Shown: positions 1 to 27,110 of the stretch, in pieces
Position numbering within the stretch: the first letter of the stretch is position 1
Layout: each line of letters starts with the position of its first letter
Virus record (IMG/VR): IMGVR_UViG_3300050015_000278
Coordinates: 1-27,110 of that record
Direction: 5' to 3' (one strand)
Origin: a virus
DNA length: 27,110 bases
Translations under genes and position numbers: made by a program
Notes under the pieces: generated by a model
Seen by the model: only the letters and a program-made list of their open reading frames with translations
Told to the model about the DNA's origin: nothing
Databases searched by the model: none

Positions 1-36
1 ATCCTTCTGAACCTGCGCCTTAAATGGGCTATCCAT
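1..36 (-). CDS. Head/connector protein, N-terminal 12 codons only (partial)
   Basis: An ATG at 36-34 overlaps the TAA stop of the upstream gene by one base (TAATG). The frame stays open to the window edge (MDSPFKAQVQKD). In lambda-like head operons the gene two places after the major capsid gene is often a head-tail connector, and this N-terminus resembles such proteins as I remember them. The body is outside the window, so the function is inferred from position only. Confidence 0.5.
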   Translation of the reverse strand, partial: MDSPFKAQVQKD

Positions 37-347
37 TATTTATCCTTCTTCCCTTTTATCGCTTCATCGGGATTGAATTCAAGGTTGACTGGTTCCTGGC
101 TCCCCTCGTTTAAATCCGGCGGATCTTCTTTAGTGCCTGGATCCGTATTACCGATACCTGGATCTTTGTCACCTGGATCCGTATTTACATCTTCAGTTTT
201 AGCCTCTTCTACTGCAGGTTCCCATGACTCGCATACACCCAGATCTAGCAGCCGCTGCTCTTCTGCCGCAGTCAGTCCAGGGACCTCTTTGCCAATTTCA
301 TAACTGACCCCGTTATGGGTTACCGAGCCTATCTTTACTATAATCAT
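36..347 (-). CDS. Small acidic phage head-region protein, function unknown
   Basis: A 103-residue protein directly after the major capsid gene, with GGAGG ten bases ahead of its ATG. The N-terminal ~45 residues look folded (MIIVKIGSVTHNGVSYEIGK, then a short helical stretch ending near GVCESW), as in small head proteins found between capsid and connector genes. From about residue 50 it becomes a low-complexity acidic linker with three to four copies of an (N)TDPG-like unit; matching DNA repeats built on TGGATCCGTATT lie at about 137-190. The C-terminus is Lys-rich. I do not recognise a specific family. Position suggests a role in head completion or connector assembly. Confidence 0.8.
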   Translation of the reverse strand: MIIVKIGSVTHNGVSYEIGKEVPGLTAAEEQRLLDLGVCESWEPAVEEAKTEDVNTDPGDKDPGIGNTDPGTKEDPPDLNEGSQEPVNLEFNPDEAIKGKKDK

Positions 348-357
348 AGCGGCCTCC

Positions 358-1413
358 TTATAGCACCGTTGCTACATACCAGGAATCAACTTCCTGTGGA
401 CACGGCAGCGGCCGGCTGTGCAGAGCGAGGTAACGGGCAGCTGGATCTTCTTCGATCCAGGTCTGAGCCGCTCTTTCGCCTATGATTGAACGGAATCCGC
501 TTGCAGCATTTGCATCTGTAATTTTGATCTCTCCGTAGTAGATCGTAGTCTTGGCATTGGTGGAAGCAAGCATTACGGTCCCATTAGGAACGATCGGATT
601 CTCGACCGGAGTTGTGGGATCGGTCCAATCGTCAAGGAACCACTCGTTATAAATGAATAGATCCATGTTATACTTCAGAATCTTGCCGGCATAGATTACA
701 TTTTCGGACAGCTGCACCGGGCTTAACCGCGCAAGATCAAGATTGCCGCTAAGCTGGTTCAGATAACCCAGAGCCGTTAGCCTTTTCATAAAAGCGTTAA
801 AAGAATCGTATGCCATCAGACCGACATTAGGGGTATGATATCCGTTTTTCTGGCAGGTCAATACCCAAGCATCAATTTTTGCCAAAGGATCACTGGCGGC
901 ATTGCTCCACAAATCAGTGCCCGAAAGTGTTTCCTTGTTGGTGAATCCAAAATCAATCTCATAACTGACTCCCTCGCCAACAACTGGGATTTTCCCGGTT
1001 AGCATTGCCTGGGATGCCATCCACTCTTCCCGACGGAGATTCATATCATTGAATTCTTGCAAGGTGTTGGTCAACAGCATTAATGCACGCTCTTCTGCCG
1101 AAAATCCCCCATAGAGTCCTTCTCCGGGAAGCCTTAAAGAGAGATCCTCTATCGTTGTGACGTCTTTGGGCTTGAGCAAGGGAGTTTTGAAGGTATTGGT
1201 CTTGTAACCAATTTTTTCAATAGCCTTGGCTGCGCTCTTAGGATTCACAAAAGGAGCTATTCTTCTTTTGCCTTTGTAAAAATCGACATCAATGGTGTCG
1301 CCGGGGACTGCAATACGTCTCCCGAAGAATTTGTCCCGGAAAAATCCTCCAATTGTGGGCAACGTCCGGACGGCCTGGTCCATGACTCGAGGGTCATAAA
1401 TATTAATAGGCAT
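358..1413 (-). CDS. Major capsid protein (lambda gpE family)
   Basis: At 351 residues it matches the length of the phage major capsid protein E family (lambda gpE is 341). The N-terminus MPINIYDPRVMDQAVRTLP followed by FFRDKFFGRR, the VDFYKGKRRIAPFVNP segment and the central RREEWMASQAMLTGKI stretch are characteristic of that family. The start is fixed by AAGGAGG eight to nine bases before the ATG. It follows the decoration-protein gene with a 13-base gap, the lambda D-E order. It forms the HK97-fold shell of the icosahedral head. No disruption is visible. Confidence 0.95.
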   Translation of the reverse strand: MPINIYDPRVMDQAVRTLPTIGGFFRDKFFGRRIAVPGDTIDVDFYKGKRRIAPFVNPKSAAKAIEKIGYKTNTFKTPLLKPKDVTTIEDLSLRLPGEGLYGGFSAEERALMLLTNTLQEFNDMNLRREEWMASQAMLTGKIPVVGEGVSYEIDFGFTNKETLSGTDLWSNAASDPLAKIDAWVLTCQKNGYHTPNVGLMAYDSFNAFMKRLTALGYLNQLSGNLDLARLSPVQLSENVIYAGKILKYNMDLFIYNEWFLDDWTDPTTPVENPIVPNGTVMLASTNAKTTIYYGEIKITDANAASGFRSIIGERAAQTWIEEDPAARYLALHSRPLPCPQEVDSWYVATVL

Positions 1414-1426
1414 CTAATTTTCCTCC

Positions 1427-1825
1427 TTATTGTTTATTTGCTTTTTGCAGAAATATTGACTGAGCAGCCAGGATGTCCCGGCAATTGTCTGCGGTAGCCG
1501 TACCGCCGAATCCAACCGCGAACTCATTAAAGATACCAGTCTTGTAGCCAATTATTGTTGCCGTGGAGCCTACGGTTGTAACATCTTCTGCCGCAATCGC
1601 ATAGAAACTTTCTTGGGTAGCGGCAGCACTTGCCTTCACGTAACTGGTCGCGGCCGTTCTGTTTACCGTGCCTACTGCGTCAGCAACTGCTATACTCTCG
1701 GACACGAGTTTTACCAACAAATCACCGCGTACAATGGTTTGTCCTGCTGCGATTAGGATCGGTTCGGTGACTACATCAAAATCACCGGCAAACAGATTGT
1801 CATAAGTTAAAGTATCTAACAGCAT
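1427..1825 (-). CDS. Head decoration protein (lambda gpD-like)
   Basis: A 132-residue protein rich in Ala, Thr and Gly, with the low-complexity beta-type composition of gpD-like capsid-stabilising proteins (PILIAAGQTIVRGDLLVKL, then EDVTTVGSTATIIGYKTGIF). Lambda gpD is 110 residues. It lies between the protease and the major capsid gene exactly where gpD sits in lambda. The ATG overlaps the protease stop codon by one base (TAATG), which suggests translational coupling; AAGGAGG also lies nine bases upstream. Trimeric gpD caps the three-fold positions after head expansion; that role is inferred from family and position. Confidence 0.88.
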   Translation of the reverse strand: MLLDTLTYDNLFAGDFDVVTEPILIAAGQTIVRGDLLVKLVSESIAVADAVGTVNRTAATSYVKASAAATQESFYAIAAEDVTTVGSTATIIGYKTGIFNEFAVGFGGTATADNCRDILAAQSIFLQKANKQ

Positions 1826-2202
1826 TATTTAGTACCTCCTTCTAACCCGAGGGTTTTCTTCGCTACTGCTTTAACCATGTTGAGTATCCCTGTGACTTCA
1901 TCCGGCTTGGTATCGTCATTAGATGCTCCCGGGACCTTGTTTGCGTTTGCAGCATCGAGAGAAGCCTTGGCAACATAAGCGGCATCAATCATTTTTCCCT
2001 CTTGCATAGCCTTGAAAAATACTTTTTCAGCTGTGGCGCCGTCTTCATATTTTGCCACTGCAAGATACTCAGGATCGACCTTGCCGTTTAAGGCGTCAAA
2101 GGCTTTGAGCCTTTTTCTTTCAGCGGTGGCACCAGCATTGAGCACCTGGGTATGGATCTCGGGCAACTGTGCCGCTAAATCGGTTACATCTTTAATATCC
2201 AT
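1825..2202 (-). CDS. Probable nested scaffold protein, in frame within the protease gene
   Basis: Inside the protease reading frame an ATG at 2202 is preceded by a strong AAGGAGG (2214-2220) with an 11-base spacer, which an elongating ribosome would not need. The product would be 125 residues beginning MDIKDVTDLAAQLPEIH, predicted mostly helical and charged, with a disordered linker near KVPGASNDDTKPDE and a basic helical tail. In lambda the scaffold Nu3 is made from an in-frame start inside protease gene C, and this layout copies that. The reading frame and ribosome site are seen; scaffold function is inference. Spacing is a little longer than ideal. Confidence 0.55.
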   Translation of the reverse strand: MDIKDVTDLAAQLPEIHTQVLNAGATAERKRLKAFDALNGKVDPEYLAVAKYEDGATAEKVFFKAMQEGKMIDAAYVAKASLDAANANKVPGASNDDTKPDEVTGILNMVKAVAKKTLGLEGGTK

Positions 2203-3012
2203 TGAACCCTTTACCTCCTTGTTTTTTATATCAACATCCGGATCAATAGGCGGGTTATTTGCCTTTTTCCCCGGAATTGCCGATTCGTTGTCAATCACTT
2301 TCGCTATTTCAAAGAACTTTTTCATTGAATCATCCATCGAATTCTGCACGGTTAAATGGTTATAAGAAAAATTCATTACATTTTCCAACCCTGGTTCTTC
2401 CGCCTGGTATAAGACTCCATCGGCGAACCCTTCTTTTACAGCAACATTAGCGCTCATATAAGTTTCATCATCCATCATGGCGGCTATTTTATTTCTCGGT
2501 CTTCCTGTTTTTACCGCATAAGCATTAATGATGGTGTCTTTTATAACATCAAGTACATCGGCAGACTTTCGCATATCACTGGCATATCCTTGTACTCCGC
2601 CCATTGGATTGTGAATCATCATAAGTGATACCGGCGACATAAACACTTCATCTCCGGCCATGGCAATAACCGAGGCCGCTGATACCGCTTTACCGTCAAC
2701 CTTAGTTATAACTTTGCCATCATACTCTTTTAAGGCATTGTAAATCCCGGCCGCCGCAAAAACACTTCCACCGTAACTGTCGATCCAAACCGTTAAGTCT
2801 TTATTGCTGCCTTTATATTGATTCAGCGCCTCTCTAAAAGCATTAGGCGAAGTTGCTTGTTCACCGAACCATTCATAAATCCAGGCATCATCTTCCTCTA
2901 CGATAACGCCGTCAATTCTTAACTCAACGCCGCCGGCTTCACTTTCTGCGAAGTTCCAAAATCCATTGTTTTGTGTTTGGCTGCTCAATGGTCGCTTGTT
3001 TGGCTTACTCAC
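1825..3012 (-). CDS. Prohead maturation protease, ClpP/S14-like, with C-terminal scaffold-like region
   Basis: A 395-residue protein. Residues ~30-205 form a ClpP-type serine protease domain: the VWIDSYGGSVFAAAGIY oxyanion region near 75-91, the catalytic Ser in AASVIAMAG (Ser114), His in MMIHNP (His134) and a likely Asp in MMDDETYMSA (181/182). Such proteases cleave scaffold and capsid precursors during prohead maturation. Residues from ~230 are helical and charged and probably act as scaffold. The start is GTG at 3012, supported by AGGAGG ten bases upstream, and it overlaps the portal gene by eight bases. Order portal-protease-decoration-capsid is as in lambda. Confidence 0.93.
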   Translation of the reverse strand: MSKPNKRPLSSQTQNNGFWNFAESEAGGVELRIDGVIVEEDDAWIYEWFGEQATSPNAFREALNQYKGSNKDLTVWIDSYGGSVFAAAGIYNALKEYDGKVITKVDGKAVSAASVIAMAGDEVFMSPVSLMMIHNPMGGVQGYASDMRKSADVLDVIKDTIINAYAVKTGRPRNKIAAMMDDETYMSANVAVKEGFADGVLYQAEEPGLENVMNFSYNHLTVQNSMDDSMKKFFEIAKVIDNESAIPGKKANNPPIDPDVDIKNKEVKGSMDIKDVTDLAAQLPEIHTQVLNAGATAERKRLKAFDALNGKVDPEYLAVAKYEDGATAEKVFFKAMQEGKMIDAAYVAKASLDAANANKVPGASNDDTKPDEVTGILNMVKAVAKKTLGLEGGTK

Positions 3013-4585
3013 CTAATCCCGCCTCCTTCATCAGTTTTTGTTCCCGCTTGGCTTGTTGAATGTTCCTGTCAAAATTGCCGCCGTTGATTTCCATCGTCTC
3101 CTGTTCCCGTGTTGAGAATCCATTATCGACTCGGGTCTTGGCGGCATTTACTTCTTTAACTGGATCGAGTTGGCCTGCAGCTGGGCCGTTCCATTCAGCT
3201 CCGCACCAAGCTTTTCGAATTACCGGATCATCAAAATACCTGGGCGCCTTTATCCGTCCCATCGATACCGCCTGGGAAAGCCACTCATCATAAGTTGGCT
3301 GGCAAAAGTCCTGGGCCATCCAAGTCCTGCGCATCTTAAACATTTTCCATGCTTCAAGCAGCGCGGCCCGGGCAGCTGAATAAGATGATTGAAATGATTT
3401 TTGCAATAGCTCCTGTGGGATCTCTAATGCCGCCCCTATATATCTGGCGAGTGAATTAACAAAACCGTCGAAAGCCGTGTTAGGTCTTCCGGGATTAGCT
3501 ATTTCCACACTCTCGCCCGGATGCATTACATTTATGGCCCCGTTGCCGAGCTCATATACTGTCGGATCATCTGCAGCAACTTGTTGCTCATCCGGAATTA
3601 GATCGCCAAACGGTGAACTGCTGGATGGCGCGTCGGTTTTAACGAAAACAGTAAACATTCCTGTTACTACCGCCGCCATCAATTCTGCCTCGGTATATCT
3701 GGTGAGCTGTTTTAATGGCTCGATAACCGGCGCAAGGAAAGGAACGCCTCGGCGTTGCTCTGCCCTTTCTGATTCCATGAGCTGTAGAACATTTGGACGG
3801 CCCGTTAAGGGCCCGAAGGCTTCTACCCTAGTCCATGCCAGAGGAGCAAGATTATTGGTGATAAAAAAGGACTGCGGATAGCGGTTGCAGATATAATAGG
3901 CCACAACTGCGCCGCTATCATCAATCTCTATCCCGGATATCACCATGTTGCCGTTTGCCGCCGTGCCTTCCACTGAAAATAGCCCGTCTGCGATAACGTT
4001 GTTAAGCGTATTTGGTGTGCAGACTCGATCGGCCTCGATCAAATGCAGCCGTAATCCATAAGGCATATACGGAAGCGGGTCCTTCTGTTTCAACACCACA
4101 AAAGCATCGCCGCTTTGCAGCCACATCAATTGAGCAAGTTGTTGCATCTCATAGAAATTATTTGTCCTGAGCGCGTCGCAATGTACTGAATCGGCCCATA
4201 GTGAGAATTCCCTTTCGGTTGTCTGTTCCCATGCGTCCGCTTCTTCTTCCGTCATTCCTAAAAATTTAAAATCGATCCTGGATTTTAAGCGCAATCCCGA
4301 ACCAATAACATTAGTCCTGGTTGTTTGTATGGCGCCGCGGCCCAGGGGAGCATTCATGTATAAATCCCGGCATCGGTTGCGTAAGGTAAAGAGGTTTAAA
4401 TCAATATCTTCCTGCGGAGATGAGGATAACGACTTCCAGCCCCGCATAGATTTTTTCGTTCTGGAAGCGCCGCCTTCCGAATAACCGGTATTTAAAACCT
4501 CCACTACTTTCCTTGCGGCCGTTCTGCGCATTGCCTTCTCAGGGCTAAAGAATTCGACCGCTTTATCTATCAGGTTCAAGCTCAC
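3005..4585 (-). CDS. Phage portal protein (lambda gpB family)
   Basis: A 526-residue protein close to lambda gpB in length (533). Typical features are the early R(C)RDLYMNAPLGRGAIQTTRT segment, the QSGDAFVVLK strand, the LIEADRVCTP motif and the IPQELLQKSFQSSYSAARAA segment near residue 400. The portal dodecamer forms the DNA entry vertex and docks terminase. GGAGG lies only three bases before the GTG at 4585 but nine bases before an in-frame TTG at 4579, so the TTG may be the true start. The gene lies 18 bases after the gpW-like gene and its end overlaps the protease start. Confidence 0.94.
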   Translation of the reverse strand: MSLNLIDKAVEFFSPEKAMRRTAARKVVEVLNTGYSEGGASRTKKSMRGWKSLSSSPQEDIDLNLFTLRNRCRDLYMNAPLGRGAIQTTRTNVIGSGLRLKSRIDFKFLGMTEEEADAWEQTTEREFSLWADSVHCDALRTNNFYEMQQLAQLMWLQSGDAFVVLKQKDPLPYMPYGLRLHLIEADRVCTPNTLNNVIADGLFSVEGTAANGNMVISGIEIDDSGAVVAYYICNRYPQSFFITNNLAPLAWTRVEAFGPLTGRPNVLQLMESERAEQRRGVPFLAPVIEPLKQLTRYTEAELMAAVVTGMFTVFVKTDAPSSSSPFGDLIPDEQQVAADDPTVYELGNGAINVMHPGESVEIANPGRPNTAFDGFVNSLARYIGAALEIPQELLQKSFQSSYSAARAALLEAWKMFKMRRTWMAQDFCQPTYDEWLSQAVSMGRIKAPRYFDDPVIRKAWCGAEWNGPAAGQLDPVKEVNAAKTRVDNGFSTREQETMEINGGNFDRNIQQAKREQKLMKEAGLGE

Positions 4586-4603
4586 TCACCTCCCCCATAG
4601 CCT

Positions 4604-4840
4604 TTATATGTCCCTTGGAATAACGCCAATCATTCGGTTCCGGCCTTTTCCCTCCTCAACAGACTCCAGTTCAGTCACGTAGTTTTCAAGCTCCTTAATC
4701 GTCTGCTTGATCACTGACAGATCAGCTTTTCTCATCGTTCTGGTGCCAATTTTATATTCTTGTCCGCTCAGGACTGCAAGTTCGGCGGCATAGTAGGCAT
4801 TTAACCGGATTTTCGCGTTGTTTAAGCGTTCACTTGACAT
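4604..4840 (-). CDS. gpW-like head-tail joining protein (DUF6148 type)
   Basis: A 78-residue helical protein (helices around ERLNNAKIRLNAYYAAELAV and LSVIKQTIKELENYVTELES) placed between the large terminase and portal genes, the position and size of lambda gpW (68 residues). gpW-type proteins stabilise the packaged head at the portal exit. The central TRTMRKADLSVI stretch is typical of the family. AAGGGG lies about ten bases ahead of the ATG. Identification rests on size, location and remembered family sequence. Confidence 0.8.
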   Translation of the reverse strand: MSSERLNNAKIRLNAYYAAELAVLSGQEYKIGTRTMRKADLSVIKQTIKELENYVTELESVEEGKGRNRMIGVIPRDI

Positions 4841-4858
4841 AAAACCAGCCCCTTTTTG

Positions 4859-6706
4859 TTAATATTCGATGCCCTTTTTGACCGCTCCATATTTTTTTTG
4901 CGGTTTATTTGAGGTATTATTGTTTGCGATTTCTCCGTTTCGCGTGTCATTTAATCGTTTTTCCAGCATTTCAAACACCGGATTGATTAATTTGAGTGCT
5001 GCTCGGGCATAATTTCTAAGATCAAAAGGCTCATTTCGAGCCTCAGGAGATACTTTTTCCCAGTTCATAGTAACCTTCCCCTTATATTTCCGCGGTACCT
5101 GGCGCTCAGAAACAAGCCCTTGAAAATAATTCACATCATAATCTGCAGTATTAGGAAAATGACAATAGAACTGCCCCGGCGTTTGCAGCTTAAGGCTGTT
5201 TATTACTGCAGTTTTACCTTCATCAACGCCAAGAATTATCAGCGCTGCGTTCTCCTTTTTAGTTCTGGTGATGCGGTAAACGAGCGGGATCCCCGCTCCG
5301 CCCTGGCCTTTGATAGCAAAGAATCGGCGGCTTTCATTGCCTTTGCAGTAATCATAAACCGCCGAAGTATAGTGACCGCCGCTGTCTACGCAGGCACACG
5401 CAACGGTCAACCCCAGGCCATCAGAGAATCGATACGTGCTTTTAAGAATATCGTCTATGGTCTGCCAGGTTTCTTTGTTGCCCGGGGATCCCATAACGAT
5501 TCCATGCTTTACACCCCAACTTTCTTCCCCTTTACCCCAGCCGACGATCTCATATTCCAGCCAGCGGTCTTGAGTATCCACGGCAGCAGTCAAAAATAAA
5601 ACGCCGTCCGGCAATTCGGCGGCGTAATCTTCGCGGCGTTTAACTAAGTATTCCTCATTTTCAATCTCACCCTTGACTTCGTAGGTCTCTCCCAAAACCG
5701 TATTGACAAAAACTTTGTACAGGTCCGGATCATCTTTATATTTAAGATAATCCATTATAATTTCATCCCACGTTCCCCATGGCGAGGCGAAGGCATTAAT
5801 TTTAAAACTTCTTGATCCTTTGGCCTCAGGATTTTCCGCAATCCATCTACCCGGTTGGTCCTTCCATGTGATTTCGTTAAATTCATCCAGGCAGTGGGGG
5901 CACCGGAATGTAATCTCATCAATAACATAATTGTCTTTGGCGTCTTTATGATATTCATAAATCATGCCGTACAGATTTACAAAAATAGGTTCCCCGCAGC
6001 AGGGGCATTCCATTCGCCATTCTTCCTGGGTACCGGAGAGATATTCGAATTCAATTCTGGATGTTCCTTTTATACCTGGGGTTGATACAAAAATCTTTTT
6101 CCGGTTCCAGAATGTGAGAGTACGCTTTTCCGCCAGCTGAATAGGATCGCCCTCAGATCCGGCGCTGTCTGGGTACCGATCAACTTCGTCACATAGTAAT
6201 ATTCTGATCGGGCGGCTGGCCAGCCCAGCTGGTGAGTTGGCACCGCCCATTGCCAGGAACCCGCCCGGGAAAACCTTCATCAGAATAGTATTATTTATAT
6301 CGCGGCTTTTGCTATCAGACACCTTATTGGTTAAAACTTTTGTGTCACGGATCAGGGATGATACCCGGCGCTTCGAAAAATCTTCCGCCATATTATCAGT
6401 GGGTTGGATCATCAACATTGGGCACGGATCCACGTCCACATAATAACCGATAATATTTAAGATAACTTCCGACTTGCCTATTTGGCTGCTGCTCATAACT
6501 ACAATTTTTTCAGTTCCAGGATGAGATACCGCATCCATTATTTCTCTTAAATAAGGCGCTCTATCGGTACGCCATTTTCCTGGTTCAGATGATGTCTCTT
6601 TTGACAGCACCCTGTTCTTATCAGCCCATTCGCTGATTGTCATCTGGGGAGGCAGAGCCCAGTAAATGCGAATATCTTCATTATAAAACTCAAATGTCTG
6701 TTTCAT
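4859..6706 (-). CDS. Terminase large subunit (lambda GpA family)
   Basis: About 615 residues (lambda gpA is 641). Near the N-terminus it has the family signature ISEWADKNRVLS and PGKWRTDRAPYLREIMDA, then a Walker A variant SSQIGKSE, a Walker B ILLCDEVDRYP, a C-motif-like FVSTPGIKGTSRIE, two CxxC pairs (CPCCGE, CPHCLDE) and the nuclease domain with AAVDTQDRWLEYEIVGWGKG and CVDSGGHYTS acidic residues. It cuts concatemeric DNA and drives packaging at the portal. I place the start at ATG 6706, with GGAG six bases upstream; the frame is open to TTG 6718. The start lies inside the small-subunit gene, a 17-base overlap. Confidence 0.95.
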   Translation of the reverse strand: MKQTFEFYNEDIRIYWALPPQMTISEWADKNRVLSKETSSEPGKWRTDRAPYLREIMDAVSHPGTEKIVVMSSSQIGKSEVILNIIGYYVDVDPCPMLMIQPTDNMAEDFSKRRVSSLIRDTKVLTNKVSDSKSRDINNTILMKVFPGGFLAMGGANSPAGLASRPIRILLCDEVDRYPDSAGSEGDPIQLAEKRTLTFWNRKKIFVSTPGIKGTSRIEFEYLSGTQEEWRMECPCCGEPIFVNLYGMIYEYHKDAKDNYVIDEITFRCPHCLDEFNEITWKDQPGRWIAENPEAKGSRSFKINAFASPWGTWDEIIMDYLKYKDDPDLYKVFVNTVLGETYEVKGEIENEEYLVKRREDYAAELPDGVLFLTAAVDTQDRWLEYEIVGWGKGEESWGVKHGIVMGSPGNKETWQTIDDILKSTYRFSDGLGLTVACACVDSGGHYTSAVYDYCKGNESRRFFAIKGQGGAGIPLVYRITRTKKENAALIILGVDEGKTAVINSLKLQTPGQFYCHFPNTADYDVNYFQGLVSERQVPRKYKGKVTMNWEKVSPEARNEPFDLRNYARAALKLINPVFEMLEKRLNDTRNGEIANNNTSNKPQKKYGAVKKGIEY

Positions 6707-7166
6707 CACACGCTCCAAGTTTTTCCGCTGGTATTTGCCTTAATTCGTCAAGGGCTTCAGACACTTCATTGTTAATAATCTGAGCGATAACAGCTAATTG
6801 GTTTTGCCCGATTATTTTGGGAGCGCATTTAGCCGCCATTGTGAGTAGTCGCGATTTGCAAGTTAAAATCATGCTAGCCATGAGCTGTTCAACTTCAGAT
6901 GTATATATCAAACTGCCCTTCATTAGTTCTAATTCTATTTCTGCAGTCTCTCTTTTTGCCTTCTCTAATAATGTGTGTTCAATATCGTAATTTATCTTTT
7001 CAGTTGGCTTAAATTTATACGCATAATAGGCTTCAACTGCATCTGGCATATAGTAATTTCCATCCGTTCCCCGGATAAGAATGCCTTCCTTATTAAGTTG
7101 ATTAACCCTCCGGGTCGACATTTTCAGGATTTTAGCCAATTCAGCACTTGTCATATTCAGATTCAT
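6690..7166 (-). CDS. Terminase small subunit (Nu1-like DNA packaging protein)
   Basis: 158 residues from the ATG at 7166 (GGAGG seven bases upstream; a GTG at 7169 is possible but too near). The N-terminus is a winged-helix/MerR-like DNA-binding domain (TSAELAKILKMSTRRVNQLN followed by the wing KEGILIRGTDGNYYM), as in lambda Nu1 (181 residues). The rest is helical with KAKRETAEIELELMKGSLI, a typical linker of this family. The C-terminus should bind the large subunit, whose gene overlaps. It should recognise the packaging site, which in lambda lies just upstream of this gene. Confidence 0.92.
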   Translation of the reverse strand: MNLNMTSAELAKILKMSTRRVNQLNKEGILIRGTDGNYYMPDAVEAYYAYKFKPTEKINYDIEHTLLEKAKRETAEIELELMKGSLIYTSEVEQLMASMILTCKSRLLTMAAKCAPKIIGQNQLAVIAQIINNEVSEALDELRQIPAEKLGACDETDI

Positions 7167-7594
7167 CACTTTACCTCCGGAAGGAAATGCTTTTGGGAAA
7201 TTTTATACCTAGTTAACTTTCGGGGCTTAGCCGCCCGCAATACATATAAATCCCCAGAAGTACCTTTTTAAAATGTTCTTCTTTATTAAATGCCTATATA
7301 TAGGGTTTTCTTTGGTTATGAAGATACGTGCTTCACAAGTTTGTCATTTATATAGTTAATCAGGGGGCAGCGAGTATTTATTTGATCCAAATACCGTCTG
7401 ACTATTACTGACCTTCAACACAAAGGATGTAACGAATATTAATAGATATGGTTCGCAAACATATTGCCAAGCGCTTGGGAAATTCAAAATATGCATTCTA
7501 AATAGGCCATTTGAGTTATCCATATCTTATAATTGTGTGGAACTCACAAGAGGTGGCACAAGCCCCAATCGTTTCAATGTTTGATAAGGTTTTT
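7167..7594. other. Long non-coding stretch upstream of terminase; candidate cos/packaging region
   Basis: About 430 bases with no convincing gene on either strand, AT-rich and clearly different from the packed genes on both sides. It holds two perfect 12-bp palindromes, CCTATATATAGG at 7293-7304 and CCAAGCGCTTGG at 7467-7478. In lambda the cos site lies directly upstream of the small terminase gene, so this is the natural place for the packaging site. It could also hold sites for the adjacent recombinase. I found no clear minus-strand promoter with both boxes here. Confidence 0.5.
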
Positions 7595-7632
7595 AAAAAA
7601 TGAGTTACACATACGTTTTTTATGTTGAACTC
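7595..7632 (-). terminator. Possible rho-independent terminator after the recombinase gene
   Basis: On the minus strand GAGTT (7628-7632) pairs with AACTC (7602-7606) and an inner ACATA (7621-7625) pairs with TATGT (7609-7613) across a two-base internal loop, followed by a run of six T (7600-7595). It overlaps the recombinase stop codon. The stem is AT-rich, so it is a weak candidate. Confidence 0.4.
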
Positions 7633-8179
7633 AGTAAATTCTAAACTTGTTTATAGCCAGGTCAATTCCTTCCTGTTCGATGCCAATATACAGAAGAGTA
7701 ATAGAAGGATGATTGTGATTAAATATCTTTTGTAGCGTCACGATGTCTTTATTTTGTTTGTAAAAATGGTAGCCAAAAGTTTTACGCAGCGTATGTGTAC
7801 CGATACATTCCAGGCCAAACTTTGCGCCGGCAGTCTTTAGAATCTTATAGGCCATTGATCTGCTTATGGGCTGATTGTAATTTTGTCTGGACTTTATTAG
7901 GTAATCGTCTGGGTCCTTATCCTGGCAATAAACGGCTAATTCCTTTTTAAGGATAGGATTGATCTCAAACGATCTTTGTTTGCCTGTTTTCTTTTCCCGC
8001 AGCGATATGTTTTTTCGGTCTTTAACATCTGATGTTTTAAGTTTAAGAACATCAGAGATGCGCAGGCCGGTATATATGCCCGCCAAAAACATAATAAAAT
8101 TACGTTCACTCTGAGCTCTTAAATAATTAGCAATGTCCTCTACCATAACCGGATCCCTGATCGGCTGCACAAAATTCAT
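7631..8179 (-). CDS. Minimal tyrosine recombinase (XerC/D-like catalytic domain only)
   Basis: 182 residues, about half of a usual phage integrase, containing only the catalytic domain. All active-site positions can be assigned: Arg40 (GLRISD), Lys64 region (REKKTGK), His129 and Arg132 (HTLRKT), His155 (FNHNHPS) and the nucleophile Tyr164 (LLYIGIE), with the usual nine-residue His-to-Tyr spacing. There is no N-terminal arm-binding or core-binding domain. It lies between early and late operons next to the terminase, not beside the repressor as integration genes usually do. Roles in dimer resolution, cos-linked recombination or integration are all possible. The ribosome site (GGTGGTGGGGAT before ATG) is weak. 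Confidence 0.9.
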   Translation of the reverse strand: MNFVQPIRDPVMVEDIANYLRAQSERNFIMFLAGIYTGLRISDVLKLKTSDVKDRKNISLREKKTGKQRSFEINPILKKELAVYCQDKDPDDYLIKSRQNYNQPISRSMAYKILKTAGAKFGLECIGTHTLRKTFGYHFYKQNKDIVTLQKIFNHNHPSITLLYIGIEQEGIDLAINKFRIY

Positions 8180-8202
8180 ATCCCCACCACCAATACACTG
8201 AC

Positions 8203-8400
8203 TTAGACTTCACTTACAGGCATCTTTAAAATAGCGAATCCCTCATTAGGACCTTTTATTTGCACAGTATAGTAGTCTGTTTCTTGTAGCCCTGGCTTAT
8301 CATCTTCGCGCTTATCCAGCACCTTGATTTTCATGGCCTTAAGAAAGGCTTCTTTTACCAAGGCCTTCTCTTCCTCTTTAATCATTACCCGCTGCTTCAA
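8203..8400 (-). CDS. Small phage protein, function unknown
   Basis: 65 residues starting at TTG 8400, which is seven bases after GGAGG (GGAGGTGAGGAT-TTG). A longer frame upstream would run through a strong terminator stem-loop, so those codons are not real. The protein has an N-terminal charged helix (VMIKEEEKALVKEAFLKAM) and a C-terminal beta-like part (YYTVQIKGPNEGFAILKM). No family recognised. It is the first gene after the terminator and thus probably the first gene of the late transcript, followed 23 bases later by the recombinase. Confidence 0.65.
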   Translation of the reverse strand: MKQRVMIKEEEKALVKEAFLKAMKIKVLDKREDDKPGLQETDYYTVQIKGPNEGFAILKMPVSEV

Positions 8401-8418
8401 ATCCTCACCTCCGAACAT

Positions 8419-8442
8419 AAAAAAGCCCCGCGCTTGCGAGGC
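8419..8442 (-). terminator. Strong rho-independent terminator between early and late blocks
   Basis: On the minus strand GCCTCGC (8442-8436), a four-base loop AAGC, GCGGGGC (8431-8425) and six T (8424-8419). The seven-pair stem is complete with one G-T pair. It either ends the long early transcript or lies just after a late promoter as an antitermination point, like lambda tR'. Confidence 0.88.
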
Positions 8443-8452
8443 CATACCTTGA

Positions 8453-8465
8453 TGTTTCTATAATA
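8453..8465 (-). promoter_or_regulatory. Possible activator-dependent late promoter
   Basis: On the minus strand a TATTAT -10-like box (8465-8460) lies downstream of the 11-bp repeat array and upstream of the terminator. There is no -35 match; the nearest repeat unit occupies about that position, as in promoters that need a bound activator. Transcription would begin near 8453. Inference only. Confidence 0.3.
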
Positions 8466-8480
8466 CTCCTGAAAAACGGC

Positions 8481-8546
8481 TCGTGATTCCCGTTCTATTC
8501 CCGATTTTTTCCCGTTCTATTCCTTTTCTATTCCCGATTTATTCCT
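8481..8546. repeat. Six contiguous 11-bp direct repeats
   Basis: On the minus strand the units read, in order, AGGAATAAATC, GGGAATAGAAA, AGGAATAGAAC, GGGAAAAAATC, GGGAATAGAAC and GGGAATCACGA, consensus (A/G)GGAATAGAAC, with no spacer. An 11-base period is close to one helical turn, so bound proteins would line up on one face. No gene covers it. It lies between the early and late blocks, next to a terminator, and is a candidate binding array for the late regulator. Confidence 0.8.
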
Positions 8547-8560
8547 GACACTTAATAGAT

Positions 8561-8587
8561 TGATCCGGGGCTATTAACCCCGGATCA
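8561..8587. repeat. Perfect 10-bp inverted repeat (hairpin)
   Basis: TGATCCGGGG (8561-8570) and CCCCGGATCA (8578-8587) are perfectly complementary with a seven-base loop CTATTAA. No T-run follows on either strand, so it is not a standard terminator. It lies 14 bases from the 11-bp array and holds the stop codon of a short reading frame in its loop. Confidence 0.75.
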
Positions 8588-8630
8588 TATTATATTGTGT
8601 TTGAGTTTTACTGAGATTAGGACATGTCAA
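8574..8630 (-). CDS. Possible 18-codon leader peptide
   Basis: A TTG at 8630 is preceded by GGGGAGG with a six-base spacer, an excellent ribosome site that has no other gene to serve. The frame reads LTCPNLSKTQTQYNMIRG (first codon would be Met) and stops in the loop of the 10-bp hairpin. A ribosome finishing here would sit on the hairpin, which suggests a translation-sensing leader. It may also be a chance site or a remnant of a lost gene. Confidence 0.25.
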   Translation of the reverse strand: MTCPNLSKTQTQYNMIRG

Positions 8631-8695
8631 CCACTACCTCCCCTATATATTCCCCATATAGTTTTTGCCGGGTGGTATACCGGCAAATTTGATTT

Positions 8696-8715
8696 CCGAC
8701 ATCTTACTGATCAGC
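8696..8715. repeat. Third, short copy of the DUF3102 gene 3'-end repeat
   Basis: CCGACATCTTACTGATCAGC matches the 20 bases at 10655-10674 with one mismatch and the 19 bases at 9662-9680 with one. It overlaps the end of the 238-codon gene: read in another frame it encodes LISKMS, the same residues as near the end of the DUF3102-like protein. It marks the left edge of the mosaic stretch. Confidence 0.6.
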
Positions 8716-9420
8716 AATAATTCCTATTTTGTAATCCGGCCAATATGTGTCCGTTCCACTTTTTACCTCTCCGGACCATTGGGTTAAAAATTCTTGAAGA
8801 CGGTTTATGTCTTCTTGAGATATATTAGTCTCGGCTTCTTCATGCAGTTCCTCGCAAGCATCAACAACAAGATCAGCAGCATCACGCAGCATAAAACTGG
8901 TGGTATATGTTCCCCAAACGTATGGCGTTTCAAGTTCTGGATCATCATCTTTTAATTCATCTAATCGTTCTGCAAGATCTTCTGGAGAAACATACTCATC
9001 CGGGCCGTCAATAAACACCATTGCGAACCGTTGATTTGCCTCTTCTATGCTGATTTTTTCAGCCTTCGCCCATCTTTCCTCATATTCTTGAAAACGCTTC
9101 TGGCTTCTTGCATCAGAAGCACCTTGGCATTGGCAATTAGTCTCAGCATGAATGTACATTCGTGATCCAGGCGCACCGCAGAATTTGCAAACTGGTTGAA
9201 CTCCGTTGTAACAATCTGGGCAAGGAAACAGGGATTGATTTTTGTATGGAAATCCGATTATCCAAGGCTGCGGCCTTTCTTCTTTAAGGCCATATACGTT
9301 ATCCCTGATTACTAAGCCTAAACCCTTGCATGTCGTACATACCCATTGATGTTCCATTAGGTCTTTTTCAAGCTGCTTCGGCAGCAGTAGTTCAATGTCT
9401 ACAAATACCTTTTCCGGCAT
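8704..9420 (-). CDS. Phage protein with DnaJ-type zinc-binding repeats, function unknown
   Basis: 238 residues. The first ~125 residues hold a cysteine cluster of DnaJ-like type: CTTCKGLG (CxxCxGxG), CPDCYNG, CKFCGAPG and CQCQGA, enough for two zinc ions. The rest is acidic and helical (for example DAADLVVDACEELHEEAE) without recognised motifs. AAGGAGGAG lies seven bases before the ATG, so the start is sound. It may bind nucleic acid or a partner protein; no catalytic motif is seen. Its stop codon lies inside a copy of the DUF3102 3'-end repeat, and a hairpin (TGCCGG/CCGGCA, ~8666-8687) follows. Confidence 0.8.
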   Translation of the reverse strand: MPEKVFVDIELLLPKQLEKDLMEHQWVCTTCKGLGLVIRDNVYGLKEERPQPWIIGFPYKNQSLFPCPDCYNGVQPVCKFCGAPGSRMYIHAETNCQCQGASDARSQKRFQEYEERWAKAEKISIEEANQRFAMVFIDGPDEYVSPEDLAERLDELKDDDPELETPYVWGTYTTSFMLRDAADLVVDACEELHEEAETNISQEDINRLQEFLTQWSGEVKSGTDTYWPDYKIGIIADQ

Positions 9421-9470
9421 ATAAATTCTCCTCCTTCGTTACGTCGCATAAATAACATTATGTGCAGCTG

Positions 9471-9623
9471 CTACTCGGCCTCAATTATGATGCACCGGCA
9501 TCCACATTCTTTACAAACCATTAACCCGTCTTGATCCCAACTATCATTTGCCTCTATATTTGAACTTCCGCATTTAGGGCAAAAGTCGACTTTTTGCGGG
9601 TATCCAATTACTGATGTTGCCAA
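9471..9623 (-). CDS. Small zinc-ribbon protein, 50 residues
   Basis: A TTG-started frame at 9623, with AGGAGAGG about seven bases upstream, reads MATSVIGYPQKVDFCPKCGS and ends GCRCIIIEAE. CPKC at residues 15-18 and CKEC plus CRC at 37-44 make a compact zinc ribbon. It is the gene expected directly after a DUF3102-like gene in the parental arrangement, because a remnant of that gene's 3' end lies just upstream. Function unknown; probably a nucleic-acid or protein-binding zinc knuckle. Confidence 0.7.
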   Translation of the reverse strand: MATSVIGYPQKVDFCPKCGSSNIEANDSWDQDGLMVCKECGCRCIIIEAE

Positions 9624-9647
9624 TTATCATCCTCTCCTTCATGACGC

Positions 9648-9701
9648 GCACTACAGCTTTGCCGACATCTTGCTGATCAGTTCCAGGGTTGCATGCTGAT
9701 A
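9648..9701. repeat. Direct repeat copy A of the DUF3102 gene 3' end
   Basis: 54 bases identical to 10641-10694 except at 9681 (T here, C at 10674). The repeat includes the gene's last 16 codons, its TAG stop and three bases beyond. Homology then continues at protein level to 9779. The copies are 993 bases apart and bracket the cysteine-rich and GNAT genes. Confidence 0.9.
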
Positions 9702-9779
9702 TTTCTCATGCACTGTTGGATCATCCTGTTGGATCTCGGCCAGGGAGCCGAGCAGATCATTAAAACCTTTAACCAGATC
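9651..9779 (-). pseudogene. 3' remnant of a second DUF3102-like gene
   Basis: Minus-strand translation gives 42 residues, DLVKGFNDLLGSLAEIQQDD then a tail ending TLELISKMSAKL, 32 of 42 identical to the end of the full gene at 10644-11672. The upstream 300 codons are absent; the fragment begins immediately after the TAA stop of the GNAT gene, in the same frame. It is a recombination scar: the 3' end of an allele diverged from the resident one. Confidence 0.88.
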
Positions 9780-10277
9780 TTAGAAATTCATGTCTTCTCT
9801 CATTATTTCGAATAAGGTAGAGTCATAATAGTTACCATCAATTAATAGCGCCGTGCGCCTTAATGTCCCGGCGATGTTGCCACCATGTTTTTCGATAAAC
9901 CTTCGATACATGCGTTCTGCATCACTACCAACGAACCCGACAAATTCAAACTTACTTGCGTCATACTGATCCCTTAACTCCCTTATGAATTTGACGATAT
10001 CCATCGACCATATGATATTTGTTTTCTTGGTAAAGTTAAGTATCCCAAAACTACCTACAACTCTACTTTCCCTGTCAATACTGGCACTCATAAATCCAAT
10101 TAACTTTCCACCCTTGTCGATTGATACACGCTGAATTACGTTCCAATCATTTCTTTGTATTTCAAGATTGTAGTTTCGGTATGACGTGCCCATGTAAAAT
10201 TTGAAATGATCATCGCATACTGCTTCTTTGTATTGCCTTGTTAGCTGGTCTTCATGTAAAGTTGCTGGAGCAAGCAA
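9780..10277 (-). CDS. GNAT-like acetyltransferase, accessory cassette
   Basis: 165 residues with features of a GNAT fold: a beta strand pair VSIDKGGKLIGFMSASIDRE, a further strand at GSFGILNF, the helix DIVKFIRELRDQYDA, a strand FEFVGFVGSD, the AERMYRRFIEKHGG helix-turn and the terminal YYDSTLFEIMREDM typical of these enzymes. The acetyl-CoA pyrophosphate loop is not sharply recognisable, so the substrate and even activity are uncertain. The TTG start at 10277 has AAAGGAG eight bases upstream. It lies 14 bases after the cysteine-rich gene, probably in one unit, and ends at the junction with the DUF3102 remnant. Likely a late-acquired cargo gene. Confidence 0.75.
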   Translation of the reverse strand: MLAPATLHEDQLTRQYKEAVCDDHFKFYMGTSYRNYNLEIQRNDWNVIQRVSIDKGGKLIGFMSASIDRESRVVGSFGILNFTKKTNIIWSMDIVKFIRELRDQYDASKFEFVGFVGSDAERMYRRFIEKHGGNIAGTLRRTALLIDGNYYDSTLFEIMREDMNF

Positions 10278-10291
10278 TTTATCAACTCCTT

Positions 10292-10639
10292 TCAGTAATA
10301 TATAAAAATAAAGAAACCAGTATTATTTCTGGATCGGGGTCTAAGTTCAAAACATTCTGTTGCTCTACATTCACAATATCTTTTGCCATTCTTTTTGTTA
10401 CAAATGCCCCACATATCCTTGCCTTGGTAAGAAATACAGTTTTTACATACATGTTCCTTATAAGTTACTCCAAACAAAAATAGCAATAACTTGTCATTTA
10501 CTCGCGCGAATCCGCAGTGTTTAAATATTTCTAAGTATGTTAATTTATTAAGCCATCCCTCTAAATCTTCATTTTTTAATCTACAAATGTTATTCCGAGC
10601 GTCATTTGCAAAGCATTTTTTGTCATAGCAATAGTTCAT
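10292..10639 (-). CDS. Cysteine-rich protein, function unknown
   Basis: 115 residues with eleven Cys: C4 and C9 (YCYDKKCF), C19, C42 (KHCGFA), CKNC at 65-68, C80, C89 and C91 (YCECRA) and C96. The spacing suggests two metal-binding sites. There is a short aromatic C-terminus (GFFIFIYY). No family recognised. The ATG is four bases beyond the DUF3102 stop and has no clear Shine-Dalgarno sequence, so it probably depends on translational coupling to that gene. It pairs with the downstream GNAT gene inside the repeat-bounded cassette. Confidence 0.7.
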   Translation of the reverse strand: MNYCYDKKCFANDARNNICRLKNEDLEGWLNKLTYLEIFKHCGFARVNDKLLLFLFGVTYKEHVCKNCISYQGKDMWGICNKKNGKRYCECRATECFELRPRSRNNTGFFIFIYY

Positions 10640-10640
10640 T

Positions 10641-10694
10641 GCACTACAGCTTTGCCGACATCTTGCTGATCAGCTCCAGGGTTGCATGCTGATA
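10641..10694. repeat. Direct repeat copy B of the DUF3102 gene 3' end
   Basis: The in-gene copy of the 54-base repeat (partner at 9648-9701, one mismatch). It includes the stop codon of the intact gene and the perfect palindrome GCTGATCAGC at 10665-10674. Confidence 0.9.
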
Positions 10695-11672
10695 GCGCTC
10701 ATGGTCATCCGGGCTGTCTTTTTTGATCTCATCCAGGGCACCCAATAGGTCCTGAAATCCTTTGACCAGATGGTTAAAGCACAGCGTATATTTTAGGATA
10801 GCTACACTCTTGTTCTGCTGCCTTAAATGGGCCAGTTCCTGTTCCACTTCTTCCGGAATCTTTTCAATAGTAGTTGTGGCCTGTACATCAATCGGCCTTG
10901 CCTTTAATTCAGCGATTTCTTCATTCGCACTAACTAGCAGCTGATCGGCCTGTTCTAGTTCCGACTGCAAGCGCGTGACCTCTTCAACATCACCATTTTT
11001 TTCTGCTTCTGCGAGTTGTTTTTTGGTCTCATTCAGCGCGGCAAGAATATCAGAATATTTTTCTTCGGCTGTTTTCTTATCATCTCTTGCTACCCGGAGC
11101 GAATCCTGCAGCAATTTTACATCGGCCTGGGCATCCGTAAGCACCCTGTCGACAAGCCTCTTTTCTCTCTCGATCCCGAATTTTTCTTCACGCAGTAAAC
11201 GTTCTTTTTCGGACTTTTCGTCAATAATCTGCCTAGCTTTTTCAAGCTGCTCTTTTATCTGATCTCTATCCTTGATGGCTTGCTGCAGTTCCCGGGTGCT
11301 CATATTGTCGATATCATTTTCTTTAATGAAATCTTCCCGCTCTTCTGCTGGCACTCCGAGCATTGCAACTGCCTGTGTGTAGGACAAACTGCCAAGCGCT
11401 TGGGATTTTGCTTCTGCTCCAAAAAGGGCTAATTGGTTGGCTCCGTACTCATCAAATATCCTCATCAGGTTGTTTGCGGTGGACTGAGAATAATCAACTG
11501 ACGCTTCAAGCCATTTCCCCCACTCGCCATGAGGTATAACCGATTTGCCCTCCACCAGACAGCGGCCTATTTCGATGCTGTTACATAGGACCATGGTCCT
11601 AGTCTGCGATTTAATGCTGTTTATTTCTGCTGCAATTAAATCCGGGGTTCTAATCGCTATCGCTGTTTCCAT
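10644..11672 (-). CDS. DUF3102 family coiled-coil phage protein
   Basis: 342 residues. The N-terminal ~110 residues match the DUF3102 family found in Firmicutes phages (LIAAEINSIKSQTRTMVLC, GEWGKWLEASVDYSQSTANN, ALGSLSYTQAVAMLGVP). Residues ~130-265 form a long charged coiled coil (REEKFGIEREKRLVDRVL, LNETKKQLAEAEKNGDVEE), followed by a helical tail. The family's function is not established; it lies in early operons and may be structural or DNA-associated. AAGGAG lies before the ATG. Its 3' end is the sequence duplicated at 9648-9779 and in part at 8696-8715. Confidence 0.9.
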   Translation of the reverse strand: METAIAIRTPDLIAAEINSIKSQTRTMVLCNSIEIGRCLVEGKSVIPHGEWGKWLEASVDYSQSTANNLMRIFDEYGANQLALFGAEAKSQALGSLSYTQAVAMLGVPAEEREDFIKENDIDNMSTRELQQAIKDRDQIKEQLEKARQIIDEKSEKERLLREEKFGIEREKRLVDRVLTDAQADVKLLQDSLRVARDDKKTAEEKYSDILAALNETKKQLAEAEKNGDVEEVTRLQSELEQADQLLVSANEEIAELKARPIDVQATTTIEKIPEEVEQELAHLRQQNKSVAILKYTLCFNHLVKGFQDLLGALDEIKKDSPDDHERYQHATLELISKMSAKL

Positions 11673-11690
11673 ATTTGTCTCCTTCCCCGG

Positions 11691-13295
11691 CTAGGCCGGT
11701 ATCCTTATTCTTTCTCTCTCGCGTTTATCAACAAGCTTGGCCTCTTTGAAAGCTTCCACAAACTGCTTAACGATCTCATCGGGTGAGCAATTATTTTTAC
11801 CTCTGAGTTGGATAACAGTTTTTCCGCGTAACTCCATAGTAAAATATGGTGTATCTGGAGCTTCTGCCTTACGAACAAATAAAATTGTTTTTAATCCCTT
11901 GGCGTAATCTGGCGCGTAATTTCCTACGCAGTGGTTAAGTGCTTTCCCTTCAGCGATCAATTCATCCGCAGTTTGGGCCGGACGGATCAATAAGCCCTGA
12001 TGTTTGTAATATAATTTTTTCAGCAGCTTTGCCTTTTCTGCGATCTGCACTTGTAATTCTGCATCCGCTTTAATATTGATCTGCTTTATCATATTCTGAT
12101 GAGCTGCGTGCAGGTTTTTATGGAAAATAACTTTGAGATCCTGCACGTCGAGATTGAGGCGCTTGCAATCCCTCAAATAATCATTCCAGGCGCTTAGTAC
12201 ATCACTGCCACTCTTGAATCGTTTGGGATTGCAGGCACGTTGCTTTTGAATATAATTGAACGCTTTCCGGAAAGACAGATATGCGAGCATGTCTTTTAGG
12301 TAATTTTCATGATATTCCCTGATACTTAATTCATTAATTTCAATCGGTGTTAGGTTAGATCCATCCTTTTTAGCCATTTGCAGTAAGTGTAAAAAGAAAC
12401 AGTCTGGATTCAGTCCATTTTGTTTTATTTCCTTCAGTTCATTTTTGTTTAGTTTCAAAACCTTAAAAACAGTTTTTCCGCGCCAATTAATAGCACTATA
12501 AGTACGGTCATGGCCAAGCTTTTCTCTAACCAGCTCTTTAAATCCAAATTTAGTTAGGTATTCTATACAAGGATAGCGAGAGTATAAATTAAGAATTTCA
12601 ACTATGTCATAACGCTGCTGATATTCTTCCCAGCAGCTGTATTGGAATTGGGTGCCGGATACTGCTTTTTTGATGTTTTCCAGCGAATAATTCAGTCCCA
12701 ATACCATTGAGTAACGTTGATCTATAAAAGCGGTTTTTCTTTGTTGCCATGGATATTTTTTATTATGAAAATCGTGGTCCCAGTAGTAACCGGCATTAGA
12801 AAACATCTTGGAGCCGCCCATTTCAAATACGTACCTGGTTACTTCGAGGTACTGTGTTTTAACATCGTGGTAGTCGTTGGAATAATCGCGGAAAGCTGCA
12901 AATCCACGAGCAACGACAACATTGGAATCCCTAGTTGATTTGTCAAAGTAGATAAAATATGCCCTGTCAAGAAGCGATTTGCGTCCGATACCTGAAGCTT
13001 TAGGCACACATTCGCTGCCGCAATGCGGACATTTTACACGAGCCGGCGGAGGAAGCATTCCATGCGAACAATATGGTTGTACATAATTTGCCTGGTGTTT
13101 TAATTTTAGATTTGTGGAATCAAATTCTTTTTTGCAATGAGTGCAATAGCTGAATTGTTTTTTTCCTTGGCGCCTGGTGAATAAATACCGACTCTCGAGA
13201 AAAACTTCATCCGTGGCATATCTAGAAATTTCTTTGCTGATTCCTGATTTAAAATACCCCATATATGACTTAATAGTCTTTTCCAAAGATATCAC
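11691..13295 (-). CDS. PcfJ-like protein
   Basis: 534 residues. The C-terminal part matches the PcfJ family: RPAQTADELIAEGKALNHCV, GNYAPDYAKG, LFVRKAEAPDTPYFTMEL and VIQLRGKNNCSPDEIV. The N-terminal ~110 residues carry two CxxC pairs (YCTHCKKEF, CPHCGSEC) plus other Cys/His, a zinc-ribbon region. PcfJ was named in the conjugative plasmid pCF10 and occurs widely in phages and integrative elements; its biochemistry is unknown to me. The start is unclear: the GTG at 13295 has AAGGCGG almost touching it, and an in-frame TTG three codons on is possible. It directly follows the PcfK-like gene, the usual pairing. Confidence 0.9.
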   Translation of the reverse strand: MISLEKTIKSYMGYFKSGISKEISRYATDEVFLESRYLFTRRQGKKQFSYCTHCKKEFDSTNLKLKHQANYVQPYCSHGMLPPPARVKCPHCGSECVPKASGIGRKSLLDRAYFIYFDKSTRDSNVVVARGFAAFRDYSNDYHDVKTQYLEVTRYVFEMGGSKMFSNAGYYWDHDFHNKKYPWQQRKTAFIDQRYSMVLGLNYSLENIKKAVSGTQFQYSCWEEYQQRYDIVEILNLYSRYPCIEYLTKFGFKELVREKLGHDRTYSAINWRGKTVFKVLKLNKNELKEIKQNGLNPDCFFLHLLQMAKKDGSNLTPIEINELSIREYHENYLKDMLAYLSFRKAFNYIQKQRACNPKRFKSGSDVLSAWNDYLRDCKRLNLDVQDLKVIFHKNLHAAHQNMIKQINIKADAELQVQIAEKAKLLKKLYYKHQGLLIRPAQTADELIAEGKALNHCVGNYAPDYAKGLKTILFVRKAEAPDTPYFTMELRGKTVIQLRGKNNCSPDEIVKQFVEAFKEAKLVDKRERERIRIPA

Positions 13296-13300
13296 CCGCC

Positions 13301-13660
13301 TTATAAAAGATCTTCGAGCCGGACATCGAAATCAACCGACTTCTTTTCCGATACTGGAGCCAATGGAGCTGATGAAGCAACTATTGCCGGTCCTTGTATT
13401 CCAAAATATTTCAAGACAATGGTTAGTCCCTCCTGGGGCGGGATCATGGCATAATTTTTATTGTTTTTTTTAGCCCGGGCGGCCTTCTCTAACTCATTAA
13501 AGCTTTTAGCAATAGTCTTATCAGCCTGCATGATCTTTTCAGCATCACCCGGATTAGCCTCGAGATGCTGCAAAACAAAATCCCCGATCACTTGTATATA
13601 CTGATCGCTTGCATTCTGGTCCATTTCGGTTTGTATCTTTGTTCTAGCATCGTTTAACAT
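13301..13660 (-). CDS. PcfK-like protein / AcrIIA9-type anti-Cas9 candidate
   Basis: 119 residues from ATG 13660 (GGGGAGG seven bases upstream). The N-terminus MLNDARTKIQTEMDQNASD, QYIQVIGDFVLQHLEANPG, then DKTIAKSFNELEKAARAKK and QEGLTIVLKYFGI match, from memory, the Firmicutes phage proteins annotated as PcfK-like or Cas9-inhibitor AcrIIA9 family. AcrIIA9 itself was found among PcfK-like proteins. The tail after residue ~85 is a Pro/Ala/Ser linker with an acidic end (VDFDVRLEDLL). Family placement is likely; inhibition of Cas9 by this member is not shown. It partners with PcfJ downstream. Confidence 0.75.
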   Translation of the reverse strand: MLNDARTKIQTEMDQNASDQYIQVIGDFVLQHLEANPGDAEKIMQADKTIAKSFNELEKAARAKKNNKNYAMIPPQEGLTIVLKYFGIQGPAIVASSAPLAPVSEKKSVDFDVRLEDLL

Positions 13661-13673
13661 CCGATTACCTCCC

Positions 13674-14198
13674 CTATATCGCTTTTGCACATTTCCATAA
13701 CGCCTGATCCATAAACATTCCTAATACCGTTTCAACCTCTTCGTCTGGCAGGTACCCGAAGCACCAACTCAGGACCCGGACTATTTCATCCTTGCGTGCG
13801 TAATAGGTGTTCTTGTCGATGCACATGTCAATGGTTATGTCCTGCCAGGTGCACTTCTCAAAATATATCTTTTCGACCACGCGCTTTTGCTCCGGATCAA
13901 GCATAATATCAATCGACGTCTCAACAATTTCTTTTAATACCTCAAGATTTTTAATTTTGCATTCAAGTTTCAAAATTGCATCGCCTTCGATCCGATTCAA
14001 GGCCGCTTTTTCGACCGGGTTAGATACAGAATAAGAGGTGCCCTCGCGCAATTCATAACTAGCAATCATGCTGGGCTCCAGCTGCTGCCTGACCATTTCG
14101 ATCTGTTGTTTAATTGACATGATCCTGATCGGGAAGCTCTTGTATGTATAAAGCATCTTTTCCGTAGCCTGATACCAACTATTTTTCTTTTGTCTCAC
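13674..14198 (-). CDS. ArpU/RinA-type late transcription regulator
   Basis: 174 residues with the layout of phage late regulators of the ArpU/RinA group: an N-terminal helical region (SIKQQIEMVRQQLEPS), a central helix ILKLECKIKNLEVLKEIVET, and a C-terminal sigma-region-4-like helix-turn-helix, RVVEKIYFEKCTWQDITIDM followed by CIDKNTYYARKDEIVRVLSW. Such proteins activate late operons. GGAGG lies seven bases before the GTG start. It is the only clear late-activator candidate here, so the 11-bp array at 8481-8546 is a plausible target. That link is inference. Confidence 0.85.
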   Translation of the reverse strand: MRQKKNSWYQATEKMLYTYKSFPIRIMSIKQQIEMVRQQLEPSMIASYELREGTSYSVSNPVEKAALNRIEGDAILKLECKIKNLEVLKEIVETSIDIMLDPEQKRVVEKIYFEKCTWQDITIDMCIDKNTYYARKDEIVRVLSWCFGYLPDEEVETVLGMFMDQALWKCAKAI

Positions 14199-14218
14199 CC
14201 TGCACCCTCCCCCTGCCG

Positions 14219-14404
14219 TTAATTCGCCTGCTTCTCTCGACTTCCGTAAGCCTGAAAGTGTTTACATATTCCCGTTTCATTCGCCTGTTTAGCCGGGTTC
14301 TGACATCCCTTATAGGCGACCTCTTTTAATGACAATTCTTGTCCTCGGTACCAGCAAAATGCTACCGGGCGTGGAATGGGTGGCTTCATCATTCGAGTCG
14401 CCAT
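14219..14404 (-). CDS. Small phage protein, function unknown
   Basis: 61 residues from ATG 14404, which overlaps the stop of the DnaC-like gene by one base (TGATG); GGAGGG lies seven bases upstream. The sequence has three Cys (FCWYRGQELS, YKGCQNPAK, GICKHFQAYG) that could bind a metal or form a short Cys-rich fold. No family recognised. The junction sequence at its start is nearly identical to that at 19592 in front of the DUF5131 gene. Confidence 0.7.
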   Translation of the reverse strand: MATRMMKPPIPRPVAFCWYRGQELSLKEVAYKGCQNPAKQANETGICKHFQAYGSREKQAN

Positions 14405-15270
14405 CACGCTACCCTCCAGTCTTTGCCCTGGATTTCAAATCTCATGCCAGTGCCCCACATCCGCGACACCAGCGCCATGCCCTCTTTTTCTTTTAATTGG
14501 TTGCCAGTGAAGTTAGTGGTGAATATGGTCGACCGGCGTTTGTGTCGGCTGTCTATCACCTCGTAAAACTTAGCTGTAACCCATTCGGTGGTTTTTTCTA
14601 TGCCTACCTCATCAATCACTAATAAATCTACGTTTTTCAGGGCAAACATGATGTCCGCCTCCGAAGCATCGTCTTTTTTGTCATACGTCCGTTTGATCCG
14701 GTTGAGCAAATCGATGCTTTTAATCGCCAAAACGATATGCCCTTTTTTAGTCGCTTGATGAGCCACTCCCAAAGCAAGGTGCGTCTTGCCTCGGCCTGAA
14801 TCACCGTATAGACAAATACCATCTTTGCCAACTTCAAACCCTTTAAGTGCTACGAGCGCTTCCGCCTGGCTGGGATTTCCAGGCCTAAAGCTTTCCAGAG
14901 TCATATGTTTGTGCGACTCATCGTAAAGCAGATTGTTTTGGACGAAATAGAATTGGCACATTTGGAATAAAAGATCCTTCTGAGCCTGTACGCTCTCGTG
15001 TTGTCTTTCGTTCTCCTTTATTTGCAATATAGGTATCATACAGTTGCACGGAGTGCGCTCACAATGCAGAGTCTGGTGATAATCGATATAATATCTCTGA
15101 TAATATACACCGCCGCAGCCGTGCCCCCGATCGGGATCGCCAGTGTTATAAAAATCATGATCACATATGCACTCTTCGATTCCGCCTACCTGGATATATC
15201 CGCGCTGCAGAGGTTCCCGGAAAGGAATATTATCATCCAGTGTAGTCATCCTGCTTGTATCGGCTTGCAT
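14404..15270 (-). CDS. DnaC/IstB-like replicative helicase loader ATPase
   Basis: 288 residues. The C-terminal AAA+ domain has Walker A GDSGRGKTHLALG, Walker B VDLLVIDEVG and sensor-1 IFTTNFTGNQL. The first ~90 residues are Cys/His-rich (ECICDHDF, GHGCGG, HCERTPCNC), a probable zinc-binding domain as in many phage DnaC/DnaI-like loaders. It should load the host replicative helicase at the phage origin together with the initiator encoded just upstream, with which it overlaps by 38 bases. The start is ATG 15270 or ATG 15249; neither has an ideal ribosome site, and coupling is likely. Confidence 0.92.
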   Translation of the reverse strand: MQADTSRMTTLDDNIPFREPLQRGYIQVGGIEECICDHDFYNTGDPDRGHGCGGVYYQRYYIDYHQTLHCERTPCNCMIPILQIKENERQHESVQAQKDLLFQMCQFYFVQNNLLYDESHKHMTLESFRPGNPSQAEALVALKGFEVGKDGICLYGDSGRGKTHLALGVAHQATKKGHIVLAIKSIDLLNRIKRTYDKKDDASEADIMFALKNVDLLVIDEVGIEKTTEWVTAKFYEVIDSRHKRRSTIFTTNFTGNQLKEKEGMALVSRMWGTGMRFEIQGKDWRVA

Positions 15271-16060
15271 CCATGTTCACCACCTTCCCATCTGGTACAT
15301 ATTCAAGAAAAGGTCTCCGCGGTCCCAAAAACGTCTTACAAAGTTTGATATACTGCTCCTCAGTTTTGCTTCTTAGGCACTCAGCTGCATAACCTTTAGC
15401 AGCTGCCAGCATATCCCGGGGCAAGTGGCCATCTTTTTTACGGGCCTTCCAACACGCAAATGCGGCTTGCTTTTCTTTTCTGCGCGGATACGCCGCCCAA
15501 AACTCTTCAAACTCTGCTGAGTATTCGTTGCCTTTGCCAGGATCTGCATTGGCTTCATCCTGCGCTCCTTCACTTTCCTCAAAAAGAGAATTCTCAGCCG
15601 GGGCAACTTTTTCCGCACCGTCCGGTGCAGAGGAATCAGGAATTAGGTTAAGGGAATCAGGAATCAGGTTAAGGGAATCAGCCCGATTAGTTGTGTGCAT
15701 TTCCTGTACTTGTACTGTACTTGTACTGTTCTGCTCTGGTAATGGTGGAATAACGCTATTGGTCTCGTTTTTATGAGGGTTCTGGTGAAGGTTAAAATTA
15801 ATAATCTGTATATATGCTTCTTCATCCACCGAATATCTGATAATAAAATTTGCGCTATTAAGATCGGTGAGTAATTTATCTATATCGCAATCATCATAAG
15901 GTAGAATCTCAGCTTTGATTTTTTTAGGACGATCTTCTAATCTCCCTTCCCGATCTGCGATAGTCCATAGGCCAGCAAATAGCAACCTGCCCAACGGATT
16001 TATTTCGGCTAATTTATCATTTATGAAGAATCCCGGTTTAATATTTCTAGATCTTGCCAT
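15233..16060 (-). CDS. Phage replication initiator, winged-helix (lambda O / DnaD-like role)
   Basis: 275 residues from ATG 16060, preceded by a GAGGGGGAGCAGGGGG purine run; ATG 16078 is possible. Residues 1-105 are a winged-helix domain typical of phage initiators (RNIKPGFFINDKLAEINPLG, GLWTIADREGRLEDRPKKIK). A central linker contains a tandem SLNLIPD peptide repeat. The C-terminal domain FEEFWAAYPRRKEKQAAFAC, KTFLGPRRPFLEYVPDG is the common helicase-loader-interaction module. It should bind the origin and recruit the DnaC-like loader. Short repeats inside the gene suggest the origin lies within it, as in lambda O. Confidence 0.88.
   Translation of the reverse strand: MARSRNIKPGFFINDKLAEINPLGRLLFAGLWTIADREGRLEDRPKKIKAEILPYDDCDIDKLLTDLNSANFIIRYSVDEEAYIQIINFNLHQNPHKNETNSVIPPLPEQNSTSTVQVQEMHTTNRADSLNLIPDSLNLIPDSSAPDGAEKVAPAENSLFEESEGAQDEANADPGKGNEYSAEFEEFWAAYPRRKEKQAAFACWKARKKDGHLPRDMLAAAKGYAAECLRSKTEEQYIKLCKTFLGPRRPFLEYVPDGKVVNMDASRYKQDDYTG
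15632..15726. repeat. Tandem repeats inside the initiator gene; candidate replication origin
   Basis: A 21-bp unit GGAATCAGGAATTAGGTTAAG is repeated at 15632-15652 and 15653-15673 with one mismatch, followed by eight bases of a third. About 30 bases on, an 11-bp unit TGTACTTGTAC is perfectly repeated at 15705-15715 and 15716-15726. Iterons inside the initiator gene are the lambda-type origin layout. They fall in a protein linker, where repeats can also arise without function. Confidence 0.5.
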
Positions 16061-16088
16061 CCCCCTGCTCCCCCTCATGTTATCCAGC

Positions 16089-16874
16089 CTATTTAGCTTG
16101 TAAAAGATGATTAATTTCCGCCGCTAATTCTCCCATCCGTTCAACCCTTTGAATGATGCCAGGGTCCATATTGGTGCCAAGAACCTTTTCAAGTGACTCA
16201 GCAATATTCCAGTAAGTATTGATTCCATGAACTCGAAGTACCTTAATAATCTCCTTTAATTGTTCGCTATCTTTTTTCGTCCTCTCGAACTGCCTTTTAT
16301 CTGTTTCAAGGTCACTGATTAATTCTGCCGTTTTCCGTGCCACATAACGGCCCAACTCTTTACGATCTTCTTTGTCCTCAATAATGGCCTGAAGCATTTC
16401 TCTGCGATTACTAAAAAACGGGTGCCGATCACTATCAAGTTTGGACATCACAATATACATGAGCATCTCGCTTGATATCTCTATAGGTCTGTAGAGGGCT
16501 TTGCGCTTTGTGGTAATACAGTCCTTGTCCGGGTTGTAATATATCAAGCCCACTTCTTTTGGCAGTTCATCCGGCTGGATCAGGCCCTGAGGGCAAGCAA
16601 AATAAAACTGATGGCAGTATTGCATATACCCCGGCCACTTCTGATCTCGCATGAAGTCCCCCCGGTCAACTTTGACCTCATAGCCGGTAAAGCAAGGATT
16701 TGCCCATGACTTCTTGATTGCCAGTGCATCCAATATAAGCAGTTCTCCCCGCGGAACATAACTCTGACCATTTTTAACCTCGGTAAGAAAAACATCATCC
16801 ATTCTAGCTTTTTCTATATGCCGCTTTTGAAGATGACGCAGTATCATGTCTGAACGTATTTTTTGTGCAGCCAC
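16089..16874 (-). CDS. MmcB-like protein with nuclease-type fold
   Basis: 261 residues from GTG 16874 (GGAGG seven bases upstream). The N-terminal ~170 residues resemble the MmcB / DNA-repair family with a PD-(D/E)xK-like core: RGELLILDALAIKKSW supplies the Asp and TGYEVKVDRGDF the ExK, then YCHQFYFACPQGLI, a typical strand ending, and PKEVGLIYY. The C-terminal half is helical (DKEDRKELGRYVARKTAEL) and probably a coiled coil. A role in DNA repair or recombination is inferred from the family. It lies just upstream of the initiator gene. Confidence 0.75.
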   Translation of the reverse strand: MAAQKIRSDMILRHLQKRHIEKARMDDVFLTEVKNGQSYVPRGELLILDALAIKKSWANPCFTGYEVKVDRGDFMRDQKWPGYMQYCHQFYFACPQGLIQPDELPKEVGLIYYNPDKDCITTKRKALYRPIEISSEMLMYIVMSKLDSDRHPFFSNRREMLQAIIEDKEDRKELGRYVARKTAELISDLETDKRQFERTKKDSEQLKEIIKVLRVHGINTYWNIAESLEKVLGTNMDPGIIQRVERMGELAAEINHLLQAK

Positions 16875-16961
16875 TGTCTCCCCTCCTTTACTTGACAAAA
16901 ACACTGGTTTTGTGCGTTTAACTGGGCAAGGAACCCTGTTTTGGTAAAACCATAATCATGC

Positions 16962-17159
16962 TCACTTTGATTGCCCAAACCCTCGCCTAGCAAGTTCCTC
17001 TCGGTCAGCTTCCTTCCAGCCGAAACAGCCAACCATGCTGCCGTAATTTGTTACTTTGCCATTTAACTGGCACTTACCCGTAAATGTTGTGCGGATTGAT
17101 GCTGGCCTGCCCTCCTGCCTGTCTTGATCCCAGCGTTTACAGGTCCCGCAAGTGTTCAT
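16962..17159 (-). CDS. Small Cys-rich phage protein
   Basis: 65 residues from ATG 17159 with AAGGAGG ten bases upstream; the ATG at 17168 lies inside the ribosome site and is unlikely. Cys residues CGTCKRWD, GKCQLNG and GCFGWKEAD form the pattern seen in small phage proteins of the 'CxxCxxW ... C ... C.GW' type, probably binding one zinc. The gene's ribosome site overlaps the end of the HNH gene. Function unknown. Confidence 0.72.
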   Translation of the reverse strand: MNTCGTCKRWDQDRQEGRPASIRTTFTGKCQLNGKVTNYGSMVGCFGWKEADREELARRGFGQSK

Positions 17160-17160
17160 G

Positions 17161-17961
17161 CTACTCATGCCTCCTTAAATTATTCTTCTTTTTTCGTTCG
17201 CCTATTTTGCTATAGATATCCGCTATAATAATTCCTGTTTTTGTTAATTCAACATCATTTTGAATTAGATTATTTTGGTTCAGCCGTACCAGCTGTTTCC
17301 GGGAAACAAGAAGGAGATTGTCAATGTCGAAATTCCGCTTGTTCCCGTCTCCAAAAATAACGCAATAGCCTTTTGGTACAGGTCCATTTGCAGCTTCCCA
17401 TATCACTATGTGTTTGGCTTTCCAATTCTTGTTCAATTTGCCGTCTGTAATTTTTACCTCTGTATAGCCATCCCTGTTTATTCTTTCAGTCCCTATCGGT
17501 ACCCAATTAGCTGATTTATTCCCTTTCTTGAACTGGGTAGCTTCCATGCCTTTATAAGAAATACCTTTCTGACCTTTGTTTGCTGGAATATGGCCTTTAG
17601 GAAAAAAACCAGTAACTTCGCTATTAAGCTTATGCCGGCCATACCAGGCTTTTAATTGTGAATGCGTATAATTTGTTCCGAACGTCTCGTTCAGTTTGGC
17701 TGCCATTTCCTTCGAGCCGACTCCGTAATGATTCTCTTTGATAAAACCTTTAACTTCATCCGGATATAAACTAGACGGTCTTCCAACCGGAAAGCCGCGA
17801 CGACCACTTTTCAGATTATGGTTACTTTTATAGTCCTTCATTTTGGACTCTGTAAAATCTAAATCAAATTCAGCATTAACCAGCGCTGCTAAGTCTTTTG
17901 TCGTTTTTCCCAGCACATGCTGTTCTATAAAAGATTTCACTTCCTCCGGGTATCGTCTCAT
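17161..17961 (-). CDS. HNH endonuclease with two N-terminal DNA-binding repeats
   Basis: 266 residues. Residues 1-55 and 62-117 are two diverged copies of a helix-turn-helix-like unit (YPEEVKSFIEQHVLGKTTKD against YPDEVKGFIKENHYGVGSKE), apparently for DNA targeting. The C-terminal HNH nuclease domain has AKHIVIWEAANGPVPKGYC followed by GDGNKRNFDIDNLLLVS, with the H, N and N/H positions of the HNH_3 type. Free-standing HNH enzymes of this kind are often homing endonucleases that spread between phages. It sits between two phage genes with almost no spacing, as an inserted gene could. Start ATG 17961 has only AGGTGAG. Confidence 0.9.
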   Translation of the reverse strand: MRRYPEEVKSFIEQHVLGKTTKDLAALVNAEFDLDFTESKMKDYKSNHNLKSGRRGFPVGRPSSLYPDEVKGFIKENHYGVGSKEMAAKLNETFGTNYTHSQLKAWYGRHKLNSEVTGFFPKGHIPANKGQKGISYKGMEATQFKKGNKSANWVPIGTERINRDGYTEVKITDGKLNKNWKAKHIVIWEAANGPVPKGYCVIFGDGNKRNFDIDNLLLVSRKQLVRLNQNNLIQNDVELTKTGIIIADIYSKIGERKKKNNLRRHE

Positions 17962-17963
17962 GT

Positions 17964-18218
17964 TTACTCACCTAAAAATGCTGCTTTAAGCATTGGCGGC
18001 ATTTTATTTTCATCCTTCTCACCGGCCATATACTCATGCATAAAAGTTTTGGCTTTTAACACCAGGGATCCGTTTGAAATTACCTGTGTCGCTATATCCG
18101 ATACAGCTCTTGCTCTGCTGATCTCCTCGGAAAGTTTTTCACCGGTTAGATCCTCCTCACCCAGTCTCTCCAACTGGGCAAAAAGGTGATTGTTTAAGTC
18201 ACTAAGTGTGTTTTGCAC
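17964..18218 (-). CDS. Conserved Firmicutes phage protein, function unknown
   Basis: 84 residues from GTG 18218, nine bases after AAGGAGG. The sequence TLSDLNNHLFAQLERLGEED and ARAVSDIATQVISNGSLVLK recalls a small helical protein I remember as common in early regions of Firmicutes phages, with no known role. The C-terminus is a short charged segment. It ends two bases before the HNH gene start. Confidence 0.8.
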   Translation of the reverse strand: MQNTLSDLNNHLFAQLERLGEEDLTGEKLSEEISRARAVSDIATQVISNGSLVLKAKTFMHEYMAGEKDENKMPPMLKAAFLGE

Positions 18219-18222
18219 TCTC

Positions 18223-18498
18223 TCACGCCTCCTTATACTCAGCCATTTCTTCAATTTTCCAGTTCCTTAAAATAATCTGCTGAAGTTCCGCCGCAAATTC
18301 TTTTAACTTCTCCCACTGCGACGGGTCATGTTTCTTTAGGTAATCCGCATAGGCGTTCTGGTATATTAGAAAATTTTGAGCGTTCAATATCTTTGCATAG
18401 TCGTTTTTTGAAATCCCAGATGGTTTATCCGAAAGGTCAAAGAAACCAGGATGAGGTTGGTAGTTAGCGACAATTTGTTTTGCCTCTGTGTTAGTCAT
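18223..18498 (-). CDS. Small phage protein, function unknown
   Basis: 91 residues, helical, with an aromatic-rich middle (ILNAQNFLIYQNAYADYLKK). The ATG overlaps the stop of the DUF5131 gene by four bases (ATGA) and has GGGGGTGAGAGT before it, so it is a translated member of the operon. No motif or family is recognised. Confidence 0.75.
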   Translation of the reverse strand: MTNTEAKQIVANYQPHPGFFDLSDKPSGISKNDYAKILNAQNFLIYQNAYADYLKKHDPSQWEKLKEFAAELQQIILRNWKIEEMAEYKEA

Positions 18499-19592
18499 AC
18501 TCTCACCCCCGGATACTCGCTATATTCCACCCCATCCAGGAGGCGGCCAGTGTTCTTCTTGCCAACATGCCTGTATTTCACAGGTCTGTCTCCTTTGGGA
18601 GCTTCTTTCCCCACGCATTGACTGCAGACATTAGGATAGGCCCAGTAGCATCCTTCATCACATCCGTTATGATCTGTACAGCCGCAAACTCTGCAGGCCT
18701 GCCCCTCCCGGTCGAAAGGTACGTACCAATCCCCCCAACTTTTAAAGAAGAAGGGTACCCCTGCCGCCTGGCACTGATCCCTGAGCGATCTTGCCCAGTC
18801 CGGATGCATCGGTCGTGCTCCTGGACCTGTTTCGCCTCCGCAGATTACTCCGTTCAGTCGGTCGGGATCCGTTCCTTGATCTCCAATACAGCGCGGACAT
18901 GGTTTCCCGCCTCCGTATTCGGATGGTACTGACATTGTGCCGTTACATGACTTACATACAGGCAAAAGATATTTGTTTATATCCACCGTTCCCAGCATCG
19001 GTTCGATGCTTACGAATCTGACCGCCGCTGGAGTCTGCAGCAATAAGGGTATTCTTTCGTCAGCCCTTTGCTGGTTTTCACACGTTACGCCCAGCCAGAG
19101 ATTCTTTTGCCAACTACGCACTCTGTCACCAAAACCGCTTTCGCGCATATGTCTTTCTGTAACATGACAATTCGGGCATTCTTCTTCATCTCCAATTGGA
19201 GCTAAATATCCGCAATTAGAGCATTGCCCCTTGCCTGTAACTCTTTCCGGTCTTTTTGTTAAAAAAATAAATGTGTGACGGTTGTTGTACCAAACGTGGT
19301 GCAATATCTCCCTGATGAAGCTATCTGGAATATCCGGGTGAAAAATATCACCCATACTCTGGACAAATATCTGTCTAGGCTTTTTCCAGTGCACAGGCTT
19401 ATTTAACTGCTTATGGTCTAGGACAAACTGTGCATGACTATCATCAAATATATTCTTATTGCCAAATCTATTGTTGAACCGCTCTGCATAACAGTGTTGG
19501 CAACCTTCGGATACCTTAGTGCAGTGGTACCCGCCGTCAGTTGTACGGATTGGATTTATGGTTTCATTGCACCATTCGATCTTTGTCGCCAT
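18495..19592 (-). CDS. Phage Gp37/Gp68 family protein (DUF5131)
   Basis: 365 residues. The opening IEWCNETINPIRTTDGGYHC and CTKVSEGCQHCYAE are diagnostic of the Gp37/Gp68 (DUF5131) family, with a radical-SAM-like three-cysteine cluster (C-x6-C-x2-C). Also typical are FVQSMGDIFHPDIPD, FLTKRPERV, WLGVTCENQQRADERIPLL and VICGGETGPGARPMHPDWAR. Two extra zinc ribbons are present (CSNCG...CPNC and CKSCN...CPRC), as is a Cys-rich stretch near the C-terminus. The biochemical role of the family is not settled. It follows the ASCH gene with a TGATG overlap, a pairing seen in many phages. Start ATG 19592. Confidence 0.93.
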   Translation of the reverse strand: MATKIEWCNETINPIRTTDGGYHCTKVSEGCQHCYAERFNNRFGNKNIFDDSHAQFVLDHKQLNKPVHWKKPRQIFVQSMGDIFHPDIPDSFIREILHHVWYNNRHTFIFLTKRPERVTGKGQCSNCGYLAPIGDEEECPNCHVTERHMRESGFGDRVRSWQKNLWLGVTCENQQRADERIPLLLQTPAAVRFVSIEPMLGTVDINKYLLPVCKSCNGTMSVPSEYGGGKPCPRCIGDQGTDPDRLNGVICGGETGPGARPMHPDWARSLRDQCQAAGVPFFFKSWGDWYVPFDREGQACRVCGCTDHNGCDEGCYWAYPNVCSQCVGKEAPKGDRPVKYRHVGKKNTGRLLDGVEYSEYPGVRV

Positions 19593-20173
19593 CACGCTAC
19601 CTCCAATCCTTTCACCGCGTCCTCATCCGGGAGGTCTAATCTCCGTCCGCTAATAACCCCCTTTGGTGTCCATATCTTTGTGCTTCCGATACTAAAGGGG
19701 TCTATAGATACCAAGTGATCTGTCTCATCAAAATTCCAGAGCCGCTGCATGCCTTTGGCCGGTATTGGTTCGACCAGCTGGTGAACGTTTTCCAATATCC
19801 AGGCGAAGCGGCCCGGGGTGTAGTCTCCGAAATCATATTCCCTGCCAAATACAATGCGACCATTTTCTAAACACGCTTCATTGTCTACCGTGTGAATTAT
19901 CTCTAAGCAGTCCACCAGGTTCCCGATGGCCAGTATCTGGCCTAGATGTATCCGCATGCCTAATGTCGCAAAAGCACGACTGTGAAGCGGTTTAAGCGCT
20001 GATAAGAAAGGTTCCTTAAAAGCTAAATCCATGTGCCATGGTCTTCTGCTGGTTCCGCAATGGATGGCGATTGGCCCGCGGTATTTGGTTGCCCAACCCC
20101 GGGTCTCGTTTCGCTTCTCATTAAGCGCTATAAGTTCAGCCCAGGGATGGTAGACAGTTAAGGCCTTCATCAT
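19592..20173 (-). CDS. ASCH domain protein
   Basis: 193 residues with the ASCH start MKALTVYHPWAELIALNEKR then ETRGWATKYRGPIAIHCGT, the strand GQILAIGNLVDCLEI and the closing FAWILENVHQLVEPIPAKG. ASCH domains are PUA-like and bind or act on RNA or modified nucleotides; phage copies are common but uncharacterised. Two ATGs (20173 and 20170) overlap the upstream stop; either may be used. Its stop overlaps the DUF5131 start, so the two are probably co-translated. Confidence 0.9.
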   Translation of the reverse strand: MMKALTVYHPWAELIALNEKRNETRGWATKYRGPIAIHCGTSRRPWHMDLAFKEPFLSALKPLHSRAFATLGMRIHLGQILAIGNLVDCLEIIHTVDNEACLENGRIVFGREYDFGDYTPGRFAWILENVHQLVEPIPAKGMQRLWNFDETDHLVSIDPFSIGSTKIWTPKGVISGRRLDLPDEDAVKGLEVA

Positions 20174-20490
20174 GTCTCTGCGCCTTCTTCCATCAAATCT
20201 TCATGGTATTTTAATCTGGCCCTAATCTCTGCATGACCAACTGCCATAAAATAAAACAGGGCTACGGGACAGTCGCAATCGGTCATATATTCCCCGAACT
20301 CATCTGCAGGAGCAGCAATCTCAATGCCACATTTTTCACGACATTCATCCCTGCAATAATCCGTTAATTTCGCGTGGTTACCATCAGTCGGATAATTACG
20401 GAGGCACACTTCATGGTCAATTATTATGGTCATATTAAGCATGTGCTCTGTATTCCCTGTCGGTTCGTCGGTAGTTAGCCGTCTCATCAT
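20170..20490 (-). CDS. Cys-containing phage protein, function unknown
   Basis: 106 residues with five Cys near the middle (VCLRNY, YCRDECREKCG) and two more (DCDCPVAL). The arrangement could bind a metal. It overlaps both neighbours by four bases (ATGA type junctions), and GGAGGTAGCAGG precedes its first ATG at 20490. No family is recognised. Confidence 0.72.
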   Translation of the reverse strand: MMRRLTTDEPTGNTEHMLNMTIIIDHEVCLRNYPTDGNHAKLTDYCRDECREKCGIEIAAPADEFGEYMTDCDCPVALFYFMAVGHAEIRARLKYHEDLMEEGAET

Positions 20491-21062
20491 CCTGCTACCT
20501 CCTGTGCTCTTAGTTGTTCAGAGGCCATTTGCAGCCCTATCAAATAGCTTTGCAGCCTTGCCGGGTATTCATTACCAATACTATAAAACCATTCCCAGTA
20601 GTCAGCATCCAGTTCGCCAATGAAAGTATTGTTTTCATTAACTATCCCAGCCCATTCAGGTACATTGCTGCATGATCTCGCCAGTTCAAACAGTTCTTCC
20701 ATATCAATTTGGCTATATTCACGTTCACAATCCTTTAGTTCATTAGCCCATTCATGTAATCGATTGACGGCCTTTTCGCTACTAAAATCCCATCTATCAC
20801 CGCAATAAGCTTCGAGCTTCTCCGTGAAATAGTGCAAGCTGATATCGAATGAATGTACGCTGGCTTTCCATGTAAGACGGAATACGGCCGCTCCCAGATC
20901 TCCGGAGATATACATCATGTTGCCATCGAAAACATAGCGGACTCTGTATATGCCTGTACCGGGTCTCTTCCAGTTAAGCACCTGAATTTCTCCAAGATCT
21001 TTAAGTTCAGCCACATGGTCAGCAAACCATCTTTTACGGATTTCTTGTTCTAAATCTTTCAT
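20487..21062 (-). CDS. Phage protein, function unknown
   Basis: 191 residues from ATG 21062 (GGAGGTAGT just upstream; ATGA overlap with the previous gene). Earlier in-frame starts lack a ribosome site. The protein is mixed alpha/beta, with a beta-rich first half (GTGIYRVRYVFDGNMMYISG) and an aromatic helical second half (LDADYWEWFYSIGNEYPARL). I remember similar hypothetical proteins in phages but know of no function. Confidence 0.75.
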   Translation of the reverse strand: MKDLEQEIRKRWFADHVAELKDLGEIQVLNWKRPGTGIYRVRYVFDGNMMYISGDLGAAVFRLTWKASVHSFDISLHYFTEKLEAYCGDRWDFSSEKAVNRLHEWANELKDCEREYSQIDMEELFELARSCSNVPEWAGIVNENNTFIGELDADYWEWFYSIGNEYPARLQSYLIGLQMASEQLRAQEVAG

Positions 21063-21307
21063 ACTACCTCCTGTCCCCAATGACCGTTACGCTTCATGAT
21101 CTCCACGGTTTCAGGAGCGTAGGGTTCATCGACGTTCGCAACTAAATATCTATTGGTACGTCCTTTGCCGTCTTTTTGACGACTATCACATATTTTTTCA
21201 ATCAAGTTGCCCAAGGCAATTATTTCTGGATCAGATAGATATTTTTCAATATCCTCTATCTTTAGTACAAGAAATTTACTTACCATTCCATCTAAAAAAT
21301 TGTCCAT
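21059..21307 (-). CDS. Small phage protein, function unknown
   Basis: 82 residues. The segment KFLVLKIEDIEKYLSDPEII and the close NRYLVANVDEPYAPETVEIM are familiar from hypothetical proteins in Firmicutes phages. The ribosome site (GGTGGGGTAGC) is weak, and the start lies one base beyond the stop of the AbrB gene, so coupling is likely. No motif is seen. Confidence 0.75.
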   Translation of the reverse strand: MDNFLDGMVSKFLVLKIEDIEKYLSDPEIIALGNLIEKICDSRQKDGKGRTNRYLVANVDEPYAPETVEIMKRNGHWGQEVV

Positions 21308-21308
21308 G

Positions 21309-21560
21309 CTACCCCACCCGCTTCCTGAGCTCAGCCAGGCAGGCCCGGCAAATGTTCTTGCCTTTGTAGTTGATTACGTCCTCGTATGAGGAGCAAAATA
21401 AACAACCAGGAACGTATTTCTTAAGGATGATCTTATCGCTGTCAACATATATCTCCAGTGCGTCCCCATCATCGATATCCATGGTCCGTCTTAATTCGAT
21501 TGGAATAGTGATTCTCCCCAGCTCATCTACTTTTCTAACAACTCCCCTTGATCTCATCAT
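21309..21560 (-). CDS. AbrB/SpoVT-type transcription regulator with C-terminal zinc knuckle
   Basis: 83 residues. Residues 1-48 are a swapped-hairpin AbrB DNA-binding domain: RSRGVVRKVDELGRITIPIE, then RRTMDIDDGDALEIYVD and KIILKKY. The tail adds CLFCSSYED...NICRAC, a CxxC pair twice over that should bind zinc and may aid dimer or tetramer contact. AbrB proteins are transition-state regulators in Bacillus; the phage copy may tune phage or host promoters. GGGAGG lies eight bases before ATG 21560. Confidence 0.92.
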   Translation of the reverse strand: MMRSRGVVRKVDELGRITIPIELRRTMDIDDGDALEIYVDSDKIILKKYVPGCLFCSSYEDVINYKGKNICRACLAELRKRVG

Positions 21561-21725
21561 CTACCCAGCCTCCCTTTCATATGAGCGTTTTAGATCTTCG
21601 TTTTCCCAGCTGGACAACAGATCTATTTTACGTTGCAAACTAGGACTGATTTTAGACCCGATAATCATTTTTGCCATAAGCAGATCCAGCGTTTTGGTAG
21701 CAAAATCCAAGTAGTTGATCACCAT
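21561..21725 (-). CDS. Small phage protein, function unknown
   Basis: 54 residues from ATG 21725, after AGGGGTGGTAGTA; earlier codons of the open frame lie inside the upstream gene without a ribosome site. The protein is a helical pair (LDFATKTLDLLMAKMIIGSK and LQRKIDLLSSWENEDLKRSY). It ends right at the AbrB gene start. No family recognised. Confidence 0.6.
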   Translation of the reverse strand: MVINYLDFATKTLDLLMAKMIIGSKISPSLQRKIDLLSSWENEDLKRSYEREAG

Positions 21726-21727
21726 TA

Positions 21728-21970
21728 CTACCACCCCTGAGCCTTCCCAACCTGGGAAACCACTACTGCCATCGCCAGTAATGTGCACAAGATAAGCAGG
21801 ACAATCGTGATCTTATCCCCGGAGGCCTGCCGCTTGAATGTCTGCCAGAATGACTCCTTTGGCTCAAGCTCTTTCCTTACCGGTATTTCTATTGCCGCGA
21901 TATGAAATGCGGTTTGATCTGTCATTTCTCCCTTGTCCCAGTAATGTTGGCTTATCGCTTGTTGTCTCAA
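21728..21970 (-). CDS. Small protein with one C-terminal membrane segment
   Basis: 80 residues: a polar N-terminal ~50, a basic patch (FKRQASGDK), then one hydrophobic helix ITIVLLILCTLLAMAVVV, ending SQVGKAQGW. The topology suggests a tail-anchored or inner-membrane protein with the N-terminus in the cytoplasm. It is in the early operon, so a holin role is unlikely; superinfection exclusion is a guess. The start is TTG 21970 (GGGGGAG five bases upstream) or ATG 21925. Confidence 0.65.
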   Translation of the reverse strand: MRQQAISQHYWDKGEMTDQTAFHIAAIEIPVRKELEPKESFWQTFKRQASGDKITIVLLILCTLLAMAVVVSQVGKAQGW

Positions 21971-22026
21971 TCTTTCTCCCCCTCCCTGTGGGTAAATGTT
22001 CCAATGTGAATGGTAAAAAATAAAAC

Positions 22027-22374
22027 CTATACCGAGGCTCTTGCTCTAGCCCTTCCCCCGGCTGCTACTTTGCCTGTTCGTTCTTCGTACTCAATCCGCT
22101 CTGCTGCGAATACCCGCTTTACGTCCTTTTCGGTTACGTTGGCGCCCAGTTCCCGTGCAATCTCCGCGATTATCGCGTGTCTACCAGTAGGTTTCCTATT
22201 GGGTATAAAATTAGCGCGCGCCTTGGTTAGGTTGTCCAGATCAAGGCCCTGCTCCCGATCGTACATCGCCCACATGAACTTGGCGCATGGTTTGCAGACA
22301 TATGCAAATAATGATCCGGGTGGAGTTCCGGCCAGGACAGTTACAATCTCATTACAGCGTGGACATTTATGCAT
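22027..22374 (-). CDS. Zinc-ribbon phage protein, function unknown
   Basis: 115 residues. The N-terminal zinc ribbon has CPRCNEIV and VCKPCAKF. A helical domain follows (RHAIIAEIARELGANVTEKD, KRVFAAERIEYEERTGKV), and the C-terminus is basic (GGRARARASV), which suggests nucleic-acid binding. GGAGG lies ten bases before the ATG. No specific family recognised. Confidence 0.75.
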   Translation of the reverse strand: MHKCPRCNEIVTVLAGTPPGSLFAYVCKPCAKFMWAMYDREQGLDLDNLTKARANFIPNRKPTGRHAIIAEIARELGANVTEKDVKRVFAAERIEYEERTGKVAAGGRARARASV

Positions 22375-22442
22375 TGCTTTTCCGCCTCCTTCTCGATGCT
22401 TTCCTTGGCTTGCCCCGACTGATGCCCAGATCTCTACCGTTG

Positions 22443-22766
22443 TTATATAGCCAGGGCAATGGTTTCATCCTTCCATTGCTCACTGATCCATTTTTCTAAA
22501 GTTCCTGCTTCACGGGACTTGTCTAATTCTTCCCTGTCGTAAGCCTTTGGAAATATCCCAGGTATCAACAGAACTAAATAATCAATATCGTATTCATTTA
22601 AATAATCTATGAGATCTTCCAAATTTTGAATCGTAACCACCGAAGTGCCTTCCAATGTGATGCCTCCCAAAATTAGATCAGCCAGCAGCCGGTAAAATTG
22701 GATTTGCTTGTCCTGTTCGCGAATAATATTCAGAAGGTTTGCAACTGACTGATCGATTCGATCCAT
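22443..22766 (-). CDS. Phage protein, function unknown
   Basis: 107 residues, acidic, with an N-terminal helix (SVANLLNIIREQDKQIQFYR) and the hydrophobic strand YDIDYLVLLIPGIF. GGAGGGTAC precedes the ATG at 22766. No motif or family is recognised. It lies between two zinc-ribbon genes in the early operon. Confidence 0.7.
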   Translation of the reverse strand: MDRIDQSVANLLNIIREQDKQIQFYRLLADLILGGITLEGTSVVTIQNLEDLIDYLNEYDIDYLVLLIPGIFPKAYDREELDKSREAGTLEKWISEQWKDETIALAI

Positions 22767-22775
22767 GTACCCTCC

Positions 22776-22973
22776 TTATTTATGCACTGGAATAAGAGTT
22801 CGAGTTCCACAAGGACTGCAAGTACAGGCTTTGTTTTTTACTATTTCATAGGCCACAACACCAGTGTCAACCATGAAGTGCTTTCCACACTTAGTGCATT
22901 TAACTTTCGTTTCTCGGGCGGTTGAAAAGAAGTTACCATTTCTAAGTAACGCTTTCATTTCAGTAACTGTCAT
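22776..22973 (-). CDS. Small zinc-ribbon phage protein
   Basis: 65 residues from ATG 22973 (AAGGA nine bases upstream; TTG 22979 also possible). It has CTKCGKHFMV and CTCSPCGTRT, a four-cysteine ribbon preceded by a short helix. The ribosome site of this gene lies inside the plus-strand promoter candidate at 22973-23001, so any transcription on the other strand would meet its mRNA start. Function unknown. Confidence 0.7.
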   Translation of the reverse strand: MTVTEMKALLRNGNFFSTARETKVKCTKCGKHFMVDTGVVAYEIVKNKACTCSPCGTRTLIPVHK

Positions 22974-23001
22974 TGGCAATCTTCCTTCCGTGTGCTATAA
23001 T
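22973..23001 (+). promoter_or_regulatory. Plus-strand sigma-A-type promoter inside the minus-strand operon
   Basis: TTGGCA (22973-22978), a 17-base spacer and TATAAT (22996-23001), with TGC before the -10 giving an extended -10. This is a near-consensus promoter. No plus-strand gene follows; a terminator lies about 20 bases after the expected start. See the RNA entry at 23008-23046. Confidence 0.6.
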
Positions 23002-23007
23002 GAAGTT

Positions 23008-23046
23008 GTTATTTTTATCGGGCCGCTGTGACAAGCGGTCTTTTTT
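23008..23046 (+). ncRNA. Possible ~40-nt antisense RNA
   Basis: Predicted transcript from the near-consensus promoter to the hairpin and T-run. It would be complementary to the last codons, stop and trailer of the antirepressor gene. The start point is estimated. No known family. Confidence 0.35.
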
Positions 23047-24016
23047 CTTTTCTGGCATACCCTTTGTCCCAGCATTTCTGATTATGTTGGGCAACTAGCT
23101 CAGCTACCTTATTCTCGGATCCATCCATCTTCTCCAGAGCGACCCGCAGGATTGCTATATTGTGTTCAATATCCAAAAGCTTTTGAACCATTTGATTAAA
23201 GGGAATCCACTCTGATTCTGTAAAATCTTGAATACTGTGTTTATTGACCGTGATCCTAGCAATGTCAAACAGATTAGGATGGATTTCTTCCATCTTGGAG
23301 ATCAGTTTCAAAACCACTGCAGATAAACCCATATCAACTACATCAAGGTAGTTGGCATTGTTAATTTGGGTTTTGGTTGCCGCCGCATCCCTTAACCGGC
23401 TTCTGAGATTCTCCAGTCTGCGATCCAGGTTGCAACGTCCTCGTTTTTCTAGCAACTCATAGCTTTCGTTCTTTATCCCCTGGTAGTCGCCCGTCTTAAA
23501 ACCGATACGCTGAAGTTTCTTATTTGTGTCCCGCCGCCAATCTTTGTCCGTGGTGATAATGGCCTCTTTGATATTCTGGATTTGTTGCTGGGTTTGCTCG
23601 CTCACGATTTGCAGAGTCTTGATATCCTTCTCCTGCTTGGCAAGAATCTGAACAGCTTGTAATAGAGCCTCTGTGGGCGTGACGGGTTGGGTTGAATAAG
23701 AACCGTTCTTTCTAATGGCAGGAATTACTTCGTGGGTTATCCAACGCTTGAATGATTTTGCTTCGGGTTTGCGGCTGCCTAAGACTAAGGAATATAATCC
23801 GTATTCGTTGACGACTAGCATTTCTTGGAATCCACCAGGGGTATCATTTGAAATGACACCCTTTTCATCATCGTCTAATCGAGTTAATGCTTGCGATGGA
23901 TTGCCCAGTTCTAAAACCTCACATACATCTTTCGCAACGAACCACGGTTCTCCATCCTGGACAACTACCCTAACTTGTGAACTTTGGAAATTGAATATTT
24001 GTGGTAAATTATTCAT
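23015..24016 (-). CDS. Antirepressor, Bro-N plus ORF6C-type C-terminus
   Basis: 333 residues. Residues 1-105 are a Bro-N domain: VRVVVQDGEPWFVAKDVCEV, LELGNPSQALTRLDDDEKG, LVVNEYGLYSLVLGSRKPEA and FKRWITHEVIPAIRKNGSY. A coiled linker follows (~115-170), and the C-terminus resembles ORF6C-type antirepressor domains (DYQGIKNESYELLEKRGRCN, LENLRSRLRDAAATK). Such proteins oppose phage repressors. It is the third gene of the early operon. AAAGGAGG precedes the ATG. Its last codons overlap a plus-strand terminator. Confidence 0.93.
   Translation of the reverse strand: MNNLPQIFNFQSSQVRVVVQDGEPWFVAKDVCEVLELGNPSQALTRLDDDEKGVISNDTPGGFQEMLVVNEYGLYSLVLGSRKPEAKSFKRWITHEVIPAIRKNGSYSTQPVTPTEALLQAVQILAKQEKDIKTLQIVSEQTQQQIQNIKEAIITTDKDWRRDTNKKLQRIGFKTGDYQGIKNESYELLEKRGRCNLDRRLENLRSRLRDAAATKTQINNANYLDVVDMGLSAVVLKLISKMEEIHPNLFDIARITVNKHSIQDFTESEWIPFNQMVQKLLDIEHNIAILRVALEKMDGSENKVAELVAQHNQKCWDKGYARKEKRPLVTAAR
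23021..23046 (+). terminator. Plus-strand rho-independent terminator
   Basis: GGCCGCT (23021-23027), loop GTGACA, AGCGGTC (23034-23040, one G-T pair), then TTTTTT (23041-23046) and a further T-rich tract. On the minus strand no T-run follows, so the terminator acts only on plus-strand transcripts. It overlaps the last codons of the antirepressor gene. Confidence 0.65.
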
Positions 24017-24076
24017 GGTTTTCCTCCTTTCATAAGATTTTGGTCTGCGGGCACACTATTTAGTGTCAGTGCCGGT

Positions 24077-24460
24077 TTATTTAGGTGTCTCCCCGAAAGC
24101 TTCTTTGTCTAGGGCAGCGTATAAATTACCCAAGGGCACTCCATAATAATTAGCTATCTTCCGAGCGTGCTTAATTTTGCAACACTTTCCATTTTCAAGA
24201 ATGCTAAGTGTCGAAGGGTTTATCGATATTCCAGCAGATGTTTCTTTTAGCGTGGCACCTTGTTCTATGCGCATTAGCTTAATAATGGTTACCCCATATT
24301 CGTTTGTTACGGGCCTAAGTAGCATTAATTCGGTAATGCGAATTTCTTCTAGGTGCACTATTTGTCTTACTCGCTCACGAGTAATTCCAAGTTCTCTGCC
24401 AATTGCAGCCATTGATTCGCCAGACGATATTTTTTGAACTATTTCTTGAGATCTGTTCAT
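24077..24460 (-). CDS. Two-domain HTH regulator: sigma-region-4-like plus XRE
   Basis: 127 residues. The N-terminus (MNRSQEIVQKISSGESMAAI, GRELGITRERVRQIVHLEEI) looks like sigma-factor region 4, a -35-type reader. Residues ~58-115 are a Cro/CI-type HTH (LMRIEQGATLKETSAGISIN, STLSILENGKCCKIKHARKI, ANYYGVPLGNLYAAL). It is the second gene of the early operon, where a Cro- or CII-like regulator is expected. GGAGGCAATC precedes the ATG. Confidence 0.85.
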   Translation of the reverse strand: MNRSQEIVQKISSGESMAAIGRELGITRERVRQIVHLEEIRITELMLLRPVTNEYGVTIIKLMRIEQGATLKETSAGISINPSTLSILENGKCCKIKHARKIANYYGVPLGNLYAALDKEAFGETPK

Positions 24461-24470
24461 GATTGCCTCC

Positions 24471-24728
24471 TTAACTGCCGGTTGCGGAAACGGCTTGAGG
24501 TTCTTGGACCTCTAGATCAAAAAAATATCCAACAGGTTTTTCGAAAATATTGGCTATTTTTATCATTACTGGTGCCGTTGGCACTGTCGTGCCGTTTTCA
24601 ATATACATGTATGTGCTTTTGCTGTTATATCCCATCAGGTTGGCCATATCTTCGTATGTGAGGCCGCGCGACTCTCTTTCTTCTTTCAGAATGTCGGTTT
24701 TAACATATTTAGTTTTCGTTTTAATCAC
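24471..24728 (-). CDS. Cro-like XRE regulator
   Basis: Up to 85 residues with an XRE helix-turn-helix: LKEERESRGLTYEDMANLMG, NSKSTYMYIENGTTVPTAP, MIKIANIFEKPVGYFFDLE. It is the first gene from the early promoter, divergent from the repressor, which is the Cro position. The start is odd: the perfect ribosome site AGGAGGTGAT overlaps the only standard start, GTG 24728. In-frame ATT or ACG codons lie at workable spacing, ACG at eight bases. The first three residues are therefore uncertain. Confidence 0.88.
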   Translation of the reverse strand: MIKTKTKYVKTDILKEERESRGLTYEDMANLMGYNSKSTYMYIENGTTVPTAPVMIKIANIFEKPVGYFFDLEVQEPQAVSATGS

Positions 24729-24733
24729 CTCCT

Positions 24734-24825
24734 GTTTAAGTTCCTTGAATGTAGTCTAGTTTAAGCTACTTGGATTGTCAAGTAAAAAGTTTAATTATTT
24801 TGGACATGGTTTAATAATATTGAAT
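24734..24825. promoter_or_regulatory. Four operator-like 17-bp repeats in the genetic switch
   Basis: Copies at 24734-24750 (GTTTAAGTTCCTTGAAT), 24759-24775 (GTTTAAGCTACTTGGAT), 24789-24805 (GTTTAATTATTTTGGAC) and 24809-24825 (GTTTAATAATATTGAAT). The first is an imperfect palindrome, GTTTAAG-nnn-CTTGAAT. Starts are 25, 30 and 20 bases apart. Copy two exactly fills the spacer of the early promoter; copy four overlaps the -35 of the repressor promoter. They are the expected repressor and Cro targets. Confidence 0.78.
24753..24781 (-). promoter_or_regulatory. Early promoter (PR-like)
   Basis: On the minus strand TTGACA (24781-24776), a 17-base spacer, then TAGACT (24758-24753). The -35 is consensus; the -10 matches 4 of 6. 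Transcription would start near 24746 and run through the early operon. Operator copies 1 and 2 lie on and just after it. Confidence 0.75.
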
Positions 24826-24837
24826 ATAGATTATAAT
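24810..24837 (+). promoter_or_regulatory. Repressor promoter (PRM-like)
   Basis: TTTAAT (24810-24815), 16-base spacer, consensus TATAAT (24832-24837). The weak -35 overlaps operator copy 4, as expected for an autoregulated repressor promoter. The mRNA would start near 24844, leaving a very short leader before the ATG at 24860. Confidence 0.6.
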
Positions 24838-24859
24838 TATACATATGGTGGTGATTTGA

Positions 24860-25654
24860 ATGGACTTAGGTAAGAAAATACGTATGTTGCGCACAGAAGC
24901 AAATATAAATCAAACTGAATTAGGTAAATATCTAGGTGTAGGCAAAACTACTATCTCTAATTATGAAACTGGGTATAGTATGCCCGATATAGAGATAACA
25001 CTTAAAATAGCGGAATACTTTAATGTCACCGTAGATGATCTTTTAAAGCCAAGAATACTAAAAATAATTGAAAACCCCCAAAAATATTTAGTGAATCGTA
25101 TTTCACCAGTTAAATCAGGGAATGTCCCTATATTCGGCACCATCCGGGCTGGGCTGCCGATCCTGGCTGATGAGAATATTGAAGGCTATCTGGACGTACC
25201 CGATTCAATGCGGGCAGATTTCGTATTGCGGGTGCAGGGCGACAGTATGACAGGAGCTGGCATTCTGGATGGCGACCTGGTCATCTGCAAAACGGCTGAG
25301 GCTGCCCAATCGGGTCAGATAGTTGTAGCATTGCAGGATCAGTCCGCTGGCTTCAGTGATGCTACGCTGAAATATTACTATGACGCCAATGGCCATGGAG
25401 CTGTGCTGCGGCCAGCAAATCCAAACTACTCGGAAATTAATATGAGTGACGGGTACCGGATCAGTGGCGTAATGGTTGCCCTAGTGCGGGAAGATGCTCC
25501 CGGCTATCAGACATATAAGAACTATATCGCGGTACCGGATCACGAAGAATGGACGGAAGTGATCGAGCTGGCTAATCAGGCTGGTTTAAAAGTGGGGCAG
25601 GTGAAAGAAATTCTTGCTGGCCAGGTTGCGATTGCTAAAAAGATCAGAGGTTAA
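24860..25654 (+). CDS. LexA/CI-type phage repressor (XRE + S24 peptidase)
   Basis: 264 residues. Residues 3-60 are an XRE helix-turn-helix (IRMLRTEANINQTELGKYLG, GKTTISNYETGYSMPD). After a linker, the S24 self-cleavage domain has the Ala97-Gly98 site (FGTIRAGLPI), nucleophile Ser129 (QGDSMTGAGILDGD) and Lys171 (ATLKYYY). It should hold lysogeny by binding the four operators and be inactivated by RecA-stimulated cleavage. A ~45-residue tail after the catalytic domain (YIAVPDHEEWTEVIELANQA and on) exceeds the usual end. GGTGGTGATTTGA precedes the ATG. The plus strand starts here; all genes to the left are minus. Confidence 0.95.
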   Translation: MDLGKKIRMLRTEANINQTELGKYLGVGKTTISNYETGYSMPDIEITLKIAEYFNVTVDDLLKPRILKIIENPQKYLVNRISPVKSGNVPIFGTIRAGLPILADENIEGYLDVPDSMRADFVLRVQGDSMTGAGILDGDLVICKTAEAAQSGQIVVALQDQSAGFSDATLKYYYDANGHGAVLRPANPNYSEINMSDGYRISGVMVALVREDAPGYQTYKNYIAVPDHEEWTEVIELANQAGLKVGQVKEILAGQVAIAKKIRG

Positions 25655-25712
25655 TATTAAAATACTATAAAACGTTTAATTAATTTTTCTATTATATTCG
25701 CACTAACATAAA

Positions 25713-25735
25713 CTGCTACGACTGTAGCGGTTTTT
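25713..25735 (+). terminator. Rho-independent terminator after the repressor
   Basis: CTGCTAC (25713-25719), loop GACT, GTAGCGG (25724-25730, one T-G pair), then TTTTT. It ends the repressor transcript 59 bases after the stop. Confidence 0.75.
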
Positions 25736-25762
25736 GTGTTATTTAGGGGAGGGGGAGTAATA

Positions 25763-26362
25763 ATGTCTTTAGAGGAATATGATTCATTTGGTTTTAGGGC
25801 GTTTACTTTGAGGAGCGAGATGGATAAAGCGCTACATGTCTTTGAAGGTATTATTAAAGGCATAGCCATTGATGGCATAATTACCAATGAAGAATTGGCC
25901 GAGTTGCAAAATTGGCACGAGCTGCACCAGCATTTATTAGACAGACCTACTTTTTACGAAATAATAACACTTTTAAAGCAAGCAGGAAAAGATGGATATA
26001 TCACTCTGGAAGAACGAGAGGATATCTTATGGCTCTGCAATTCTTTTAAACCAACCAGTGAATATTATAATGTTATTACTAATGATATTCAACAACTCCA
26101 TGGGATAATGCATGGTATTTTATCCGACAATAGGATCGACTTATTGGAGGTTCAGAACCTCGACAAATGGTTATCAAAATCTGATCACCTAAAAGGGGTT
26201 TATCCCTATGATGAGCTTTGTAGTTCCTTCTTCCGCCGCATGAGCCTCCGTTCCTCCCGTGGATCGGTGGTCTCTTCGATTTCTTGCTTGACCTGCTCTA
26301 TCTCTGCTAGAGTGGACGCGATGGCTTCCTGGAGCTCTGCCTTATCCATTATCATCACCTGA
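25763..26362 (+). pseudogene. Truncated TerB-like gene, 3' end replaced by foreign antisense sequence
   Basis: From ATG 25763 (GGAGG and GGAG upstream) the first ~152 residues are a helical TerB-like region with repeated acidic-motif units: GIIKGIAIDGIITNEELAEL, LKQAGKDGYITLEEREDILW, MHGILSDNRIDLLEVQNL. As I remember, full-length relatives continue with another such unit and a C-terminal BRCT domain. Here the frame after YPYDEL (about 26218) runs antisense through a separate minus-strand gene and gives low-complexity Ser/Arg residues, an artificial tail. The gene is therefore broken at the junction; the N-terminal fragment may still be made. Confidence 0.7.
26206..26349 (-). CDS. Small charged helical protein, 3'-truncated
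   Basis: A minus-strand frame from ATG 26349 reads 47 residues, MDKAELQEAIASTLAEIEQV and on to RREERRL-type Arg/Glu repeats, ending KKELQSSS. The helical charged pattern is real-protein-like, and the codon use on this strand is far better than the opposite reading. In relatives I recall, the protein continues after KELQ with a hydrophobic stretch; here it runs into the TerB-like gene and stops after three codons. A TGCTACAAT extended -10 lies upstream (26375-26367). Function unknown. Confidence 0.6.
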   Translation of the reverse strand: MDKAELQEAIASTLAEIEQVKQEIEETTDPREERRLMRRKKELQSSS

Positions 26363-26388
26363 GATTATTGTAGCAGAAAAAAATAAAA

Positions 26389-26420
26389 GCCGGGGCCTAA
26401 ACCCCGGTTATTTTTTTTAA
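26389..26420. terminator. Bidirectional rho-independent terminator
   Basis: CCGGGG (26390-26395), loop CCTAAA, CCCCGG (26402-26407). On the plus strand TTATTTTTTTT follows; on the minus strand TTTTATTTTTTT follows. It separates the broken pair from the next plus-strand genes. Confidence 0.82.
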
Positions 26421-26438
26421 TTATTTTTAATTTACGGG

Positions 26439-26467
26439 TTGCTTTTTATTGTATTTAGGTGTATCAT
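26439..26467 (+). promoter_or_regulatory. Possible plus-strand promoter
   Basis: TTGCTT (26439-26444), 17-base spacer, TATCAT (26462-26467), 27 bases before the ATG at 26494. Both boxes are partial matches, but the position after a terminator and before a gene supports it. Confidence 0.45.
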
Positions 26468-26493
26468 TAAATCATAGAAAGGGGCTGAGAGAA

Positions 26494-26661
26494 ATGGCAA
26501 AAGCAGAGAAGATAATCGAAGAACTAAGAAAGAGGAATCCCAGATATGTTATTACAGGAATGACCGCAGAGCGCCAGTTAGTTGTAAACGACTTAGGGGA
26601 TAAAGTAAAATTATATGTTTCGGCCGATGACTTTGAGGCAGCAGTATTGAAAATCGATTAA
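26494..26661 (+). CDS. Small phage protein, function unknown
   Basis: 55 residues from ATG 26494, ten bases after AAAGGGG; the longer open frame upstream lacks a ribosome site. The protein is alpha/beta with KIIEELRKRNPRYVITGMTA and KVKLYVSADDFEAAVLKID. No family recognised. First of three small plus-strand genes that probably form one operon. Confidence 0.65.
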   Translation: MAKAEKIIEELRKRNPRYVITGMTAERQLVVNDLGDKVKLYVSADDFEAAVLKID

Positions 26662-26711
26662 ACAGTAAAACACCGAGCCGGCGGCCAATCCGGCAGAAGG
26701 GAAGGATATAA

Positions 26712-26873
26712 ATGACAACCTATTATGAATCTTGGACTGAAAACGATCTCCGTAATGGAATATGGCACCTTGCAAACGGCAGGAGTATCATGGGGCCTTA
26801 TGCTGACATTGAAATGCTTCGGGCCGAATTAAGACGGCGCGGCCTTACGGATGAAGGATACCACAACACATAA
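26712..26873 (+). CDS. Small phage protein, 53 residues, function unknown
   Basis: ATG 26712 follows GAAGGATATAA. The frame reads MTTYYESWTENDLRNGIWHL, then ANGRSIMGPYADIEMLRAEL and ends GYHNT. Composition and ribosome site are gene-like. A short hairpin (GCCGG/CCGGC, ~26677-26694) lies between it and the previous gene. No family recognised. Confidence 0.6.
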   Translation: MTTYYESWTENDLRNGIWHLANGRSIMGPYADIEMLRAELRRRGLTDEGYHNT

Positions 26874-26908
26874 TAACATGCTAAACTAAACCAAAAAGGA
26901 GACGGAAA

Positions 26909-27085
26909 ATGCCAAATAATAAAGATAAAAAGCCAGTAGGCCGTCCGGGCGTAGCGCCCGAGGATAAGCAAAAGGCTCGCAACATTAAAATGTCGGATTA
27001 CGAGTGGGGAATAGTGCAAGATATGGCTAAACAGGCCGGGATAAGCGCCGCGGAATATATCAGGCGGAAAGTTTTTGGGGGCTGA
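26909..27085 (+). CDS. Small ribbon-helix-helix-like DNA-binding protein, 58 residues
   Basis: ATG 26909 follows AAGGAG. The N-terminus is basic and disordered (MPNNKDKKPVGRPGVAPEDK), then RNIKMSDYEWGIVQDMAKQA and GISAAEYIRRKVFGG give the strand-helix-helix pattern of Arc/CopG or MobC-type proteins. It may be an autoregulator or a partner for a gene beyond the window. A GGGGGC/GCCCCC hairpin (27077-27095) overlaps the stop codon but has no T-run. Confidence 0.7.
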   Translation: MPNNKDKKPVGRPGVAPEDKQKARNIKMSDYEWGIVQDMAKQAGISAAEYIRRKVFGG

Positions 27086-27110
27086 TTAGGCCCCCGCAGA
27101 CAGAGGATCA

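Follow-up and report, generated by a model that had tools for sequence, protein, structure and literature searches.

The window, 27,110 nucleotides of a virus record (IMGVR_UViG_3300050015_000278), has six contiguous 11-bp units on its minus strand at 8546-8481. The units read AGGAATAAATC GGGAATAGAAA AGGAATAGAAC GGGAAAAAATC GGGAATAGAAC GGGAATCACGA and have the core GGAAT or GGAAA, which is proposed here as the site of an ArpU/RinA-like activator. TRF places the array at 8486-8545, with a period of 11 and a score of 71. At period 11 and six units, the column-agreement score reaches 0.818, which is higher than in every one of 500 simulated windows (first-order Markov copies of the whole window, periods 7-15); the best of these reached 0.771. 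The six contiguous minus-strand repeats of the original prediction are therefore borne out. They had been assigned to a feature at 8419-8630; the array is present there, but it covers 66 bp and not 212. Across relatives every unit keeps GGAA (27 of 27, as follows from the way the tally was constructed), and the next position is T or A. Immediately upstream of the array is a perfect 27-bp inverted repeat with a 12-bp stem, TGATCCGGGGTTAATAGCCCCGGATCA (8561-8587).

A -10 hexamer, TATTAT, is located at 8460-8465 on the minus strand, 25 nt from the last GGAAT core. No sigma-70-type -35/-10 pair was found at this hexamer, in agreement with the earlier description of a TATTAT box that lacks a -35. 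Transcription is predicted to start near 8453 (minus strand), at an A after a C, by register with the mapped start of Lactococcus phage TP901-1, which we take to be position 13073. With this start the array would extend from about -93 to -28 and its last core from -37 to -33. An intrinsic terminator, GGCCTCGC-AAGC-GCGGGGCTTTTTT, occupies 8419-8443 on the same strand, or about +11 to +35. The hairpin (8443-8424) has a folding energy of -14.1 kcal/mol and a z of -2.6, and the T-run continues to 8419; the terminator claimed just downstream of TATTAT is thus in place.

The first gene past the terminator (8203-8400, minus strand) encodes a small protein for which no relatives were found; it has a TTG start and a ribosome-binding site, GGAGGTGAGG, at 8412-8403. 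The second gene of the late unit (7631-8179, minus strand) encodes a short tyrosine recombinase of 182 aa. Its PF00589 match covers residues 14-165, so the protein is little more than a catalytic domain. Recombinases of this family (PHROG 216) are found near the late regulator and the terminase small subunit (TerS) in several Firmicutes phages and also occur in streptococcal satellite phages. TerS (6690-7169, phrog_57) and a terminase large subunit (TerL) of the gpA type, assigned by family match (4859-6718), are encoded on the minus strand as well. The gene adjoining the array on its other side (8704-9420) matched no known family, and Rfam gave no RNA family.

The regulator and the array in relatives

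The proposed ligand of the array is the 174-aa product of a minus-strand gene at 13674-14198, which is upstream of the array at a distance of 5.1 kb. RinA/ArpU-like proteins are regarded as the regulators of packaging in many phages of Gram-positive bacteria, and to our knowledge few sites have been defined for them. The regulator matches PHROG 36, the RinA/ArpU-like group at large, over most of its length (residues 3-153, E 1.4e-20; PHROGs have no curated cut-off). It shares this broad family and the role of a packaging-gene regulator with RinA of phage phi11 and with ArpU. It differs from RinA and ArpU proper, since it scores 22.6 bits against the curated cut-off of 31.9 for the RinA family (TIGR01636) and 18.1 bits against 43.1 for the ArpU family (TIGR01637).

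The AlphaFold2 model of the regulator has a mean pLDDT of 76.8, with values of about 90-95 over residues 81-140. The solved structures nearest to the model in Foldseek are sigma factors, and the pieces that fit best are region 4, which binds the -35 element. For the C-terminal part the matches are 3hug (probability 0.99, target TM-score 0.80) and 2h27, with weak E-values of 0.3-2.5. The model suggests that the C-terminal half of the regulator resembles sigma region 4. The array core (GGAAT/GGAAC) in turn resembles the -35 element of sigma-E (GGAAC), and a sigma-4-like domain would fit a last unit placed at -35. The likeness to ECF sigma factors is confined to the C-terminal fold; there is no evidence of a sigma region 2 in the window regulator, and the element is present in many copies rather than one.

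The array was searched for in other sequences by its DNA pattern and by the regulator protein. The pattern GGAATN6GGAATN6GGAATN6GGAA occurs at 78 places in IMG/VR, most of which are coding repeats or satellites. Six matches (L046, L069, L020, L044, L072 and L091) have promoter geometry, as judged by eye and not blind. A PHROG 36 gene is present on all six of these contigs and on 6 of the 60 other contigs tested; contig L088 has the array and the regulator and lacks the promoter geometry. The same kind of scan of genome contigs gave 119 matches, mostly chance or tandem repeats. The key relative among them is L149, from a Syntrophomonadaceae genome, in which the regulator, an array overlapping the 3' end of the regulator gene, a -10 and a recombinase follow in this order. 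Almost no related loci were obtained when the query was the recombinase, TerS or the 70-aa gene that follows the promoter, and a search of the genome contigs with TerL gave none.

Since the first relatives had been found by a DNA pattern, the regulator protein was used as the query instead. The genome search found L231 and L232 (64% and 61% identical to the window protein), and an alignment search of IMG/VR found L273, which is the L046 contig, L274, L275, L276 and the distant L277. All six close relatives, whose regulators are 58-81% identical to that of the window, have arrays of three to six 11-bp GGGAA units with a -10 at 25 nt, and L149, found by DNA pattern, is a seventh relative with an array of this type. 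The regulator is adjacent to the array in L149, L232 and L275. L277 has GGACT units in a similar geometry. A third genome match, L233, with a regulator 38% identical, has no clear array. The L046/L273 contig is the closest case: its regulator is about 80% identical (81% in the protein search), and its array is nearly that of the window letter for letter. The inverted repeat before the array is also nearly intact there, so that the 27-bp repeat and the array are common to both as one cassette, while the genes flanking the array differ.

The window led to a prediction, that array and regulator would go together in new sequences, and the comparison bore it out. The check in relatives proposed with the original prediction came out in its favor, because the 11-bp array is kept in all six close relatives found by protein and in L149. 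A broader survey covered the 1.5 kb downstream of 38 ArpU-family loci that were not chosen for an array. Period 11 is significant at p<=0.01 in 10 of them, 3 of which are near-identical prophages of one genome, compared with 0-6 loci for periods 7-10 and 12-15; the signal is absent from all seven sigma-factor controls. Most of the surveyed loci have no significant 11-bp array within 1.5 kb. The period-11 enrichment downstream of ArpU-family genes is real and is not universal within this distance.

The distance between array and -10 is also constant. When each array was walked by rule, a -10-like hexamer (at least 4 of 6 matches) was found 25 or 26 nt past the last core in 11 of 11 GGA-core arrays, while other offset pairs gave a mean of 2.3 loci and a maximum of 8. 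With this spacing, the last core (-37 to -33) occupies the position of a -35 element. Arrays with other cores have a -10-like hexamer 27 nt beyond their end. They include an Exiguobacterium phage (core TGATACG, similar geometry), beside whose array no PHROG 36 gene was identified, and a Lysinibacillus element that has an ArpU gene (core TGGCAGA, similar geometry). The third is Paenibacillus phage phiERICV (L012 2790-2865, core TGAGATTTT), whose 11-bp repeats have a similar -10 spacing; they precede a YopX gene and also the regulator's own (ArpU) gene, and arrays of this kind may therefore act at a middle promoter or in autoregulation as well. Since the cores differ by subfamily (GGAAT, GGACT, TGATACG, TGGCAGA), the coevolution of regulator and site can be followed. 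The rule of 11-bp units with a last core 25-27 nt before the -10 may allow a late promoter and the specificity word of its regulator to be read from sequence. Neither this rule nor the link of the array to the RinA/ArpU-like subfamily was found in the accessible part of the literature.

The probable late promoter and its terminator

The original prediction stated that arrays on one DNA face were not known for this regulator group. This is wrong, since Alt of TP901-1 binds four imperfect direct repeats with an 11-bp pitch in the same register; the repeats are placed at -76 to -32 in PMC13123087, which cites Brondsted 2001 and Pedersen 2006. In the TP901-1 sequence (L013 698-741), four contiguous 11-bp units span -76 to -33, and their register relative to the -10 is that of the window. 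The two loci are alike in their imperfect 11-bp repeats, in a GG at about -38/-37, in their position just before the terminase genes and in an activator encoded upstream. They differ in that TP901-1 has four less regular units rather than six and another core, and lacks a terminator-like hairpin in the 80 nt after its start. In addition, Alt belongs to PHROG 2198 and matches PHROG 36 weakly (E 0.005), unlike the window regulator.

According to the same source, Ltr regulators generally bind four imperfect repeats, and the late promoter P23 of Staphylococcus phage phi13 needs a phage-encoded activator, Ltr, and a repeat array at -107 to -42 (PMC13123087). P23 resembles the window as a late promoter with an upstream array; it differs in its 18-bp repeats, present in three and a half copies, and in its Ltr, which is described there as a member of family IV. 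The window has direct repeats directly upstream of a -10 promoter and before packaging genes, as the Alt/Ltr late promoters do. Because the TP901-1 repeats match in pitch and register, the type of array was already known, and by this comparison the array of the window belongs to the Alt/Ltr late promoters. The comparison adds a more regular form of up to six units, a RinA/ArpU-like subfamily and the spacing rule.

The locus is very probably a late promoter of a temperate phage, with the array bound by the phage's own ArpU/RinA-like protein and a terminator after the start; the host is probably a member of the Firmicutes. Copies of the early-gene regulator would sit next to one another on the six units, all on the same DNA face, and cover about -93 to -28. 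Since its C-terminal domain is sigma-4-like and the last unit is at -35, the bound protein may assist sigma region 4, or stand in for it, where a -10 box is the sole promoter element. Transcription would then start near 8453, and RNA polymerase would have to get past the terminator (+11 to +35) to transcribe the recombinase, terminase and head genes. The terminator may help to keep the late genes silent when the activator is absent. The original prediction of an activator-controlled late promoter with an ArpU/RinA-like ligand appears well supported, since the array type and the -10 spacing are kept in every close relative.

The assignment of this ligand is strong as judged from sequence comparison. 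It is quite improbable that another protein, such as a host response regulator or a different early product, binds the array, or that the array serves as a repressor operator. Direct repeats of 11 bp are also known as sites of Pho-type response regulators, and the gene beside the array (8704-9420) has no known family. However, searches with the regulator protein recover the array each time in close relatives, and L273 keeps both regulator and array while the genes neighboring the array differ.

The terminator is conserved together with the promoter. A terminator-like hairpin is found no more than 80 nt past the predicted start in all eight promoters of the window-regulator subfamily (window, L231, L232, L273, L274, L275, L276 and L149) and in none of 10 other array promoters. 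The background is 32 of 1500 random 88-nt windows (about 2%) and 3 of 480 shuffles. The hairpin extends from about +7/+9 to +28/+32 in five of the eight, and the stems or loops differ. Compared with the window, L232 has the same position and the same stem, L275 is similar and L231 has another stem. The eight loci are related; therefore, they are not independent events.

One explanation is that the terminator only stops early transcripts entering from upstream, to which we give somewhat less than an even chance. It agrees with L149, L232 and L275, where the start of the array falls inside the regulator gene or at its end; any terminator of the early unit there has to follow the array. However, in the window, L231, L273, L274 and L276 the regulator gene and the array are 0.1-5.4 kb apart, and even so the terminator immediately follows the promoter. 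A functional tie between promoter and terminator is therefore favored.

A second explanation, which extends the late-promoter reading and is rather unlikely as it stands, is a Q-like system. The regulator would activate the promoter and then stay with or modify RNA polymerase, which would read through the terminator. Since the stop signal is always directly past the start in the subfamily, RNA polymerase would need help to pass it. A terminator soon after the late start, the arrangement of a Q-type unit, is seen at the level of sequence in all eight subfamily promoters. The window and L273 keep the promoter-terminator pair even though the regulator gene is more than 5 kb away, and the window has other hairpins upstream of the promoter. 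On the other hand, neither lambda Q nor any other antiterminator turned up among the family matches, the eight hairpins come from related loci and the terminator could be plain insulation. In lambda, the Q-dependent pR'-tR' unit has a late promoter and then a terminator before the late genes. The window resembles it at most in this layout: no Q homolog is seen, the promoter has an activator array upstream of it, and its terminator (at +11) is closer to the start than in lambda.

Antitermination control of the late genes seems to gain some support from the conserved promoter-proximal terminator. Nothing relevant on antitermination by the RinA/ArpU-like group was found in the literature, which is weak evidence because most journals were not covered. 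It is conceivable, if doubtful, that a phased stack of about six sigma-region-4-like proteins on -35-like elements both initiates late transcription and renders the polymerase insensitive to the terminator about 10 nt past the start. This would be a Firmicutes counterpart of lambda Q built on an unrelated protein. The conserved promoter-terminator pair is a variant of the Alt/Ltr late promoter worth testing, and a terminator-like hairpin present right past the start throughout one subfamily raises a direct and easily tested question of antitermination in Gram-positive phages.

Other roles of the array and nearby repeats

It is highly improbable that the array is an iteron-type replication origin of the phage. 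Many of the GGAAT arrays with an 11-bp period in IMG/VR fall inside long ORFs, and some are followed by purine-rich runs, as in an origin. The array of the window, in contrast, is outside a long gene, has a fixed distance to a -10 and tracks the regulator. Iterons are expected in or next to an initiator gene, and the replication initiator gene of the window (15233-16078) has repeats of its own at 15631-15733; the origin reading of the array was therefore rejected. Arm-type or accessory sites of the neighboring tyrosine recombinase, as part of attP, are hardly credible either and were rejected as well: a recombinase gene follows the array in the window, L149, L231, L273, L274 and L277, but L232, L275 and L276 have none among the ORFs of the next 1.4-4.5 kb, L002 has a recombinase 59% identical and no comparable array, and a protein of 182 aa that is mostly catalytic domain is unlikely to have an arm-binding domain.

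The repeats inside the initiator gene are direct repeats, GGAATCAGGAATCAGGTTAAG and CTGTACTTGTA, and are likely to be the phage origin. Repeats of 11 bp with GGAATC are also found inside long ORFs of many phage contigs (L026, L031, L035, L036, L074, L090 and others); with purine-rich runs after some of them, they resemble origins placed within replication genes. An IMG/VR contig that is 100% identical to the window starts exactly at window position 7235, 66 nt before TerS, in GGGCGGCTAAGCCCCG; this position is probably a cos end. The motif AAGGTACTTCTGNGG is located about 30 nt upstream of 7235 (about 7264, minus strand), and the Exiguobacterium phage has the motif at the same place (coordinates for the cos-end observation: L008 1-60; L009 about 7269).
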